Shown here: one piece after another, positions 1 to 64,000 of the stretch
Numbering within the stretch: position 1 is the stretch's first letter
Layout: each line of letters begins with the position of its first letter
Assembly: GCF_947648125.1 (NCBI RefSeq)
Contig: NZ_CANSMR010000012.1
Coordinates: 1 to 64,000, forward strand
Direction of reading: 5' to 3'
DNA length: 64,000 nucleotides
Source: an uncultured Bradyrhizobium sp.
GTDB lineage: Bacteria > Pseudomonadota > Alphaproteobacteria > Rhizobiales > Xanthobacteraceae
Translations under genes and position numbers: made by a program
The notes under the pieces: generated by a model
Databases searched by the model: none
The model's input: only the letters and a program-made list of their open reading frames with translations
What the model was told of the DNA's origin: nothing

Positions 1-635
1 GCAAGAAGAAGGACATCGACGCCCGCGTTGGCCAGATCAAGGCGCAGATCGAGGAAACCACCTCGGACTACGACCGTGAGAAGCTGCAGGAGCGCCTTGC
101 CAAGCTCGCCGGCGGCGTTGCCGTCATCAAGGTCGGCGGCGCGACCGAGGTCGAGGTCAAGGAGAAGAAGGACCGTGTCGAGGACGCGCTGAATGCGACC
201 CGCGCCGCGGTGCAGGAAGGCATCGTGCCGGGCGGCGGCGTCGCGCTGCTGCGCGCCAAGAAGGCGGTCGGCCGTCTCACCAACCCCAATGCCGACGTCC
301 AGGCCGGCATCAACATCGTGCTCAAGGCGCTCGAAGCTCCGGTTCGCCAGATCTCGGAGAACGCCGGTGTCGAGGGCTCGATCGTGGTCGGCAAGATCCT
401 CGAGAACAAGTCGGAGACCTTCGGCTTCGACGCCCAGACCGAGGACTATGTCGACATGGTCGACAAGGGCATCATCGACCCCGCCAAGGTGGTGCGCACT
501 GCACTGCAGGACGCCTCTTCGGTGGCCGGCCTGCTGGTGACCACCGAGGCCATGGTCGCCGAAGTGCCGAAGGACGCAGCGCCGGCGATGCCGGGCGGCG
601 GCATGGGTGGAATGGGCGGCATGGGGGGCTTCTGA
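1..635 (+). CDS. groEL: GroEL chaperonin, C-terminal part (cut by window start)
   Basis: The frame is open from the first bases and encodes the last ~210 residues of a 60 kDa chaperonin. It runs through the equatorial-domain stretch [11 protein letters not shown] and ends in the Gly/Met tail [12 protein letters not shown] that is diagnostic of GroEL. In the cell it forms the 14-mer that folds proteins with GroES and ATP. The N-terminal ~330 residues and any groES lie to the left of the window. A strong terminator follows 30 bp after the stop, so this is the last gene of its operon. Bradyrhizobia usually carry several groESL operons; which copy this is cannot be told here. Confidence 0.98.
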
Positions 636-664
636 GCCCGGTCAGCACATTCGCATCGAGATCG

Positions 665-692
665 AAGGCCGCCTCCGGGCGGCCTTCTTTTT
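665..692 (+). terminator. Rho-independent terminator of groEL
   Basis: A 9-bp perfect stem (AAGGCCGCC / GGCGGCCTT) with a TCCG loop is followed by a run of T residues. It sits 30 bp after the groEL stop. Confidence 0.9.
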
Positions 693-729
693 TGCGATCT
701 GATTACAATGGAGCTGTAAGGATCATCTG

Positions 730-1020
730 ATGTCCCGCGACGCCAAATCCCTGACGTCAACGCTGGCGCTGTTCTACGCGATCGGCGCGGTGCTCGCGCT
801 GGGCGCCTATGCCCTGGACAGCACCGATGATCTTGCGATCGTCTTGACGTTCTGGTTCAAGCAAACGTTGACGTTTGTCGTGCTCGGCGCGGGCTATTGC
901 GTCTATTACGTCATGTCCGGTTCGGCCGGCCGTCGTCCAAAAGCGCCGCTGCGGTTTCTGGATATTTCCTTTCTGGCTGCTGCCGCCACGCTCGGTGTCG
1001 GCATGCTGGTGCACAGTTGA
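730..1020 (+). CDS. Small inner-membrane protein, function unknown
   Basis: The product has 96 residues and three likely membrane segments: residues ~10-30 (LALFYAIGAVLALGAYAL), ~37-58 (IVLTFWFKQTLTFVVLGAG) and ~76-94 (ISFLAAAATLGVGMLV). A basic loop (GRRPK) lies between the second and third. AAGGATCATCTG before the ATG is a good ribosome binding site. It stands alone after the groEL terminator. No known family is recognised. Confidence 0.7.
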   Translation: MSRDAKSLTSTLALFYAIGAVLALGAYALDSTDDLAIVLTFWFKQTLTFVVLGAGYCVYYVMSGSAGRRPKAPLRFLDISFLAAAATLGVGMLVHS

Positions 1021-1085
1021 GCGTTTTGACGCGACGTCCAATGTTCGCTTTCGCCCGCGACGGGGGCCGTGATGTTTGGCACCAC

Positions 1086-1170
1086 CGTCATTGCGAGGAG
1101 CGATAGCGACGAAGCAATCCATTTTTCCACTTGCGGCCTGATGGATTGCTTCGCTTCGCTCGCAATGACG
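1086..1170. repeat. Intergenic palindromic repeat, CGTCATTGCGAG family
   Basis: The left arm starts CGTCATTGCGAG and runs to GAAGCAATCCAT. The right arm, ATGGATTGCTTCG...CGCAATGACG, is its inverse, with a ~20-bp centre. The transcript would form a long hairpin. I recognise this type as a dispersed element of Bradyrhizobium intergenic regions. It lies at the 3' side of both flanking genes. Confidence 0.75.
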
Positions 1171-1199
1171 TCGATGGGCCGGGCAAGACGAGTACGAAC

Positions 1200-1568
1200 C
1201 TACGCGACGCAGATGTCAGCCACCGCCACCTTCTGGAACAGATGCGGCGACGCGACCGCCGAGGCCGGATAGGCCGACAGCTTGGCCCTGAACTCCGGGT
1301 TCATGAAGGCGGCCCGGAAGGCCGCGGTGGATTCCCACACGGCGTAGTTCAGATAGGCCGGGCTGTCGCCGAGCGCGCGGTGCAGCTGGGTCGAGATGAA
1401 GCCCGGCTGCCGCTTCATGATGGCGGCGTCGGCCTGCCAGGCTTTCAAAAAGGTGTCCTCATCGGCCGCATCGAGCGTGAAGACGTTGACGAGCACGATG
1501 TTGGTGGCATCGACGGCGAGTTGGCGTTCGATCGGGAATGCGGGGTCGAGGGGGCGCATCTGCGGCAT
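1200..1568 (-). CDS. Antibiotic-biosynthesis-monooxygenase (ABM) family protein
   Basis: The 122-residue product has the small ferredoxin-like ABM fold pattern: a first strand (IVLVNVFTL), the helix DEDTFLKAWQADAAIMKRQPGF, then STQLHRAL and YLNYAVWES. Such proteins act as small cofactor-free monooxygenases or related dimeric enzymes. No signal peptide is seen. GGAG lies 7 bases before the ATG. It is divergent from a MarR regulator with a perfect palindrome between them, so the MarR protein probably controls it. The actual substrate is unknown. Confidence 0.8.
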   Translation of the reverse strand: MPQMRPLDPAFPIERQLAVDATNIVLVNVFTLDAADEDTFLKAWQADAAIMKRQPGFISTQLHRALGDSPAYLNYAVWESTAAFRAAFMNPEFRAKLSAYPASAVASPHLFQKVAVADICVA

Positions 1569-1624
1569 AGCTGGCTCCGTTAATATGGTGCTATGATGTC
1601 ATTTCGATCAGATGGATACATATG

Positions 1625-1648
1625 ATATTGACATCATAATGTCAATAT
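1625..1648. promoter_or_regulatory. Perfect inverted repeat, probable MarR operator
   Basis: ATATTGACAT-CATA-ATGTCAATAT is a perfect 10-bp inverted repeat in an AT-rich stretch between two divergent genes. It is flanked symmetrically by CATATG at 1619-1624 and 1652-1657. Its size and position fit a MarR dimer site covering both promoters. Confidence 0.75.
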
Positions 1649-1664
1649 AAACATATGGTGACAA

Positions 1665-2141
1665 ATGCCGCAGACCAAGCGAACGCCGGCCGGCGAAGCC
1701 TTGAGCAACCTGATTCTCGACCTGTTCAGGCTCAACAGCCTGCTTTTCACCGCCGGCGACCGGATGGTGGCGGGACTTGGCCTGACCAGCGCGCGCTGGC
1801 AGATCCTCGGCGCCATCGTCACCACTGAGCGCCCGCAACCGGTCGCGTGGCTGGCGCGCGACCTCGGCGCTGCAAGACAAAACGTGCAGCGGATCGTCAA
1901 CGACCTGCAACGGGACGGGCTCGTCACCTTCGAGACCAACCCGCATCATCGCCGCGCCCAGCTCGTCGTGCTGACCGACAAGGGACGGCACGCCTTCGAT
2001 GCGGCCATGCGCCTGCAGCTGCCCTGGGTGAACCGCCTTTCCGACGGGCTGTCGATGAAGGACCTCGAATCCACCAGCCGCGTCGTGAGCACGCTGCGCG
2101 GCAGGTTGGAGAGCGGCCAGGAACCTGACGACCGCGCATGA
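1665..2141 (+). CDS. MarR family transcriptional regulator
   Basis: The 158-residue product is a winged-helix MarR protein. It has an N-terminal dimerisation helix, the helix-turn-helix QPVAWLARDLGAARQNVQRIVNDLQRDGLV at ~residues 58-87, and the wing HHRRAQLVVLTDKGRHAF. MarR proteins are dimers that repress neighbouring genes and release DNA on binding small aromatic or oxidant ligands. It starts ~17 bp downstream of a perfect palindrome and is divergent from an ABM-family gene, so autoregulation and control of that gene are likely. The ribosome binding site is weak. A terminator follows the stop. Confidence 0.92.
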   Translation: MPQTKRTPAGEALSNLILDLFRLNSLLFTAGDRMVAGLGLTSARWQILGAIVTTERPQPVAWLARDLGAARQNVQRIVNDLQRDGLVTFETNPHHRRAQLVVLTDKGRHAFDAAMRLQLPWVNRLSDGLSMKDLESTSRVVSTLRGRLESGQEPDDRA

Positions 2142-2157
2142 CAGCGATTCTGCAAGC

Positions 2158-2183
2158 GCCGCCGTTAGGCGGCCTTCTTTTTT
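2158..2183 (+). terminator. Rho-independent terminator of the MarR gene
   Basis: A GCCGCC-GTTA-GGCGGC stem-loop is followed by CTTCTTTTTT, 16 bp after the MarR stop. Confidence 0.85.
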
Positions 2184-2247
2184 GGCCAATAACGCGGAGG
2201 TTTGCTAGTTACGACGGAACCGATTCTGCCCTTCGAGGACTCATCGT

Positions 2248-3447
2248 ATGCGCGCGCTCCCGCTCCTGCTGCTCGGTCTTGCCGTCGTCTCGGCACCTGC
2301 CCTCGCCCAGATGAAGCTGCAAACCAAGCCGGCACCGTCGAATGGCCCCGAGACGCGCTATTTCACTTCGATCGATGGACTGATGGACGGCAATGCCGAC
2401 GTCGTGCTGAAGGAAACCCGCCAGGGCAAGACCGTGACCGCGGCCATGCTCGACGTCTGCTATCCCGCCGACAAGAGCTCCGACCGCAAGGATCGCTTCG
2501 TCGCCAACCTCACCGTCAACGGTCAGACGCTCTCCGGCACCACCCAGAGCGTCGCCGACAAGCAGCCGATCACGGTCAAGCTGAACCGCAAGCAGACCGG
2601 TGACAGTTTTGAGTTCCGCGGCCAGATCACGATCGGCCAGACCGTGACCGAGGTCGCCTCGACGGATAATTCCGATCTCAGCGAGAAGGAATTCCAGGAC
2701 AACCAGGCCACCGAGGACGGCATCACGCCGCAGCCGAAGGATTTTACCGACGTCTCGCCGGAATCGATCGGCGTGCGGGTGAAGCTCGATGCGGCGGCCG
2801 ATTTCCTCAAGAGCCTGAAGGGCGAAGCTGTCGAGGTCGGCACCTCCAGCCTCGCGGTGACCTGCGAGGCGATGCGCTCCGGTGAGCAGACCATCAACCT
2901 CACCGTCGATCCCGAGCACGCCAGCGCGCTGCTTGCCAAGGTGAAATCGACGCCCGGCGTGACGGCGGCCGGCTGGACCAGCGGCGTGGTCGAGATGGAC
3001 CGCACCATCCGCTTTGCCGCCGCCGACTGGCGCGACGGTGACAAGATCAACAAGGACAAGCTCGCAACCGCGATCGCGGGCGTGCTGACGAAGACGCTTG
3101 CCGCAAAGCCCGCCTCGGCGACATGGAACGCGAATACCGGCAAGCTCAAGCTGCTGCTGAAGCGGCCGAGCGCGATCTACCCTGCGCTCGGCCTTACCCA
3201 GAATTACGAGCTCACCGCCCTCGTCTCGCCCGACAAGCCCGGCAGCTCGGACAAACTGATGCTGTGGGTCTCGAGCCCGACCGTCTCGACGTCGGACGAC
3301 AGCGCCGGCGCCAAGCTCAATCTCTCCGACGATTCCAGCAGCGACGAGGAAGGCAGCGAGGCCAAGGACGACAACGGCGCGATCGACGCGCTGCTCAAGG
3401 AATTCAAAGGCCAACGCTGGGACGCCGACAAGTCGGTGTGGCGCTGA
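2248..3447 (+). CDS. Secreted protein of unknown function
   Basis: The 399-residue product has a clear Sec signal peptide (MRALPLLLLGLAVVSAPALA, cut after ALA at ~20), so it should be periplasmic. The mature part is polar and rich in T, D and K. It looks like repeated beta structure and has a Ser/Asp/Glu-rich acidic segment at ~residues 350-380 (SDDSSSDEEGSEAKDD). No catalytic motif or known domain is recognised. GAGGA 8 bases before the ATG supports the start. It is monocistronic, between the MarR terminator and a convergent small gene. Confidence 0.75.
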   Translation: MRALPLLLLGLAVVSAPALAQMKLQTKPAPSNGPETRYFTSIDGLMDGNADVVLKETRQGKTVTAAMLDVCYPADKSSDRKDRFVANLTVNGQTLSGTTQSVADKQPITVKLNRKQTGDSFEFRGQITIGQTVTEVASTDNSDLSEKEFQDNQATEDGITPQPKDFTDVSPESIGVRVKLDAAADFLKSLKGEAVEVGTSSLAVTCEAMRSGEQTINLTVDPEHASALLAKVKSTPGVTAAGWTSGVVEMDRTIRFAAADWRDGDKINKDKLATAIAGVLTKTLAAKPASATWNANTGKLKLLLKRPSAIYPALGLTQNYELTALVSPDKPGSSDKLMLWVSSPTVSTSDDSAGAKLNLSDDSSSDEEGSEAKDDNGAIDALLKEFKGQRWDADKSVWR

Positions 3448-3465
3448 AGCCGGCGCTCGCCCGAT

Positions 3466-3663
3466 TCAGGCCGTCCTGCGCTTCAACGGCACGACGTTGT
3501 CGCGCGCCGCCTCGGGAGTTGCGTCAGGACCGGACTGAAGCATCCCGTCATCTCTGACGAACAGTTCAGAGCGAGGGTCGATCGCGAGGCGATCGAACAG
3601 CGCTTGCAACTCGGGCCGAAGTCCGTCGCCGCACAGCGCGGCGATCGAATGAAATTTGCGCAT
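3466..3663 (-). CDS. Small hypothetical protein (65 aa)
   Basis: The start was placed at the ATG preceded by GGAGGAGAACATC, which is a much better site than the upstream in-frame ATG at 3735. The product begins MRKFHSIAAL and carries ELQALFDRLAIDPRSELFVRDDGML in two pieces around a predicted helix. It ends in a basic PLKRRTA tail. It is soluble and has no recognised domain. Confidence 0.55.
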   Translation of the reverse strand: MRKFHSIAALCGDGLRPELQALFDRLAIDPRSELFVRDDGMLQSGPDATPEAARDNVVPLKRRTA

Positions 3664-3911
3664 GATGTTCTCCTCCATGTTGCGCGCAACAATTTCGCGT
3701 TGGCGTGTTGCTGACCACCCGCTTTCCGATTGCACGATGGTGTTTGAGAAGCGGCGCTAAGCGCCATATCGACAAAGCGGAATCTCGCCTCCAACGCGCT
3801 CGCGCGCCCGATCCGGAATCGGGTGGCCCGACACACGTCTTCGAATGCCTACTGCGCACATCGAGACAACGCCGGTCGCGATACCGGCAATGCGCAAATG
3901 GAGACGAAGAG

Positions 3912-4439
3912 ATGTCAGAGCAAAACAAGACCATCGTAGGCCGATGGTTCAAGGAGTTCTGGGGCAACCCCTGGAATCCGCGCATCATCAACGAGCTCGC
4001 AACATCAGACATTGTCGTGCACTATCCGATGCACGACCCGAAGAAGGGCCGCGCCGCGGTGACGAAATTCATGACCGAGTTTCGCGAGGCGTTTCCGGAC
4101 CTCAATTTCTGGGGCGTCGGCGATCTCGTCGCGGAAGGCGACCTCGTTGTCGGCCGCTGGGAAGGCGGCGGCACCCACACCGGACCTGCGTTCAGCGACT
4201 TCCGGCTCGGCTCGCTGCCCGCGGCCTCCGGCCGCAAGATGACGTTCGCCGGCACGACCGTGCTGCGCGTGCAGGACGGACGGATCGCTGAAGAGCTCGG
4301 ACAAGAAGACGCGATCACCGCCATGCTGCAACTCGGCCTCATCCGCTTGCCCGAACACGCCGGCGCCGCGGCACGGCCCGGCGGCGAGCTGCCTGCCGGC
4401 TGGAACAACATGCCGGAATCTGCGCCGGCCCCACGCTGA
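3912..4439 (+). CDS. SnoaL-like / ester cyclase family protein
   Basis: The 175-residue product has the NTF2/SnoaL-like cone fold pattern: an N-terminal helix with the W-F-E-F-W-G core (VGRWFKEFWGNPWNP), then HYPMHDPKKGRAAVTKFMTEFREAFPDL and a beta part with GDLVVGRWEGGGTHTG. Family members are polyketide cyclases or predicted ester cyclases. The frame is open upstream to 3705, but GAGACGAAGAG before the ATG at 3912 and the family alignment favour the shorter start. A Pro/Ala-rich tail (~30 residues) is extra. Confidence 0.82.
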   Translation: MSEQNKTIVGRWFKEFWGNPWNPRIINELATSDIVVHYPMHDPKKGRAAVTKFMTEFREAFPDLNFWGVGDLVAEGDLVVGRWEGGGTHTGPAFSDFRLGSLPAASGRKMTFAGTTVLRVQDGRIAEELGQEDAITAMLQLGLIRLPEHAGAAARPGGELPAGWNNMPESAPAPR

Positions 4440-4635
4440 ACGCGGCTGGATTGCGTCGACGATCGCATCATGTCTCCCGAACGCTAGTCTCATGCGTTCG
4501 GGTAGCGCAAACGATCGGCTCAGTGAAATTGAAGCGCTCCAATCCGTAGGCTCGCTGGACCCATTCCAATGTTACTGCGCCGGCACCGCATCTCCCGATG
4601 CAGTGTCGGCGCAGGCTCTCCGCAGCAGCTCCTCA

Positions 4636-5103
4636 TCAGGCTGGAAAGATCAGGCACGTGGTCGTGCCATGCGCGAGCAGCCGCCCCTTCTCGTCGGTCA
4701 CCCTGCCCTCCGCGGTGCCGATGCGGCGGCCGCAATTGAGCACCTGGCCCTCGGCGCGGATCGGACCGGTGTCGGGCGTGATCGGCCGCACCAGCGAGAT
4801 CTTGAATTCCAACGTGGTCTGGCTCGTACCGGCATCGAGCGTCGACTGCACGGCCAGGCCCATGCAGCTGTCGAGCAACGTCGCAGTGAGCCCGCCATGC
4901 ACGGTGCCCGCCGGATTGAGATGCGCATCGGTCGGCAGCAGCGTGACGACGACGCGGCCGTGCTCGGCTTCGGTGACGTCGTAGCCGAGCGTCCGCGCGA
5001 TGGTGTTGAGCGGCAACGCGCCAGAGGCGAGCCCTTGCACGAATTCGAGGCCGCTCATCTTGAGTTTCTGTTCGGCGCTGACGGTGCCGTAGCTCTTGGC
5101 CAT
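4636..5103 (-). CDS. PaaI-type hotdog-fold thioesterase
   Basis: The 155-residue product carries the hotdog signature NPAGTVHGGLTATLLDSCMG at ~residues 63-82. The conserved HGG and the Asp in the following helix are typical of PaaI/YdiI acyl-CoA thioesterases, which hydrolyse aromatic or medium-chain acyl-CoA in the cytoplasm. GGAG lies upstream of the ATG. It is 19 bp downstream of the AdaA-like gene on the same strand, so the two may be co-transcribed. The substrate is not predictable. Confidence 0.88.
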   Translation of the reverse strand: MAKSYGTVSAEQKLKMSGLEFVQGLASGALPLNTIARTLGYDVTEAEHGRVVVTLLPTDAHLNPAGTVHGGLTATLLDSCMGLAVQSTLDAGTSQTTLEFKISLVRPITPDTGPIRAEGQVLNCGRRIGTAEGRVTDEKGRLLAHGTTTCLIFPA

Positions 5104-5122
5104 TGCAGATCTCCATCGAGGT

Positions 5123-5701
5123 TCATGGCATCGTGATATTTGCCGGCCGCTTCCGTCGCAGCGAGACGGGAGAGCGACCGTAGAGTTTTGCGAATGCGGC
5201 GTTCATGCGTCTTGCGCTGGAGAAGCCGGCGCGCCGCGCCACCAGAGAGAGCGGAAGATCGCTCTCGTCGATCAGGCGCTTGGCGCGCTGCACGCGCAGC
5301 GAGAGCGCGACCTGCAGCGGCGAGGCATCGAGATGCTCGGCGAACAGCCGCGACAGATGCCGTGCGCCGATGCCGAGCCGATCGGCCAGCGCTTCGACAT
5401 TGCCGCGGTCGAGTGCGCCGGCTTCGATCAGTGCCAGCGCGCGCTCGACGGTGGTCCTGGTGCCTTTCCATGCCGGGCAGAACGGCGCCGCCTCGGGACG
5501 GCAGCGCAGGCAGGGCCGGTAGCCGGCGCGCTCGGCCGACGCCGCGCTGCCATAGAACCGCACATTGCGGGCGAGCGGCGTACGCGCCCGGCACACCGGA
5601 CGGCAGTACACGCCCGTGGTCCGGACCGCGACGAACACGACGCCGTCCCAGGCCGGATCGCGGCGCTGAAAGGCTGCATACTGGGCGGCGAATTCGAGCA
5701 T
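5123..5701 (-). CDS. AdaA-like methyl-sensing AraC family regulator
   Basis: The 192-residue product has an N-terminal Ada metal-binding domain. Its four zinc cysteines are Cys33, Cys37 (GVYCRPVCRAR) and Cys64, Cys67 (RPCLRCRP). An AraC-type helix-turn-helix (NVEALADRLGIGARHLSRLF and a second HTH around SLVARRAGFSSARRMN) follows. In Ada the first Cys accepts methyl groups from DNA phosphotriesters and switches on alkylation repair genes. The methylguanine methyltransferase domain is absent, as in Bacillus AdaA. It probably controls its own operon or a repair gene elsewhere. Confidence 0.88.
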   Translation of the reverse strand: MLEFAAQYAAFQRRDPAWDGVVFVAVRTTGVYCRPVCRARTPLARNVRFYGSAASAERAGYRPCLRCRPEAAPFCPAWKGTRTTVERALALIEAGALDRGNVEALADRLGIGARHLSRLFAEHLDASPLQVALSLRVQRAKRLIDESDLPLSLVARRAGFSSARRMNAAFAKLYGRSPVSLRRKRPANITMP

Positions 5702-5777
5702 GCAATCGCTATAGCGACGCCAGCGCGCCGCGACGACCCGCTTTGCGGTGACGGCGTCCGGAAACGACCGCTGGGAG

Positions 5778-6243
5778 TTAGAGACGCTTGGTCATGAACA
5801 GGCTGAGCGGATCGGGCGCGTAGCCCCCGAACGGCGGACATTCCTGGTAGCCGGCGGCGCGATAGAGCCCGATCGCCTCCGGCTGCCGGATCCCGGTCTC
5901 CAGGCTGATGCGCGCGATCCGCCGGCCGCGCGCCGCGTCTTCCAGCGCGTCGAGCAGGCGGCGGCCGAGCCCGTGTCCGCGCGCATCGGCACGCACGAAC
6001 ATCCGCTTCATCTCGGCATGACCGGGCCCGATGAGGCGGAAGGCGATCGAGCCGAGCACCTCGCCATCGCGCCGCGCGACGAGGAAGACGGTGTCCGGGG
6101 ACGGCCAGCGTCTCGGCGGCGGCGAGATGATTGCTATCAGGCGGATACAGCGCCTGCATGTGGGCGTCCGACAGATCGATCAGCTGCCGCACCTCCGCCT
6201 GTCGCGGGTCTTCGGGGGCGATGTTGATGTCAGGCTTGTGCAT
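5778..6243 (-). pseudogene. GNAT acetyltransferase with apparent frameshift
   Basis: The start MHKPDINIAP at 6243 and the first ~50 residues (to AAAETLAVP) are in one frame. The GNAT core follows in another frame from ~6094 on: FLVARRDGEVLGSIAFRL, the acetyl-CoA loop ADARGHGLGRRLLDALE, and LYRAAGYQECPPFGGY. Removing one base in the CC at 6095-6096 would join them as VPDTVFLVARR, which reads as a continuous GNAT protein of ~154 residues. Either this is a real frameshift that breaks the gene or a sequencing error. The GNAT assignment is firm; whether it is active is unknown. Confidence 0.75.
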
Positions 6244-6414
6244 CTCTGGCCCAATGCAGGGGCGTCGTACGCGATTGTCGGCCGCCCTCACCGCCCCGTC
6301 AATTTACGGGACTGCGACCAAAAGACCTCGTGCTGCCGCAGTTCGGTCACCGAAAATTAAGGCTCGATTCAGTTTCGAGGATCATCCTTTGCGTCACCGA
6401 ACACAGGTCACGCC

Positions 6415-7089
6415 ATGCAAGACCGCGAGCCGATCAGTCCTGGGAGCATCTGGCCAACGGATGTGACGGAGGGTCATTCGCCGGCGCAGACGGCGGACCT
6501 CTGGGACGTCTCAGGCGAAAACCACGACGCCGCCCTGCTGCTGCGGGAGCCGTTCGCTGACCGGATCGGCACCGCGCTGCTGGCAGCCACCGCGCTGGCC
6601 GCAAGCTTCGTGCTGGGATGGACCGGCGGCGCCAACTGGCACGACTTGATCGCTCCGGCCCCAGTCTCGGTCGCCCAGAAGGAAGCCCCGGTCCCGCACG
6701 TCGCGGAGGCGCCGCCGAGTCGAAAGAGCGAGAGCCCGCGCCGGACCGCCTCCAACGCCGACCCCGCCGTCACCGGCAGCATTCCCAAGGCTATCGCCAA
6801 TCCACGCCCGCAAGTGCTGGGGGCCGCGCCCACCACGCTCGGCGCGCAAGCCGCCGCGCTCGGGTCGAAGCCGCAGCTGGCAGCAGGACCGGAGACACGT
6901 CCGAGCACCATCCCCGGCTGGTCGGTGGTCGAAGTCCGCGACGGCACCGCCGTGCTCGAAGGGCCGGAGGGCGTCAAGATGGCCGCACGCGGCGATGTCG
7001 TCCCTGGCCTCGGTCGGGTCGATTCCATCGTGCGCTGGGGCAATCGCTGGATCGTTGCCACCGCAAGCGGATTGGTCGCGACGCCCTGA
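6415..7089 (+). CDS. Single-pass membrane protein, function unknown
   Basis: The 224-residue product has a cytoplasmic N-terminal region of ~50 residues and one membrane segment (IGTALLAATALAASFVLGW, ~residues 51-69). A long Pro/Ala-rich periplasmic linker follows, then a C-terminal small beta domain (~residues 165-224: WSVVEVRDGTAVLEGPEG, RGDVVPGLGRVDSIVRWGNRW). That end resembles the C-terminal domains of secretion or pilus-associated periplasmic proteins, but no name is justified. No co-directional neighbour is close. Confidence 0.72.
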   Translation: MQDREPISPGSIWPTDVTEGHSPAQTADLWDVSGENHDAALLLREPFADRIGTALLAATALAASFVLGWTGGANWHDLIAPAPVSVAQKEAPVPHVAEAPPSRKSESPRRTASNADPAVTGSIPKAIANPRPQVLGAAPTTLGAQAAALGSKPQLAAGPETRPSTIPGWSVVEVRDGTAVLEGPEGVKMAARGDVVPGLGRVDSIVRWGNRWIVATASGLVATP

Positions 7090-7125
7090 GCGGCTGCGCT
7101 CGACGTGTTCGTCACCTCTTGCTTG

Positions 7126-7172
7126 GGCATGATCTTTTCGGAAAACCGCTCCGCACTTTTCCGGATCAGGCC
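7126..7172. repeat. Intergenic palindromic repeat, GCATGATC...GGAAAAC family
   Basis: GGCATGATCTTTTCGGAAAAC, then CGCTCCGCACTTTTCCGGATCAGGCC. An inverted, near-identical copy is at 28770-28818. It abuts the stop codon of the META-domain gene. Confidence 0.8.
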
Positions 7173-7580
7173 CTAGTTGCTATTGATCACGAAACGCAGC
7201 GACTTGCTTCCGATGAACGTGACCTGATCACCCTGCCGCCGCCAGCTCGTCATGTCGCCGAGCGCGGCGAGCAGATCCTTGTCGGCCTGCGCCCGGTCCG
7301 GCGCGCAGTTGCGGTTCTCCATCGCGCCGGGCACGAACACGATGGTGTTGCCGGCAACCGAGAACTGGCCCTTGCCGCCGTCGCACCACAGCTCGAGGAT
7401 CACCTCGCCATTGTCGCCGACCTCGATCGAGGGAATCCGCTTGGAGCCCGGCATGCGCGCGGCATCGAGCGTCATCACGAAGCCGAACGGGAATTCTTCC
7501 TGGGCCTGCACCGGCCCCGCGCCAAGCGCCGCTGCAACGACCGCCAACGCGGCCATGCCGCCGTTCAGAATCCGCTTCAT
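7173..7580 (-). CDS. Secreted META-domain (HslJ-like) protein
   Basis: The 135-residue product has a signal peptide (MKRILNGGMAALAVVAAALG, cleavage near VQAQ) and one META domain. The family pattern is seen as IEVGDNGEVILELWCDGGKG, a conserved NCAPD, and the end LLAALGDMTSWRRQGDQVTF...LRF. META proteins are small exported beta proteins, often linked with stress or motility in HslJ and relatives. An alternative start 9 bp upstream (MISMKR, 7589) also has a GGGA site. It is monocistronic, between a repeat and the lldP terminator. Confidence 0.8.
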   Translation of the reverse strand: MKRILNGGMAALAVVAAALGAGPVQAQEEFPFGFVMTLDAARMPGSKRIPSIEVGDNGEVILELWCDGGKGQFSVAGNTIVFVPGAMENRNCAPDRAQADKDLLAALGDMTSWRRQGDQVTFIGSKSLRFVINSN

Positions 7581-7681
7581 CGAGATCATGCCATTCCCAG
7601 CAATTGCGACGCCGCCCTTGTATGGGACGAGGCTGCGATTGGCCAGAATGGCGGCGCGAGAAAAAGCGCTTGAAAAGCAAA

Positions 7682-7709
7682 ATCCCCGCGGGCTCTCACC
7701 CGCGGGGAT
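7682..7709 (-). terminator. Terminator of the lactate permease gene
   Basis: An 11-bp perfect stem ATCCCCGCGGG / CCCGCGGGGAT with a 6-base loop lies 26 bp past the permease stop. On the minus strand it is followed by TTTGCTTTT. Confidence 0.85.
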
Positions 7710-7735
7710 CTTCGTTTGGGCGACGCCTCGCCTCG

Positions 7736-9406
7736 TTATTTCAGAACCATCGCCGTGAACGGGTAGACATAGGCCTGCAGGGTCACGAACAGACCGACCA
7801 GGCACGCCAGCACGATCGAGTGCAGGAACACGTAGCGCAGGATCGATCCTTCGTGGCCGTACCAGTTGGTCGCAGTCGAGGCGACCACGATCGATTGCGC
7901 GTCGATCATCTTGCCCATCACGCCGCCCGAGGAGTTCGCGGCCGCCATCAGGATCGGCGACAGGCCGAGCTGCTCGGAGGTGATCTTCTGCAGATTGCCG
8001 AACAGCACGTTCGATGCGGTATCCGATCCGGTAAGCGCCACGCCGAGCCAGCCGAGCAAGGTGCCGAAGAAGGGATAGAGCACACCGGTCGCCGCGAAGG
8101 CGAGGCCGAGCGTGGCGTCGACGCCGGACAGCCGGGTCAGCGTGCCGATCGCCAGCATCGCCGAGATCGTGATCAGCGAGATCGCGCAGAGACGGATGGT
8201 GCGGCCATATTCGGCGATCAGCTTGGCAGGCGAGAAGCCCATCAAGAGACCCGAGATGATCGCGGCGATCAGCATGCCGGTGCCGGTGAACGACAAATAG
8301 GTGAAGCTGAACACGGCGCCTTCCGGCGTCGGCTTGGCGGCCACCGGCGGCACCTTGAAGATCAGCTTGTCGAGGTCGGGCACCGCATAGTTCCAGACGA
8401 AGTTGGCATTCGCCCAGGTCTTGAAGGCGCCGTTGCCCCAGATCAGCATCAGGATGCAGACGATGATCCACGGCAGCAGCGCGCTCCACAATTCGCCCCG
8501 GGTCAGCGGCGTCTTGTCGAGCGGCGGAGCGGCCGCCATCGTCGCCGCCGATTCATCGCGGCCGCGCAGCGCCGGCGACAGCCAGAGCTGCCTCGGCTGC
8601 CAGACCTTAAGGAACAGGATCAGCATGCCCATCGAGATCAGCGAGGCGCCGATGTCGACGATCCAGGGGTTGATGAAGTTCGAGATCACGAATTGCGGGA
8701 CCGCAAACGACACGCCGGTGACCAGGACCGCCGGCCAGATCTCCTTCATGCCGCGCCAGCCCGCGAACGCCCACACCACCCAGAACGGCACGATCAGCGA
8801 GAACAGCGGCAGCTGCCGGCCGACCATCGCGCCGAGGATGTAGGGATCGAGCCCGGTGACCGAGGCGAGGCCCTGGATCGGGGTGCCAAGCGCGCCGTAG
8901 GCGACCGGCGCCGTGTTGGCGATCAGCGACAGGCCGGAGGCCGCGAGCGGCGAGAAGCCGAGCCCGATCAGCACCGCGCCGGTGATCGCAACCGGCGTGC
9001 CGAACCCCGAGGCGCCCTCGAAGAAGGCGCCGAACGAGAACGCGATCAGGAGCAGCTGCAAGCGGCGATCCTCGGTGACGCCGCCGACCGCGCGCTTCAA
9101 CAGCTCGAACTTCCCGCACCTCACCGTGACCTGGTAGAGGAAGATGACGTTGAGCACGATCCAGCCGATCGGAAAGAACCCGGTGACGATGCCGAGGATC
9201 GATGCGCGGATCGACATGCCGGCCGGCATCGTGAACACGAAGATCGTGATCAGGTTGGTCACGATCACGGCGATGATGGCCGCGATATGCGCCTTCACCT
9301 TGCCACTGGCGATCAGGACCAGCAGCGTGACCACGGGAATGGCGGCCGCCAGCGTCGACAGCCCCGCATTGCCGAGCGGATTGTAGATTTGATTCCAGGT
9401 GCTCAT
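7736..9406 (-). CDS. lldP: L-lactate permease (LctP/LldP family)
   Basis: The 556-residue polytopic protein has ~13 membrane segments. It carries LctP hallmarks: the FFEGASGFGTPVAI loop (~residues 128-141), ANTAPVAYGALGTPI and SSGGVMGKMIDAQSIVVA near the C-terminus. LldP is a proton symporter for L-/D-lactate and glycolate in the inner membrane. The length matches E. coli LldP (551). Glycolate oxidase genes in the same window fit uptake and oxidation of 2-hydroxyacids. It has its own terminator and a 309-bp promoter region shared with a divergent ABC transporter. Confidence 0.95.
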   Translation of the reverse strand: MSTWNQIYNPLGNAGLSTLAAAIPVVTLLVLIASGKVKAHIAAIIAVIVTNLITIFVFTMPAGMSIRASILGIVTGFFPIGWIVLNVIFLYQVTVRCGKFELLKRAVGGVTEDRRLQLLLIAFSFGAFFEGASGFGTPVAITGAVLIGLGFSPLAASGLSLIANTAPVAYGALGTPIQGLASVTGLDPYILGAMVGRQLPLFSLIVPFWVVWAFAGWRGMKEIWPAVLVTGVSFAVPQFVISNFINPWIVDIGASLISMGMLILFLKVWQPRQLWLSPALRGRDESAATMAAAPPLDKTPLTRGELWSALLPWIIVCILMLIWGNGAFKTWANANFVWNYAVPDLDKLIFKVPPVAAKPTPEGAVFSFTYLSFTGTGMLIAAIISGLLMGFSPAKLIAEYGRTIRLCAISLITISAMLAIGTLTRLSGVDATLGLAFAATGVLYPFFGTLLGWLGVALTGSDTASNVLFGNLQKITSEQLGLSPILMAAANSSGGVMGKMIDAQSIVVASTATNWYGHEGSILRYVFLHSIVLACLVGLFVTLQAYVYPFTAMVLK

Positions 9407-9715
9407 CTCGGGATCCTTCCCACATTCTTATGCAGCGGACCGGCCTCGGTGCAGGCAGGCGCGCTGGTGCGATTGCGGGAGTCCGTCGGAAAGATTGCAG
9501 CCCCGGCTCGCGAATGAACGATCGGTAAGGATCGCTCACATCCTCGCGAAAAATCGAAGGTCCCCCGCCCCTCGCCGTTGTCGTCATGCTAGGGTTGACT
9601 CGATCGCCGGGACAAGCCAACGCTTGCATGCCAGAGCTACGACTTTAGTCGAAGGCTACGCCGATTGTCCCGATTCTTCAGGCCGTTGCGGCCGCTTCCC
9701 CGGAGACGGTAATCT
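9407..9715. other. Intergenic region between divergent lldP and ABC transporter genes
   Basis: These 309 bp must hold both promoters. I see no strong palindrome, RNA or small gene in them. Confidence 0.5.
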
Positions 9716-11458
9716 GTGAACAACATTCGCTCGACGCTCGCGACGGTGTGGCGCATCGCCTCGCCCTATTTCAACTCCGACGACAAATGGGCAGGCCGCG
9801 GACTTCTGGCCGCGGTGGTGATACTCGAGCTCGCCGCCGTCTTTCTGACCGTGCTGTTCAACCGCTGGAACAATGTTTTCTACAACGCGCTGCAGGAGCG
9901 TGATCAGGCGGTCTTCACCTATCAGATCGGCTATTTCTGCGTGCTCGCAGCGTTCTGGATCGGCCTGAAAGTCTACCAGCTCTATCTCAATCAATGGCTG
10001 CAGATCCGCTGGCGGCGCTGGATGACCACGCGTTATCTCGGCGGCTGGCTGCACGATGCCAACCACTATCGCATGCAGTTGCTCGGCGACGCCGCCGACA
10101 ACCCGGACCAGCGTATCGCCGACGACACCCAGCGCTTCGTCGAACAGACCCTGACGCTCGGGATCGGATTGCTGAGCGCCGTGGTGACCCTCGCCTCCTT
10201 CGTGTTCATTCTGTGGGGCCTGTCCAATCAGGCGCCGCTACATCTGTTCGGCAAGGACATCGCGATCCCCGGCTATCTGGTGCTGGGCGCGCTGGTCTAC
10301 GCGACCCTCGGAACGGTCTTGACCCACGTGATCGGCAGGCCGCTGGTTGACCTCAACTTCCGGCAGCAACGGTTCGAAGCCGACTTCCGCTTCAACCTGG
10401 TGCGGACCCGCGAGAACGCCGAGCAGATTGCACTGCTGCATGGTGAACCGGCGGAGCGCACGCGATTGCTCGATCGCTTCGGATTCGTAGTCGGAAACTG
10501 GCTCGACATCATGCAACGAACCAAGAAGCTGACCGCGTTCACCGCGACCTATTCGCAAGCCGCCGTGATCTTCCCCTACGTGCTGATCGCACCGGCCTAT
10601 TTCGCCAATAAGATCCAGCTCGGCGGCATGATGCAGACCGCCTCCGCCTTCAGCAGCGTGCAGGATTCACTGTCCTTCTTCATCTCGGCCTACCGGACGC
10701 TGGCCGAATGGCAATCGGTGGTCGCGCGTCTTGACGGCTTCGAGAAATCGATCCGCGGTGGCGATGCGCTCGCGCAACGGCAGGACATCATCCACGTCAA
10801 ACCTTCAGGCGGCGACGCCATCGATCTCGACGAACTCCTGGTCACCCTGCCGGACGGCAAGCCGTTGCTCGCGGCCGACGGCTTCAGCCTGCGCGACAAT
10901 GAACGCACCCTTGTCACCGGTCCCTCCGGCGCCGGCAAGTCGACGCTGTTCCGCGCGGTGGCCGGCATCTGGCCGTTCGGCCGCGGCGCGGTCAATATCC
11001 CGGCCAATGCCAGCCTGATGACGCTGCCGCAACGTCCCTATCTGCCGATCGGCTCGCTGCATGACGCGGTGGTCTATCCGGGCCGGGCTACAAGCTTCGA
11101 TGCGGGACGGGTCCGCGAGGTCCTCGCCGCCGTCGGACTGCCGCAACTCGCGGCGCGGCTCGAGGAAGAAGCGCACTGGAACCGGATGCTGTCGCTCGGC
11201 GAGCAGCAGCGGCTCGGCATCGCCCGCGCGCTGTTGCATGCACCGCAATTCCTGTTCCTCGACGAGGCGACGGCCTCGCTCGACGAGCCGTCGGAGGCCG
11301 CGTTGTACCGACTAATCGCCGAGAAGCTGCCCGGCACCACGGTGGTCTCGATCGGTCACCGCGCGACGCTCGACGCCTTCCACCAGCGCAACGTGTCGCT
11401 GGTCCGCGACGGCGACCGCTTCACCTTGCGTGACAAGGTCAAGGCCGCCGCGTCGTAG
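9716..11458 (+). CDS. SbmA/BacA-type ABC transporter (fused permease and ATPase)
   Basis: The 580-residue product starts with GTG. The N-terminal ~350 residues form the SbmA/BacA-like membrane domain with about six segments and the typical FNRWNNVFYNALQERD and NPDQRIADD motifs. The C-terminal ATPase has Walker A GPSGAGKST at ~402-410, a variant signature LSLGEQQRL and Walker B FLFLDEATASLD. The family includes BclA of Bradyrhizobium, which imports plant NCR peptides, and vitamin B12/peptide transporters. The exact substrate of this member is not shown by sequence. It is monocistronic. Confidence 0.92.
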   Translation: MNNIRSTLATVWRIASPYFNSDDKWAGRGLLAAVVILELAAVFLTVLFNRWNNVFYNALQERDQAVFTYQIGYFCVLAAFWIGLKVYQLYLNQWLQIRWRRWMTTRYLGGWLHDANHYRMQLLGDAADNPDQRIADDTQRFVEQTLTLGIGLLSAVVTLASFVFILWGLSNQAPLHLFGKDIAIPGYLVLGALVYATLGTVLTHVIGRPLVDLNFRQQRFEADFRFNLVRTRENAEQIALLHGEPAERTRLLDRFGFVVGNWLDIMQRTKKLTAFTATYSQAAVIFPYVLIAPAYFANKIQLGGMMQTASAFSSVQDSLSFFISAYRTLAEWQSVVARLDGFEKSIRGGDALAQRQDIIHVKPSGGDAIDLDELLVTLPDGKPLLAADGFSLRDNERTLVTGPSGAGKSTLFRAVAGIWPFGRGAVNIPANASLMTLPQRPYLPIGSLHDAVVYPGRATSFDAGRVREVLAAVGLPQLAARLEEEAHWNRMLSLGEQQRLGIARALLHAPQFLFLDEATASLDEPSEAALYRLIAEKLPGTTVVSIGHRATLDAFHQRNVSLVRDGDRFTLRDKVKAAAS

Positions 11459-11561
11459 GCGAGCGGATCAAGCTGCGGGCACTCGGCTCCCTCTTCCCGC
11501 TTGCGGGGGAGGCGCAGCCAGTCTGCCGCTTCAGTCTCGTCATCACCCGCGCCCGTAAAAC

Positions 11562-11591
11562 AAAAGGGGCGACAGATTGCTCTGCCGCCCC
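11562..11591 (-). terminator. Terminator of the porin-like gene
   Basis: GGGGCGACAGA-TTGC-TCTGCCGCCCC (one G-U pair in the minus-strand RNA) is followed on the minus strand by TTTTGTTTT, 21 bp after the stop. Confidence 0.85.
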
Positions 11592-11612
11592 CGCGATCCT
11601 CGGAAGAGGAAA

Positions 11613-12602
11613 TTACTTCAGGTTGGACATCGCGGTCAGGTCGACCGAGAGCTTGGCGATACCAGCCGCACCGCACCAATTGGAGCCCGTGCCGCCCGGA
11701 TTGATCGGGGTGACATTGGTGGTTCCACCTGCGGTGAAATCGCTGGTAAAGGCGCTGCAATTGCCCTTCGACAGGTCGGTGTCGGAGTAGCGCAGGTCAA
11801 GCGTGAACACCTTGTAGGTGAAGCCGATGCCGATGTTCCAGGTGTTGTAGTCGGCATACTTGATGCCGTTCGGGAACGCCGGAACGCCGTAGAAGCTGTC
11901 GGAGGTGCCGAGCCACTGCCGGCCGAACTCACCCGACACATACATGCCGACGCCGCTGGTGCCGAACACGGTGCTCGGCGCGGTATACTTGCCAATGATC
12001 GAGGAGTAGTTGCCCCAGGCGCCGGTGTTGAGGAAGTTCGGCGAGTAGTACTCGTTCAGGGTAAACGCCCAGTTGTCGTTGATGGTGTAGGTCACCTTGC
12101 CGTAGACTTCGAAGAACGAGACATCCTTCTTCATCACGTTGCCGTTCGCCAGGGCGTTGGCTGCGCACTCCGGGCTGAGCAGCTTGCCGGCGGTGTCGGT
12201 CGGCGCGCCGAAGAAGCAGGTTCCACCCGGATACAGGTAACCCCAGACACCGATGTCGAAGGCGAAGGCGCCGAAGGTCGGGCGGATACCGCCGTAGACG
12301 TCGACTTCGGCCGCAGCGCGGTTGGCGAAGGAGATGCTTTCGGTCGAGGTGCCGATGTAGAGCTGCAGGTCCTTGTTGACGTTGTAGCGCGGCTCGAAAT
12401 AGGCGGTGACCGACGGATTGTGGTTCGACTGGGTGACGCCGCGGAAGATGTAGTCGCTGACGATCCCGGCGCCGAAGGCAATGTCCCAGGGATCGAAGGG
12501 AGCCGGCGGCGGCGCCTTGACGGCCTTCACTGCCATGTCAGCTGCCATTGCCGAGCTCGAAATCATTGCTAGCGCCGTTGCTAACAAAGCCAGTTTCTTC
12601 AT
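11613..12602 (-). CDS. TorF-family putative outer-membrane porin
   Basis: The 329-residue product has a signal peptide (MKKLALLATALAMISSSAMA). Its mature part is rich in aromatic beta strands. The family pattern is near the N-terminus (SDYIFRGVTQSNHNPSVTAYFE), and alternating strands end in LSVDLTAMSNLK, so it is an outer-membrane beta barrel of the TIGR02001/TorF family. MKK was chosen as the start because GGGGA lies 5 bases upstream; MGIVMKK at 12614 is possible. It has a strong terminator and is monocistronic. The transported substrate is unknown. Confidence 0.85.
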   Translation of the reverse strand: MKKLALLATALAMISSSAMAADMAVKAVKAPPPAPFDPWDIAFGAGIVSDYIFRGVTQSNHNPSVTAYFEPRYNVNKDLQLYIGTSTESISFANRAAAEVDVYGGIRPTFGAFAFDIGVWGYLYPGGTCFFGAPTDTAGKLLSPECAANALANGNVMKKDVSFFEVYGKVTYTINDNWAFTLNEYYSPNFLNTGAWGNYSSIIGKYTAPSTVFGTSGVGMYVSGEFGRQWLGTSDSFYGVPAFPNGIKYADYNTWNIGIGFTYKVFTLDLRYSDTDLSKGNCSAFTSDFTAGGTTNVTPINPGGTGSNWCGAAGIAKLSVDLTAMSNLK

Positions 12603-12984
12603 GACGATCCCCATCTACTTTTCCAGACAGCCCAGCTCCGGTGGCCCCCAGGGCGCGCGATATCGGACTGCAACTCAATCGCGTGTGTTCAATCTGAAAC
12701 GCACCCCCTTTTTGGAGAAGGCGAAAAGACATGCATCTGCCGACTTTTTAGGCGTTCTGGCACTCTCGCTACACGTTGGTTGACGGGTGTTGCATTTGCA
12801 CCACAAGGCTGCGGCTCGCATTCCGGTTGAACGGCACGCCCAACCCGGAATCGCGCAACGGTTTGACGCGCTGCAGGCGGCGTCATTGCGAATCGCGTCC
12901 CCGCAAAACTACGGACTGCCGATACGGAAAAAGCCGCAGCGGCGTCCGCTGCGGCTTCGATCAGGTGAACCGGTGCAGGTTCGG
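12603..12984. other. Intergenic region between porin and histone-like genes
   Basis: These 382 bp hold the promoter of the porin gene on the minus strand and the terminator of the histone-like gene at 12928-12957. Nothing else is recognised. Confidence 0.5.
12928..12957 (-). terminator. Terminator of the histone H1-like gene
   Basis: A 12-bp perfect stem AAGCCGCAGCGG / CCGCTGCGGCTT with a CGT loop. The A-run at its left gives a T-run on the minus strand. Confidence 0.88.
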
Positions 12985-13386
12985 CTAGTGGTGCTCGCTG
13001 TCGGAAGTGCCCCAGCTCGGCGCCGGCTCGTGGCTCGGCGTAGCCCAGCTCGGGGCCGGCTGCGGCGCAGGCTCGGGTGCCGGGGGTGCTGCGACCGGGG
13101 CAGCCGGCTTCGGCGCGGCGGCCTTCTTCGGAGCGCTCTTCTTGGCGGCCTTCTTCGCAGCCGGCTTCGCGGCCTTCTTGGGCGCGGCCTTCTTCGGAGC
13201 AGCCTTCTTCGCAGCTTTCTTGGCTGTCTTCTTGGCGCTCTTCTTGGCTGACTTCTTCGCCGATTTCTTTGCAGACCTCTTCGCAGCCTTCTTGGCCGAC
13301 TTCTTCGCGGACTTCTTCTTCGCCGCTACCGCCTTCTTGGCCTTTTTGGCCTTCTTGCTTTTCTTCGCCTTCTTCGACTTCGCCAT
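12985..13386 (-). CDS. Histone H1-like Lys/Ala-rich DNA-binding protein
   Basis: The 133-residue product starts MAKSKKAKKSKKAKKAKK. About 85 residues of AKK/SAKK/AAKK repeats of the eukaryotic-H1 or Hc1/AlgP type follow, then a Pro/Ala hinge and an acidic-polar end (PSWATPSHEPAPSWGTSDSEHH). Such proteins coat DNA or RNA by charge and may organise the nucleoid. CAGGAGGACCACG before the ATG is an excellent ribosome binding site. PAPSW occurs twice near the C-terminus. It is monocistronic with its own terminator. Confidence 0.85.
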   Translation of the reverse strand: MAKSKKAKKSKKAKKAKKAVAAKKKSAKKSAKKAAKRSAKKSAKKSAKKSAKKTAKKAAKKAAPKKAAPKKAAKPAAKKAAKKSAPKKAAAPKPAAPVAAPPAPEPAPQPAPSWATPSHEPAPSWGTSDSEHH

Positions 13387-13599
13387 CGTGGTCCTCCTGT
13401 TGCCGCTGATTTGAGTCCACCGCGTATTGAAGTGATCGCTTGCCGGTCAGCAGCCGCACCTCGAGGAGAGGCACCTTCCACTTCGCTTGTCGGGCATGAT
13501 GGCCGCGCGATCGCTTCGCGTCTGTGGCAGGGAAGCGCCGGTCCTTCAGTTTGCGCCAGGGCAAGGCTGGGGTCCGGATCATGCTCGAATGGCAGTCGA

Positions 13600-14916
13600 T
13601 CAATTCAATCCTGGCCGGGGACCTCCTGTCGCCCAATCGAGAAGCTCAATCGTGTGCACCACAGGAACTGACGTACCGCCGGCAATCTGAACCATGCAGC
13701 CAATATTGCCCGCAGCGATCATGTCCGGTTTGACAAGCGCAATATTGGCGACCTTGCGATCGCGCAATCTGCTCGCAATGTCGGGCTGGAGAATGTTGTA
13801 GGTCCCCGCCGAACCGCAACACAAATGGCTCTCAGGCACATCTTTCACCACGAATCCATTCTTGGAAAGCAATTCTTTCGGAAGTTGAGTGATTTTCTGT
13901 CCATGCTGCAACGAACAAGCCGAGTGATAGGCGACGGTGATGTCGCCCTTCTGCGTTGAAGGCACGAGCTCGAGGCCAGCGAGATACTCGGTGATATCCT
14001 TTGCCAGCGCCGAGATTCGCTTGGCCGGCTCCGCGAATGTTTTGTCCTCGCGCAGCAGGTAGCCGTAGTCCTTGACAACTGTCCCACAGCCCGAGGTCGT
14101 CACCAGAATGGCGTCGAGCCCGTTCTGGTCCGCTTCCCTTTGCCACACCGTGATGTTGGCCCGAGCGCGCGCCAGCGCATCGCCGTCCTGTCCCATGTGA
14201 TGGGTCAACGCGCCGCAGCATTGCTCGTCCCTGACCAGCACCACCTCGACGCCGTGCCTGGTCAGCACGTTGATCGCGGCCTGATTGATGCGCGGCGCCA
14301 GCACCTGCTGGGCGCAGCCCTGCAGCAGCGCGACCCGCCCACGCCGACGGCCGGTCGCTGCAAACACGGTTCCGGCAGCCGGACCCGGCGGCGGCAGGCC
14401 GCGCGGCGCCAGCGCCAGCATGGCCTTGATCCGCCGCAGCAGGCCCGGGCTCGCCGCGCCGACCGACGGCGTTGGTAGCAACGCCGTGAACGGACGGGCG
14501 AGTCCGGCCAGGATCATGCTGATCCGGAACAGGCCCGGCCGCGGCAGCACGTAGGCAAGCACCGACCGCAGCAGCCGCTCGGTCAGCGGCCGCTCGTAAT
14601 CCCGCTCGATCCTGACCCGGGCCTGGTCGACGAGGTGCATGTAGTTCACGCCCGACGGACAGGTGGTCATGCAGGCGAGGCACGACAGGCAGCGGTCGAT
14701 ATGCTTGACCACGTCCGCCGTCGGCGGCTTGTCCTTCTCCAGCATCTCCTTGATCAGGTAGATGCGGCCGCGCGGACTATCGAGCTCGTCGCCGAGCAGC
14801 ACATAGGTCGGACAGGTCGCGGTGCAGAAGCCGCAATGCACGCAGGCGCGCAGGATCTTGTCGGCTTCCTTGATGTCGGGATCGGCAAGCTGCGCCAGGG
14901 TAAACTCGGTCTTCAT
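13600..14916 (-). CDS. glcF: Glycolate oxidase iron-sulfur subunit GlcF
   Basis: The 438-residue product has two [4Fe-4S] ferredoxin motifs near the N-terminus (CVHCGFCTATCP at ~residue 25 and CLSCLACMTTCPSG at ~75). Two C-terminal CCG domains follow (EQCCGALTHHMG and HLCCGSAGTYNILQP). With GlcD and GlcE it oxidises glycolate to glyoxylate and passes electrons to the quinone pool. The start ATG overlaps the glcE stop by 4 bp (ATGA), so the two are translationally coupled. The frame is open far upstream but that part is a shadow of glcE. Confidence 0.95.
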   Translation of the reverse strand: MKTEFTLAQLADPDIKEADKILRACVHCGFCTATCPTYVLLGDELDSPRGRIYLIKEMLEKDKPPTADVVKHIDRCLSCLACMTTCPSGVNYMHLVDQARVRIERDYERPLTERLLRSVLAYVLPRPGLFRISMILAGLARPFTALLPTPSVGAASPGLLRRIKAMLALAPRGLPPPGPAAGTVFAATGRRRGRVALLQGCAQQVLAPRINQAAINVLTRHGVEVVLVRDEQCCGALTHHMGQDGDALARARANITVWQREADQNGLDAILVTTSGCGTVVKDYGYLLREDKTFAEPAKRISALAKDITEYLAGLELVPSTQKGDITVAYHSACSLQHGQKITQLPKELLSKNGFVVKDVPESHLCCGSAGTYNILQPDIASRLRDRKVANIALVKPDMIAAGNIGCMVQIAGGTSVPVVHTIELLDWATGGPRPGLN

Positions 14917-16151
14917 GCAACCCCGCCTCGAATCATCCGCCCGCGGTTGAGGACCGACCTCGGATCGAAACTCGCCCGGACCCGTTCGCCGAGTGCGGCA
15001 AGCCCGGCTGGCTGCGGCTGGAACACATCGACCGCACGGCGCACATCCTCGGTGGCGCGGATCAGGGTGGCGTGGCCGCCGACCGCCTCGACCTGGCCGC
15101 GGACCAGCGCGGCCTGCGCGTCGGCACTCTGCGGCACCGCGGCCCAGATCAGCCCGCCGCCCCAGTCGTAAATTACGTCGCCACCGGTGGCGCGCGACAG
15201 CGCCTGACCGAGCGCGCCGCCTGAGGCCGGCGGGCAAACGATGCGCCACACCGGCCAGGCCCCGAGCGCGCCGTTCGCCGCAAACGGCACCACGTCGCGC
15301 AGCGCGCTCCAGATCGCAGCTGAGGCGTCGTCGGTGAGGCTGTCGACCGTTCCATAGGACGACAGTGTCTGGCTCAGCGAGGCCGCCCGGTGCGCCGCCG
15401 ACACCGAAATCCCCTCAAGCCGCACCAGCGTGACCGGCTGGCCGGAGGCTGCGAGGCCGGCGAGCGCGCCGGTCGCGGACCGCAACGCCGAACCGGGCAG
15501 ATGCGCCGCGCCCGAGACGTCGAAGGGCGAACCCAGCGCCGCCGTCATCGCCTTGTTGGCGGTGACGTCGTCGAGCCCGCGCAGCACCAGCGTCCGCTCG
15601 GCTTCCGGCTTCGGCATCACCTTGAGAGTCACCTCGGTCATGACCGCGAGCGTGCCCCAGGAACCGGTGAGCAGCTTGCAGAGATCGTAGCCGGTGACGT
15701 TCTTCACCACCCGCCCGCCGGTCTTGAAACTGTCGCCGAATCCGGACACCGCGTGCGCCCCGAGCAGGTGGTCCCGGGCGCCGCCGGCCTTGATGCGGCG
15801 CGGACCGGCAAGGCCGGCGCCGATCATGCCGCCGATCGTGCCGGCTCCCGCGGTGCCGAGCAGCACGGACATGTCCATCGGCTCGAAGGCGAATTGCTGG
15901 TTCTTGGCGTCGATCAGGGATTGCACGTCGGCGAGCGGCGCGCCGGCCTGCACGGTGATGATCAGCTCGTTCGGTTCATAGGAGCTGACCGCGTTCAGCA
16001 CCGAGACGTCGAGCACCGCATTGGTCGCCATCGGATGGCCGATGGCGCGTTTCGATCCGTGACCAATGACCTCAAGCGGCTGCTCGCTGGCGACAGCGGC
16101 GCGCACCACCTCTTCGACGTCCTGGACGTCTCTGACTTTCAGCGTTTCCAC
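14913..16151 (-). CDS. glcE: Glycolate oxidase FAD-binding subunit GlcE
   Basis: The 412-residue product has a PCMH-type FAD-binding domain (ITVQAGAPLADVQSLI, then GTAGAGTIGGMIGAGLAG and GGRVVKNVTGYDLCKLLTGS). It ends with VLNRGRMIRGG as in GlcE. It is the second flavoprotein of the glycolate oxidase complex and needs GlcD and GlcF. The start is GTG (METLKVRDV) with a weak ribosome binding site. glcF follows with a 4-bp overlap. glcD, normally just upstream, is instead ~4 kb away at 20230-21723. Confidence 0.93.
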   Translation of the reverse strand: METLKVRDVQDVEEVVRAAVASEQPLEVIGHGSKRAIGHPMATNAVLDVSVLNAVSSYEPNELIITVQAGAPLADVQSLIDAKNQQFAFEPMDMSVLLGTAGAGTIGGMIGAGLAGPRRIKAGGARDHLLGAHAVSGFGDSFKTGGRVVKNVTGYDLCKLLTGSWGTLAVMTEVTLKVMPKPEAERTLVLRGLDDVTANKAMTAALGSPFDVSGAAHLPGSALRSATGALAGLAASGQPVTLVRLEGISVSAAHRAASLSQTLSSYGTVDSLTDDASAAIWSALRDVVPFAANGALGAWPVWRIVCPPASGGALGQALSRATGGDVIYDWGGGLIWAAVPQSADAQAALVRGQVEAVGGHATLIRATEDVRRAVDVFQPQPAGLAALGERVRASFDPRSVLNRGRMIRGGVA

Positions 16152-16466
16152 CCGCTAGGCGGTAACGAAATTTAGCGCCGAAATCAAATGCGATGAACCC
16201 CACCGTCGCAATGCCGACGGAATGGCCCGGGAGCGGGGCTTGCCGCCGGACAGTGGTGGGAACGGCGGTCGGGCCACCCTGCTCGAGGTTTTGGCCACAT
16301 CGCGCATCCTGCGCAGGCGGAGACACAACACTTCGACCAATGTCGAACCATTTTCACGACATCGACATTTCGACCATCACCTAACCGAGTGCGCGGCACG
16401 ATCCCCTATCTGTCGCGATGCGGTTCGGCCGGCAAGACGGTTGGCGCAAATCATCTGGAGGCGATC
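16152..16466. other. Intergenic region between divergent glcE and ABM-family genes
   Basis: These 315 bp must hold two divergent promoters. No gene, terminator or strong repeat is seen. Confidence 0.5.
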
Positions 16467-16952
16467 ATGAAACGTTCGGAAGTCTCGACCACGACGATGA
16501 TGCTCACCCGACGATCGGCCATCGGCTCGTTCGCAGCGATCATGACGATCGCCGGCGTCTCGCCCTTCGCCGGATCGCAAGCTCGATCGGAGCAAAGCAA
16601 CGGAGGAATGCAAATGAAGCACTATGCGATGAGCACTCGAACCATCAGCGATGCGATCAACACGTCAGGCCTTCTGGTCGTGGCGCAATGGGAAGCCAAG
16701 GAAGGCCAGGCCGACAAGGTCGCGGCAATTCTCGATGGCTTCCTGCCCGAGGCGCAGAAGGACCCCGGCACCAAGCTGTTCCTGATCGGCCGCGGCAAGG
16801 ACAATCCGGCGCAATTCCTGTTTTACGAATTGTTCCAGGACGAAGCGGCGTTCAAGGCTCATGCGGAGAGCGCCTACTTCAAAACCTACATCGCGGAGCA
16901 GGCATTGCCGCTGCTCGCCAAGCGCGAACGGACGCAATACGTATTGCTGTGA
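16467..16952 (+). CDS. Exported ABM-family monooxygenase-like protein (Tat signal)
   Basis: The 161-residue product has a twin-arginine leader (LTRRSAIGSFAAIMTIAGVS at ~residues 14-33), so it should go to the periplasm folded. The mature domain is ABM-like: LLVVAQWEAKEGQADKVAAI, DPGTKLFLIGRG, and QFLFYELFQDEAAFKAH, then an end FKTYIAEQALPLL. CTGGAGGCGATC precedes the ATG; an upstream start at 16389 would hide the Tat leader. An exported ABM protein is unusual because most are cytoplasmic. It is monocistronic. Confidence 0.82.
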   Translation: MKRSEVSTTTMMLTRRSAIGSFAAIMTIAGVSPFAGSQARSEQSNGGMQMKHYAMSTRTISDAINTSGLLVVAQWEAKEGQADKVAAILDGFLPEAQKDPGTKLFLIGRGKDNPAQFLFYELFQDEAAFKAHAESAYFKTYIAEQALPLLAKRERTQYVLL

Positions 16953-16999
16953 TCGACGGCGCCGCGGGGAGGATACCAATCCCTCCCCGCGCGCGCAGA

Positions 17000-18154
17000 T
17001 CAGATCGATGCGCCGCTGTTGCCGAGCCTCGCGCGCAACCCGACCCGCTCGGGCGACCTGCGCCAGAAGCCGATGATCGAAATCCGCGACAGGATCGCGG
17101 CCTCGAACGTCTCGACATGGCCGCGCAGCCGAAGCGCATGCTTCTCGACGAGATGCCAGGACACGAACGCGACGCCGAAGGCAATCGGCAGGCTGATCAG
17201 GATGTTCAGATACCAATGCTGAACCGGAGGGCCCAACGCCGCAACGCACTGCTGGACGACGACCCCGTAGAGAAACATCCCGTACGAGTAGTCGCCGGAT
17301 GACACGATCCAGTTCCGCCGCGGGTTCATGAGCCCCAGATAGCACGCGACATACGCGGCGGGTCCGACAACAAACGCATCGGTGTATCCAGTGGCCATCC
17401 CGGCCGCGCAAAGCGTCAGCGCGAGCAGGAACGCGGTGCGGTTGAACGGGACCTTGTCGCGCCACAGGTAGAAGCCGACACCTGCAAGGAAGCAGAACAC
17501 GAGCAGCGGCGGACGAAGGTGAAGATATTGCAGGTCCGAATGGTAGATATCGTGGCAGGCGAAACCGATCTGAGCGAACACCAGAAACGCCAGATACAGC
17601 ACCCTGTTGAAGCAGATCGTGGTCACGGCGAGCAGCGCCAGGATCACGTAGCACCAAAGCTCATACGGGACCGTCCAAAGCTGCGCATTCACCGCAAAAG
17701 GTACCGGATTGTGCAGAAACACGCCCGGAAGCTCATAGTGGATGTCGCCGACGATATTGTGAAAATAAGCATAGAATTTCGGGTCCGCGAAATACTGCGC
17801 GAGGGGAAGCGCAGTGAAGATCGGACCGATGATGATGGCCGAGAGTGTCGTCTCGACCGCAAGCGCAGGCACAATGCGAAGCACGCGCAGGCCGAGAAAT
17901 GAAATCAGGCTCTTGCACCTCAGCAAACTCGCCGTCACCAGAAACCCGCTCAAGGCGAAGAAGAGTGCAAGGACCATTGCGCACCCGATGCGGATATGGC
18001 CCAGGACCTCCATCGCCCGGTCGAGCCCAAGGACGACGTTCGCACTGTGCAGGCAGATGATGGTGGCCGCCAGCGCGATCCGCAGATAGTCGAAGCCTGT
18101 GGGCCGATAGCGCGAAAGAGCCAACTGATCGGCCAGGCTGAACATAGGTTGCAT
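17000..18154 (-). CDS. Acyltransferase 3 family membrane protein (copy 1)
   Basis: The 384-residue product has ~10 membrane segments. The AT3 pattern (FDYLRIALAATIICLHSANV with the active-site-like His in segment 1, FFALSGFLVTASLL, and a C-terminal WHLVEKHALRLR) matches the OafA/ExoZ group. Members O-acetylate or O-acylate cell-surface polysaccharides, using acyl-CoA. It is a close tandem paralogue of the gene at 18291-19460, identical over long blocks. No polysaccharide gene is adjacent, so the target is unknown; the EPS locus at 37-55 kb is one possibility. Confidence 0.88.
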   Translation of the reverse strand: MQPMFSLADQLALSRYRPTGFDYLRIALAATIICLHSANVVLGLDRAMEVLGHIRIGCAMVLALFFALSGFLVTASLLRCKSLISFLGLRVLRIVPALAVETTLSAIIIGPIFTALPLAQYFADPKFYAYFHNIVGDIHYELPGVFLHNPVPFAVNAQLWTVPYELWCYVILALLAVTTICFNRVLYLAFLVFAQIGFACHDIYHSDLQYLHLRPPLLVFCFLAGVGFYLWRDKVPFNRTAFLLALTLCAAGMATGYTDAFVVGPAAYVACYLGLMNPRRNWIVSSGDYSYGMFLYGVVVQQCVAALGPPVQHWYLNILISLPIAFGVAFVSWHLVEKHALRLRGHVETFEAAILSRISIIGFWRRSPERVGLRARLGNSGASI

Positions 18155-18290
18155 TGCGTTTCCGAGACAACGACATCATTGGAAACTATCCAGCAACAAA
18201 CTAACAAGATATGAACGCATAGCGTGCATATGTGAGCAGACGCAATCTAGGCGACGCGCCACCGGATTCGCAGCAAGTAATGGTTAGACG

Positions 18291-19460
18291 TTACCGGCCG
18301 GAAAGGACGATCGGTCGAACAGGATTGATCGGCCCCGGCTGGACGACAGCCTCTCGTTCGGCCTGCTCGGCCCGGCGCCCGAATCCGAGGATCGAAATCC
18401 TGGAGAGCATCGCTGCTTCCAACCGTTCGACGGCATCTCGGAGCCGCAGCGCATGTTTCTCGACGAGGTGCCAGGACGCGACGGCGACGCCGAAGGCGAG
18501 CGGCAGGCTGATCAGGATATTCAGATACCAGTGCCGAACCGGCGGGCCAAACGCGGCAACGCACTGCTGGATGACGAACCCATAGAGATACAGCCCGTAG
18601 GAGTAATCGCCTGACGACACGATCCAGCTCCGTCGCGGGTTCATCAGACCGAGATAGCACGCGACATAGGCCGCCGGCACCGGCGCGAGCGCGTCGCCGC
18701 GTCCCGTGGCCATGCCGGCGGCGCACAGCAACAGCGCGACCAGGCACGCCGTGCGATTGAACGGCACCTTGTCGCGCCAGAGGTAGAAACCGACACCGGC
18801 AAGGAAGCAGAACACCAGAAGATGCGCGCGCAGCTGGATCGGCACCTCCTCCCAGCGGTAGACTTCGTAGCTCACCAGCGCGACCTGAACGATCGCCAGG
18901 AACACGAGGTACGCTACCCTGTTGAAGCAAATCGTGGTCACCGCGAGCAGCGCCAGGATGACGTAGCACCACAATTCATACGGCACCGTCCAGAGCTGGG
19001 CATTCACCACGTCCGGCAGCGGATTGTGCAGGAAGACGCCCGGCAGCTCGTAATGGATGTCGCCGACGATGTTGAGAAAATAGGCGTGGAATGTCGGATC
19101 GGCGACGTACTGCGCCAATGGCAGTTCGGTGAAGACCGAGCCGATGATGACGGCCGACAGCGTCGTCTCGACCGCGAGCGCGGGTCCGATCCGAAGCACG
19201 CGCAGGCCGAGGAAGGAAATCAGGCTCTTGCACCTCAAGAGACTCGCCGTCACCAGGAAGCCGCTCAACGCAAAGAACAGTGCGAGGATCATCGCGATGC
19301 CGATGCGGAACGAGCTCAATATTTCCAGCGCCCGGCCGAGCCCGAGCGTCACGTTCAGGCTGTGCAGGCAGATGATCGATACCGCCAGCGCAATCCGCAT
19401 GTAGTCGAAACCTGCGGGCCGATTGCGCGAAAGCGCCAGCTGATCAGCCAGACTGGGCAT
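18291..19460 (-). CDS. Acyltransferase 3 family membrane protein (copy 2)
   Basis: The 389-residue product is the second tandem AT3 copy: FDYMRIALAVSIICLHSLNV, FFALSGFLVTASLLRCKSLI and WHLVEKHALRLR align directly with copy 1. The C-terminus is longer. The start MPSLADQLALS at 19460 was chosen because it aligns with MFSLADQLALS of copy 1 and follows GGGAACAG. An extended frame to 19592 adds a Cys/Arg-rich leader that looks unreal. It lies 136 bp upstream of copy 1 in the same direction, so they may share a transcript. Confidence 0.87.
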   Translation of the reverse strand: MPSLADQLALSRNRPAGFDYMRIALAVSIICLHSLNVTLGLGRALEILSSFRIGIAMILALFFALSGFLVTASLLRCKSLISFLGLRVLRIGPALAVETTLSAVIIGSVFTELPLAQYVADPTFHAYFLNIVGDIHYELPGVFLHNPLPDVVNAQLWTVPYELWCYVILALLAVTTICFNRVAYLVFLAIVQVALVSYEVYRWEEVPIQLRAHLLVFCFLAGVGFYLWRDKVPFNRTACLVALLLCAAGMATGRGDALAPVPAAYVACYLGLMNPRRSWIVSSGDYSYGLYLYGFVIQQCVAAFGPPVRHWYLNILISLPLAFGVAVASWHLVEKHALRLRDAVERLEAAMLSRISILGFGRRAEQAEREAVVQPGPINPVRPIVLSGR

Positions 19461-19819
19461 CGATCTGTTCCCGAAGACATGCATCCTGGGAAAATACCGA
19501 GGAACAGTTGAAGGCCGTGTAAACGGGTGGCCGCCGCAATTGCAGCGATGCGCAAAGGCAGCCGTGACGACTTGCCACGGCCATCGCGGCAAGCATCGGT
19601 TAAGGTTATCGGTTGGCTAGCGTGATCCGTCGAAATGGATCGATCGGCGAGACGCTCGCAATTTCCCCATGTCCGCCTCCGACCGACACCGATGCATGTT
19701 GGCCTTGGGGCCAATAGCCGGCGTGGCACGTGATGCCCCAAAAGAACTAGCCGGCGCTATCGTCATTCGGCGACCGGTGATTTCGATCGCGGCTCAACCG
19801 CCGCAGGAGAACCGCCACC
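19461..19819. other. Intergenic region between acyltransferase copy 2 and a divergent secreted gene
   Basis: These 359 bp must carry promoters in both directions. No gene or strong structure is recognised. Confidence 0.5.
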
Positions 19820-20233
19820 ATGAACATCAAACCAACAGCCATCGCGCTGCTCGCGATGATCGTGGCCCAGCAGGCGCGCGCCGCAATGCTCAGCGACGCC
19901 GAGGCGACGTTCCTCGACCAGCTCGCCACCGCGGCGGCGGTGCTCGAACAGCGATGCATCGGCTATGAGGCAAATGGTGCCGGCGGCGTTCAACTCGGCG
20001 CCAGGCTTCTCGGCAGCCCCGACGCCGCAATGGCCATGATCAGCGCCTTCGACGCGGCCATCAAGGCCAACGATGGCAGTGACTACGATTCACGCAAATT
20101 CCGCCCAGAGGTCACCGAAGCGGCCGGCAAAACGTTCAAGCGGGTCCGGGCGGAGTTGATCAAAGACCCGGAACGGGCCTGCGCCGCATATGGCGATGCC
20201 AGCGCAGCGCGCGGCCTGGTGAGACGGTACTAG
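19820..20233 (+). CDS. Small secreted protein of unknown function
   Basis: The 137-residue product has a signal peptide (MNIKPTAIALLAMIVAQQARA, cleavage near ARA). The mature part is helical with two cysteines, one in EQRCIGYEANG and one in PERACAAYGDAS, possibly forming a disulfide. AGGAGAACCGCCACC before the ATG is a good ribosome binding site. Its stop overlaps the convergent glcD stop by 4 bp. No family is recognised. Confidence 0.7.
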   Translation: MNIKPTAIALLAMIVAQQARAAMLSDAEATFLDQLATAAAVLEQRCIGYEANGAGGVQLGARLLGSPDAAMAMISAFDAAIKANDGSDYDSRKFRPEVTEAAGKTFKRVRAELIKDPERACAAYGDASAARGLVRRY

Positions 20234-21723
20234 AACCGCGGGATATCCGGGAAGGCCAGCTTGCCGGCGTGGACATGGACGCGGCCGAGCTCGGCGCAGC
20301 GATGTAGCGTCGGAAACACCTTGCCGGGATTGAGCAGGCCCTCTGCATCGAAGGCGCATTTCAGCCGCTGCTGCTGGTTGAGGTCGATCTCGGTGAACAT
20401 TTCCGGCATCAGGTCGCGCTTCTCGATGCCGACGCCATGCTCGCCGGTGAGCACGCCGCCGAGCTCGACGCAGCAACGCAGGATGTCGGCGCCGAACGCT
20501 TCCGCCTTCTCGATCTCGCCCGGCTTGTTGGCATCGTAGAGGATCAAGGGGTGCAGATTGCCGTCGCCGGCGTGGAACACATTGGCGACGCCGAGGCCAT
20601 ATTTCTCCGAGAGCTCGCGGATCCGCGCCAGCGCCTTCGGCAGCGCGCCGCGCGGGATAGTGCCGTCCATGCAGAGATAGTCCGGCGAGATCCGCCCGAC
20701 CGCCGGGAATGCCGCCTTGCGGCCGGCCCAGAACAGATTGCGCTCGGCCTCCGAGGTCGAGATCTGGCAGGAGGTCGAGCCGCAGCCCTGCGCGATAGCC
20801 TCGACCCGCTTGATCAGTTCATCGACCTCGACCTGGGGCCCGTCGAGCTCGATGATCAGAAGCGCCTCGACATCGAGCGGATAGCCGGCATGGACGAAGG
20901 CTTCCGCGGCGTGGATCGCCGGCTTGTCCATCATCTCCATGCCGCCGGGGATGATGCCGGCGCCGATGATGGCGGCCACGCATTCGCCGGCCGCCTCGAC
21001 CTCGGCGAAACCGACCATCAGCGCGCGCGCCGTCTCGGGCTTCTGCAAAATGCGTACCGTGATCTCGGTGATGACGCCGAGCAGCCCCTCCGAGCCGGTG
21101 ATGATCCCCATCAGATCGTAACCGGCATTCTCGGCCGACTTGCCGCCGATGCGCAGGATCTCGCCCGACATCAGCACGATCTCGCAGCCGAGCACGTTGT
21201 TGGTGGTCATGCCGTATTTCAGGCAGTGCACGCCGCCGGAATTCTCCGCGACATTGCCGCCGATCGAGCAGGCGATCTGCGACGACGGATCGGGCGCGTA
21301 ATAGAAGCCGGCATGGGCGACCGCCTGGCTGATCGCAAGGTTGGTGACGCCGGGCTCGGTGACAACCACGCGGTTGTCGAAGTCGATCTCGCGAATCCGC
21401 TTGAACTTGCCGAGCCCGAGCAAGACGCCGTCAGCGAGCGGCAGCGCGCCGCCGGACAGCGAGGTACCGGAGCCGCGCGGCACCACCTTGATGCCCTGCG
21501 CCTGGCAATATTTGAGGACTTTCGCGACCTGCTCGGTGGTATCGGGCAGCACCACGACCATCGGCGGCTGCCGATAGGCGGTCAGGCCGTCGGATTCATA
21601 GGCCAGCATCTCGGCGGCGCTGTCGATCACGCCCTCGCCCGGCACGATGGCGCGCAAGGCGGCGACGATTTCGGCGCGGCGGGCAAGGACGGCCTGATCG
21701 GCCGCCGGCATCATGATGGACAT
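20230..21723 (-). CDS. glcD: Glycolate oxidase subunit GlcD (FAD-linked oxidase)
   Basis: The 497-residue product has an N-terminal PCMH FAD domain with VVPRGSGTSLSGGALPLADG at ~residues 80-99, SIGGNVAENSGGVHCLKYG and the FAD-oxidase C domain with VANVFHAGDGNLHPLIL and GGVLTGEHGVGIEKR. These are the signatures of GlcD, the catalytic flavoprotein that oxidises glycolate or D-lactate. Its length matches the E. coli subunit (499). It is separated from glcEF by two acyltransferases, an ABM gene and a small secreted gene. It is divergent from a cytochrome c gene. Confidence 0.95.
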   Translation of the reverse strand: MSIMMPAADQAVLARRAEIVAALRAIVPGEGVIDSAAEMLAYESDGLTAYRQPPMVVVLPDTTEQVAKVLKYCQAQGIKVVPRGSGTSLSGGALPLADGVLLGLGKFKRIREIDFDNRVVVTEPGVTNLAISQAVAHAGFYYAPDPSSQIACSIGGNVAENSGGVHCLKYGMTTNNVLGCEIVLMSGEILRIGGKSAENAGYDLMGIITGSEGLLGVITEITVRILQKPETARALMVGFAEVEAAGECVAAIIGAGIIPGGMEMMDKPAIHAAEAFVHAGYPLDVEALLIIELDGPQVEVDELIKRVEAIAQGCGSTSCQISTSEAERNLFWAGRKAAFPAVGRISPDYLCMDGTIPRGALPKALARIRELSEKYGLGVANVFHAGDGNLHPLILYDANKPGEIEKAEAFGADILRCCVELGGVLTGEHGVGIEKRDLMPEMFTEIDLNQQQRLKCAFDAEGLLNPGKVFPTLHRCAELGRVHVHAGKLAFPDIPRF

Positions 21724-21786
21724 CGGTGTTCCCTCGGAGCGCGCTGCGCTTTGCCGATTTGTTACGACAAATCAATCAGGTCTGCA

Positions 21787-21814
21787 CCTGTTTCAGTCAC
21801 CCTGTTTCAGTCAC
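21787..21814 (+). repeat. Perfect 14-bp tandem duplication
   Basis: CCTGTTTCAGTCAC occurs twice with no gap (21787-21800, 21801-21814) in the glcD/cytochrome c divergent region. Confidence 0.85.
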
Positions 21815-21862
21815 CCGGCCGAAGGTCGGATTGCCCCGCCCCGCAAGGGCGAGTTCTCTCTC

Positions 21863-21909
21863 GGACAAGCGGACGGCCATGAAACCTGTCAAGGTTTCGT
21901 GGCTTGTCC
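21863..21909 (+). promoter_or_regulatory. Long hairpin upstream of cytochrome c gene
   Basis: CCATGAAACCT (21877-21887) pairs with AGGTTTCGTGG (21892-21902, one G-U) around a GTCA loop. Outer arms GGACAAG (21863) and CTTGTCC (21903) also pair, leaving a 7-base bulge on one side. It ends ~60 bp before the cytochrome c start, so it could be a 5' UTR structure or an operator. Confidence 0.6.
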
Positions 21910-21971
21910 TGTCCAAGCCGGACATGCCACAAACCAAACACTACCCCCCGGGACGAAACGAAGAGAACCCC

Positions 21972-22364
21972 ATGAACCTAAAGACCTTGAGCGCGCTGGC
22001 GGTCGTCACATCGCTGGCCACCGCATCCTCCGCGCTGGCGCAGGATGCCGCCGCCGGCAAGACCTCGTTCAACAAATGCCTCGCCTGCCACGCGATCGGC
22101 GAAGGTGCCAAGAACAAGGTCGGCCCCGAGCTCAACGGCCTCGACGGCCGCCATTCCGGCACCGCGCCGGACTACAATTATTCCGATGCCAACAAGAATT
22201 CCGGCATCACCTGGAGCAAGGATCAGTTCCTCGAATACATCAAGGACCCGAAGGCCAAGATCCCCGGCACCAAGATGGCCTTCGCCGGCATCAAGAACGA
22301 GACCGAGGCCAACAACCTGTGGGCCTACGTGTCGTCGTTCGACAAGGACGGCAAGCAGAAGTAA
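21972..22364 (+). CDS. Periplasmic class I cytochrome c (c2/c550 type)
   Basis: The 130-residue product has a signal peptide (MNLKTLSALAVVTSLATASSALA, written here to residue 20 plus ALA). The haem-binding motif is Cys36-Leu-Ala-Cys39-His40, and the likely sixth ligand is Met102 in GTKMAFAGI. KVGPELNGLDGR is the conserved loop after the haem. It is a small soluble electron carrier between the bc1 complex and oxidases or other acceptors. An upstream in-frame ATG at 21726 would bury the signal peptide, so it was not used. A strong terminator follows. Confidence 0.93.
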   Translation: MNLKTLSALAVVTSLATASSALAQDAAAGKTSFNKCLACHAIGEGAKNKVGPELNGLDGRHSGTAPDYNYSDANKNSGITWSKDQFLEYIKDPKAKIPGTKMAFAGIKNETEANNLWAYVSSFDKDGKQK

Positions 22365-22415
22365 TCGGCGATATCGGACGTCATCCGCCCTGCGCAAATG
22401 CCAGGGCCGGCGTTA

Positions 22416-22451
22416 GAAGGGGATGGCTTTCCTCGAATCGCCATCCCCTTC
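22416..22451 (+). terminator. Terminator between cytochrome c and poxB genes
   Basis: A 12-bp perfect stem GAAGGGGATGGC / GCCATCCCCTTC with a 12-base loop sits between two convergent genes and may act in both directions. The T-run is weak (CTGGCTTTCTGATTT). Confidence 0.75.
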
Positions 22452-22480
22452 TGGCTTTCTGATTTGAGCTGCCACCGCGA

Positions 22481-24217
22481 TCAGCGCGGCAACAGATTGG
22501 TCTTGGCGAGATCGACCACCTCGTCGCCGCGGCCGCTCATCACGGCGCGCAGCACCCACAGGCTGAAGCCCTTCACCTGCTCCAGCGTAATGGTCGGCGG
22601 CATCGACAATTCCTGCGTCGCGGTCACGACGTCGAGCACAGCCGGGCCGTCATGCGCGAGCACGTCGCGGATCGCGCCCTCGAGCTCGCCGGGATCCTCC
22701 ACCCTGACGCCGTGAATCCCCATGGCGCGGGCCATCGCCGCGAAATCCGGATTCTTCAGATCGACCCCGGTCTCGATGAAGCCGGCGGCCTTCATCTCCA
22801 GCGCGACGAAGCCGAGCACGCTGTTGTTGAAGATCACGACCTTCACCGGCAGCTTGGCCTGGGTCAGCGTGATCAGATCGCCCATCAGCATGGCAAAGCC
22901 GCCGTCGCCGGACATCGACACCACCTGACGCCCCGGCCGTGCCGCCTGCGCGCCGATCGCATGCGCCATCGCATTGGCCATCGAGCCGTGCACCCAGGAG
23001 CCGACCAGCCGGCGGCGGCCATTCATTTTCAGATAGCGCGCGGCCCAGATCGTCGGCGTGCCGACGTCGGCGGTGAACACCGCATCCTCGGTCGCCTGCT
23101 CGCTGAGCAGGCGCGCCAGATATTGCGGATGGATCGGCTTTTGACCCGGCTTGCCGCGGGCGAGGTCGTCGAGGCCGGCGCGGGCGTCCTTGTAGTGCGC
23201 GAGGCTGGCGTCGAGGAATTTGCGCTCGCTCTTCGGGTTGAGCTTCGGCAGCAGCGCGGCGATGGTCTCGCCGACGTCGCCGACGATGCCGAGGTCGAGC
23301 TTGCAGCGGCGGCCGAGATTTTCGGGGCGAAGGTCGACCTGGGCGATGCTGATGCCGGTCGGGAAGAACTGCTTGTAGGGAAAGTCGGTGCCCAGCATCA
23401 GCAGCACGTCGCAACCATGCATGGCGGCATAGCCGGAGGAGAAGCCGATGAAGCCGGTCATGCCGACATCGTAGGGATTGTCGTATTCGACATATTCCTT
23501 GCCGCCGAGCGCATGCACGATCGGGCTCTTCAGCGTCTCGGCGAGCTTGAGCAGACCGTCATGCGCCCCGGCGCAGCCGCGGCCGCAGAACAGCGTGACG
23601 CGCTTCGCGCCGTTGAGCAGCGCGGCCAGCGCGTTCAATTCGGCTTCAGCCGGACGCACCACCGGCACGGGCGGTAGCAGGCCGGCATTCGGCGCGATGT
23701 CGCGCTTCGGCGCCGGCCGCATCGCGACGTCGCCCGGCAGCACCAGCACCGCGACGCCGCGCTTGCCGACCGCGGCGCGGATCGCGTTCTCCAGCATGTA
23801 GGGCAGCTGCGCCGGATCCGACACCAGTTCGCAATAATGGCTGCATTCGCGGAACAGGTCTTGCGGATGGGTCTCCTGGAAATAGCCGCCGCCGATCTCG
23901 GCCGACGGGATCTGCGCGGCGATCGCCAGCACCGGCGTGCGGCTGCGATGCGCGTCGAACAGGCCGTTGATGAGATGGAGATTGCCCGGGCCGCAGGAGC
24001 CGGCGCATACCGCGAGGTCTCCGGTGATCTGGGATTCGGCTGCGGCGGCGAACGCTGCCACCTCCTCATGGCGCACATGCAGCCAGTCGATCGTGCCGCG
24101 CTTGCGCAGCGCCTCGGTCAAGCCGTTGAGACTGTCGCCGACGACACCGTAGATGCGCTTCACGCCGGCCTGGGCAAGGGTCTCAGCGATGAGGTCGGCG
24201 ATGTTGTCGATCCGCAT
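22481..24217 (-). CDS. poxB: Pyruvate dehydrogenase (quinone) / PoxB-like ThDP enzyme
   Basis: The 578-residue product has the three thiamine-diphosphate enzyme domains. VVGDSLNGL and the catalytic Glu in [11 protein letters not shown] are in the N-terminal part. [14 protein letters not shown] and [15 protein letters not shown] are in the middle. The ThDP motif [15 protein letters not shown] with NNSVLG is in the C-terminal part. [20 protein letters not shown] is typical of PoxB, which makes acetate and CO2 from pyruvate at the membrane and reduces ubiquinone. The start [12 protein letters not shown] at 24217 was chosen over 24289. The alpha/beta hydrolase gene ends 83 bp upstream of it. Confidence 0.9.
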
Positions 24218-24300
24218 GGGGCTTGTCCTTTGGGTGAGATCTGTCGAGCCGCGCAGCCGCATGATGTTCGGCAGGCTGCGACCGCGCAAGCCTCACCGGA

Positions 24301-25305
24301 TCACAGATTCGCGGGGACCGTCTTGTCCGCTGTTGCTGCCGGTTGGACCAACCGGTCGGCCATCGCCTCGATCTCGGACGCCACGAGATCGGGCGCAGCG
24401 TATTGCACCATGTGGCCGACACCCGGCAGCGCGATGAGCTTGGTGTTCGGCGCCGTGGCTGCAAGCGGCCGCGAATGGATTCCGGTCGAGACCGTCTTGT
24501 CGACGTCGCCCGCAATGATCGTGACTGGCACCTTGATCTCCGCATAGCGCGGCGCCTGCTCGACCACGGCGGCCTTCAGCGTGACGAGGTCGCGCGCATT
24601 GGCGATGAATTCGCGCGGGCGCAGCAGGAGCAACGTCTCGCTGTCGCGGACGAAATCGGACGGCATCGGCTGCGGCGCGAACACGCCGCGCACGCCTGAT
24701 GTCGTGACGAGATAACCGAGCGGCAGCGTGATCGTGTGCGCCAGCAACGGTCCGATCAGCGGCGTAGAGATCACATCATTGTAGCGGCCGGCGCCGCCGC
24801 GCCAGGGATAGGCGACCGGGGCGAGCAGCACGAGACCTGCGACGCGGTCCGGATGATCGAGCGCAATGCGCAGCGCGAGCGCGCCGGCCCAGGAATGCGC
24901 CACCACGATCGCCCGGTCGATACCGAGCCTGGACAGCGCCTCCGCGATCATCCGGCCCTGGATCGCGGGCGTCGAATCCGCGGCGCGCTCGCGCGTGCTC
25001 CAGCCATGGCCCGGCCGGTCGATCAGGATCACCCGGCGCGTCTTGGCAACGCGGTCGCCGAGGGGCTGCATCGTCCGGAGATTGGAGCTTGCGCCATGCA
25101 GCATCACGACCGGCGGACCCGCGGCATCGCGCGGACCGAGCTCGACGACGTGCAGCCGCGCGCCGGATACCTCGATCACGCGGCCCCGAGGCGTAAAGGC
25201 GCGCTGGATCACCAGGACGCCGACCTGGGTCGCCAGCGCCAGCCCGGCCACCGCCAGCACGACGATCAAAGCGAGCATCAAGACGATCCGGATAATCCTG
25301 CGCAC
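24301..25305 (-). CDS. Membrane-anchored alpha/beta hydrolase
   Basis: The 334-residue product has one N-terminal membrane segment (IVLMLALIVVLAVAGLALAT, ~residues 7-26) and then an alpha/beta hydrolase fold. The oxyanion-loop motif is VVMLHGASSN, the nucleophile elbow is Ser in VAHSWAGALAL, and the acid and base are likely Asp in IAGDVDKTV and His in PGVGHMVQY. The substrate cannot be told. It could share a transcript with poxB. Confidence 0.87.
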   Translation of the reverse strand: MRRIIRIVLMLALIVVLAVAGLALATQVGVLVIQRAFTPRGRVIEVSGARLHVVELGPRDAAGPPVVMLHGASSNLRTMQPLGDRVAKTRRVILIDRPGHGWSTRERAADSTPAIQGRMIAEALSRLGIDRAIVVAHSWAGALALRIALDHPDRVAGLVLLAPVAYPWRGGAGRYNDVISTPLIGPLLAHTITLPLGYLVTTSGVRGVFAPQPMPSDFVRDSETLLLLRPREFIANARDLVTLKAAVVEQAPRYAEIKVPVTIIAGDVDKTVSTGIHSRPLAATAPNTKLIALPGVGHMVQYAAPDLVASEIEAMADRLVQPAATADKTVPANL

Positions 25306-25422
25306 CGGGGAGCTACGGCGGAGGTGCGCGTCGGTTTCGATGCTATCCCGCCTTGGAGGTTCAAGTCCAATGTCGGCCGAGGCCGATACATTGCCCGCGG
25401 TGCGACCAGCGGAACTGCGGCC

Positions 25423-25863
25423 CTACGAGACGGGCTTCGGCTCCCGACGTCTTGGCGGCCGTGGTGGCGGCGGCGGTGGCGCCGCGGGTTGCAAAGTCAC
25501 GATCACCGGATTGGGCTTGTGATCGAGCGCCGCCCCCGTCGCAGCGTCGACACCCATGCCGACGACACCGCCAAGCAACAGATTTCCGGCGAAACCTGCG
25601 CCGCCGGATCCGCTGATGTCCTTGGTCAGCGGGATGATCTGCGATTGATAGCCTTCCTTGCTGAACGTGACGACGATGTCCGCGTTACGCTTGGCCTGAA
25701 TCGCACACGGCGTGACGCAGGCGGTCGGTATCTCCAATCCTGCGATGTCGGCCGTCGCGCCGGCCGGCGTCGACGCAATAGAGATGGTTTCGGTGGTGCC
25801 GCGCGTCACAGACGCGCAACCGCCCAACGCGACGGAAAGCGCCGCGGCAATAATCGGTTTCAT
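25423..25863 (-). CDS. PEGA-like lipoprotein
   Basis: The 146-residue product has a lipobox (ALGGC at ~residue 15), so it should be lipidated. The mature part looks like a PEGA-type beta domain: ISIASTPAGATADIAGLEIP, TPCAIQAKRNADIVVTFSKEGY. It then has a Gly-rich segment FAGNLLLGGVVGMGVDAATG that resembles the glycine-zipper, and a Pro/Arg-rich end. The role is not known; such proteins are linked to the cell envelope. The start at 25863 fits the lipoprotein leader. Confidence 0.78.
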   Translation of the reverse strand: MKPIIAAALSVALGGCASVTRGTTETISIASTPAGATADIAGLEIPTACVTPCAIQAKRNADIVVTFSKEGYQSQIIPLTKDISGSGGAGFAGNLLLGGVVGMGVDAATGAALDHKPNPVIVTLQPAAPPPPPPRPPRRREPKPVS

Positions 25864-26225
25864 AAAATTGTCTTCCCCCAACCCGTTGCGTTGTGTCGCA
25901 ACGTAGGGGGCGAGGGCAATCAACCTTTAGCCTAATGGTTACCTTCGGCTGGGTTTGGAGGCGCTGCTCGGGCCAACATTTGCCGGTTGGCCGCGCCTTG
26001 GCGCGCCCCCGCGCGCAGTTGTCCACAATGCGCCCCAGCCTGTGGATAGCGGGTTCATACCTGCGTCATTAGTAATTTCATAGATTGCCGGTGGCAATTT
26101 CGCCATCAGAGGCGAGGCTTCATCGAAACAGGGACGCACCCGGGATGCCTCTTGGCTTGTACACTGAATCCACAGGAACCTGCGTCCGCACGACGAGTTC
26201 AACGGGAAGTAATCGGAGGAGTACC
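25864..26225. other. Intergenic region upstream of a small gene
   Basis: These 362 bp sit between divergent genes. No family or strong hairpin is recognised. Confidence 0.45.
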
Positions 26226-26402
26226 ATGATTTCCGACCCTAGCGATGCGGCCATCGATCAGATCGTGGCGAGTTGCAATGGCGACCTGCGCGGCGCCCTG
26301 AAGGCATTGTTGCTCGTGAATGAGCACCTGGAGGCGGAGCTTCAGCAATTCTATGCTGCTGTCGCCCAGGACAGCGCGTCCCGCGGCAAGTTCCTGCACT
26401 AG
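26226..26402 (+). CDS. Small protein, unknown function (58 aa)
   Basis: The ATG is preceded by CGGAGGAGTACC, which is one of the best ribosome binding sites in the window. The product is helical: IDQIVASCNGDLRGALKALL, then VNEHLEAELQQFYAAVAQ. It has one Cys and no membrane segment. The longer frame from 26085 has no ribosome binding site. No family is recognised. Confidence 0.65.
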   Translation: MISDPSDAAIDQIVASCNGDLRGALKALLLVNEHLEAELQQFYAAVAQDSASRGKFLH

Positions 26403-26507
26403 TCTCCTGCGCCGGACCGTATCGCGAGCAAGCATCAAGCTCGCGAGCAACGTGCCCATTCGCGGCCATCGGCCCGCGATCCATCGCACGCAATCAATTG
26501 AAGGCAA

Positions 26508-27179
26508 TCAGATGTCGCGGCCTTCGACCTTCTCGGTCAGCTGCTTGACGATCTGCGGCACCTTCTCGAGGTAGGGATCGACAGCCAGCGCCTTGCGGAA
26601 GGCGTCCAGCGCGCGTTTGTCGTCGCCCATGTCCTGCATGATCATGCCGACACCCGCCAGCGCGCCGAAATGGCGGGGCTCACGGGTGAGCACCTGCTGC
26701 AGGTCTCCCAGCGAACGGACGTAGTCGTTCTTGAGGTAGTAGATCGTCGCGCGCCGGTTCCAGGCCTCGACATAGTCGGGCCGGAGCTTGATCACGGCGT
26801 CCAGAAGCTTCAGCGCTACATCGATGTTCTGGGCGTCGAGCGCAGCCTTGGCACGCACCATCAACAGCGCCGCGGTATCGCTCGGGGTTTGCAGCCACAG
26901 CGCCCAGATCCGCGCCTCGACGTGACGGGCGCTGTCCTCATCGGGCGCAGCCTTCAGCGCGCCGAACAGGAAATCCAGCCCGCGGGTGCGGTCGGCCGGA
27001 ACCTTCGGCAGCTTGGTCGGAGCTTCGGGCAGTTTCTTCTGTGCCTTCGGCGGCGGGACCACCCGCGGATCGTCCTGCGCGGCGGCCGCGACAGGCATGG
27101 CCAGGACCGGCACGGCAAGCAGCGCGGCGATCAGGATCGCCAGCCGGCGGTTGTTAGGCCCAAGGAAGTTGAATCCCAT
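26508..27179 (-). CDS. TPR-repeat protein, exported
   Basis: The 223-residue product has a signal peptide or anchor (LAILIAALLAVPVLAMPVAAAAQ, ~residues 13-35). A Pro/Lys-rich linker leads to about three tetratricopeptide repeats (ALLMVRAKAALDAQNIDVAL, DYVEAWNRRATIYYLKNDY, HFGALAGVGMIMQDMGDDKR with ALDAFRKALAVDP). TPR proteins bind other proteins; the partner is unknown. It is close to rpmJ on the same strand but >100 bp apart. Confidence 0.87.
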   Translation of the reverse strand: MGFNFLGPNNRRLAILIAALLAVPVLAMPVAAAAQDDPRVVPPPKAQKKLPEAPTKLPKVPADRTRGLDFLFGALKAAPDEDSARHVEARIWALWLQTPSDTAALLMVRAKAALDAQNIDVALKLLDAVIKLRPDYVEAWNRRATIYYLKNDYVRSLGDLQQVLTREPRHFGALAGVGMIMQDMGDDKRALDAFRKALAVDPYLEKVPQIVKQLTEKVEGRDI

Positions 27180-27283
27180 GGCTGAAGTCTAGACGCACAA
27201 AGCCGCGCTGCAAAGCAGCACGGCGTCAAAGACCTGTGAAAGAGATGCGTTGGGATCGGCGCAATCGGCCGCCCCGCGCCGGA

Positions 27284-27409
27284 TCAACCCTGGCGCGCCT
27301 TGAAGCGGCGCTGGACCTTGTTGATCACGTAGACGCGGCCCTTGCGGCGGACCAGACGGTTGTTGCGATGGCGGCCGCGCAGCGACTTCAGCGAGTTACG
27401 GACCTTCAT
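27284..27409 (-). CDS. rpmJ: 50S ribosomal protein L36 (type B-like, short)
   Basis: The 41-residue product [20 protein letters not shown]... ends [11 protein letters not shown]. It is basic and matches the zinc-free L36 form, in which the CXXC...CXXXXH zinc residues are replaced (here there is no Cys). It is one of the smallest proteins of the large ribosomal subunit. The start has AGGATTGTCCC upstream. Confidence 0.95.
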
Positions 27410-27885
27410 GGGACAATCCTGTTACTTCGAAAGGCCCGTGTTGGAGGCCGTACCTGATCAATGCCAATCGTCGGCAAAAAGCCAATATTGGCGAAATGGG
27501 ATTATCCCGACAAGCGGCCTACCGCGCGGGACGGCCGGGTTTTAAGCCATCGGACCGTTAAATGTCAACCGAGATGGCCCGATTTTCGGCCTTATCCCGG
27601 CCTGGAACCTGTGCCGGTCACCCCGCCACGCCATTGAGATCACATCAGAAACGACGACCGCCGCGATATCCGCGCCAGGGCCCCGTCCGGCCGCAGCGCC
27701 CCAACGGTGGCTTCTCGACCGGCGAATCGTGCTTGCGCAGTGGGCTCGGCCCCACCCAGGGACGACTTCGCTGCCGCGCTGAGCCCGCACCGCCACAGCC
27801 TCCTTCGAACGCAGACCGCTTGCGAAAATTGTTATATCATATAATTATTTTCCATCACCAACAAACACGCCGCCGGGGAAGCCGA
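27410..27885. other. Intergenic region between rpmJ and amidohydrolase genes
   Basis: These 476 bp hold the rpmJ promoter (minus strand) and a palindrome at 27832-27844. The long open frame from 27562 is not supported by any ribosome binding site. Confidence 0.5.
27832..27844. promoter_or_regulatory. AT palindrome upstream of the amidohydrolase
   Basis: TTATAT-C-ATATAA is a perfect 6-bp inverted repeat with a one-base centre, 42 bp before the start codon in an AT-rich island. It is the type of site used by GntR-family repressors; no regulator is adjacent. Confidence 0.5.
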
Positions 27886-28770
27886 ATGCCCAAGCTCAAA
27901 CTGCCCGACATCGAAAAGGTCACCGCGATCGACATCCACACCCATGCCGAGGAGCCGTGCGGCATGCATGGCGACGACGGCTATGACGATTTCCAGGCGC
28001 AGATGGCCGACTATTTCAAGTCGCCGCACAAGCATCCGCCGACCGTTCCGGAGACCGCGGCGTACTACCGCGCCAAGAACATCGCCGCAGTGATCTTCCC
28101 GGTCGACGCCGAACGCGAGACCGGTTTCCGCCGCTACAAGAATGAGGAGATGCTGGAGATCGCCTCCGACCATCTCGACGTCCTGATCCCGTTCGTCTCG
28201 ATCGACCCGCACAAGGGCAAGCTCGGCGTCCGCGAGGCGCGCAAGCTGATCGAGGACTACGGCGTCCGCGGCTTCAAATTCCATCCGACCATGCAGGGCT
28301 TCTACGCCAACGATCGCATGGCCTATCCGCTCTACGAGGCGATCAACGAAGGCGGCGCGATCGCGCTGTTCCACACCGGCCAGACCGGCGTCGGCTCGGG
28401 CATGCCGGGCGGCATGGGAATGCGGCTGAAATATTCCAACCCGATGTACATGGACGACGTCGCGGCGGATTTTCCCGACCTCAAGATCATCCTCGCGCAT
28501 CCCTCCTTCCCCTGGCAGGAAGAGGCGCTGTCGGTCGCGACCCACAAGCCGAACGTCTATATCGATCTCTCGGGCTGGTCGCCGAAATATTTCCCGCCGA
28601 TCCTGGTGCGCTACATCAACTCGATCCTGCAGGACAAGATGCTGTTCGGCTCCGACTGGCCGGTCATCACGCCGGACCGCTGGCTCGCCGACTTCGCCAA
28701 GCTCGACATCCGCGAGGAGATCCGCCCCAAGGTCCTGAAGGCCAACGCGCGCAAGATTTTGGGGATTTAG
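27886..28770 (+). CDS. Amidohydrolase-family (decarboxylase-like) enzyme
   Basis: The 294-residue product has a metal-dependent TIM barrel. The first-strand motif AIDIHTHAEEP gives two His; FKFHPTMQGF, ALFHTGQ and ILAHPSFPWQEE carry further His, and LFGSDWPVITP the final Asp. It belongs to the amidohydrolase_2 family with ACMSD and related decarboxylases/hydrolases. The substrate is not predictable. The stop codon overlaps a palindromic repeat. Monocistronic. Confidence 0.87.
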   Translation: MPKLKLPDIEKVTAIDIHTHAEEPCGMHGDDGYDDFQAQMADYFKSPHKHPPTVPETAAYYRAKNIAAVIFPVDAERETGFRRYKNEEMLEIASDHLDVLIPFVSIDPHKGKLGVREARKLIEDYGVRGFKFHPTMQGFYANDRMAYPLYEAINEGGAIALFHTGQTGVGSGMPGGMGMRLKYSNPMYMDDVAADFPDLKIILAHPSFPWQEEALSVATHKPNVYIDLSGWSPKYFPPILVRYINSILQDKMLFGSDWPVITPDRWLADFAKLDIREEIRPKVLKANARKILGI

Positions 28771-28818
28771 AGCATGATCCGGAAAAGTGCGAAGCGGTTT
28801 TCCGAAAAGATCATGCTC
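28770..28818. repeat. Intergenic palindromic repeat, GAGCATGATC family
   Basis: GAGCATGATCCGGAAAAGTG...CACTTTTCC-like centre...GATCATGCTC: ends are inverse of each other. It is the inverted relative of the element at 7126-7172. It overlaps the last base of a stop codon. Confidence 0.82.
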
Positions 28819-28907
28819 AAATAAGGAGATGAGATCATGATGCGATTCCGTGGAAGCGCATCATGATTTAAGGGAGTATCATCGGCCGCACGCTTGCGGG
28901 GCGGCCG

Positions 28908-29750
28908 ATGAACAACCGGGCCGGACTTGCCATCCTCCTCGCCGTGCTCCTGGTCGGGAGCGCGGGCGGCAAGGCTGCGGCAGCAGCCGAAGCACCTTCC
29001 GTGCTGGTCGAGTTCGAAAGCCCGCTCAACAACGCGCAACCGTTGCAGGGCCTGTTGCGCCGGCCGGAGCGACCGGGCCTCCTGCCCGCGGTGGTGTTGC
29101 TGCATGGCTGCAGCGGGCAGTGGCGGGAACTCGACGAGCGTTGGGGCAAACGGCTCGCGGCCTGGGGCTATGTCACGCTCACCGTGGACCGGTTCGGCCC
29201 GCGCGGCATCACCGACACCTGCACCGGCGATGCCCCGGCCGCAACAGTCCACGACGCCTATCGCGCGCTGAGCTTCCTGACCCGGCAATCCCTGGTCGAT
29301 CCGACACGCATTGCCGTGGTCGGCTTTTCGCAGGGCGGATGGCTCGCATTGCTCTCGGTCGAGCACGGCGCGATCGAGGTCAACGCGACGGAAAAATTCC
29401 GCGCCGCCGTCGCCTTCTATCCGCGCTGCCTCGGCATCAAGGGCGACATGACCGTGCCGACCCTGATCATGGTCGGTGAACTCGACGACTGGACGCCGGC
29501 GCAAGAGTGCCGGAACCTGGCGGAAGGGCGCGACGATGACGGCATCTCGCGGCAGCAGGGCCTCGGCTATCCGATCGACCTGATCGTCTATCCCGGCGCG
29601 CATCACGATTTTGACGTGCCACAATATCGCACGCCGGGGCAGCTGCTCGGTCATCACCTCGAATTCAACGAGCAGGTCCGCAATCAGTCCATCGACGCTC
29701 TCAGGAAATTCCTGTATGCGACCATTGGCGGGCAAGAGAAAACTCAATGA
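28908..29750 (+). CDS. Exported dienelactone hydrolase-family protein
   Basis: The 280-residue product has a signal peptide (LAILLAVLLVGSAGGKAAAA). The alpha/beta hydrolase core has VVLLHGCSGQW, the nucleophile in VGFSQGGWLAL, an Asp in GELDDWTPA and a His in PGAHHDFDVP. It is related to DLH/BAAT-type hydrolases. The stop overlaps the start of the next gene by 4 bp (ATGA), so the two are coupled. Confidence 0.87.
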   Translation: MNNRAGLAILLAVLLVGSAGGKAAAAAEAPSVLVEFESPLNNAQPLQGLLRRPERPGLLPAVVLLHGCSGQWRELDERWGKRLAAWGYVTLTVDRFGPRGITDTCTGDAPAATVHDAYRALSFLTRQSLVDPTRIAVVGFSQGGWLALLSVEHGAIEVNATEKFRAAVAFYPRCLGIKGDMTVPTLIMVGELDDWTPAQECRNLAEGRDDDGISRQQGLGYPIDLIVYPGAHHDFDVPQYRTPGQLLGHHLEFNEQVRNQSIDALRKFLYATIGGQEKTQ

Positions 29751-30490
29751 GCATCAAAGCAATCGTCTTCGACGCCTACGGCACGCTCTACGATGTCCAG
29801 TCGGTCGCCGAAATCACCGAGGATGCATTCCCCGGCTATGGCGACATCATCACCCAGGTCTGGCGCATCAAACAGCTCGAATATTCCTGGCTGCGCACGC
29901 TGATGCGGCGCTACCAGGATTTCGCCACAGCGACCCGCGATTCCCTCGCCTACACGCTGCGCTGCCTCGGCCTGCAATATGACGAGGCGACCTTTGGGCG
30001 CATCATCGACCGATATCAGCATCTTGCGCTGTATCCGGATGCGGTCGCCGCGCTCGAGGCGATGAAGGACAAGAAGCTCGCGATCCTCTCCAACGGCAGC
30101 CCTGACATGCTGAATGCGCTGGTGCGCAATTCCGGGCTCGACCGCCTGCTCGATGCGACCATCAGCGTCGATGCCCACAAGGTGTTCAAGCCCGCGCCCG
30201 AGGCCTACACGCTGATCGAGGAGGTGCTGAACGTGCCGCCCGCGGACGTGCTGTTCATCTCCTCCAATCCGTGGGACGCCTGCGGCGCCAAGGCATTTGG
30301 ACTCAATGTCGCCTGGATCGAGCGGGTGACGCCGGAGGCGATGGCGCTGGCCTGCGTCGAGAGCGAGACGGTCGCCCCATTGACGATGTTCAAGGCCCTG
30401 CGTACCCAGATGGACGAGCTCGGCGTGGTGCCCGATCACCGGATCCACGGTCTCTCCGAACTTCCTGCCCTGGTGTCTGCCAGATCCTGA
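29747..30490 (+). CDS. Haloacid dehalogenase type II (HAD superfamily)
   Basis: The 247-residue product has HAD motif 1 with nucleophile Asp in VFDAYGTLYDV (~residues 7-17), motif 2 in AILSNGSPDML, the Lys in HKVFKPAPEAY and motif 4-like FISSNPWDACGAKAFG. The pattern matches L-2-haloacid dehalogenases, which replace halogen by hydroxyl. HAD enzymes are promiscuous, so a phosphatase role is possible. Coupled by 4-bp overlap to the upstream hydrolase. Confidence 0.9.
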   Translation: MSIKAIVFDAYGTLYDVQSVAEITEDAFPGYGDIITQVWRIKQLEYSWLRTLMRRYQDFATATRDSLAYTLRCLGLQYDEATFGRIIDRYQHLALYPDAVAALEAMKDKKLAILSNGSPDMLNALVRNSGLDRLLDATISVDAHKVFKPAPEAYTLIEEVLNVPPADVLFISSNPWDACGAKAFGLNVAWIERVTPEAMALACVESETVAPLTMFKALRTQMDELGVVPDHRIHGLSELPALVSARS

Positions 30491-30510
30491 CTAGCAAGGT
30501 CCTGAACAGT

Positions 30511-30996
30511 ATGAGCCTCGAGTCCGTCCGCGCCTTCTTCGCCGAGAAGGCGCCAGATATCTCCGTGATCGAATCCGCTGTGAGTTCTGCAACCGTCGCC
30601 TTGGCGGCGGAGGCCTACGGCGTCGAGCCGGCGCGGATCGCCAAGACGCTGAGCCTGCGGGTCGGCGATCGCGTGGTGCTGATCGTCGCCGCCGGGACGT
30701 CGCGAATGGACAACAAGAAGGTGAAGGCGGCGTTCGGCGGCAAGCCGAAGATGCTCGGCCTCGACGAGGTTGCCGACATCACCGGCCACGAGGTCGGTGG
30801 TGTCTGTCCGTTCGGGCTGAAGACGCCGCTGCCGGTGTATTGCGATCTGTCGCTGAGGGCATTCGACGTCGTGGTGCCGGCCGCGGGCTCGACCCACAGC
30901 GCGGTGCGCATCACGCCCGACAGGATGGCCGAGCTGACCGCGGCCGAATGGGTCGACGTCTGCGAAGTCAGGTCTCAGACAGCGGTCAATGCCTAG
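30511..30996 (+). CDS. YbaK/EbsC (prolyl-tRNA editing) family protein
   Basis: The 161-residue product has the YbaK fold. The start is MSLESVRAFFAEKAPDISV; then SSATVALAAEAYGVEPARIAKTL, the conserved Lys in NKKVKAAFGGKPKML and GHEVGGVCPFGLKTPLPVYCD. Such enzymes deacylate mischarged tRNA (Cys- or Ala-tRNAPro). It follows the dehalogenase by 20 bp and is probably in the same transcript. Confidence 0.9.
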   Translation: MSLESVRAFFAEKAPDISVIESAVSSATVALAAEAYGVEPARIAKTLSLRVGDRVVLIVAAGTSRMDNKKVKAAFGGKPKMLGLDEVADITGHEVGGVCPFGLKTPLPVYCDLSLRAFDVVVPAAGSTHSAVRITPDRMAELTAAEWVDVCEVRSQTAVNA

Positions 30997-30999
30997 ACA

Positions 31000-31359
31000 C
31001 TAATCCTCATCGTCATCGGGCCGCGGCGGCGCAACCGGGGCCGGCTGCATCTGCTGCGGCGTGTGCGGCCGCTGTTGCATCTGCGGCTGGGGTGCGCGTC
31101 CCTGCGTTTGCGCCTGTTGTTGCGCATTCGACTCGAACACCGCACGGCAGGAACTGCCAAGCAGCGCCGTGTTCTGCCGCAGGCAGGCGACGATCCGGTT
31201 GGTGTCGGGAATCTGATCGCTGCACAGCCGCATCACGTCGGGCGTGCACGCCATCTGCTGTTCCCATGTGCCACGATACTCCTGCGACAACGCAGGTGCG
31301 GCCGCGCCAAGGCCGCCGATCGCGATCGCTAAGCTCAGGACAATCCGCTCCGTCTGCAT
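31000..31359 (-). CDS. Secreted cysteine-rich-repeat-like protein
   Basis: The 119-residue product starts MQTERIVLSLAIAIGGLG and has a signal peptide (cut near ALSQ). It holds four Cys in the pattern MACTPDVMRLCSDQIPDTNR, VACLRQN, GSSCRAVF, which resembles a single cysteine-rich (Cys_rich_CPCC/GLG1-like) repeat. The C-terminus is Gln/Pro-rich and ends with acidic PPRPDDDED. The longer frame to 31407 adds 16 residues of low quality. The function is unknown. Confidence 0.75.
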   Translation of the reverse strand: MQTERIVLSLAIAIGGLGAAAPALSQEYRGTWEQQMACTPDVMRLCSDQIPDTNRIVACLRQNTALLGSSCRAVFESNAQQQAQTQGRAPQPQMQQRPHTPQQMQPAPVAPPRPDDDED

Positions 31360-31617
31360 ACCCAATGCCCTTGTTCGTTGAGTTCGGTTCGTTGAGTTCG
31401 ATTTCATCCGCGCGCATGGGTTCCGCGCGGGCGACTTGCTTCAAAAATGGCAAATGAATGCGGCCAAGGATCGTTCGCGCAGACAACTAAATGTGAAGGC
31501 GAATGAAACCGAGTTCCCTATTCGACTTCGCAGATCTTCTTCACGGCGCCGATCAAGCGCGCGCTGTCGTCTGCAACAAATTTTGAAGACTCCGGCGCGT
31601 CCTCCTCCCCCGCAAGC

Positions 31618-31795
31618 GCAGGGCAATCGCATATGGCAGCGAAAAGCTTGGCGTTGCGACTTCCACGTTCGTCATGGCCGGGCCTGTCCCGGCCATCCAC
31701 GTCTTTCTCACGCGGAAACCAAGACGTGGATGCCCGGCACAAGGCCGAGCATGACGAGTTTGCGGAGAGATCGAGCCAATATGCGATTGCCCTGC
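31618..31795. repeat. Nested palindromic repeats
   Basis: A perfect 17-bp inverted repeat (GCAGGGCAATCGCATAT at 31618-31634, inverse at 31779-31795) flanks an inner element at 31670-31756. The inner arms CGTCATGGCCGGG and CCGAGCATGACG, with CACGTCTT/AAGACGTG inside, match the element at 44297-44386. It lies between two co-directional minus-strand genes. Confidence 0.8.
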
Positions 31796-31858
31796 CCCGC
31801 AAGCGGGAGAGATGCCGCAGTCTGCCGCGAGGCCGGTTCAACCTGACTTCATCACGCC

Positions 31859-34294
31859 TTAGCGCTTGCGGCTTGCCTTGCGCGTCTTGCCAGCCGACCG
31901 CTTCCTGGCCGCGCCGCGCTTGGTTGCGGTCTTCTTGCTGGCGGCTGCGCGGCGAACCGGCGCGGCTGCTGCCGGACGCTTGCGCGCCACGGCCTTCTTG
32001 ACCGCTTTCCTCGCCGAACTCTTGGCTGCCTTCTTCGCCGCCTTCTTGGCTGCTTGCGGGCGCGCGCGCCGTGCCGTCGACGCGCTCCGGCGCCGTGCTC
32101 CACCTCCCCCAACGGGAACGATGTGGTCGTCGGCATCGAGTGTGAGCTGCTGGAGCTGATATGCCGGCAGGAAGCTCGGATCGTTGTAGAGCTTGCTCAA
32201 GCTGGCCTGATCGAACTTGCCGCCCTGCCCGCGGTCCTCGCCCGCACCGGCGCGCCAGGCCGCTTCCCAGACTCGCGCGAGTGTCTTGGCGCCGTCCTGC
32301 ATGCAGGCCGCCGTCGCATCCTTCAGCTTCGACCACAGCACATCGACCTGCCCGCTTCCCATATGTGAGTTGAACAGGTTGACGATCGTCATCGGCGGCA
32401 GCCGCTTCACGGTGCGCTGCATCAGCGCGACCACAGCGACCGCAGCATCGCGACCGGTCGGCGTGCCGCCCGCAACGATCTCCGCGACGTCGCTGGTCCG
32501 CGCGTCCGGGATCATCTTGATGAGATCCTTGCCGTGGCGGCCGATCATCGTGGTCTCGTACACGCTGTGCACCTTGGCGTGCTTCTTGTCGTTCGGATCG
32601 AGGCCATGATGGAATTGCGAGATGTGCAGCGGCTGGCAGGCATCGCCAATGTAGTGCGCGACGATTCCCGCGGCACAGACGAACTCCAACTTCTTGTTGG
32701 CGGCAGCATAGTCGACCATCTCGTCGAAGATCTGCCAGACCCGGAACGGCAACGCGCCGCGCCGGTCCTCGCCGATCCCTTCGTAGTAGTCGTTCCAGAC
32801 TTTTGGATCGACGTTGCGTGTGGACTCGGCACAAAGATCCAGCAGTGTCTTGCCGTCCTTGCCCGGCTTGTCCATGTCGGCGAAATGGTTGCTTTCGTCA
32901 GTGTGCCGGGTGAAGCGCCAGACCAGGTCGGCGACGTCGGCCAGCGGCGCGAATGTGCCTCGCTGATATGGCTTGAGGTCTTGGAGCAGCTTGTCGTCGA
33001 GGCCGATATTGTCGGAATTGGCGTCCATCATGGCCGAGAGCTTGGGAAGCTTCGCATCGATCAGGCTGGTTGCGTAGGCGCCGATCTTGACGTGTCCCCA
33101 TTCGCCCCAATACTCGGTGTGGCCGGCGTTCCAGTCGCCGATCAGCTCGACATCGAGCTCGCGGCACAGCGTCGCCATGCAGATGCCGAGCGCAACCTGC
33201 ATCGGAATCTTGCCGCCCGATCCGAACAATTCCTGGCCGCCCCATTCCAGCGCCAGGGGACTGAGGATGCGCGCGCCGCCGGCGTTCTTCTTCGCGTCCG
33301 GATCGTCGAGAAACCAGATCGTGCCGGAGTCGCCCGGATAGTTGTTGAGCGGCGTGTCGCTATCGCGCGGACCGATCACGAAATCGCTGACATACTCCAT
33401 GCCGCCGACGGTCTTGTAGCGATAGAACAGGCCGATGATCTTGCCCTTCATCAAACCGCTGGTCGCACCGAAGGCGATCAGCGGCTGGTTGATGATCTCG
33501 AGGCGGAAGGTGCCGACATTGAGATCGACGACGTCGCCGACCTGGCCGACGCCGTAAACCTGCGCGGTCCAGCCCTTGATGTCGTCGACGCGGATCAATC
33601 CGGCATCGAGATTGGCCACCACGCGCGCACCGGGCCAGCCGGGATAGACGTCGCTGAAGGCGCGCTTGCCGAGTTGCAGCGCATCGCTGACGCCGAGACG
33701 GCGCTCCGTGTTCTTGAAGCCGGCGAAGATCTCGCGCCCGGCCGCGCCGACCACGTGGCGGTTGGAGAGTGCAAACACGGTCTCGCCATTGGTGACGAGA
33801 CAGCCGATCGAGCCGCGATGGATCTTGCCCTGAATCATGGTCTGGACCGGAAAGCCGCCGCCAACCAGATCGCTCTTGAACACCGGCGGATCGACGACGC
33901 CGGGGCTGCCCTCGTTCGGGTCGACCTTGACGACGCAGGTGGGCACGACGCGCCCGTCCGGCAGATACAGGAACGGCGGCACCAGCTGGTCCTGCTTCTC
34001 CGGATGGTTCTTCAGCTCGGAGCGCTTCATCCAGTCCCGCACGAAGACGAGGATGCAGGGCCACGACCAGTCCTTGACCGACGAATTGAACAGCGTGCGC
34101 GGTCCGAGCGCCTGCGGCTTGGAATGGTGCCGCCGTTCGGTCGCGTTGCGGTCGTTGTCCCGGATCAGATAACGGCCAATCGCCGTGGCGTAGACCGACT
34201 GCAGATGGGCCAGATGCACATGATAGGCCTCGCGGGCATCGAGCAGATCCTTCACCGACAATGACGTGAAATCGTGCTTGGTGAGATCAATCAT
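31859..34294 (-). CDS. Trypsin-like protease / zinc phospholipase C (S1-P1-like) / histone-tail fusion protein
   Basis: The product has 811 residues and no signal peptide. Residues ~140-375 look like a trypsin-fold serine protease: His180 in SNRHVVG, Asp230 in NLDAGLIRV, Ser323 in YPGDSGTIW, a standard His/Asp/Ser triad order. Residues ~450-720 match the zinc phospholipase C/S1-P1 nuclease fold: SNHFADMD at ~469-475, then His547-Asp551-His557 (HYIGDACQPLH; spacing H-x3-D-x5-H) and His576-Glu580 (HSVYE). The Glu is as in phospholipase C rather than the Asp of S1/P1. The tail from ~735 is Lys/Arg/Ala-rich and histone H1-like. Domains are inferred from motifs; the function is unknown. Confidence 0.78.
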   Translation of the reverse strand: MIDLTKHDFTSLSVKDLLDAREAYHVHLAHLQSVYATAIGRYLIRDNDRNATERRHHSKPQALGPRTLFNSSVKDWSWPCILVFVRDWMKRSELKNHPEKQDQLVPPFLYLPDGRVVPTCVVKVDPNEGSPGVVDPPVFKSDLVGGGFPVQTMIQGKIHRGSIGCLVTNGETVFALSNRHVVGAAGREIFAGFKNTERRLGVSDALQLGKRAFSDVYPGWPGARVVANLDAGLIRVDDIKGWTAQVYGVGQVGDVVDLNVGTFRLEIINQPLIAFGATSGLMKGKIIGLFYRYKTVGGMEYVSDFVIGPRDSDTPLNNYPGDSGTIWFLDDPDAKKNAGGARILSPLALEWGGQELFGSGGKIPMQVALGICMATLCRELDVELIGDWNAGHTEYWGEWGHVKIGAYATSLIDAKLPKLSAMMDANSDNIGLDDKLLQDLKPYQRGTFAPLADVADLVWRFTRHTDESNHFADMDKPGKDGKTLLDLCAESTRNVDPKVWNDYYEGIGEDRRGALPFRVWQIFDEMVDYAAANKKLEFVCAAGIVAHYIGDACQPLHISQFHHGLDPNDKKHAKVHSVYETTMIGRHGKDLIKMIPDARTSDVAEIVAGGTPTGRDAAVAVVALMQRTVKRLPPMTIVNLFNSHMGSGQVDVLWSKLKDATAACMQDGAKTLARVWEAAWRAGAGEDRGQGGKFDQASLSKLYNDPSFLPAYQLQQLTLDADDHIVPVGGGGARRRSASTARRARPQAAKKAAKKAAKSSARKAVKKAVARKRPAAAAPVRRAAASKKTATKRGAARKRSAGKTRKASRKR

Positions 34295-34482
34295 CTGGTT
34301 CCTCCGAAAATGCGCTTTGCGGCAACCGGTTCAGGACGCAGAAATAGACGATCGCGGCGGCCCACGATCATGGGTTAGTTCACACAAGTAATACAATTTA
34401 AAAGGGATGACACGAATGTGACGGATCACGCGGCCTTCAGCCTGCGCGCGCGGTGTCGACTACTTCCGCTGAGCGCGGCCCT

Positions 34483-35397
34483 CTATTTCCGCTGGGCGCG
34501 GCCTTTGGCGAAATGGCTGGCGAGGAAATCCGCCAGCACTTCGACGCGGGCGGGACGCGGGCCGCCGGGCGGGGTGACGAGATGCACGGCGCCCTCGGGC
34601 TGCTTCCAGCCTTTCAGGATCACCTCGACCTCGCCGCGCGCGATCGCGTCGCCGACGATGAAGTCGGGCAGATCGGCGATGCCGAGGCCGGCGAGCAGCG
34701 CGGGCATCACGGCCTCGCCATTGTTGACCCGCAACTGACCGGCGGGACGCACGCTCGCCTGCTCGCCCGATGCGTTGGTGTAGTGCCAGACGCCCTGGGT
34801 CGAGAGATAGGCGTAGCCGAAGCATTTGTGGTCGGCGAGATGCATCGGATGCGTCGGCCGGCCGTAGCGCTTCAGATAGGACGGCGCCGCCACCGTATAG
34901 CGCGGCATGCCGCACAGCCGCCGCGCGATCAGCGAGGAATCCGGCAGCCGCGCGATGCGCAGGCCGGCATCAAAGCCTTCGCCGATCAGATCGACCGTGG
35001 CGTCGCTCAGATGCAGATCGATCGCGACCTCCGGATAGGCCTCCATGAATTCCGGCAGCAGCGGCGCCACCGTCTTGATGCCGAAGGTCATGGGCACCGC
35101 GAACCGCACCAAGCCGCGCGGCGTGGTCGATTGCGCCAGCGCCTCGCTCTCGGCGGCCTCGCCGTCGGCCAGCAGCCGCGCGGCGCGCTCCGACAATTTC
35201 TGGCCGGCATCGGTCAGCGCCAGCCGCCGCGAGGTGCGGTTGAACAGCCGCGCGCCGAGCCGCTCCTCCAGCCGGCTGACGGCCTTCGAGACCGTCGCCT
35301 TGGACAGCGAGAGCTCGGTCGCGGCCGCCGCAAACGACCGTAATTCAACGACTTTTGCGAAGATCGCGAGCGCCTCGAAGTCCGGCAGTTTCGACAT
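34483..35397 (-). CDS. LysR family transcriptional regulator
   Basis: The 304-residue product has an N-terminal winged helix (ALAIFAKVVELRSFAAAATELSL, TVSKAVSRLEERLGARLF) and a C-terminal periplasmic-binding-like effector domain. It is divergent from the pirin gene with a 124-bp gap and is likely to control pirin and wrbA. LysR proteins usually act as inducer-dependent activators and autorepress. The inducer is probably a redox-active compound, as quinone reductase is a target. Confidence 0.93.
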   Translation of the reverse strand: MSKLPDFEALAIFAKVVELRSFAAAATELSLSKATVSKAVSRLEERLGARLFNRTSRRLALTDAGQKLSERAARLLADGEAAESEALAQSTTPRGLVRFAVPMTFGIKTVAPLLPEFMEAYPEVAIDLHLSDATVDLIGEGFDAGLRIARLPDSSLIARRLCGMPRYTVAAPSYLKRYGRPTHPMHLADHKCFGYAYLSTQGVWHYTNASGEQASVRPAGQLRVNNGEAVMPALLAGLGIADLPDFIVGDAIARGEVEVILKGWKQPEGAVHLVTPPGGPRPARVEVLADFLASHFAKGRAQRK

Positions 35398-35423
35398 GGC
35401 AGCTGTCCCGATCGCTCAATTTG

Positions 35424-35438
35424 GAAACAATGAGTTTC
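35424..35438. promoter_or_regulatory. Inverted repeat in the LysR/pirin divergent region
   Basis: GAAAC-AATGA-GTTTC is a 5-bp perfect inverted repeat with a 15-bp span in an AT-rich stretch, just 26 bp from the LysR start. It fits a T-N11-A LysR box. A related half-site TAGTTTCTA follows at 35441. Confidence 0.5.
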
Positions 35439-35521
35439 AATAGTTTCTATTTCTATACCACAGCCGGAGGCATATCCAAGGGTCAACGAGATCGAAACCA
35501 ACCTATCAAACGGAGTAACAC

Positions 35522-36220
35522 ATGATCGAACTCAGACCATTCGCAGAGCTTGGCGGTGCCGACCACGGCTGGCTCAAGGCCAAGCACCACTTCTCGTTCG
35601 CGAGCTACTACGATCCCGCCAATGTCAGCCACGGCGCGCTGCGGGTGTGGAACGACGACGAGATCGCGCCGAACTCCGGCTTTCCGGCGCATCCGCATGC
35701 CAACATGGAGATCATCACCTATGTTCGCGAAGGCGCGATCACGCATCAGGACTCGCTCGGCAACAAGGGACGCACCGAAGCCGGCGACGTGCAGGTGATG
35801 AGCGCCGGCAGCGGCATCCGTCACTCCGAGTACAATCTGGAGCCGTCCAAGACCAAGATCTTCCAGATCTGGATCGAGCCGACGACGAAGGGCGGTCACC
35901 CGACCTGGGGCTCGAAGCCGTTCCCGAAGGCGGACCGCTCGGGCAAACTCGTCACCATCGCCTCCGGCATCGACGGCGATAACGACGCGCTGCCAATCCG
36001 CGCCGATGCGCGGGTGCTCGCCACCACGCTGAAGGCCGGCGAGAGCGCGGAATACGCCGCCGACAAGGCCCGTCACCTCTATCTGGTGCCAGCGGCCGGC
36101 AGCATCGAGGTCAACGGCGTCCGCGTCAATGCGCGCGACGGTGCCGCGATCCGCGATGAAGCCAAGCTGAAGATCACCGCGCTGGAGGATGCCGAGCTCG
36201 TGCTGGTCGACGCGGCCTGA
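35522..36220 (+). CDS. Pirin family protein (YhhW type)
   Basis: The 232-residue product has the bicupin pirin fold. The metal ligands are in FPAHPHANMEIITYV (two His, one Glu) and GIRHSEYN. YhhW-type pirins are cytoplasmic and some act as quercetinases. CGGAGTAACAC precedes the ATG. It is divergent from a LysR gene and followed by wrbA after 90 bp, so they probably respond to the same inducer. Confidence 0.93.
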   Translation: MIELRPFAELGGADHGWLKAKHHFSFASYYDPANVSHGALRVWNDDEIAPNSGFPAHPHANMEIITYVREGAITHQDSLGNKGRTEAGDVQVMSAGSGIRHSEYNLEPSKTKIFQIWIEPTTKGGHPTWGSKPFPKADRSGKLVTIASGIDGDNDALPIRADARVLATTLKAGESAEYAADKARHLYLVPAAGSIEVNGVRVNARDGAAIRDEAKLKITALEDAELVLVDAA

Positions 36221-36310
36221 TCACCACTCACCCTGCATGCGCGGACGGACGTCCGCGCATGCCCCTTCCCCCGAAATCATCTCCCTTACCAACCCCCAAA
36301 GGAGGCCATC

Positions 36311-36910
36311 ATGGCCAAGGTTCTCGTCCTCTATTACTCTGCCTACGGTCACATCGAAGCGATGGCGAATGCCGTCGCGGAGGGCGCGCGCGAAGCCGGC
36401 GCCACCGTCGACATCAAGCGCGTGCCCGAGCTCGTGCCGGCCGAGGTCGCGAAGGCCTCGTACTACAAGCTCGACCAGCCCGCGCCGATCGCCAAGATCG
36501 ACGACCTCGTCAATTACGACGCGATCATCGTCGGCACCGGCACCCGGTTCGGCCGCATGTCCTCGCAGATGGCCAACTTCCTCGACCAGGCCGGCGCGCT
36601 CTGGGCCAGGGGCGCGCTGAACGGCAAGGTCGGCGGTGCCTTCACCTCGAGCGCGACCCAGCATGGCGGCCAGGAGACCACGCTGTTCTCGATCATCACC
36701 AACCTCTTGCATTTCGGCATGACGGTGCTCGGCCTGAACTACGGTTTTGCCGGACAGATGAAGCTCGATGAGGTCACCGGCGGCGCGCCCTACGGCGCCA
36801 CGACGATCACCGGCGGCGACGGCAGCCGCCAGCCCAGCGAGAACGAACTCGCCGGCGCACGCTACCAGGGCCGCGCGATCGCGGAAGCCGCCAGGAAACT
36901 CCGCGGCTAA
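36311..36910 (+). CDS. wrbA: NAD(P)H:quinone oxidoreductase WrbA
   Basis: The 199-residue flavodoxin-like protein begins [20 protein letters not shown], with the FMN phosphate loop [25 protein letters not shown] and [19 protein letters not shown] are conserved WrbA signatures. It carries two-electron reduction of quinones and prevents redox cycling. AAAGGAGGCCATC before the ATG is a perfect ribosome binding site. It lies in the pirin transcript and ends at a terminator. Confidence 0.96.
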
Positions 36911-36939
36911 GCTGCACGGCTGAGCTTCGCTAGTACGAC

Positions 36940-36973
36940 AAGGGCGGCATTCTCGTTCGGGAATGCCGCCCTT
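36940..36973. terminator. Bidirectional terminator after wrbA
   Basis: A 13-bp perfect stem AAGGGCGGCATTC / GAATGCCGCCCTT with an 8-base loop separates convergent genes. It marks the left edge of the EPS locus. Confidence 0.8.
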
Positions 36974-36975
36974 CG

Positions 36976-38166
36976 TCAGTCATCTTCGCGCGAGGGCGTC
37001 GACTTGCCGAGCGCCCGCTTCAGCCGCGCTGACAGCTCCGGATAGTGACGCAGCGCCAGCACGGCGCGGTCACGCAGCGCGTAGGGCTGCCCGCGCCAGC
37101 TCAAGGGTGCGCTGAGATCGACCAGCGGCGTGCGCTGCGGTCCGAACCGCCGCTTGTAGGTGTAATTGCCGATCGAGAAATCGAACTCCCGCACGCCGTC
37201 CTTGTGCAGCGCTGCGATGGTGCGATCGATGATCAGCCGCCCCGGCGAACACGCCGACCACTTCTCGCCCGCATTGCTGATGCGGATCATGACGTAGCGC
37301 GAGCCGGTGCGGACGCCGAGCAGCGTCGCCACCACTTCCTCGTGGGTCGCAAGGGCGGTCATGACAGCATAGCCGCGCGCGGTGCCTTCGCGTACGAGGT
37401 CGCGATAGAAGGCGGCGCAGTCCGCATTGTCGAGCACGTAATTGAGTCCTAAACCGTTCAGCCGCGCTTCCTGCTGCACCTCCGTGGTGGACAGAAGGTC
37501 CAGCGCCTCGTCGGTATTCGCGGCAATCCTGAACGCCGCGGACGGCTCGCGCGTGAACACGCGCCAGCTCCGTCCCAATTCCTTGCGGACTTTCCGGTTC
37601 AGCTCGTAGCGCCAGGCGTTGTGGTCGTCGCCGATGGTCAAGAGATTGCCGTTGACGACCGACGGTCCGATGCCATCGAGGAGTGCCAGCGGATTGGGTC
37701 GCGTCGCGAGCTTGACCGGCATCTTCCGAAAACGAATGAGATCGGCCCCGCCATGCGCCTTGCGCAGCGCGGCCCGCAAATCACGCCAGAACTGCCATGC
37801 GGCGACGTCGTCGCGCGGTGCGGCCGGCCCGAGCACCGGCGCGTTGAAATCGGTGAGGTTGAGGTCGGCGAATTCGACGATGCGCAGACTGCCCAGCCGG
37901 TGACGGATCAGCGGCAGCAGCGCCGCCCGCTCGCCGGTCGCGGCATCGCTGACAATGGCGATCAGCGGCTCGACGCCATCGGTCGAGGCGAAGGCCCGGT
38001 ACCAAGACGCGTACCATTGTGGATGCTGGAACGCCGTGAGCGGTTCGAAGATCCCCCAGCGGGCGGCCGCCTGCGCCCAATCGGAAACCAGCTCGACCCG
38101 ATAGCCGACCGCATAGGAAGCGACCCGCGCCCCGAATTTCTCAACCGCTGTCGTCAAGACCGTCAT
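36976..38166 (-). CDS. FemAB/CelD-like GNAT acyltransferase (EPS locus)
   Basis: The 396-residue product belongs to the BcsL/CelD type of GNAT proteins: a first part with PLTAFQHPQWYASWYRAF and EPLIAIV, then a GNAT core with VRKELGRSWRVF, RISNAGEKWSACSPGRLIIDRTI and FDFSIGNYTYKRRFG. Such proteins occur in polysaccharide loci and may acylate sugars. The start at 38166 (MTVLTTAVE) was chosen; a TTG 21 bp upstream is the alternative. It is 27 bp downstream of the JmjC/cupin-like gene and probably in its operon. Confidence 0.85.
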   Translation of the reverse strand: MTVLTTAVEKFGARVASYAVGYRVELVSDWAQAAARWGIFEPLTAFQHPQWYASWYRAFASTDGVEPLIAIVSDAATGERAALLPLIRHRLGSLRIVEFADLNLTDFNAPVLGPAAPRDDVAAWQFWRDLRAALRKAHGGADLIRFRKMPVKLATRPNPLALLDGIGPSVVNGNLLTIGDDHNAWRYELNRKVRKELGRSWRVFTREPSAAFRIAANTDEALDLLSTTEVQQEARLNGLGLNYVLDNADCAAFYRDLVREGTARGYAVMTALATHEEVVATLLGVRTGSRYVMIRISNAGEKWSACSPGRLIIDRTIAALHKDGVREFDFSIGNYTYKRRFGPQRTPLVDLSAPLSWRGQPYALRDRAVLALRHYPELSARLKRALGKSTPSREDD

Positions 38167-38193
38167 TTCAACACCTGCTACCGGCAAGCTGGC

Positions 38194-39165
38194 TTACGCC
38201 GCCTCCAACGCCGCCTTGGGCGGATCCTTGGGCGGGTCCTTGGGCAGGTCGACGATCTTGCCGAGATCGCTCTCGTCGAGGCGGAAGTCGATCGTGCGCC
38301 GCACGGCGCGTTCGCGCTTCACCCACTTGCCGTCGCGCAGCAGCTTCTGCATCACCTGCTTGGCGAAGAAGGTCGGGCCACGGATGCTGCGGCTGCGCGG
38401 CGTGTAGCCGAAGCGATGCCGCAGCATGCCGTTGGCGAGATGCAGGATCTGGGCGCGGCGGATATCGTCGTTCACATAGGAGATCGTCATCGAGATGTTG
38501 ACGGTGTCGAGGTTCTCGACGCGGTGCGGCGCATTGAGCGGCCAGTTCAGCATCTGGCCGGGTTCGAGATCGATCACCTGCGCATGCCAGTCGTACCAGG
38601 GCTCGTAGGGGATATCGACCTCGACGTCGAACAGCGCGATGTTCTCCAGATGCTCGGGCCGGATGAACGGCTGCGTGCTGGGATAGATGTAGACCCGCTT
38701 GCGGCCCGCGATCTGGACCAGGCCCTGCCCCGGCAGATCGGCGTGGTAATAGACCTGTGCATCGGGCGACGAAATCAGGATGCCGGCCTGATGGGTCGGC
38801 GCATCGAAGCCGGGAACCTTGGCTGCGATCTCGCCGAACATCCGCTCGATCATGTCGCGGTAGCGGCGATCGATCGCGGTGACGTTGCGCAGGTTCAGCC
38901 ACAGGCCGCCGCGCGAAATCGCCTCGATCACCTGATGGCCGCGCAGCCTGCCGATCTCGCCCTCGCGCCACACCCGGCTCGATCCCTTGGCGCCGGTCTT
39001 GACCAGGCTGTAATGCTCGCGCGGATGGTGCTCGATCAGCTTGGCGAGATCGTCCATCGAGAACGCCGGCTGCTTGTGCATGGTATGCTCGAGCCGGATC
39101 GGCTGATGGCTCCAGAGCCGGGAATGGTTGTCATCCCAATCCGCGAAGATCTTTCCCGTCGTCAT
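38194..39165 (-). CDS. JmjC/cupin-like oxygenase (EPS locus)
   Basis: The 323-residue product has a possible Fe(II)/2-oxoglutarate centre: the HxD-like pair in VYYHADLPGQG and a distal His in NAPHRVEN, with LVQIAGRKRVYIYP between them. This resembles cupin_8/JmjC hydroxylases. CCAGGAGCGACC before the ATG at 39165 is a good ribosome binding site and is preferred to the in-frame start at 39249. A Pro/Lys repeat (KDPPKDPPKAA) forms the C-terminus. The target is unknown. It is divergent from a glycosyltransferase. Confidence 0.75.
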   Translation of the reverse strand: MTTGKIFADWDDNHSRLWSHQPIRLEHTMHKQPAFSMDDLAKLIEHHPREHYSLVKTGAKGSSRVWREGEIGRLRGHQVIEAISRGGLWLNLRNVTAIDRRYRDMIERMFGEIAAKVPGFDAPTHQAGILISSPDAQVYYHADLPGQGLVQIAGRKRVYIYPSTQPFIRPEHLENIALFDVEVDIPYEPWYDWHAQVIDLEPGQMLNWPLNAPHRVENLDTVNISMTISYVNDDIRRAQILHLANGMLRHRFGYTPRSRSIRGPTFFAKQVMQKLLRDGKWVKRERAVRRTIDFRLDESDLGKIVDLPKDPPKDPPKAALEAA

Positions 39166-39354
39166 GGTCGCGCTCCTGGCTGCGCCGTTTCGCTTCATCC
39201 GATGTCCCGTTCCGGGACGAGCTGGCAGCTCTTGGGCAGGGATTGGCAAGAACGGTGCCGTCGCGTATGCGCGCGGGGTTACGCAAAGCTAATGTCTCGC
39301 CGATATGGCTACCGCGACGTTTCCGGAGCCGGCCGCCGTGGCCGACAGGACTGA

Positions 39355-40446
39355 ATGACCAAACCACCCCGATATCGCGCGCTGTTTCTCGGCGCCGGGC
39401 CGCGGATGCACTGCGGCGTCGGGCAGTTCACCCGCCTGCTGCAGGAGACGCTCGACAAAATCGAGCCCGGCGCCAGCACGGCGTTAACCCTGACCCAGAC
39501 CGACGGCACGATCGCCGAGATCTGGCGCGCGGTCGGCAGCGCGGACAGCGTGGTCTGCAACTTCCCGATCGTGGCCTGGAAGCGCGTGATCGCGCGCCCG
39601 CTGCTCGCGCTGCTGTTTGCCCGGCTGCGCCGCCGCAAGGTTGTCTTGATTCAGCACGAATGGGCGGGCCTCAACGGCATCCGCCGGCTGACCTATATCC
39701 CCGCTTTGTGGCTCGCCAACACCATCGTGATGTTCTCGCCGCTGGTGCGCCGCGAGCTCGCTGACGACCGGATCATGCGCGGCATGGTGCGGAAATGCGT
39801 GCTGGCGCCGCTGCCCCCGAACATCGCGGCGCCGGCCGGCTTCACGGACTCGATGCTGTTGCAGCGGCTCGTCGCGGCGCGCAGCAACGGCCAGCTCATC
39901 GTCGGGCATTTCGGCTCGATCTATCCCGGCAAGCAGCCGAACGGGCTGCTCGAGATCGGCGCGATCCTGAAGCAGCGAGGCCTGCAGCCCTTGATCGTCT
40001 ATGTCGGCTCCTTCATCCGCGGCACCGACAACATCGAGCAGAAATTCTACGCCCGCGTCGCCGAGCTGGGGCTCAAGGGCGACGTGATCGTCTCCGGCTA
40101 TGTCGCCTCCGATCACGAGGTGTTCGGCCTGCTCGGCGAGATCGACGTGTTCTGCTATTCGCTGGCCGAGGGCCTGACCGCGCGGCGCTCCAGCATCCTG
40201 GCCTGCGTGCAGTCGGGCCGGCCGCTGATCGTCACCGGCCCGGCGCTGCCGGATGAATTCGACCACCATCCGCGCTTCAAGGAATTGATCGATCGCGGCG
40301 CCATCCTGCTGGTGCCGCGCGACGCCGACAGCGCGGCCTATGCCGACCGGATCGTCGCGGCGCTGAAGCGGCCGACCGTCCCGGTGCCGTTCGATTTCGA
40401 CGGCTGGTGGACGGACGTTGCCAACGCGGTCCGCGCGCAGTTCTAG
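39355..40446 (+). CDS. Glycosyltransferase (GT-B, GT4-like)
   Basis: The 363-residue product looks like a GT-B fold enzyme. The N-terminal part has GPRMHCGVGQFTRLL and QHEWAGLNGIRRL; the C-terminal part has IVGHFGSIYPGKQPNGLLE, VSGYVASDHEVFGLLGEIDVF and SLAEGLTARRSSILACVQSG. No clear EX7E motif, so the exact family is not sure. It should add a sugar to an EPS precursor in the cytoplasm. Its stop overlaps the convergent Wzy gene by 4 bp. Confidence 0.82.
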   Translation: MTKPPRYRALFLGAGPRMHCGVGQFTRLLQETLDKIEPGASTALTLTQTDGTIAEIWRAVGSADSVVCNFPIVAWKRVIARPLLALLFARLRRRKVVLIQHEWAGLNGIRRLTYIPALWLANTIVMFSPLVRRELADDRIMRGMVRKCVLAPLPPNIAAPAGFTDSMLLQRLVAARSNGQLIVGHFGSIYPGKQPNGLLEIGAILKQRGLQPLIVYVGSFIRGTDNIEQKFYARVAELGLKGDVIVSGYVASDHEVFGLLGEIDVFCYSLAEGLTARRSSILACVQSGRPLIVTGPALPDEFDHHPRFKELIDRGAILLVPRDADSAAYADRIVAALKRPTVPVPFDFDGWWTDVANAVRAQF

Positions 40447-41762
40447 ACCTCACCCCGCATCCGGAACCGGGCCAGATAATGCAGCCCGAACACCGCGATC
40501 AGGAACGTCACCCAGATCGTGTCGGCGCGATCGAGGAAGAAGCTCTCCATCGACGACAGGTAGAGACCGAACAGCCAGATCCGCAGGAACAGCATCGTCA
40601 GCGGCGCATCATTGCCGCCGCGATCCGCGGCCTGGAAGTCGCGCAACGGCTTGACGACAACAGCCGCGATCAGCAGCACGAGACCGGGCAGACCGGTCCC
40701 GAGCGCGGTGTCGAGATAGCCATTATGGCTGTGCGAGGCGTAGCCCGCCCACTCCTTGCCTTCCTGCAAATTCTGGATCGCGCTGGTGCCCCAGAACGAC
40801 TCGAAGCCGTAGCCGGTCCATAGCCGCTGGTGCAGCGATTCGAGGGCGAAGGCCCAGATGTCGGCGCGGCCGGTGAAGGAGGTGTCGATCGGCATCCGGT
40901 CGGCGATCGCGGCGAGCGTGTCGCTCATCACGATGCCGACGCTGAACAGATTGAGCAGCACCAGCGGCGTCAGCAGCAGCAGCGCACGGCCCGACAGCGA
41001 GCGGATCACCGGCATCACCGCGGTCAGCATCAGCACGGCGACACAGAGCACGATCGCGCTCTTGCCGGCGGTGAAGAACAGGAACACCGCGGCAAGCCCG
41101 GTCACGGCGATGCCCGACAGCCAGCCGCCGGCCCGCATCAGATAGATGCCGAGAAAGATCAGCATCGCCATCATCGCGGCCGCGACGTTCTTGTGGCCGA
41201 ACGCGCCGCGCCAGTTGCCGGCAAGCGCCGGCTCCTGCGGATCGGTGGCCTGGTGAATCGACAGATGCGGCGCCAGGAGGACGCCGAGGTAACATGTCAC
41301 AAGCAGGACAAGCGCAGCGATGCCGAACCAGCGCATCAATTCGCCCTGCGATTTCGGCAGCAGCAGCAGCGTCGCAGTCACCACGATGACGAACACCGAC
41401 AACGCCAGGCGGCGCAGCGAGGTGGCGGGATCAGACGACAGCACGACGGTGATGCAAATCCAACCGGCGAACAGCAGGAAGGCCGGCGTCAGCAATGATT
41501 TCAGCGCCGGCTGATTGTCGCGCAGGGTCAGCGCCAGCATCGCGACCATCAGCACGCCGAACACGGCGTAAAGCACCGCATCCTTGCCGGTGACCACGTC
41601 GCCGACATAGAAGCCGCTCAGATCCGCGAACGGACGCAGCGATATCCAGACCAGCAGGAGAATGCCGACAAAGAATGCGCCGCGGACGATATCCATCACC
41701 GGCCGGCGCGCAATGTCGGCGATCAGCGCCCGGCTCTCCGCGGTGACGGACAACTCACTCAC
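40443..41762 (-). CDS. O-antigen ligase/Wzy-type membrane protein (first copy)
   Basis: The 439-residue polytopic protein has ~12 membrane segments and a large periplasmic loop containing GRADIWAFALESLHQRLWTGYGFE and SHNGYLDTALGTGLPG, the hallmark of Wzy/WaaL proteins. Its role is polymerising or ligating EPS repeat units. The start is GTG at 41762 and overlaps the stop of the upstream glycosyltransferase by 4 bp (GTGA), so the two are coupled. Confidence 0.88.
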   Translation of the reverse strand: MSELSVTAESRALIADIARRPVMDIVRGAFFVGILLLVWISLRPFADLSGFYVGDVVTGKDAVLYAVFGVLMVAMLALTLRDNQPALKSLLTPAFLLFAGWICITVVLSSDPATSLRRLALSVFVIVVTATLLLLPKSQGELMRWFGIAALVLLVTCYLGVLLAPHLSIHQATDPQEPALAGNWRGAFGHKNVAAAMMAMLIFLGIYLMRAGGWLSGIAVTGLAAVFLFFTAGKSAIVLCVAVLMLTAVMPVIRSLSGRALLLLTPLVLLNLFSVGIVMSDTLAAIADRMPIDTSFTGRADIWAFALESLHQRLWTGYGFESFWGTSAIQNLQEGKEWAGYASHSHNGYLDTALGTGLPGLVLLIAAVVVKPLRDFQAADRGGNDAPLTMLFLRIWLFGLYLSSMESFFLDRADTIWVTFLIAVFGLHYLARFRMRGEV

Positions 41763-42754
41763 GACGCGATCTTGGAAGCTGCGTAGGGCTGCGGCTCGAT
41801 GCCGAGTACCGCAAGCGCGCTGCCGACCGCGACCACCATCGGGTGCATCGCAATCACCGCTTGATGCTCGCGCAACACGATGCGCGTGAAGCGATACAGC
41901 GAGAACGGCACCAGGCCGAACATCTTGGCCTTGACGGCCGCGCGCGACCACATTGTCCGCGCCGCCTTGCGCTCGATGTGATAGTTGATCGCGCCGATCC
42001 GCAATCCGCGCCGCACGATCCAGCCGAGATTGGTCCGGGTCGACGGAACGGTCTCGCTGATGACGGCGTCCGTGACCCAGAAGAAGCGAAAGCCGGCGCG
42101 GCGCGCCCGCGCGAAGAAATCGTGGTCGCCGCCGCCGAGGAAGTTGAAACGCAGGTCGAAGGCGGGCTGTCCGAGCTTGTCGAACACCGCGCGCCGGATC
42201 AGGCAATTGCCGCAGCCATAGATCACCGGAACCGGACCGCTGGCATGATAGGCCGGCGCGAACGCCGGATGCCGCTTGAGGCTGCGCTTGTGCTCATCAT
42301 CGAAATTCGGCCACACCGGCCCGCCGACGATCTCGGCGCCGGAGCTCTCGGCGGCCTGCACCATCCGCTCCAGCCAGTCGGGCGAGGCGACCTCGTCGTC
42401 GTCGATCATCAAAAGGTTTTTGGCGTTCGGAAAGGTCTCGAGCGCGGTCTCGAACGCCGCGTTGATCGCCCGGCAATTGCCCTGCCGCGGCTCGACGATG
42501 CAGACGCCGCGAAGCTTGCCGGAATTGAGAAACTCGGCCGCGACGGGCGCGCTCTCGCAGCGCGCCGCATCGTTCTCGACCACGACGATCGCGAAGCTGC
42601 GCTCGGTGCGCTGCGCCGCCACGGACTCCAGCGTCAGCCGCAGGTGCTTCGGGCGCCGGAAGCTCGGAATGCAGATGACGGTCTCGACGGAGCAATCCAG
42701 CGCGGGCGAGGTGGTTACCCAGGCGCGGTCCGCCACAGCAAGCTCGGTCGACAT
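41759..42754 (-). CDS. Family 2 glycosyltransferase
   Basis: The 331-residue product is a GT-A enzyme: VICIPSFRRPKHLRLTLESV at the start, VVENDAARCES, the DXD-like motif LMIDDDEVASPDWL and GGGDHDFFARARRAGFRFFW. It transfers a nucleotide-activated sugar. The start at 42754 is 8 bases after AGGAGG; a second ATG at 42760 is possible. The long upstream extension to 42853 is unlikely. It is coupled to the Wzy-like gene downstream. Confidence 0.9.
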   Translation of the reverse strand: MSTELAVADRAWVTTSPALDCSVETVICIPSFRRPKHLRLTLESVAAQRTERSFAIVVVENDAARCESAPVAAEFLNSGKLRGVCIVEPRQGNCRAINAAFETALETFPNAKNLLMIDDDEVASPDWLERMVQAAESSGAEIVGGPVWPNFDDEHKRSLKRHPAFAPAYHASGPVPVIYGCGNCLIRRAVFDKLGQPAFDLRFNFLGGGDHDFFARARRAGFRFFWVTDAVISETVPSTRTNLGWIVRRGLRIGAINYHIERKAARTMWSRAAVKAKMFGLVPFSLYRFTRIVLREHQAVIAMHPMVVAVGSALAVLGIEPQPYAASKIAS

Positions 42755-43158
42755 CTCCATGCCCTCCTGGCAATCGCGATCCGCACGACGCATCATCCCG
42801 GCACGGATCGGAATGGGACATGGCCGTCCCAAAGTGACCGACACCGGCGGCAATACGGACGCGGATCGAACGTTACGGCGACCTCATGGCAAAATCCGCT
42901 CCAGACGAGACCCGCGTTACCGCAACTTCGTCGCAAGGTTAATTTGAAGTCGAACGAAGTGATTTACAGGGACAGACGGCTGCGTGGGAGCGAGGCCTCG
43001 CGATCGGCGCCACGGTGTTAGCTGATCCTTAGGGTTAAGAGCCGTCACGCGCGCGCGCAGCGTGCCTTGCGCTCCAGTTGGCATTCAATTTGCTGATCAC
43101 CCCATAAATCCTCGATCGATCCGGTCGCAACAACGCAAAACACTGCCAGAGGTTCACC
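42755..43158. other. Intergenic region between divergent GT2 and radical SAM genes
   Basis: These 404 bp must hold two divergent promoters of the EPS locus. No clear palindrome is seen. Confidence 0.45.
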
Positions 43159-44247
43159 TTGAAAGCGCTCGACCTCGTCTCGCTCGGCACCAAGCATGTC
43201 CGCAATGCCCTCTCGGAAGAGCTCTATTTGCGTACCGGACGCGACGTCACCCGTCCGGCCGCGATCTTCGCCGAGGTGGTCGAACGCTGCAATTACAAGT
43301 GCCGTTACTGCGACTACTGGCGCCGTCCGAACTATCGCGACGAGATGTCGATCGCCGAATGGCAGCGCGCTCTCGCGAGCCTGAAGGAATTCATCGGCGC
43401 CTTTCACGTCGAGTTCGCCGGCGGCGAGCCCTACATCAAGAAGGGCGTTCTCGACCTCTTGCGGTTCTGCCGCGACAACGACATCCACTGGGGCGTCACC
43501 ACCAATGGCGGCGCCTACCTCAACAGGAAGATCGTGGCGCAAACCGTTGAGGCGCGCCCGTTCAACATCAACATCTCGATCGATTCCACCGACCCCAAGA
43601 TTCACAACTACTCACGCGGCGTCGAGAACTCGCTGAACGACATCGTGCAAGGCATCCGCAACGTCGCCGAACAGCGCCGTGCCGAAGGTCTGGATTTCCC
43701 GATCATCATCAAGCCGGTCGTGCACCGGCTGAACTTCCGCCGCCTGCCCGAATTGGTCGACTGGATCCAGGAGATCGGCGCCACCGCGCTGAGCTTCCAG
43801 CCGGTCGAGCAAGGCACGCAGGAGGTCGAGGACGAGCTGTGGATCGGCGAGAGCGAGCTGGACGATCTCATCAAGGTCCGCGACGAGCTGCTGCGGTTGA
43901 AGCGAGAGGGCGCGCCGATCCTCAACGGCGAGGCCGTGCTGCGAGCCTGGCCGAACCATTTCCGCCGCGAGAAAGCGCCGAAGGAAGTGATGCCCTGCCG
44001 CGTCGGCATGCGCAATTACTTCATCCGCTCCGACGGTCGCCTGGAAACGTGCTGGTTCTTCAAGCCGATCGGCAACGTGCGCACCCAGACCGCACGCGAG
44101 ATCTGGTACAGCGAGGAAGCCCGGGCCCGCCGCAAGGAGACCGTCGCCTGCGACAAGCTCTGCCTGTTCACCTGCCTCGCGCAGCGCACGCTGCAGGACA
44201 AGCTGAAGATGGGCCTGACGCTGTTGACCAACACCAAGGCCGCCTGA
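43159..44247 (+). CDS. Radical SAM protein with SPASM-like C-terminus (EPS locus)
   Basis: The 362-residue product has the 4Fe-4S/SAM cluster motif Cys44-x3-Cys48-x2-Cys51 (CNYKCRYC), the SAM loop FAGGEPYIKKG and further barrel motifs NISIDSTDPKIHN. The C-terminal part carries additional Cys (MPCRVGMRN, ETCWFF, ACDKLCLFTCL) like SPASM/twitch domains. The start is TTG with GAGGTTCACC upstream. Radical SAM enzymes in polysaccharide clusters can modify sugars or peptides; the substrate is unknown. It is divergent from the GT2/Wzy operon. Confidence 0.88.
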   Translation: MKALDLVSLGTKHVRNALSEELYLRTGRDVTRPAAIFAEVVERCNYKCRYCDYWRRPNYRDEMSIAEWQRALASLKEFIGAFHVEFAGGEPYIKKGVLDLLRFCRDNDIHWGVTTNGGAYLNRKIVAQTVEARPFNINISIDSTDPKIHNYSRGVENSLNDIVQGIRNVAEQRRAEGLDFPIIIKPVVHRLNFRRLPELVDWIQEIGATALSFQPVEQGTQEVEDELWIGESELDDLIKVRDELLRLKREGAPILNGEAVLRAWPNHFRREKAPKEVMPCRVGMRNYFIRSDGRLETCWFFKPIGNVRTQTAREIWYSEEARARRKETVACDKLCLFTCLAQRTLQDKLKMGLTLLTNTKAA

Positions 44248-44296
44248 CAGCCGAGAGCTTGAGCCTTTCTAACCGTCTGAAGTGTGACTCACTTTT

Positions 44297-44386
44297 CGTC
44301 ATGCCCGGCCTTGTGCCGGGCATCCACGTCTTTGCGTCAGTTGCGCAAGAAAGACGTGGATGGCCGGGACGAGCCCGGCCATGACG
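44297..44386. repeat. Palindromic repeat, CGTCATGCCCGG family
   Basis: The outer arms CGTCATGCCCGGCC and GGCCATGACG plus CACGTCTTT and AAAGACGTGGATG are inverse. The element matches the inner one at 31670-31756 and lies between the radical SAM gene and a convergent hydrolase gene. Confidence 0.82.
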
Positions 44387-44443
44387 GGCTTGCGAAAGGC
44401 GCCTGATTTCTGCTGCCGCCTTTTGAACAGACTACACCGCCGG

Positions 44444-45412
44444 TCAACCCCCAAACAATTTTCGAAACAGGCTGGCGGATTCCGGAAACTGGCCGTTGTC
44501 GATCTGCGTCGGCCACAGACCGTCGACATCGAAATAGGCCGCGTAGGCGATCGCAGCCTGATTGGCGGCGAACCAGTCGTGCATCTGCTGCACGAAAAAC
44601 GCGTTGTCGCCGGACTGGCCGACGCCCCATTCCGGATAGCTCATCAGCTTGCCGTGCTTCGCTGCGAACGTCCGCTGCCATTCGAGACCGAACGGCGCCT
44701 TCAGACAGGAATTGGTCCAGCGCTCCGCGGCGCTGCCGTCCGATTTGAAGTCGTAGACGTCGAGACCGATGAAATCGACCACGTCATCGCCGGGATAGGC
44801 GGCGTCGGCAGGCATGTCCTGCGCTCCCCAGCCCGGACACCAGTCGAACTTGAAACTGCGGGAATGTCGGCGGAAGATTCCAACCACGCGGCGGAACGCC
44901 CTGATGTAATCGTCCTCATGGCGCTTGGCGAACCAGCCCGAGTTGGAGATGTTCATCTCCCAGCCGAGGCGGATGATCGCCTTCGGATGCGCCGCGCCGA
45001 TGGCGCGCGCGGCCGCCTCGAACTCGGCATCGTGCAGGCCGCCCGCGACATCAGCGAGCGGCGTGCCTGACATGCTGAGCGGCACTGACCAGGCCAGATT
45101 GCGCGCCGGATTGAGCTTCTTCCAGAGCCCCGGCACCCAATCGAGCTTGTGAAAGTCGTCCCAGCTGCTCTGGCCGTAGAAGTCGACGCCGAGCACTGAC
45201 GACCGCGGCCGACTGAGCCATGTCTCCCAAGCCTGCAACACATGCTCGCGGCCGGTGTCGCCCCATTTGACGAAGGCGCCGGCGAACCGCGCCGAACCCG
45301 TCCCGAGCTGCGATCGGGCTGACGGCGCGGCCCGCGCGGTCGACAGTCCGCTCAGGGCCAGCGCCGCGAATGCGAGGGCACCGCGCCGCGTGATTCCGCG
45401 ATCAGTCGGCAT
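44444..45412 (-). CDS. Exported GH26-like glycoside hydrolase
   Basis: The 322-residue product has a Tat-type leader (GITRRGALAFAALALSGLS, ~residues 6-24). The barrel has the acid/base Glu152 in RLGWEMNIS and the nucleophile Glu261 in SYPEWGVGQS, with FKFDWCPGW and FIGLDVYDF typical of GH26 mannanase-like enzymes. It may trim or mature EPS in the periplasm. Convergent with the radical SAM gene, from which a repeat separates it. Confidence 0.83.
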   Translation of the reverse strand: MPTDRGITRRGALAFAALALSGLSTARAAPSARSQLGTGSARFAGAFVKWGDTGREHVLQAWETWLSRPRSSVLGVDFYGQSSWDDFHKLDWVPGLWKKLNPARNLAWSVPLSMSGTPLADVAGGLHDAEFEAAARAIGAAHPKAIIRLGWEMNISNSGWFAKRHEDDYIRAFRRVVGIFRRHSRSFKFDWCPGWGAQDMPADAAYPGDDVVDFIGLDVYDFKSDGSAAERWTNSCLKAPFGLEWQRTFAAKHGKLMSYPEWGVGQSGDNAFFVQQMHDWFAANQAAIAYAAYFDVDGLWPTQIDNGQFPESASLFRKLFGG

Positions 45413-45831
45413 CGTGCGCTCCAGCCAGCTCGCTTGCGGCAAGCGTACCAAAAGCACACAGCGCCGACAGTGCGGATGTCTCGAAATGGACGGATGGTGC
45501 GGCGCGCCGTTCGGCCGTGCCGTTTACCCGCCGGAAATGCCACCGAATCTGCATACGCACTCACCTGCGCCGACCTCGTCGGCATGCGAGACGCCAGCAC
45601 TGCAATATCCGGGCAACATCCCGGTCCAGCGTCAAAATCGCGCAGCCGAACGATGATTGCCGATCCGTTAACGGCCGCGGCGAGCCGTCATTTAGCAATC
45701 GTTAACCATCAACGCCGCCGATAGGGTCATCAAATCTCTCCGGCACCGATCTTGCTGAACTGGGGTTCAGGACAATTCCGGGCGGCCACGATGTGCCGCC
45801 GCGACACGGTGTCGCCGGAGAGAGTTACGAG
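45413..45831. other. Intergenic region between GH26-like and DUF6492-like genes
   Basis: These 419 bp must hold two divergent promoters. No gene or strong structure is seen. Confidence 0.45.
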
Positions 45832-46758
45832 ATGAACCCTGTCGCGTTGCTGACCCCGACCTACGGGCGCGATCTGGAAATCTGCACGCTGCTCTGCGAG
45901 AGCGTGGATCGTCACGTCACGTCGTTCTCCAGGCACTATCTGCTGGTCCCGGATTGCGACCTGCCGCTGTTCGCGCCGCTGGCCAGCGAGCGCCGCATCA
46001 TCATTCCGGCCTCCTCCTTCCTGCCCGACTGGCTGCGGCCGCTGCCGCGCATGATCCAGCGCAAGCGCCGCCAATTCTGGTGGTCGCTGCGCGCCAAGCC
46101 GGTGAACGGCTGGCACGTGCAGCAGATCCTGAAGATCGCGGCGACGATCGCGTTGCCTTATGAGCGGTTCTGCATCCTGGATTCCGACATCGTGTTCTTT
46201 CGCGATTTCGACCTTTCGCGCTTCCAGTATCCGAACACGATCCCGCTGCTGAAAATGGCCGATGCCGTCACCGCCGACCAGCCGCGCCATTCGCGCTGGC
46301 TCGAGACCAGCCATCAGCTGATCGGCCTGCCGACGCCGCCGTTCCCGGCACCGGATTTCATCGGACACATCATCTTCTGGGACAAGCAGACCACCCGCGC
46401 GCTCACTGAGCGCATCGAGGCCGTCACCGGGATGAGCTGGATCGAGGCGCTGTGCCGGACCCGCGAGTTCTCCGAATACCTGCTCTACGGTTTCTTCGTC
46501 GAAAACGACGGGTCCGCCGCATTGCGTCACTCCGACGTGCCGAAGACGCCATGCGTCAGCTACTGGGACGATCCGACGCTGAGCAAGGACGAACTCACCC
46601 GGCTGCTGCTGCGCGCCAACAGGGACGACGTCGCGTTCTCGATCGCATCGTTCTCGGGGACACCGGTCGCGACGATTCGCGAGGTCGTGGCCGAGAGCGA
46701 CGCCATCCTGGCGTCGTCGGCGGCGACAAGGCTTTCGGAGCTCGCCGCATCATGCTGA
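45832..46758 (+). CDS. DUF6492-like putative glycosyltransferase
   Basis: The 308-residue product resembles GT-A family proteins of the DUF6492 group: VALLTPTYGRDLEICTLLCE, HYLLVPDCDLPLF, the DXD in ILDSDIVFFRDFD and FIGHIIFWDKQTTRALTE. A sugar-transfer role in EPS is inferred. GGAGAGAGTTACGAG lies before the ATG. Its 3' end overlaps the flippase start by 7 bp, so it opens the 5-gene operon to 49766. Confidence 0.82.
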   Translation: MNPVALLTPTYGRDLEICTLLCESVDRHVTSFSRHYLLVPDCDLPLFAPLASERRIIIPASSFLPDWLRPLPRMIQRKRRQFWWSLRAKPVNGWHVQQILKIAATIALPYERFCILDSDIVFFRDFDLSRFQYPNTIPLLKMADAVTADQPRHSRWLETSHQLIGLPTPPFPAPDFIGHIIFWDKQTTRALTERIEAVTGMSWIEALCRTREFSEYLLYGFFVENDGSAALRHSDVPKTPCVSYWDDPTLSKDELTRLLLRANRDDVAFSIASFSGTPVATIREVVAESDAILASSAATRLSELAASC

Positions 46759-48194
46759 TCGGACAGGCCAGCATCAACCTGACCGCCAACGTGCTCTCGG
46801 CGCTGCTTGGACTGCTCAGCGTGTTCGTTTTCACGCGGCTGTTCGCACCGCACGACTATGGCATCTTTCTGCTCGGTGTCGGATTCGCCTCGGTCATATC
46901 GGTCTTCCTGGTCGGGTGGTTTCGCAACCTGATCCTGAGCGGCCACGCCCGCAACGACGGCACCGACGTCCGCGGCCTGGTCGCGTCGGGTTACCTGATC
47001 TGCTGCCTCACCGCGCCGATCGCCTACCTGCTGGCCCGCCTCGTCGGCCTCGATGCCGCCGCCGCGCTCGCGGCCGTGGTTCTCGCCATTGCGATCGGCC
47101 TGTTCGAGCTGACGCAGGATCTGCTGCGGGCACGGCTGAAGGCGCTCTCGGTCATGAAGGCGACGCTGGTCCGCGCGGCCGCCCTGCTCGGCCTTGGCGT
47201 CGTGGTTGCGCTGGTCAGCCCGACCGGCGTGCTGCTGCTGCTCGCGGCCGCCACGGCCTATCTCTTCGCCGTGCTCGTGCAATCGCGCAGCGCATGGCGC
47301 GGCACCATCGTCAATTTCGACCGTGCCGACCTGCGGTCGCTCGCCCGCACCGGCTTGCCGCTGACCTTGTCGCTGACGCTGCTCGCGATCTCGAGCGTGA
47401 CCGATCGCTTCATGATCGCCAACCTGATCGGCGCGGCCGATGCCGGCAAATATGTCGCGGCGCTCGACCTGGTGCGCCAGGCACTGATGATGCCGGCGAT
47501 GAGCATGGCCGCGGCGTTCTTTCCGATAGCCGTGCAGATCCATGCCCGGCAAGGCGACGCCGCGGTCAGGACCCATCTCGCCGATTGCCTCGAGCTGCTT
47601 GCCGGCGTCACGTTGCCGGCCTGTCTCGGCTTCGCGCTGATCGCCCCGCATGTCGCCAACATCATCCTCGGCGCCGACTTCCGCGCGGTTGCCAGCGAGA
47701 TCATGCCGGTCATCGCGATCGCCGTGCTGTTCCAGGTGCTGACGCAGCAATATCTGCATGCGAGCTTTCTGCTGTCGGGACGCAACTCCTTCTACCTGAT
47801 CAACACCGCCTCGATCATCGCCGCGAATGTGATCCTGTCCTACGTGCTGGTCAGCCTTGACGGCACCATCGGCGCGGCATGGGCGCGGCTTGGCGCCGAC
47901 ACCGCGGGCTTTGTCTGTGCTCTGATCCTGAGCCGCTTCGCTTTCCGGATTCCGATCCCGCTCGGCCGGCTCGCGCTGATCGCGATCGCCGCGCTCGCGA
48001 TGGCGCTCACCGTCGGCGCGCTCGACCGCGCTCTCGACCTCGCCGATCTCCCCGCCAGCATCGTGCTGATCGGAGCCGGGCTCGCCGTCTACGCCGCGCT
48101 CTGCTGGCTGTTCGACATCGCGCGGCTGCGCGGCCGGCTGAAGCAGGGCCTTGTCATATTCCACACCAGATCCGCAAACAGCAACGTTGGATGA
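46752..48194 (+). CDS. Wzx-type polysaccharide flippase
   Basis: The 480-residue protein has 12-14 membrane segments. It belongs to the MOP superfamily: NLTANVLSALLGLLSVFVFTRLF opens it, with AMMMPAMSMAAAFFPIAVQ-like stretches and IGAADAGKYVAALDLVRQ. It flips lipid-linked oligosaccharide units to the periplasm. The start MLIGQASIN at 46752 overlaps the previous gene; the frame is open further upstream but is a shadow of it. The methyltransferase follows after 4 bp. Confidence 0.9.
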   Translation: MLIGQASINLTANVLSALLGLLSVFVFTRLFAPHDYGIFLLGVGFASVISVFLVGWFRNLILSGHARNDGTDVRGLVASGYLICCLTAPIAYLLARLVGLDAAAALAAVVLAIAIGLFELTQDLLRARLKALSVMKATLVRAAALLGLGVVVALVSPTGVLLLLAAATAYLFAVLVQSRSAWRGTIVNFDRADLRSLARTGLPLTLSLTLLAISSVTDRFMIANLIGAADAGKYVAALDLVRQALMMPAMSMAAAFFPIAVQIHARQGDAAVRTHLADCLELLAGVTLPACLGFALIAPHVANIILGADFRAVASEIMPVIAIAVLFQVLTQQYLHASFLLSGRNSFYLINTASIIAANVILSYVLVSLDGTIGAAWARLGADTAGFVCALILSRFAFRIPIPLGRLALIAIAALAMALTVGALDRALDLADLPASIVLIGAGLAVYAALCWLFDIARLRGRLKQGLVIFHTRSANSNVG

Positions 48195-48198
48195 GCCG

Positions 48199-49017
48199 AT
48201 GAACAGATCCCTCGCGCTTGCTACGCGTCCCGTCCCGCTCACCGAACTCCCGATGCCCGTCCCAGCCGAAATCCATCCGGAATCACTGCTGGCCTTGCCG
48301 CCCGGCGAAGCCAAGCAGAGCCTGCTCACGGTTCACAGCATCCTCGAGGCCCGGCTGCCGGCCGGTCCGCTCTCGATCTACGAAGCCGGCGGCGGCTCGA
48401 CCAGCTATCTGCCGCTCGGCGTGCTGCGCCGTTCACATGTGACCGTCGTCGACATCGACGCCGATCAGATCCGCAACAACAGCTATGCGCAGGAAGCCAT
48501 CCTCGGTGACATCCAGACCTATCGCTTCACGCCGCAGCAGCGTTTCGACCTGATCATCTGCTACAACGTCATCGAGCACATCCCCGATGTAGGGGCCGTG
48601 CTGAGCGGGTTCTGCGAGGCGCTGAAGCCGAACGGGCTGCTCTTGATCGGCGCACCGAACCCGAAGTCGCTGTCGGGCGTCGTCACGAAATACTCCCCGC
48701 ACTGGTTCCACGTCTGGTTCTACCGCCATGTGCGCGGCGAGAAGCACGCCGGACTGCCGGGCGAGGCGCCGTTCCCGACCCATTTCCATCCGCTGGTGAC
48801 CCTCGGCAACCTCGAGGCGTTCGTGGCCGGCCGCGGACTGCAGGTCATCTACCGGAAGAAATACGAAAGCCCGCGCTATCCCGAGATGCGGCGGCGCAAG
48901 CCGCTGCTGGCCGCGCTGATCGACGCGGGCGCGAAGGCGGTGAACGCACTGCTGCCGGGCAAGATCGACGTCCGGCACGGCGACTACCACGTGATCTTGC
49001 GGAAGCTTGGCTCATGA
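48199..49017 (+). CDS. Class I SAM-dependent methyltransferase
   Basis: The 272-residue product has SAM motifs: motif I IYEAGGGSTSYLPLG, VVDIDADQI, motif II RFDLIICYNVIEHI and motif III LKPNGLLLIGAPN. It could methylate a sugar of the EPS. Start MNRSLALAT has ATGAGCCG upstream and is 4 bp past the flippase stop. The deacetylase gene overlaps its end by 4 bp. Confidence 0.9.
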   Translation: MNRSLALATRPVPLTELPMPVPAEIHPESLLALPPGEAKQSLLTVHSILEARLPAGPLSIYEAGGGSTSYLPLGVLRRSHVTVVDIDADQIRNNSYAQEAILGDIQTYRFTPQQRFDLIICYNVIEHIPDVGAVLSGFCEALKPNGLLLIGAPNPKSLSGVVTKYSPHWFHVWFYRHVRGEKHAGLPGEAPFPTHFHPLVTLGNLEAFVAGRGLQVIYRKKYESPRYPEMRRRKPLLAALIDAGAKAVNALLPGKIDVRHGDYHVILRKLGS

Positions 49018-49766
49018 ACGCATTGTGGTCGGAAGCCAGGGTCAAAGTCAGCCACCGGTTGGCAATGCATGTGCAGGTCGAGCGTTTTCGCCTGAACAAT
49101 GCCACGCCGATGGTCACCTTCACCTTTGACGATCTGCCGAAGAGCGCGGCGACATTCGGCGCCGACATCCTGGAATCCTACGGCGCCCGCGGCACGTTCT
49201 ACGTGTCGGGCGGCCTGGTTGGACTGGACGCACCGGACTGGACCACCGGCAGCGCCGACGACGTCATCTCGCTGCATCGCCGTGGCCATGAGGTCGGCTG
49301 CCACACGTTCTCGCACCGCCGCGCCTGCGACCTCGACGAGACCTCGCTGGCCGCGGAGATCGCGCGCAACCGGACCTATTTCCATTCGCTCGATCCGACC
49401 ATGCCGGTCGAGACCTTCGCCTATCCGTTCGGCTACGGCTCCTACGCGCGGAAGCACCAATTGAGGTCCGAGTTCCGCACCTGCCGCAGCATCGTGCCTG
49501 GCGTGAACAGCGGCGAGGTCGACCTGCAATTCCTCCGCGCTATGCCGCTGATCGACCGCCAAATGTCCCGCGACCGGATCGACATGGCCTTCGCCGAGGC
49601 GGCACACATGAACGGCTGGTTAATTTTCTACAGCCACGACGTCGCCGACGCGCCGAGCCTCTATGGCTGCACGCCCGGCCTGCTGACCTACGCGCTGGAG
49701 GCGGCGGCGCGGCGCAATGTCCCTGTGCTGACGATGGCGGAGGCGTTCCGATGCGCCCGCGCTTAA
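49014..49766 (+). CDS. Polysaccharide deacetylase (CE4 family)
   Basis: The 250-residue product has the NodB-like motifs: TFDD at Asp39/Asp40, then His97 and His101 in CHTFSHRR (zinc ligands), and FYSHDVADAP near the end. CE4 enzymes remove N- or O-acetyl groups from polysaccharides. No signal peptide is seen, so it may act in the cytoplasm on the growing repeat unit. It overlaps the methyltransferase gene by 4 bp. Confidence 0.9.
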   Translation: MNALWSEARVKVSHRLAMHVQVERFRLNNATPMVTFTFDDLPKSAATFGADILESYGARGTFYVSGGLVGLDAPDWTTGSADDVISLHRRGHEVGCHTFSHRRACDLDETSLAAEIARNRTYFHSLDPTMPVETFAYPFGYGSYARKHQLRSEFRTCRSIVPGVNSGEVDLQFLRAMPLIDRQMSRDRIDMAFAEAAHMNGWLIFYSHDVADAPSLYGCTPGLLTYALEAAARRNVPVLTMAEAFRCARA

Positions 49767-49919
49767 ACCCTTTGTTTGCCTTTCTGGTGAATAGTCGGCG
49801 AATGAGTATGGTTAATTTTTCGTGTTGCGCGTTTTCCGCGTCGTCTCGTGCGCGTTGCGTGGCCCGAAAGAGTGCTCCTCAGCCGATGCGTGCGGCCATT
49901 CAGACGGAAGCTGGGGTCG

Positions 49920-52238
49920 ATGCTTAGCTATGACCAGCCGATCAACCGGGCCAAACCGGAGCCGCGCCGGGCCGCGATCCCGGCCGGCTTCAACGTGCTC
50001 GAGCTGGTCCGGCTGTTGTGGGTGCGCAAGGTCGCGATCGTCTCAGCTGCGCTGCTCTGCGCCTGCATCGCGGTCGCCATCGGCAAGAGCCTGACACCGA
50101 AATATACCGCGGGCGCCCAGCTCTATGTCGACCCGCGCGAGCTGCAGCTGGTCGAGCGCGAGCTGACCCCGCGCGCCCAGGACGTCTCCGGCCTCTCGAT
50201 GGTGGTCGAGAGCCAGTCGCGCCTGATCACATCCAACAACGTGCTGCTGCAGGTGATCCGCGACACCAACCTGGTGAAGGATCCCGAGTTCGGCGGTGGC
50301 GCCGCGAGCCGCGGTCTGCTCGCCTCGGTGCTCGGCCTGTTTGGCATCGAACCGCGCACGACGGCGGAGCAGCAACAGCAGATCGAGATGAACACGCTCG
50401 ACACACTGAACCGGCATATCAACGTCAAGAAGACCGATCGCACCTTCATCGTCGACATCGACGTGTGGTCGCACGATCCAGTCAAGGCGGCGATGCTCGC
50501 CAACGCGATCGCCAAGGCCTATCTCACCGAGTCCAAGCAGTCGCAGGCGGAGGCCGCGCGGCGCGCCACCCGCGACCTGTCCGGCCGGCTGAAGGAGCTG
50601 CAGCAGCGCCTGCGCAACGCCGAAGAGGCGCTTGCGACCTACAAGGCGCAGAACAACTTCGTCGGCTCGCAGGACAATCTGCTCACCGACCAGCAGCTCT
50701 CGGTCGGCAACCAGCGGCTGGCCGCGGCGCGGGCGCTCACGCTCGATGCGCAGGCCAAGTATGACCAGATCGAAGCCAGCCGCCGCGGGTCGATGGACGC
50801 GGGCGCGACCGCCGAGGCGCTGCAGTCGCCGACCATCGCCAATCTGCGCTCGCAATATGCCGATGCCAAGAAGCGCCAGGCCGAGCTGCAGGGCGAGCTC
50901 GGGCCGCGCCATCCGGCGCTACGCCAGGTCGAGCAGCAGGTCGAGGACCTGCGCCGGACCATCAAGGAAGAGATCGACCGCTTTGCGGTATCCGCCAAGA
51001 ACGATCTGACCCGGGCGCGCGACTATGAAGCGTCGCTCAACAAGGCGCTCGACGTTCAGAAGCACCAGAGCGTGCAGATGAGCCAGGCGTCGGTGCGGCT
51101 GCGCGAGCTCGAGCGCGAGGTCGACGCCAGCCGCGACGTCTACCAGTCCTTCCTCAAGCGCTCGCGCGAGACTGAGGAGCAGGAGAGCCTCAACACCTCG
51201 AGCGCGCGCGTGATCGGCGATGCGACGATCCCGCAGCAGCGCACGTTCCCGCCGCCGATGACCCTGCTCGCGATGATCGGCTTCATGTTCGGCGGGCTTG
51301 CCGCCGCAGCCTGGATCGTTGCGGCCGGCCAGCTGGCGCCCGGCGCCGATCCGATCCGTCCCAGCGTCCTGCCGAAACAGGATGCCGCACCGGAGCGGCA
51401 ACCCGTCGTCGCCAAGGCCAAGCCGCCCGCGCAGGCCCCGCCCGCGGTGCAGCCGGCTGCCGCTCTCATCGACAAGCCCGTGATCGAGAAGCCGCTGATC
51501 GCCGAGCTGCAGGAATCCGACGTCATGCGCACGCTTGGCGGCATCCTGACCGGCGACGGTCCTGCCGACGTCACGCGGTTTGGCTGGCCGACGCTGCGGA
51601 CCAGTTCGGCACTGGGGCCGTTCTCCAATACGATGCGGCAGATCCATGCGGCGCTGGCGACGGGCTCCGCCCCCGAGGCCGTTCCGGTGCTGGCCGTGAT
51701 CGGCACAGCCGGCGATCCCGACCGCAGCGTTGTCGCGCTCAACATCGCGCTCGTCGCCGCACGCGACGGCGCCCGCGTCCTGCTGATCGACGCCGACGCA
51801 ACCGTCCACGCCTTGACCGACAGGGTCGCGCACCCCGTTCAGAGCAGTCCGAGCCGGCTCGACTGGCTCACCATCGGCAGCAAGGCGTCCCGCGCCATCA
51901 ACACCGCAAACGGCATTGCCATCCTGCCGGCGATCAAGGGCAATCCCGCCAAGGCCAGCGAGGCGATCCAGAAGGCGATCGCGCAAGCGCGCGCCGCCGG
52001 CGGCCACGACCTCGTGATCCTCGACGGCCCGCCGATGCCGTCGGGTACGGACGAACGGCGGCTGTTCGACATGGCCGACGGGCTGATCGCGGCGCTGCCA
52101 GTGGATCGCGACATCAACGCGTCGATGGAAGACATCATCACCGCGCTCGGTGGCGCCGAGCGCAAGCTTGCCGGTGTCGTGCTCAACGAACTGCTGTCCA
52201 CCGTCGCAGGCCAGCAGCACGACAGGCAGTATGCGTGA
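49920..52238 (+). CDS. Wzz-type polysaccharide co-polymerase with degenerate BY-kinase domain
   Basis: The 772-residue product has an N-terminal Wzz domain with a first membrane segment (IVSAALLCACIAVAIG, ~residues 40-56). A periplasmic coiled-coil (~180-420) and a second segment at MTLLAMIGFMFGGLAAAAWIV (two pieces, ~445-465) follow. A Pro/Ala-rich linker leads to a BY-kinase-like domain from ~560. That domain keeps Walker A' (VLLIDADATV, ~620) and Walker B (DLVILDGPP, ~697). The Walker A position reads GTAGDPDRSV (~591) and lacks GKS/T. No tyrosine-rich tail is present. It sets polymer length. Confidence 0.88.
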   Translation: MLSYDQPINRAKPEPRRAAIPAGFNVLELVRLLWVRKVAIVSAALLCACIAVAIGKSLTPKYTAGAQLYVDPRELQLVERELTPRAQDVSGLSMVVESQSRLITSNNVLLQVIRDTNLVKDPEFGGGAASRGLLASVLGLFGIEPRTTAEQQQQIEMNTLDTLNRHINVKKTDRTFIVDIDVWSHDPVKAAMLANAIAKAYLTESKQSQAEAARRATRDLSGRLKELQQRLRNAEEALATYKAQNNFVGSQDNLLTDQQLSVGNQRLAAARALTLDAQAKYDQIEASRRGSMDAGATAEALQSPTIANLRSQYADAKKRQAELQGELGPRHPALRQVEQQVEDLRRTIKEEIDRFAVSAKNDLTRARDYEASLNKALDVQKHQSVQMSQASVRLRELEREVDASRDVYQSFLKRSRETEEQESLNTSSARVIGDATIPQQRTFPPPMTLLAMIGFMFGGLAAAAWIVAAGQLAPGADPIRPSVLPKQDAAPERQPVVAKAKPPAQAPPAVQPAAALIDKPVIEKPLIAELQESDVMRTLGGILTGDGPADVTRFGWPTLRTSSALGPFSNTMRQIHAALATGSAPEAVPVLAVIGTAGDPDRSVVALNIALVAARDGARVLLIDADATVHALTDRVAHPVQSSPSRLDWLTIGSKASRAINTANGIAILPAIKGNPAKASEAIQKAIAQARAAGGHDLVILDGPPMPSGTDERRLFDMADGLIAALPVDRDINASMEDIITALGGAERKLAGVVLNELLSTVAGQQHDRQYA

Positions 52239-52303
52239 GACACGCGCCAGCTGCGCCGCGTTCGGCGTCGCCGCTGCAACATTGATCGCGAGTTGATCGT
52301 CCA

Positions 52304-53410
52304 ATGGCCCGGCTATCGATCCCCGCCATCATCGCCGCCGCATCCATTCTGCTGTCCGTCACCGCCCGGGCCTGCCCCACCCTGATCGAAGGCGTCCCCG
52401 TGGACCGGATCAAGGCCTTGTCGCGCGGCGTCAATGCCGACGGCTGGATTGTCGACCCGCGGTCGGCGCCGCCACGCGGCCTGCTGCTCGAACTGCGCAA
52501 GGCCGGCCTGACCCACATCCGGCTGCCGGTGCCTGCCGACTTCGTCATGCCGCGCTTCGCCACCAAGGCGGAGATCGACAGCCGGCTGCAAACCGTCGAT
52601 GCCGCGCTGAAGACCCTGCTCGCACTCGGCTATGCGGTGTCGATCGACTTGCATTCGGGTCAGCACTTCAACGCGCTGCACAAGGACGATCCGCCCGGCG
52701 CGATGACTGAAATGAAGAGCGCCTGGACCGCGCTCGCGCGGATCATGCAGCGCTACCCCTCCGATCGCGTCTTTGCGGAACTGCTGAACGAGCCAGAGGT
52801 CGATGCCGCGCAATGGCAAGGCGAAGTCCGGGAACTGGCCGGCTTCATTCGCCAATTGCTGCCGCAGACCACGCTGATCACGGGTCCGGTCAATTGGCAG
52901 CGTGCGGATTCGCTGCCGGGCTTCACGCCGCTCGACGATCCGAACGTCGTCTATGCCATCCACTTCTACGATCCGATGGTGTTCACCCATCAGGCGCATT
53001 GGGACCGTAGCGAGCCGCTCCACGACGTCGTCGGATTGCCCTATCCGATCCGCGCCGACGATCCGAAGGTTCAACAGTTGCGGGAACAGCTGACCGCGCT
53101 GAACAAGCCCAAGGCGCTTGCGATGGTCGACCGCGCCATCCAGGGCCCCGGCATCGACAAATGGCTCGAGCCCGCGGCTGCCTGGCAGCGGCAGTATTCC
53201 CGTCCGATCATCATCAATGAGTTCGGGGTGCTGAAGGCCGGCGCGCCGCGCGACAGCCGGTTACGCTGGCTCGCGGGCGTCACCGCCTATGCCCGGCAGC
53301 AGTGCTGGGGCTGGACCCATTGGGAGATGTCGCAAGGCTTTGGCCTCGCCGATGCCGTCACCGGCAAGGCCGACCGCGACGTGCTGAGGGCGCTGCTCGG
53401 GACGCGCTGA
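52304..53410 (+). CDS. Exported GH5 family glycoside hydrolase (cellulase-like)
   Basis: The 368-residue product has a signal peptide (LSIPAIIAAASILLSVTARA). The TIM barrel has LTHIRLPVPADF, AVSIDLHSGQHF, the acid/base Glu163 in LLNEPEV and the nucleophile Glu306 in IINEFGV. GH5 enzymes cut beta-glucans and beta-mannans. In the EPS locus it may trim polymer in the periplasm. It is 66 bp after the co-polymerase. Confidence 0.9.
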   Translation: MARLSIPAIIAAASILLSVTARACPTLIEGVPVDRIKALSRGVNADGWIVDPRSAPPRGLLLELRKAGLTHIRLPVPADFVMPRFATKAEIDSRLQTVDAALKTLLALGYAVSIDLHSGQHFNALHKDDPPGAMTEMKSAWTALARIMQRYPSDRVFAELLNEPEVDAAQWQGEVRELAGFIRQLLPQTTLITGPVNWQRADSLPGFTPLDDPNVVYAIHFYDPMVFTHQAHWDRSEPLHDVVGLPYPIRADDPKVQQLREQLTALNKPKALAMVDRAIQGPGIDKWLEPAAAWQRQYSRPIIINEFGVLKAGAPRDSRLRWLAGVTAYARQQCWGWTHWEMSQGFGLADAVTGKADRDVLRALLGTR

Positions 53411-53456
53411 CCCATCTGGTTAACCGGTTCTTACACAATGCGCGGCTAGATCGACG

Positions 53457-55004
53457 ATGCGGGGTGGCACGCCACCCATCCGGTCATTTAGGTCAGAGCC
53501 TGTGCGAGCAGACATAGCCCCGCGGCCGCTGTTGGCCGGCGACCTCGTTCCTGCGCTCGGCATCGCCGTGGCATCGATCGCATTCGCGCCAATCATGCAG
53601 GCGGCCAACGCCGGGCTCGCGATCGTCGTCGAAGGCCTGATCGGCTGCGCCATCGCGCTCGCGGCGCCGGCCTATGCGCCGTCGATCGCCGTCTTCATCA
53701 TCTTCTTCCAGAACCTGTTCGTCTCGATCCTGTCGTCCACCATGACGACCGAGCAGGAGATGGATTTCGTCAAGGGCTACAATTTCCTGATCTGCGCGGT
53801 CATGTGGCTGGTCACGTTGGCGCTGTACATGCTGCGCGAGCGCCGGCATTCGCCCGAGATCGACCGGATCATGAATTGGGGGCTGATGACCCTCGCGGTC
53901 GTGGGGGTGTATTTCCTGCTCGGCGCCACGCAGGACGCGCATGCGGCCCTGGTCTATCTGCGCAACATCGCCTTTCCGCTGTTTCTGTTTCAGCTGTCGC
54001 TGCTGACCGCCGCAACCTTCGAGATCCGCATCACGCCGTTCCTGGTGACCGTCGGCGTGCTCCTGATCGTCTGCGGCTATGTCGAACTGCTGTTTCGCGA
54101 TTTCTGGCTCGAGATCACCAACGGCTACACGTTCTGGCACTTCGACGAGCTGAAGGCGACCCGCTCCGGAGCCTGGGAAGCCGAGATGCGCCAAACCGGC
54201 AATGTCCCGGTCGATCTGATCGACCGCTTCCGCTTCAGCTTTCTCAACAGCCCGTTGTTCGAGGATCTCGGACTGTCGTCGATTTTGCGCATCTTCGGAC
54301 CGAACATGAGCCCGATCAGCTTCGGCTACGGGATCGCTTTCTCCATCCTGTTCCTGTTCGCGGTCGGATATCGCTGGCTGGCGCTGGTCGCAATCCCGCT
54401 GCTGATCCTCTGCAGCGTGAAGGGCGCGCTCATTCTGGTGATCTTCGTGGCGCTGGCCTGGACGGCAACCTGGCTGCTCGGCGCCACCATCACCCTTGCC
54501 GTCGCGCTGGTCGGACTCGTGGCGTACGCCATCGCGGCGATCTATATCGGACTCCAGATCGGCGACTTTCACGTGATCGGCTTCATGGGCGGCTGGGATG
54601 GATTCCTGCACAACCCGATCGGCCGCGGCCTCGGCGTCGGCGGCAATCTCTCCGAAGGTTACTTCTCGATCGACTGGAACGCCGCGCAAGCGGCCGGCAC
54701 GATGGACGGCGCGGTGGAGAGCGCCGTCGGCGTCCTGCTCTACCAGATGGGCATCGGCGCAGTGGTGCCGCTTGGCTTCTTCTTTGCGGTGGCGCTGAAG
54801 GCCTGGCGCCTCTACGCCTCGTCCGGAATTCTCATTCAAGGGCTCGCTGCGTTCGGCACGATGGTCGTGCTGGTGAACGGCATCTTCCAGGAAGAAGCGC
54901 TGTTTGCGCCGCCGGCGCTCGGGCTGTTGCTGTGTCTGACCGGCCTCGTGCTCGGCCATCATCTGCGCACGCAAGACGACGATCTGAAGGTCCCCCGCGG
55001 ATAG
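53457..55004 (+). CDS. Wzy/O-antigen ligase-like membrane protein (second copy)
   Basis: The 515-residue polytopic protein has ~12 membrane segments (e.g. YAPSIAVFIIFFQNLFVSIL, IGFGYGIAFSILFLF-like, VLLYQMGIGAVVPLGFFFAV). A polar periplasmic loop with GWDGFLHNPIGRGLGVGGN matches the Wzy-type 'GxGxG...N' pattern loosely. It is probably a polymerase or ligase, and the second one of the locus (the first is at 40443-41762). The start could also be GTG at 53502. It is 47 bp after the GH5 gene. Confidence 0.8.
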   Translation: MRGGTPPIRSFRSEPVRADIAPRPLLAGDLVPALGIAVASIAFAPIMQAANAGLAIVVEGLIGCAIALAAPAYAPSIAVFIIFFQNLFVSILSSTMTTEQEMDFVKGYNFLICAVMWLVTLALYMLRERRHSPEIDRIMNWGLMTLAVVGVYFLLGATQDAHAALVYLRNIAFPLFLFQLSLLTAATFEIRITPFLVTVGVLLIVCGYVELLFRDFWLEITNGYTFWHFDELKATRSGAWEAEMRQTGNVPVDLIDRFRFSFLNSPLFEDLGLSSILRIFGPNMSPISFGYGIAFSILFLFAVGYRWLALVAIPLLILCSVKGALILVIFVALAWTATWLLGATITLAVALVGLVAYAIAAIYIGLQIGDFHVIGFMGGWDGFLHNPIGRGLGVGGNLSEGYFSIDWNAAQAAGTMDGAVESAVGVLLYQMGIGAVVPLGFFFAVALKAWRLYASSGILIQGLAAFGTMVVLVNGIFQEEALFAPPALGLLLCLTGLVLGHHLRTQDDDLKVPRG

Positions 55005-55023
55005 CACACGACACGCGAAGAAA

Positions 55024-55048
55024 AGCCCGGCCGCGGCGCGACCGGGCT
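55024..55048 (-). terminator. Terminator of the DUF1080 gene
   Basis: AGCCCGG / CCGGGCT arms with a GC-rich loop are followed by TTTCTTCG on the minus strand, 18 bp after the stop. It also bounds the EPS locus. Confidence 0.75.
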
Positions 55049-55065
55049 CGCCTCGGTGTGCGCTG

Positions 55066-55665
55066 TCAGAGCGGCTTGATCTGCACCTTGCGGAACTTGA
55101 CCACGCCGGAACCATACTGGAGCGCGATGTAGCCGCTGGCGTGCTTGGAATCCTGCGCGTCAACGGTCTTCTGGCCGTTCAGCGTCACGACGAAATGTGG
55201 CCCCTGCGCCGTGATCTCGTAGACGTTCCACTTGCCGGCAGCTTTCGGCATCGGATCGACCTTGGCGACGTCGACGATCGCGCCGGTGCCGTAGGTCGGA
55301 TCGGGCCGCTTGTCGAAGATGTTGACTTCGTAGCAGACCTTGGAGTCGATCACCTTGTTGCCTTCGCAGCGGATGAAGACGCCGCTGTTGGCGTCCTCGT
55401 CGGTCCAGAACTCCGCCCGGATCTGGAAATCCTTGTACTGGCTCTTGCTGACGAGATAGGAGAGATCCTTGCCGTCGAGCTTGTCGGCGACCAGCGCGCC
55501 GTCCTTCATGGCCCAATTGGCCTTGCCGACCTCGTCCCAGTCGCCCTTCCTGGAGCTGTCGAGCAGCGTGACCCAGCCGTCATCGCCCGATGCGGCGGTG
55601 GAAAATTGCAGCGCGGCCGCACCGATCACGAGTCCCGCCGCCAGTATCGACAGATGCTTCTTCAA
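55066..55665 (-). CDS. Secreted DUF1080 (3-keto-disaccharide hydrolase-like) protein
   Basis: The 199-residue product has a signal peptide (MKKHLSILAAGLVIGAAAL). The concanavalin-like DUF1080 domain is seen as WVTLLDSSRKGDWDEVGKAN, DFQIRAEFWTDEDANSGVFIR, VCYEVNIFD, and ASGYIALQYGSGVVKFRKVQI. DUF1080 proteins bind or cut sugars. The start is TTG with GGGAGGATAACC upstream. Its terminator is at 55024-55048. Confidence 0.87.
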   Translation of the reverse strand: MKKHLSILAAGLVIGAAALQFSTAASGDDGWVTLLDSSRKGDWDEVGKANWAMKDGALVADKLDGKDLSYLVSKSQYKDFQIRAEFWTDEDANSGVFIRCEGNKVIDSKVCYEVNIFDKRPDPTYGTGAIVDVAKVDPMPKAAGKWNVYEITAQGPHFVVTLNGQKTVDAQDSKHASGYIALQYGSGVVKFRKVQIKPL

Positions 55666-55884
55666 GGTTATCCTCCCGTCTTTTGGTTGGCGCGCAACCT
55701 ATCATCGTCCGCAGCGGCGTAAATGCGTTTTTCATATTGCAACTGCGTTGCGTCACGGCCCGATGCCGCAATCTTGACAGCAGACATGCGCGAGCGCGTC
55801 TTGTCCGGCGCAAGCGAGAGCAATTAGCATCATGCGACATACGGGCGCGGCAGTCGCCCGAACGAACTGACCTGGGAGAACACG

Positions 55885-56355
55885 ATGACGGCGTCGAACC
55901 GGTCCTGGCGATACCTCATGATGCCGCTGGCCCTTGCCGGCACGCTGAGCGTCAGCTCCGCGGCAGAGCTCAATCCGGCCGCTGTCACCTACAAGCTGCC
56001 GGACCAGATTCCCTGGAGCCCGGTCGACGCGCGCGGCGCGCAGAATGCCGTCGTGGTCGGCGATCCCTCGAAGCCCGGCTTCTACATGGTCTACACCAAA
56101 TGGACCAAGGGCAATCATTTCAGCCGTCCGCACTTCCACCCGAACGATCGCTACATCGTCGTGCTCAAGGGCACCTGGTGGGTCGGCTCGGGTTCGAAAT
56201 TCGATCCCGATCACGGCACCGTGGCGATGCCGGCGGGAAGCTTCGTCACCCATTTCGGCAAGCAGGTGCACTGGGACGGCGCCAAGGACGAAGACGCCGT
56301 GCTGCTGATCATGGGCGAAGGCCCGGCCACGGCGACCGAGGTGGAACAGAAGTAG
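55885..56355 (+). CDS. Exported cupin-domain protein
   Basis: The 156-residue product has a signal peptide (LMMPLALAGTLSVSSAAE). The cupin barrel motif 1 has HFHPNDRYIVVLKGTWWVG and motif 2 has PAGSFVTHFGKQVHW. The His/His/Glu metal set is only partly clear (HFH, Asp rather than Glu). The role is unknown. GGGAGAACACG precedes the ATG. Confidence 0.85.
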   Translation: MTASNRSWRYLMMPLALAGTLSVSSAAELNPAAVTYKLPDQIPWSPVDARGAQNAVVVGDPSKPGFYMVYTKWTKGNHFSRPHFHPNDRYIVVLKGTWWVGSGSKFDPDHGTVAMPAGSFVTHFGKQVHWDGAKDEDAVLLIMGEGPATATEVEQK

Positions 56356-56411
56356 CCGCGTTGCGCGAAGTGGGGGCGATGCTATCATCGCGGCCCAACG
56401 AAGGGCCTCCG

Positions 56412-56753
56412 ATGCATCCCGCCGCCAAGCTGCAATTTGCCCGCATCGCCGACGAGTTCGCGCGATGGCGCGCCATTGCCGAACCGGAGCGACCGCCGGC
56501 GCCGGCGTGGTGGTGGGGACCGGCATTCGAGCTGCGCGATGCCGCCGAACCGCTGCCCTCCACCTTGTCCCGCCGGTTCCGTTTGCCCGACGGGGCGAGC
56601 TTTGCGGAGGCATCGACGGCGCTGCGCCAAACCCTCACCGGCCAGGCGATACCGTCCTGGCCCTATGATTTCTCGCGCGTGATCGCATCCACCGATTCCG
56701 ACGTCCGCGACCTGCCCGTGCAGCCGTCAGACGACAGCGCGTTTCCGCCCTAG
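56412..56753 (+). CDS. Small hypothetical protein (113 aa)
   Basis: The product is soluble, Pro/Trp-rich in the middle (APAWWWGPAFELRDA). GAAGGGCCTCCG precedes the chosen start; 56379 is an alternative with GGGGGCG. The 3' end overlaps the stop of the large c-di-GMP gene by 27 bp (convergent). No family is recognised. Confidence 0.6.
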   Translation: MHPAAKLQFARIADEFARWRAIAEPERPPAPAWWWGPAFELRDAAEPLPSTLSRRFRLPDGASFAEASTALRQTLTGQAIPSWPYDFSRVIASTDSDVRDLPVQPSDDSAFPP

Positions 56754-59700
56754 ATCCGACCCGGCCTCACCGATCGCCTCGTCGTCCAGCGCAGGCTGCA
56801 ACGGCGGCGACGTCAGCACCGGCGACGACTTCAACAATTCGGCGAGATCGCGCGGCGGCAGCGGCCGGCTGAACAGAAAGCCCTGCATCTCGTCGCAGGC
56901 ATGGGCGCGCAGGAACTCCTGCTGCTCGGAGGTCTCGACGCCCTCGGCCACGATGGTCATGCCGAGCGCCTTGCCCATGCTGATGATCGCCTGCGCGATC
57001 GCGACGTCCTCGGAATCATCAGGCAGATCGCGCACGAAGGAGCGGTCGATCTTGATGGTGTCGATCGGGAACTGCTTCATCAGCGACATCGACGAATAGC
57101 CGGTGCCGAAATCGTCGATCGCGAGGCGAATGCCGCGGTGCTGGATCGCGTCGAGCACGCGGACCGCGCGCGTCACGTTGCGCATCACCATGCTCTCGGT
57201 GACCTCGAGCTGCAGCAGCGCCGGCGACATGCCGCTCGCCGCCAGCGCCTCGTCGATGTCGTCGAGCAGGTTCGGATCGCCGAACTGCCGCGGCGAAAGG
57301 TTGACCGCCATCGTCACCGCCTTGAGGCCACGGTGCTGCCACGCCATGTTCTGCGCGCAGGCTTCCTTCAGCACCCAGCGGCCGATCGGCACGATCAGCC
57401 CGATCTCCTCGGCGAGCGGAATGAACTGCCCCGGCGAGACCTTGCCGAGCTCGGGATGGGTCCAGCGCAGCAGCGCCTCGACGCCGCTGATCCGTCCGCT
57501 CGCCATGTCGACCTTGGGCTGATACTCGAGCGAGAACTGGTCGCGCTCGAGCGCGCGGCGCAGTGCACTTTCCATCGTCAGGCGCTCGATCGACTGCGCC
57601 CTCACCTCGTTGGAGAAGAAACGGAAGCCGTTCTTGCCGTCCTCCTTGGCGAGATACATCGCCATGTCGGCATTCTTGGTCAGCGTCTGCACGTCGGAGC
57701 CGTCGGTCGGATAGGTCGCAATCCCGATCGAGGCCGTGGTGTGGCACTCGTGCCCGCTGAGCTGCATGGGCTGGCTGAGTGCGACCAGCAGATCGCCGGC
57801 GATGCGCTCGACGTCGTGACGTTCGGCGGTGTCATCCAGGATGACCACGAACTCGTCGCCGCCGAGCCGCGCCACCACGTCGCTCGCGCGCAACGATCCG
57901 CGCAGCCGCTCGGCGATCGCCACCAGCAGCATGTCGCCGGCGTCGTGGCCGAGCGAATCGTTGATCACCTTGAAGCGGTCGAGATCGATGAACAGCACCG
58001 CGAGCTGCCGGCAATGGCGGTCCGCCGCCGAGATCGCATGACGCAGCATCTCGTTGAAGGTCTCGCGGTTCGGCAGATTGGTCAGGCTGTCATGCGAGGC
58101 GAGATATTCGATGCGCTCGTCGGCCTTGTGCTTCTCGTCGGCGCGGTCGAAGCTCTCGAGCGCGAACGCCAGATTGTCCGCGAGCCGCTGCAGCAGCTCG
58201 GCAAATTCCGGCGTGAACGTATCCTTCTCGATCGCAACGAAGATCATGACGCCGACGACCGATCCGTTGACGATCAGCGGGAATGAGGCGCCGGACTGCG
58301 TTCCATCGAGACGAGCACGCTCATGGAAAGCCGCAGTCTCGGTATCGGCAAAATAGTCATTGATGATGCAGGCCTTGCCGGACCGGAACGCCCTGCCGCA
58401 GGCGCCGCGGCCCTCGGGGCGCTCTTCACTGGTCGAGAGCGTCACCTGGCTCGCGCCGTTGGCTGCCGGGCCTGCGATCGCGACAATGCGGAGATAGTCG
58501 CTGCCGGGCTGCGCCAGCGCGATGGTGGTCGAGGTGAATTTGCCGCCGGTCGCTGCCGCCTCGCAGACCAGTTGATAGAGCTCGGCGCGGGACTTTGCCC
58601 GCATGATCGCCTCATTGGTCGCGCTCAGCGCCGCGAACATCCGCGACAGCCGCTCCTTCTGCTCGTCAGCCCGCGCCTTCTCGTCGGCGCGGTCGAAATT
58701 GGCCAGCGCAAACGAGACGTTCTCGGTGAGCCGCTGCAGCAGCGCCATCATCTCCGGACTGAAGGTGTTGAACTCGCCGGAGAGGAACACCAGCGCGCCG
58801 ATCGCCTCGCCGTTCTTGAGCAGCGGCAGGGCCGCGCCGGATTTGCTGCCGCTGTCGCGCACGACCGGATAGACATGCGACTCAGGGCCGAAGTCGCTGA
58901 GATAATCGTTGCTGATGCAGGGCCTGCGGGTGCGGATCGCAACGCCGGTCAACGTCTGTCCCTCCGGACGCGTCGCATCGGCCGACAACTGGACTTCGCG
59001 GGCCCGTACCCGGTCGGGGCCGGAAGCAGCCACGTTCTCCAGGAAGGCCTCACCCGGCCGCACCAGCCTGATGGTGGCCGAGATGAACTGCCCGCCGACC
59101 GCCGCGGCATCGCAAACCAGGTCGAACAGCTCGCCGCGGGACTTCGCCCGCATGATCGCCTCGTTGGTTGCGCTCAGCGCCGCGAACATCCGCCTCAGCC
59201 GCTCCTTCTGCTCCTCGGTGCGCGCCTTCTCATCGGCGCGATCAAAACTGCCGAGCGCATAGGCGACGTTGTCAGCGAGCCGCTGCAGCAACTCGGCGAA
59301 CTCGGCCGAGAAGGTGTTGCGCTTGGCCGAGATGAACAGCATCACGCCGACCGGCTCGTCGTCGACTATCAACGGAAACGCCGCGCCCGATCGCGCATCC
59401 TCGCGGTCGATGATATCGCGGAACGGGTTGTTGGCGACGTCGCCCAGAAAATCATTGTTGACGCAGGCGCGCCGGGAGCGGAACGCCCTACCGCAAACGC
59501 CGCGCCCTTCGGGACGCGCCTCGCTGCGCGAGACGTTGAGGCGGCGCGCATTCTCGGCGGTCGGCCCCGCGACCGCCATCATCTCCATGAAGTCGTCGCC
59601 GGGTTTTGCGATCAGGATACTGGTGGAGTTGAACCCGCCGCCATGTGCCGCCGCGGCGCAGACCAGCTCGAACATCTCGAGCCGCGACCGCGCGCGCATG

Positions 59701-60890
59701 ATCGCCTCGTTGGTCGCGCTCAGCGCCGCGAACATCCGCGACAGCCGCTCGCGTTCGGCGTCGGCCTTGGCCTTCTCGGTGGCGCGGCCGAACGTGTCGA
59801 GCGCAACCGAGACGTTTTCGGCGATGCCCGCCAGCAGCGCGATGATCTCTTCGTCGCGGGCCCACGAGTTGCCGATAAAGAAGATCAGGACGCCGATGCT
59901 CTTGCCGAACCGGGTGAGCGGCAGCGCGACGCAGGCCATCAGACCGCTCTCGCCGGCCTGCGCCTGCGCGGCGCCCGTCGATATCGGAATGTCGTGCTCG
60001 ATGCAGGGCCGTTTGGTCCGGAACGCCTCGCCGCAGATCCCCTTGCCGTAGAGATTGTCCGGGTCGGTCGAAAAGCGCGTCTGCGTAATCAGGTCGAGCG
60101 CCTCGCCGGTGCCGGCGACAGGCTCGAGCCAGTGCGTGTCGGGCTCGGCCAGCAGCACCACCGTGGCGAAGGATTTTCCGCTGAATACCGCAGCATCGCA
60201 CACCCGCTGATAAAGATCGTGCTCGGTCTTGGCGCGAAGGATCGCCTCATTGGTTGCGCTGATGGCGCCGAACATGCGGTTGAGCCGGCGCATCGCCCGC
60301 TCGCCGCTCTTGCGCGACACCTCATGGTCGAAATTGTCGAGCGCAAAGGACACGTTCGCCGCAATGCGCTCCAGCAGCGACACGATCTCCTCGCCGAGCG
60401 AGTCGACCTCGCGCCGGGTCACCATGAAGACACCGACGCTGCGCCCGTTGCAGACCAGCGGCATCGCCGCCGCCGCACCGACGCCGGCTGCCGCGAGGCC
60501 GCTGCGCCAGGCCGCCGAACGGGCATCGTTGACATAGTCGTTGCTGACGCTGGCGCTCCGATCGCGGAACGCCCGCCCGGCGACGCCCTCGCCTTCCGGA
60601 ATGCTGGCGAGCGTGGAAATTCTGATGCTGCGCAGACGCGCGACATCGTCGCCGCAACCGGCTGCGAATGTCAGCCGACCGGTATCCGGCTCCAGCAAAA
60701 AGACGGTCGTCGCCAGGAAGCTCCCGCTCGAGAACGCGGCTTCGCAGACCTTTCCGTACAACTCTTCTGGTGATTTCGCGTAGAGGATCGCTTCGTTGGT
60801 GGCACTCAACGCCGCGAATGTACGCCCGATGCTCGACTGCACGATCCCTGAAGGCCCCAGGGCCACCCCCTTCAATCTGCCGGGGAACAT
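56727..60890 (-). CDS. Five-GAF GGDEF-EAL c-di-GMP protein
   Basis: The 1387-residue product has five tandem GAF repeats of ~182 residues (each opening with RMFAALSATNEAIM or a variant), a GGDEF domain with the intact motif GGDEF at ~residue 1008, and an EAL domain with GVEALLRW at ~1137, DDFGTGYSSM and EGVET. Both domains look catalytically intact, so it may make and break cyclic di-GMP, with GAFs as sensors. The start MFPGRLKGV at 60890 was chosen; the frame is open to 62534 but that part overlaps the next gene. No membrane segment or signal peptide is present. Confidence 0.9.
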   Translation of the reverse strand: MFPGRLKGVALGPSGIVQSSIGRTFAALSATNEAILYAKSPEELYGKVCEAAFSSGSFLATTVFLLEPDTGRLTFAAGCGDDVARLRSIRISTLASIPEGEGVAGRAFRDRSASVSNDYVNDARSAAWRSGLAAAGVGAAAAMPLVCNGRSVGVFMVTRREVDSLGEEIVSLLERIAANVSFALDNFDHEVSRKSGERAMRRLNRMFGAISATNEAILRAKTEHDLYQRVCDAAVFSGKSFATVVLLAEPDTHWLEPVAGTGEALDLITQTRFSTDPDNLYGKGICGEAFRTKRPCIEHDIPISTGAAQAQAGESGLMACVALPLTRFGKSIGVLIFFIGNSWARDEEIIALLAGIAENVSVALDTFGRATEKAKADAERERLSRMFAALSATNEAIMRARSRLEMFELVCAAAAHGGGFNSTSILIAKPGDDFMEMMAVAGPTAENARRLNVSRSEARPEGRGVCGRAFRSRRACVNNDFLGDVANNPFRDIIDREDARSGAAFPLIVDDEPVGVMLFISAKRNTFSAEFAELLQRLADNVAYALGSFDRADEKARTEEQKERLRRMFAALSATNEAIMRAKSRGELFDLVCDAAAVGGQFISATIRLVRPGEAFLENVAASGPDRVRAREVQLSADATRPEGQTLTGVAIRTRRPCISNDYLSDFGPESHVYPVVRDSGSKSGAALPLLKNGEAIGALVFLSGEFNTFSPEMMALLQRLTENVSFALANFDRADEKARADEQKERLSRMFAALSATNEAIMRAKSRAELYQLVCEAAATGGKFTSTTIALAQPGSDYLRIVAIAGPAANGASQVTLSTSEERPEGRGACGRAFRSGKACIINDYFADTETAAFHERARLDGTQSGASFPLIVNGSVVGVMIFVAIEKDTFTPEFAELLQRLADNLAFALESFDRADEKHKADERIEYLASHDSLTNLPNRETFNEMLRHAISAADRHCRQLAVLFIDLDRFKVINDSLGHDAGDMLLVAIAERLRGSLRASDVVARLGGDEFVVILDDTAERHDVERIAGDLLVALSQPMQLSGHECHTTASIGIATYPTDGSDVQTLTKNADMAMYLAKEDGKNGFRFFSNEVRAQSIERLTMESALRRALERDQFSLEYQPKVDMASGRISGVEALLRWTHPELGKVSPGQFIPLAEEIGLIVPIGRWVLKEACAQNMAWQHRGLKAVTMAVNLSPRQFGDPNLLDDIDEALAASGMSPALLQLEVTESMVMRNVTRAVRVLDAIQHRGIRLAIDDFGTGYSSMSLMKQFPIDTIKIDRSFVRDLPDDSEDVAIAQAIISMGKALGMTIVAEGVETSEQQEFLRAHACDEMQGFLFSRPLPPRDLAELLKSSPVLTSPPLQPALDDEAIGEAGSDLGRKRAVV
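58605..60835 (-). repeat. In-gene tandem repeats (GAF units)
   Basis: The block GATCGCCTCATTGGT...GCGCTCAGCGCCGCGAACAT (plus strand) recurs at 58605, 59154, 59700, 60240 and 60786, so the period is 540-549 bp and in frame. It encodes the linker between GAF domains. Confidence 0.9.
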
Positions 60891-61244
60891 TGCCCGCGAG
60901 AGGCCTAAGTGATGGTTAGTGTATCCGGCAAGTTGTGAGACAGAGTAAACGGCTGACGAATCCCGGAGGCCGTTTTCCGGGATAATACGGACGCCTGTGT
61001 GCCAGGCTGAGGCGGAGGGGTGCGGGGCGCGGATCGCCGCCTGGCTTGGACCGCCGGCGCAGCCAAATTCCGCGGCGCGACCGCGCACGTTCCATTCGGT
61101 GAAATCCTGGCCGGGAGCACCCTGCTGGCGGTATGGCGGACCGGATTTTCCGCCCTTGCTCGGCGGGCTGCGCTTTGAGAGCATGAGCCTGATAACAGCA
61201 AGCAAGACCCGCGCATCACGCGGGCGGACCGCGAGGAAAATCCC
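60891..61244. other. Intergenic region between c-di-GMP and dehydrogenase genes
   Basis: These 354 bp lie between divergent genes and must hold both promoters. No gene or clear structure is recognised. Confidence 0.5.
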
Positions 61245-62297
61245 ATGCCGATCGTCCAGGCCGACCGTCTCACGCGCATCGGCGCGGCGCTGCTCCGGGG
61301 CGCCGGCGCGTCGGAGGAGGAGGCCAACGCGGTCGCCTCCGGCTGCGTCAACGCCAACCTCGCCGGCCACGATTCCCACGGCGTGATCGCGATCCCGACC
61401 TATATCGACCGCATCAAGGCCGGCCATATCGTCCCCGGCGCGAAATGGACCGTCGTGCAGGAGACGCCGACCACGACCGTGATCGACGGTCATTGGGGGT
61501 TCGGCTTCCACGTCAACGCCAAGGCGATGGAAATGACCATCAACAAGGCGAAGACCGCCAATGTCGCGGCCTGCACCGTGTTCCGGCAGAGCCATGTCGG
61601 CCGTCTCGCGCATTACCCAATGATGGCGATGCGCGAAGGCATGATCGGGATTGCGGCCGCCGATTCCGGCCGCTCGCCGAAGCATGTCGCACCGTTCGGC
61701 GGCCGCGAGGCCCGGCTCGGCACCAACCCGCTCTCGATCGCGGTGCCCTCCGATCTCGAGGCGCCGTTCTATCTTGATATGGCGACCTCGGCGGTCGCCG
61801 CCGGCAAGATCCAGCTTGCGGTGGCGCGCGGCGAGAGCATCCCGAAGGGCTGGATCATCGACGCCGAAGGGCGCGACACCACTGACCCTGCGGACTATCG
61901 CAAGGGCGGCGCGCTGCTGCCGCTCGGCGGCAGCGAAGGCTACAAGGGAAGCGGCCTTGCCGCGATGGTCGAGGTGCTGTGCGGCCTGCTGACCGGGCTC
62001 GGCTTCGGGGTCGAGCCGACCGGCCGTCACAACGACGGCTGCTTCATGGCGGTGTTCAACGTCGCCGCGTTCCGCCCCTTGCAAGACTTCAAGAAGGAGG
62101 TCGCCGATTTCGCCCGCTACCTGAAATCGACGCCGCCGTCGGAAGGGAGCCGTGGCGTGTTCTATCCCGGCGAGGTTGAACATCTGCGCGAAGTCGAACG
62201 GCGCAAGAACGGCATCGAGATCGAGGATGCGACCTGGGACAAGCTCAAGGCGCTTGCCGCCGATTACAAGCTCACCGACGACCTCGATCTTCGCTGA
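61245..62297 (+). CDS. LDH2-family malate/L-lactate-type dehydrogenase
   Basis: The 350-residue product has the LDH2 fold. GHDSHGVIAIPTYIDRIKAG at the start, FRQSHVGRLAHYPMMA and GTNPLSIAVPSDLEAPFYLDMATS are conserved, and GYKGSGLAAMVEVLCGLLTG follows. It should use NAD(P) and reduce or oxidise a 2-oxo/2-hydroxyacid. GAGGAAAATCCC is the ribosome binding site. It is the first gene of a 3-gene run. Confidence 0.9.
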   Translation: MPIVQADRLTRIGAALLRGAGASEEEANAVASGCVNANLAGHDSHGVIAIPTYIDRIKAGHIVPGAKWTVVQETPTTTVIDGHWGFGFHVNAKAMEMTINKAKTANVAACTVFRQSHVGRLAHYPMMAMREGMIGIAAADSGRSPKHVAPFGGREARLGTNPLSIAVPSDLEAPFYLDMATSAVAAGKIQLAVARGESIPKGWIIDAEGRDTTDPADYRKGGALLPLGGSEGYKGSGLAAMVEVLCGLLTGLGFGVEPTGRHNDGCFMAVFNVAAFRPLQDFKKEVADFARYLKSTPPSEGSRGVFYPGEVEHLREVERRKNGIEIEDATWDKLKALAADYKLTDDLDLR

Positions 62298-62321
62298 CGC
62301 ATTCAGGTACAGGAGAACGAC

Positions 62322-63686
62322 ATGACACGGCAAATGGCGCTGGTCGGCTTTTTGCAGGCGCAGAACTGCACCAACCTGCCGAGCTCCTGGCGGCACCCGG
62401 AGTCGCGCGACGATTCGATGTCGGCGGACTACTACCAGGAAATCGCGCGCATTCTGGAGCGCGGCAAGTTCCACATGGCATTCTTCGACGATCGCCTCGC
62501 AATGCCCGACCGCTACGGCAACGATCACGCCCACACCGTCGAGTACGGCATCCGCTGCGTGAAGATGGACCCGATCGTGGTGCTGACCACGATGGGCATG
62601 GTCACCACGAAGCTCGGCCTGGCCTCGACCGCGTCCACCACCTATTTCGAGCCGTTCGACGTCGCCCGCCGCTTCGCCACGCTCGATTTGATGACGGGTG
62701 GCCGCGCCGCGTGGAACGTGGTGACGTCAGTCAATGACGGCGAGGCGCTCAACATGGGCCGCGCGCAGCATCTCGAGCACGATCTCCGCTATGATCGCGC
62801 CGACGAATTCATGGAGGTGGTGCTCGGCCACTGGGACGCCTGGGAAGACGGCTCGCTGGTGATCGACAAGAAGAGCGGCCGCTTTGCCGATCCGGCCAAG
62901 GTGAAGCGGCTCGATCACAAGGGCGCGTTCTTCACCTCGCGCGGCCCGTTCACGGTGCCGCGCTCGGCGCAGGGCCATCCCGTCGTGATCCAGGCCGGCG
63001 CCTCCGGCCGCGGCCAGCGCTTTGCCGGGCGTTGGGGCGAGGTGATCTTCACCGCGGCGCGCAACCTCGCCAACGCCAAGCAGGGCTATGACGCGATCCG
63101 GGGCGAAGCCGTCAAGGCCGGGCGCGATCCGGACCAGATGTTCCTCTGCAACCTGATCACGCCGGTCACCGGCGCTACCAAGGCCGAGGCCGAGGACCGG
63201 ATGGCCGTGATCCAGAAGCTGCCGCTCGAGATCGACGCGCTGTCGCTGCTCGCCGAAGGCCTCAACTTCGATTTCGGCGCCAAGGGGATCGACGAACCGC
63301 TCACCACCGAAGAGCTGCAGGGCATGCAAGGCATGCTCGGCATCCGCGACGGCGTGCTGCGCACCTCCGGCAAGACCAATCCCTCGACCCGCGACTTCAT
63401 CACCTTCTCCGGCCGCGGCCAGGTGCAGGACGCGATGGTCGGCGGCCCGAAGGAGATCGCCGACCGGCTGGAGGAAATGTTCGAAGGCCGCGGCTGCGAC
63501 GGCTTCGTCATCGCCGCGAGCTATGTGCCGGGCTCCTACGCCGACTTCGTCGACCACGTGGTGCCCGAGTTGCAGAAGCGCGGCCTGTTCCACAAGGACT
63601 ACGCCGGCACCACGCTACGCGAGAACCTCGGGCTGAAGCGCCCGGCTGCCGGCGCCTGGAAGACCCGCGCGCAGGCCGCGGAATAG
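62322..63686 (+). CDS. NtaA/SnaA/DszA-type flavin-dependent monooxygenase
   Basis: The 454-residue product is a class C (luciferase-like) flavoprotein: FFDDRLAMPDRYGNDHAHTVEYG, LASTASTTYFEPFDVARRFATLD, MTGGRAAWNVVTSVNDGEALN, VIQAGASGRGQRFAGRWGEVIF. The NtaA family oxidises nitrilotriacetate and related amines or sulfonates using FMNH2 from a separate reductase, not seen here. AGGAGAACGAC precedes the ATG. 24 bp after the dehydrogenase. Confidence 0.93.
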   Translation: MTRQMALVGFLQAQNCTNLPSSWRHPESRDDSMSADYYQEIARILERGKFHMAFFDDRLAMPDRYGNDHAHTVEYGIRCVKMDPIVVLTTMGMVTTKLGLASTASTTYFEPFDVARRFATLDLMTGGRAAWNVVTSVNDGEALNMGRAQHLEHDLRYDRADEFMEVVLGHWDAWEDGSLVIDKKSGRFADPAKVKRLDHKGAFFTSRGPFTVPRSAQGHPVVIQAGASGRGQRFAGRWGEVIFTAARNLANAKQGYDAIRGEAVKAGRDPDQMFLCNLITPVTGATKAEAEDRMAVIQKLPLEIDALSLLAEGLNFDFGAKGIDEPLTTEELQGMQGMLGIRDGVLRTSGKTNPSTRDFITFSGRGQVQDAMVGGPKEIADRLEEMFEGRGCDGFVIAASYVPGSYADFVDHVVPELQKRGLFHKDYAGTTLRENLGLKRPAAGAWKTRAQAAE

Positions 63687-63698
63687 AAGGACATCATC

Positions 63699-64000
63699 AT
63701 GCGCTGGCTGAAATTCACCGCCGCGGGCACCACGTCTTGGGGCCTCGTCGAGGGCGACACCGTCATCACCGTGAACGGCGATCCGTTCGGTGAATGGAGC
63801 AAGACGGCGAAGACCCACGCCTTGAAGGACGTCAAGATCGAGCTGCCGCTGATCCCGCGCACCTTCTACTGCGTCGGACTGAACTATCTGAAGCACCTCA
63901 AGGAGGCCGCCGACAAGGCCGGCACGGTGCCGAACGTCCCTGATCGACCCGAGATCGGTTACCGCGCGCAGAACGCGCTGATCGCCCATGACGAGAACGT
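63699..64000 (+). CDS. Fumarylacetoacetate hydrolase family protein, N-terminal part (cut by window end)
   Basis: The first ~100 residues are seen: MRWLKFTAAGTTSWGLVEG, an N-terminal cap, and then the start of the catalytic domain with FYCVGLNYLKHLKEAA. This matches FAH/2-keto-4-pentenoate hydratase-type enzymes that hydrolyse C-C bonds of diketones using Mg. AAGGACATCATC precedes the ATG. It follows the monooxygenase by 12 bp, so the three genes form a likely catabolic operon. Confidence 0.9.
   Translation, partial: MRWLKFTAAGTTSWGLVEGDTVITVNGDPFGEWSKTAKTHALKDVKIELPLIPRTFYCVGLNYLKHLKEAADKAGTVPNVPDRPEIGYRAQNALIAHDEN

What the first reader, a model, noticed from the sequence alone, without database searches (positions are those of the whole stretch)
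31859..34294. Fusion of a trypsin-like protease, a phospholipase C/S1-P1-like domain and a histone-like tail
One 811-residue protein carries a His180/Asp230/Ser323 trypsin-type triad order (SNRHVVG, NLDAGL, GDSG) and then the zinc pattern His547-x3-Asp551-x5-His557 and His576-x3-Glu580. It ends with a Lys/Arg/Ala-rich tail like histone H1. The H-x3-D-x5-H and H-x3-E spacings are those of zinc phospholipase C, and the Glu favours phospholipase over S1/P1 nuclease. I know of no named protein with this architecture. With no signal peptide and a basic tail, it might act inside the cell, for example as a damage- or phage-triggered effector whose protease controls the second enzyme. That role is pure inference.
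Basis: partly seen in the sequence, partly recalled or inferred. Interest (0 to 1): 0.78.

Follow-up and report, generated by a model that had tools for sequence, protein, structure and literature searches.

The report
Self-activating protease–nuclease fusion zymogen candidate
A soil bacterium carries one protein in which a protein-cutting enzyme is joined to a DNA- or lipid-cutting enzyme exactly where the second enzyme normally needs a freshly cut end to work, which suggests a built-in self-activation switch that can be tested directly.

Summary

It aligns with the mature N-terminal Trp of S1 nuclease and a listerial phospholipase C, whose main chain holds a metal; in the latter, one extra residue in front abolishes activity. 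In most stand-alone relatives seen here this Trp follows a signal-like segment. The fusion shows none, and its protease ends about five residues upstream. Best reading: an intracellular zymogen whose protease cuts before W396 to switch on a phosphodiesterase. Cleavage, substrate and trigger are inferred.

It resembles protease-gated nucleases of Hachiman/AVAST defence, but is one chain with a different nuclease fold. PADLOC already holds the family as "trypsin-like". Defence neighbours do not recur. The histone-like tail is not universal.

The parts
31859..34294 (-). 811-residue protease + PLC/S1-P1 fusion gene
34301..34305 (-). GGAGG, likely ribosome-binding site, 6 bases before the ATG
   Evidence: sequence
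33875..34294 (-). residues 1-140, N-terminal region shared with NAL1
   Evidence: NAL1 alignments start at model residues 1-8; S77-W78-P79, P118 and C120 invariant
33125..33874 (-). residues 141-390, NAL1-like chymotrypsin-fold protease
33755..33757 (-). His180, catalytic triad
   Evidence: invariant in 19 of 19 aligned sequences
33605..33607 (-). Asp230, catalytic triad
   Evidence: invariant in 19 of 19
33326..33328 (-). Ser323, catalytic triad (GDSG)
   Evidence: invariant in 19 of 19
33110..33124 (-). residues 391-395, short linker and proposed cleavage site (Y395|W396)
   Evidence: pLDDT under 50 for 391-396; fixed spacing to W in 47 of 47 loci, Y, F or T before W; cleavage itself inferred
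33107..33109 (-). Trp396, equivalent of the mature N-terminal metal-binding Trp of S1 nuclease and listerial PLC
   Evidence: structural alignment begins at 396 against residue 21 of S1 nuclease and 1 of LmPC-PLC, at 395 in B. cereus PLC rows; invariant
32135..33109 (-). residues 396-720, PLC/S1-P1-fold phosphodiesterase domain
33092..33094 (-). His401, W-x4-H predicted ligand
   Evidence: invariant
32927..32929 (-). Asp456, predicted metal ligand (Asp453 also invariant)
   Evidence: invariant; role by spacing to H470, recalled from PLC
32885..32887 (-). His470, predicted metal ligand
   Evidence: invariant
32624..32656 (-). His547-x3-Asp551-x5-His557 metal motif
   Evidence: invariant
32555..32569 (-). 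His576-x3-Glu580 metal motif
   Evidence: invariant
31862..32134 (-). residues 721-811, Lys/Arg/Ala-rich disordered tail, not universal
   Evidence: pLDDT under 50; lacking in 9 of 12 distant sequences of A1

Best explanation
The protein is an intracellular zymogen with its activating protease on the same chain. The NAL1-like protease (1-390) sits directly before a PLC/S1-P1-fold phosphodiesterase whose first residue is W396. In this fold the main chain of a free N-terminal Trp holds one of three metal ions. While the chain is intact that amine is missing and the domain should be inactive. On a trigger, perhaps oligomerisation, the protease cuts between residue 395 and W396, in its own chain or a neighbouring one. 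This frees W396, completes the metal site and turns on an enzyme that attacks nucleic acid (more likely) or phospholipid inside the cell. The likely outcome is growth arrest or death of an infected or damaged cell. Shown here: architecture, predicted folds, invariant residues, Trp correspondence, fixed junction, patchy distribution. Inferred: cleavage, its position, the trigger, the substrate and the defence role.
For: Structural alignment starts at 396 against residue 21 of S1 nuclease, 1 of LmPC-PLC and 27 of SmNuc1. In profile alignments the WG..GH start falls on chain residue 1 of P1 nuclease and of endonuclease 2, though that stretch scores insignificantly on its own. [quoted passage not shown] PMC10576769 says, citing its reference 51, that one added residue before W1 turns LmPC-PLC off, and that this enzyme is a proenzyme cut by a protease. 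W396 and H401 are invariant in 19 of 19 aligned sequences although internal. The protease alignment ends at 390 and residues 391-396 are low-confidence. Spacing from protease end to W is identical in 47 of 47 loci, while the linker varies more in sequence than either domain (mean entropy 1.62 against 1.27 and 1.34 in 12 sequences). In 6 of 7 readable stand-alone relatives the same Trp follows a signal-like hydrophobic segment (9 loci tried). The position six before Ser323 is never Asp in 19 sequences, so Arg/Lys preference is unlikely. PMC12799240 reports trypsin-like proteases activating gated nucleases in Hachiman and AVAST, cutting HamM after Ile.
Against: No cleavage was observed or could be. 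The residue before W is not one conserved type (Y, F or T). Fixed linker length could also reflect rigid domain packing. In the B. cereus PLC and clostridial rows the structural alignment starts at 395, not 396, against residue 1, and W396 itself has pLDDT under 50, so the register at this residue rests on sequence as much as on the model. The only model has mean pLDDT 73.1 and pTM 0.52, and no metals; no coordinates were available to measure whether the linker can reach Ser323. The planned model of the domain starting at W396 was not obtained. No defence partner recurs. In the main Bradyrhizobium clade the gene sits at one stable site among housekeeping-type genes.
Confidence: 0.48

Rival explanations
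1. No self-cleavage. The protease acts on other proteins, and the PLC/S1-P1 domain works uncut with a rebuilt metal site in which the internal Trp has only a structural role. The fusion simply keeps two enzymes of one pathway together.
For: The residue before Trp is variable. Fixed spacing can come from rigid packing. NAL1, the nearest solved relative, acts on separate proteins (recalled).
Against: Trp and the W-x4-H ligand stay invariant although internal, and one extra residue is reported to turn off a related enzyme.
Confidence: 0.27
2. The enzyme domain is the sensor or inhibitor and the protease is the effector: substrate or metal binding by the PLC/S1-P1 domain releases a protease that attacks cell proteins, as in caspase-type cell death.
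For: The protease triad is fully conserved. Trypsin-like domains are common in predicted bacterial conflict systems (PMC7159879 passages).
Against: The metal-site residues of the C-terminal domain are as strictly conserved as the triad, which suggests an active enzyme. [quoted passage not shown]
Confidence: 0.13
3. A housekeeping or catabolic phosphodiesterase processed by its own protease, unrelated to phage defence. (This shares the cleavage step with the best explanation and differs in role.)
For: Shared flanks in the main Bradyrhizobium clade, housekeeping-type neighbours, no homologue in 50,697 phage records and none confirmed in the viral-contig scan.
Against: Patchy distribution (15 of 146 genus genomes), presence on plasmids, 66% identity between Sphingomonas and window copies while another Bradyrhizobium copy (L018) is 38%.
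Confidence: 0.12

Closest known systems
NARROW LEAF 1 (NAL1) serine protease of rice
   Different: Bacterial, and followed at residue 396 by a PLC/S1-P1 domain.
S1/P1 nucleases (S1, AtBFN2, SmNuc1)
   Different: Below the Pfam cut-off (23.3 against 29.5); Glu at the last ligand where S1/P1 has Asp (recalled); Trp internal; no apparent signal peptide.
Zinc-dependent phospholipase C (B. cereus, L. monocytogenes)
   Different: Below the Pfam cut-off (17.4 against 26.8); exported; the activating protease is a separate protein; the N-terminal motif here is S1/P1-like.
Protease-activated nucleases of Hachiman and AVAST, and caspase-activated Canu (PMC12799240)
   Same: A protease turns on a pro-nuclease; trypsin-like in Hachiman and AVAST, with the gene pair also in Lamassu and DRT.
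   Different: There the nuclease is a metallo-beta-lactamase-fold protein from a separate gene with gating loops, and the protease is fused to a defence enzyme. Here both are one chain, the nuclease fold differs, and the switch would be a new N-terminus.
NucA-trypsin conflict systems (PMC7159879)
   Same: Trypsin and nuclease domains may be fused in one protein (passages).
   Different: HNH-superfamily NucA nuclease, a different fold.
Het-C hydrolase domain (PMC3482391)
   Same: Proposed there to share fold and active site with zinc PLC and S1-P1 nuclease, in toxin contexts (passages).
   Different: Not compared with this protein here.
PADLOC-DB PDLC03017 'trypsin-like'
   Same: The model covers this whole architecture (L026, 1.1e-109, positions 4-608 of 611).
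   Different: No system or mechanism is given with it in the output, and it also matches a protein with a trypsin-like domain and an apparent P-loop (L038).

Membership tests
NAL1-like serine proteases | Pfam Nal1_C over its curated cut-off | tested here: met
   37.8 bits against 26.1; 19 of 19 members of A1 match at E up to 1
NAL1-like serine proteases | Fold including the N-terminal region | tested here: met
NAL1-like serine proteases | His/Asp/Ser triad | tested here: met
   Invariant in 19 of 19 aligned sequences
NAL1-like serine proteases | Proteolytic activity | not testable with these tools
   Needs an assay
S1/P1 nuclease (Pfam PF02265) | Score over the curated cut-off | tested here: not met
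   23.3 bits against 29.5; 18 of 19 members match at E up to 1, the best being this one
S1/P1 nuclease (Pfam PF02265) | Fold | tested here: met
S1/P1 nuclease (Pfam PF02265) | H-x3-D as last ligand pair (recalled) | tested here: not met
   H576-x3-E580, Glu in 19 of 19
S1/P1 nuclease (Pfam PF02265) | Mature N-terminal Trp binding metal | not testable with these tools
   Trp present at the equivalent place but internal in the gene product
Zinc-dependent phospholipase C (Pfam PF00882) | Score over the curated cut-off | tested here: not met
   17.4 bits against 26.8; 17 of 19 members match at E up to 1, best 0.00059
Zinc-dependent phospholipase C (Pfam PF00882) | Fold | tested here: met
Zinc-dependent phospholipase C (Pfam PF00882) | H-x3-D-x5-H and H-x3-E ligands (recalled) | tested here: met
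   Invariant in 19 of 19
Protease-gated nuclease pairs (Hachiman/AVAST type) | Adjacent separate metallo-beta-lactamase-fold nuclease gene | tested here: not met
   None among 10 proteins around the window gene scanned with Pfam at 1e-5; no neighbour shared by more than 4 of 17 loci
Protease-gated nuclease pairs (Hachiman/AVAST type) | Nuclease inactive until cut by the protease | not testable with these tools
   Needs an assay
Histone H1-like proteins | Basic tail conserved as part of the family | tested here: not met
   Lacking in 9 of the 12 more distant sequences of A1; present in L021 and short in L026 and L028; basic ends also in L035, L047, L048

The most novel reading that the evidence does not exclude
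A one-protein suicide switch: a NAL1-type protease matures, by cutting its own chain, a PLC/S1-P1 enzyme whose newly made N-terminal Trp becomes a metal ligand. Activation would be completion of a metal site by a neo-N-terminus, not removal of a blocking loop, and the cell would need no partner gene.
Probability: 0.4. Interest if true: 0.8.

Novelty: new variant of a known kind. Interest (0 to 1): 0.62.

Why it matters
Protease-activated nucleases have recently been shown in bacterial immunity; in the paper read in part (PMC12799240) the predicted nuclease is always a separate gene. A single chain in which the protease makes the N-terminal metal ligand of the second enzyme would be the same logic solved by different chemistry, and my searches found no other such fusion of this fold. 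It would also give a plant developmental protease, NAL1, a bacterial relative over most of its solved length, with a testable candidate substrate on the same chain.

Tried and rejected
Neighbourhood partner: 17 loci compared; apart from the gene itself the most widely shared neighbours were in four loci, all Paraburkholderia. PADLOC scan of 122 neighbours within 5 kb from 13 loci: 37 families at E up to 1e-10; the list is sorted by members and the 25 shown have one member each, including AbiEi, AbiEii, caspase, mad2, mad3, LeoA and LeoBC models. Defence-type genes occur near single copies, but none recurs.

Phage or viral carriage: no match in 50,697 phage records; in the viral-contig scan 7 stretches matched a pattern and none was confirmed. 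Four of 72,556 plasmid records match.

Literature on this exact fusion: searches listed no paper that I could recognise, from titles and abstract starts, as describing it. One search found no paper with all its terms. Supplements and preprints were not readable, and most subscription journals are not held.

Stand-alone nuclease subfamily: the A3 profile rang in 6 of 289 class genomes, five of them by short stretches; those readable are stand-alone S1/P1-like proteins.

Histone-like tail as a family feature: rejected, although basic tails recur in L021, L026, L028, L035, L047 and L048. Trypsin-type Arg/Lys specificity: position six before Ser323 is N, Q, A, S or G in 19 sequences, not Asp (equivalence to trypsin 189 is recalled and assumes no indel).

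Isolated model of the domain starting at W396, to compare with the full chain: not obtained.

Rows dropped: the 19-row alignment A1 holds the window protein and 18 of 28 loci. Left out were L011, L027 and L029 (interrupted), L008 (cut by its contig end), and L003, L004, L009, L014, L016, L023 (close to rows kept). The domain alignments A3 and A4 hold 14 rows, the entropy count 12.

Full report
What is there. The gene lies at 31859-34294 on the minus strand and encodes 811 residues, with GGAGG six bases before the ATG. The window is contig 12 of an 8.57 Mb genome; the closest named relatives are twelve Bradyrhizobium at 93-98% identity in the best segment. One genome scan gave 28 related loci: Bradyrhizobium, Sphingomonas, Paraburkholderia, Tardiphaga, Mesorhizobium, Lichenibacterium, two Rhizobiales bacteria and an Acidobacteria bin. 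Within the genus the PADLOC model rang in 17 of 146 genomes; two of these (loci L051, L054) show no blastp match to the protein, leaving 15 of 146, whose frames or junctions were seen. In the order, 5 of 387 genomes matched, three of them over most of the protein.

Conservation. In 19 aligned sequences (the window protein and 18 homologues, identity 97% down to 37%, six of them 94% or more), H180, D230, S323, W396, H401, D453, D456, H470, D473, D475, H547, D551, H557, H576 and E580 are all invariant. Synonymous change far exceeds replacement change in four close comparisons (dN/dS 0.066, 0.104, 0.096, 0.113); two distant comparisons gave 0.27 and 0.47 with synonymous distances near or above one.

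The helical domain begins with W396-G-x-x-G-H401, the start of S1/P1 enzymes. The structural alignment begins with 396 opposite residue 21 of S1 nuclease, 1 of the listerial phospholipase C and 27 of SmNuc1; in the B. cereus and clostridial rows it begins with 395 opposite residue 1. W396 itself has pLDDT under 50, so its register rests also on sequence: profile alignments put WG..GH on chain residue 1 of P1 nuclease and endonuclease 2, though those stretches are insignificant alone, and the Pfam S1-P1 profile is entered at position 1. [quoted passage not shown] In the listerial phospholipase C the W1 main chain binds a metal, W1 substitutions except W1F reduce activity, and one residue added before W1 turns the enzyme off, for which the paper cites earlier work (PMC10576769, passages and section 11). 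That enzyme is made as an inactive proenzyme cut by a separate protease. Of nine loci with stand-alone S1/P1-like hits from other genomes, seven gave a readable frame by my pattern; in six the same Trp follows a hydrophobic, signal-like N-terminus, and in one a Tyr does (judged by eye). So stand-alone enzymes appear to expose this residue by export. The fusion has no such segment; instead a protease domain ends at about residue 390.

The junction. In 47 of 47 loci the spacing from the end of the protease to the Trp is identical (24 distinct sequences; the pattern demanded it and no locus failed); the preceding residue is Tyr, Phe or Thr. The linker is more variable in sequence than either domain and has pLDDT under 50 from 391 to 396. 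Fixed length with free sequence fits a geometrical constraint: either rigid packing or presentation of a bond for cutting. Position six before Ser323 is never Asp in 19 sequences, so Arg/Lys preference is unlikely; the protease of the Hachiman fusion cuts its nuclease after Ile (PMC12799240, parts 1 and 2 of 6 read).

Mechanism proposed. The uncut protein should be inactive in its second domain because the metal-binding amine is an amide. A cut before W396 would complete the site. Whether the cut is in cis or in trans, and what triggers it, is unknown; in the Hachiman case, replacing the dHamA part with a dimerising leucine zipper gave a toxic construct, and the authors conclude that oligomerisation is needed. 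Nuclease is favoured over phospholipase at roughly 60 to 40 (my judgement): the N-terminal motif and Pfam ranking are S1/P1-like and the protein appears intracellular, sometimes with a basic tail, but E580 is phospholipase-like.

Context. No neighbour is shared by more than four of 17 loci. Ten proteins scanned around the window gene give no PADLOC match at 1e-5; by Pfam they include a LysR regulator, pirin, a flavodoxin-like reductase, a HAD hydrolase and a tRNA-editing domain. Eleven of the twelve close Bradyrhizobium loci share flanks on both sides of the gene; L008 ends at its contig end. The LysR neighbour is kept in relatives without this gene: of 29 loci examined two carry the gene, and in 15 of the other 27 sequence from the far flank (30.5-31.6 kb) lies within 1.5 kb of LysR, in four of these by under 100 matched bases. 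So the gene occupies a variable slot. The Sphingomonas copy is 66% identical to the window protein while another Bradyrhizobium copy (L018) is 38% identical, and four plasmids carry homologues: signs of horizontal movement. Several homologues are interrupted (L011, L029 and two of four plasmid copies). These features fit a dispensable or defence gene but do not prove a role. Against a defence island, the neighbours here are housekeeping-like.

What is known. PADLOC model PDLC03017 'trypsin-like' covers this whole architecture, for example L026 at 1.1e-109 over positions 4-608 of 611, and the second half of the window protein alone at 1.8e-11. The family is thus already in a library of known and candidate defence proteins, without a mechanism in the output seen. 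The same model also matches a protein with a trypsin-like domain and an apparent P-loop (L038), so it is mixed. My paper searches listed nothing that I recognised as this fusion; they cover the held library only, and I judged by titles and abstract starts.

Verdict. A real two-enzyme fusion with both sites intact; a new variant of the protease-plus-nuclease theme. The self-maturation mechanism is inferred from structural logic, not shown. Confidence in architecture about 0.97; in cleavage at the junction about 0.48; in a defence role about 0.45.

Noticed in passing
L029 (from 4107), L011, L027, L036 (5974-8270), L037 (5974-8324): Homologues interrupted by frame breaks at different places, including two of the four plasmid copies; repeated decay of the gene. 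Described only, not mended.
   Followed up: partly
L111 and L115 (G847:C1:2948139-2950491): A homologue read in two frames overlapping by two bases, at the border between the N-terminal region and the protease; a frame break, or coupled genes.
   Followed up: no
window 31669-31756: Short repeat just downstream of the gene that matches other Bradyrhizobium loci in both orientations (L084, L101); looks like a palindromic intergenic repeat.
   Followed up: no
L038 1420-3528: Trypsin-like domain followed by an apparent P-loop in a genome of the same family, matched by the same PADLOC model but with no blastp match to the window protein.
   Followed up: partly
L013 8001-10235: Sphingomonas copy 66% identical to the window protein, against 38% for another Bradyrhizobium copy (L018): a sign of horizontal transfer.
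   Followed up: partly
L015, L016, L017, L025, just downstream of the gene: In four Paraburkholderia loci proteins of one shared family lie directly downstream on the opposite strand; HipA-like by my reading, and the Pfam tally of the neighbours has two HipA_C members without naming them.
   Followed up: no
L021, L026, L028, L035, L047, L048, C-terminal ends: Basic Lys/Arg-rich ends recur in distant members although most lack them; could be repeated gains of a nucleic-acid-binding tail.
   Followed up: no
window 32534-34264, + strand: A 576-residue open frame antisense to the gene; most likely a GC-rich shadow frame.
   Followed up: no
L034 9974-12271 and L036 6272-7564: The Ensifer and Neorhizobium plasmid copies have Ser after the Trp (WS) where the other junctions seen have WG.
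   Followed up: no
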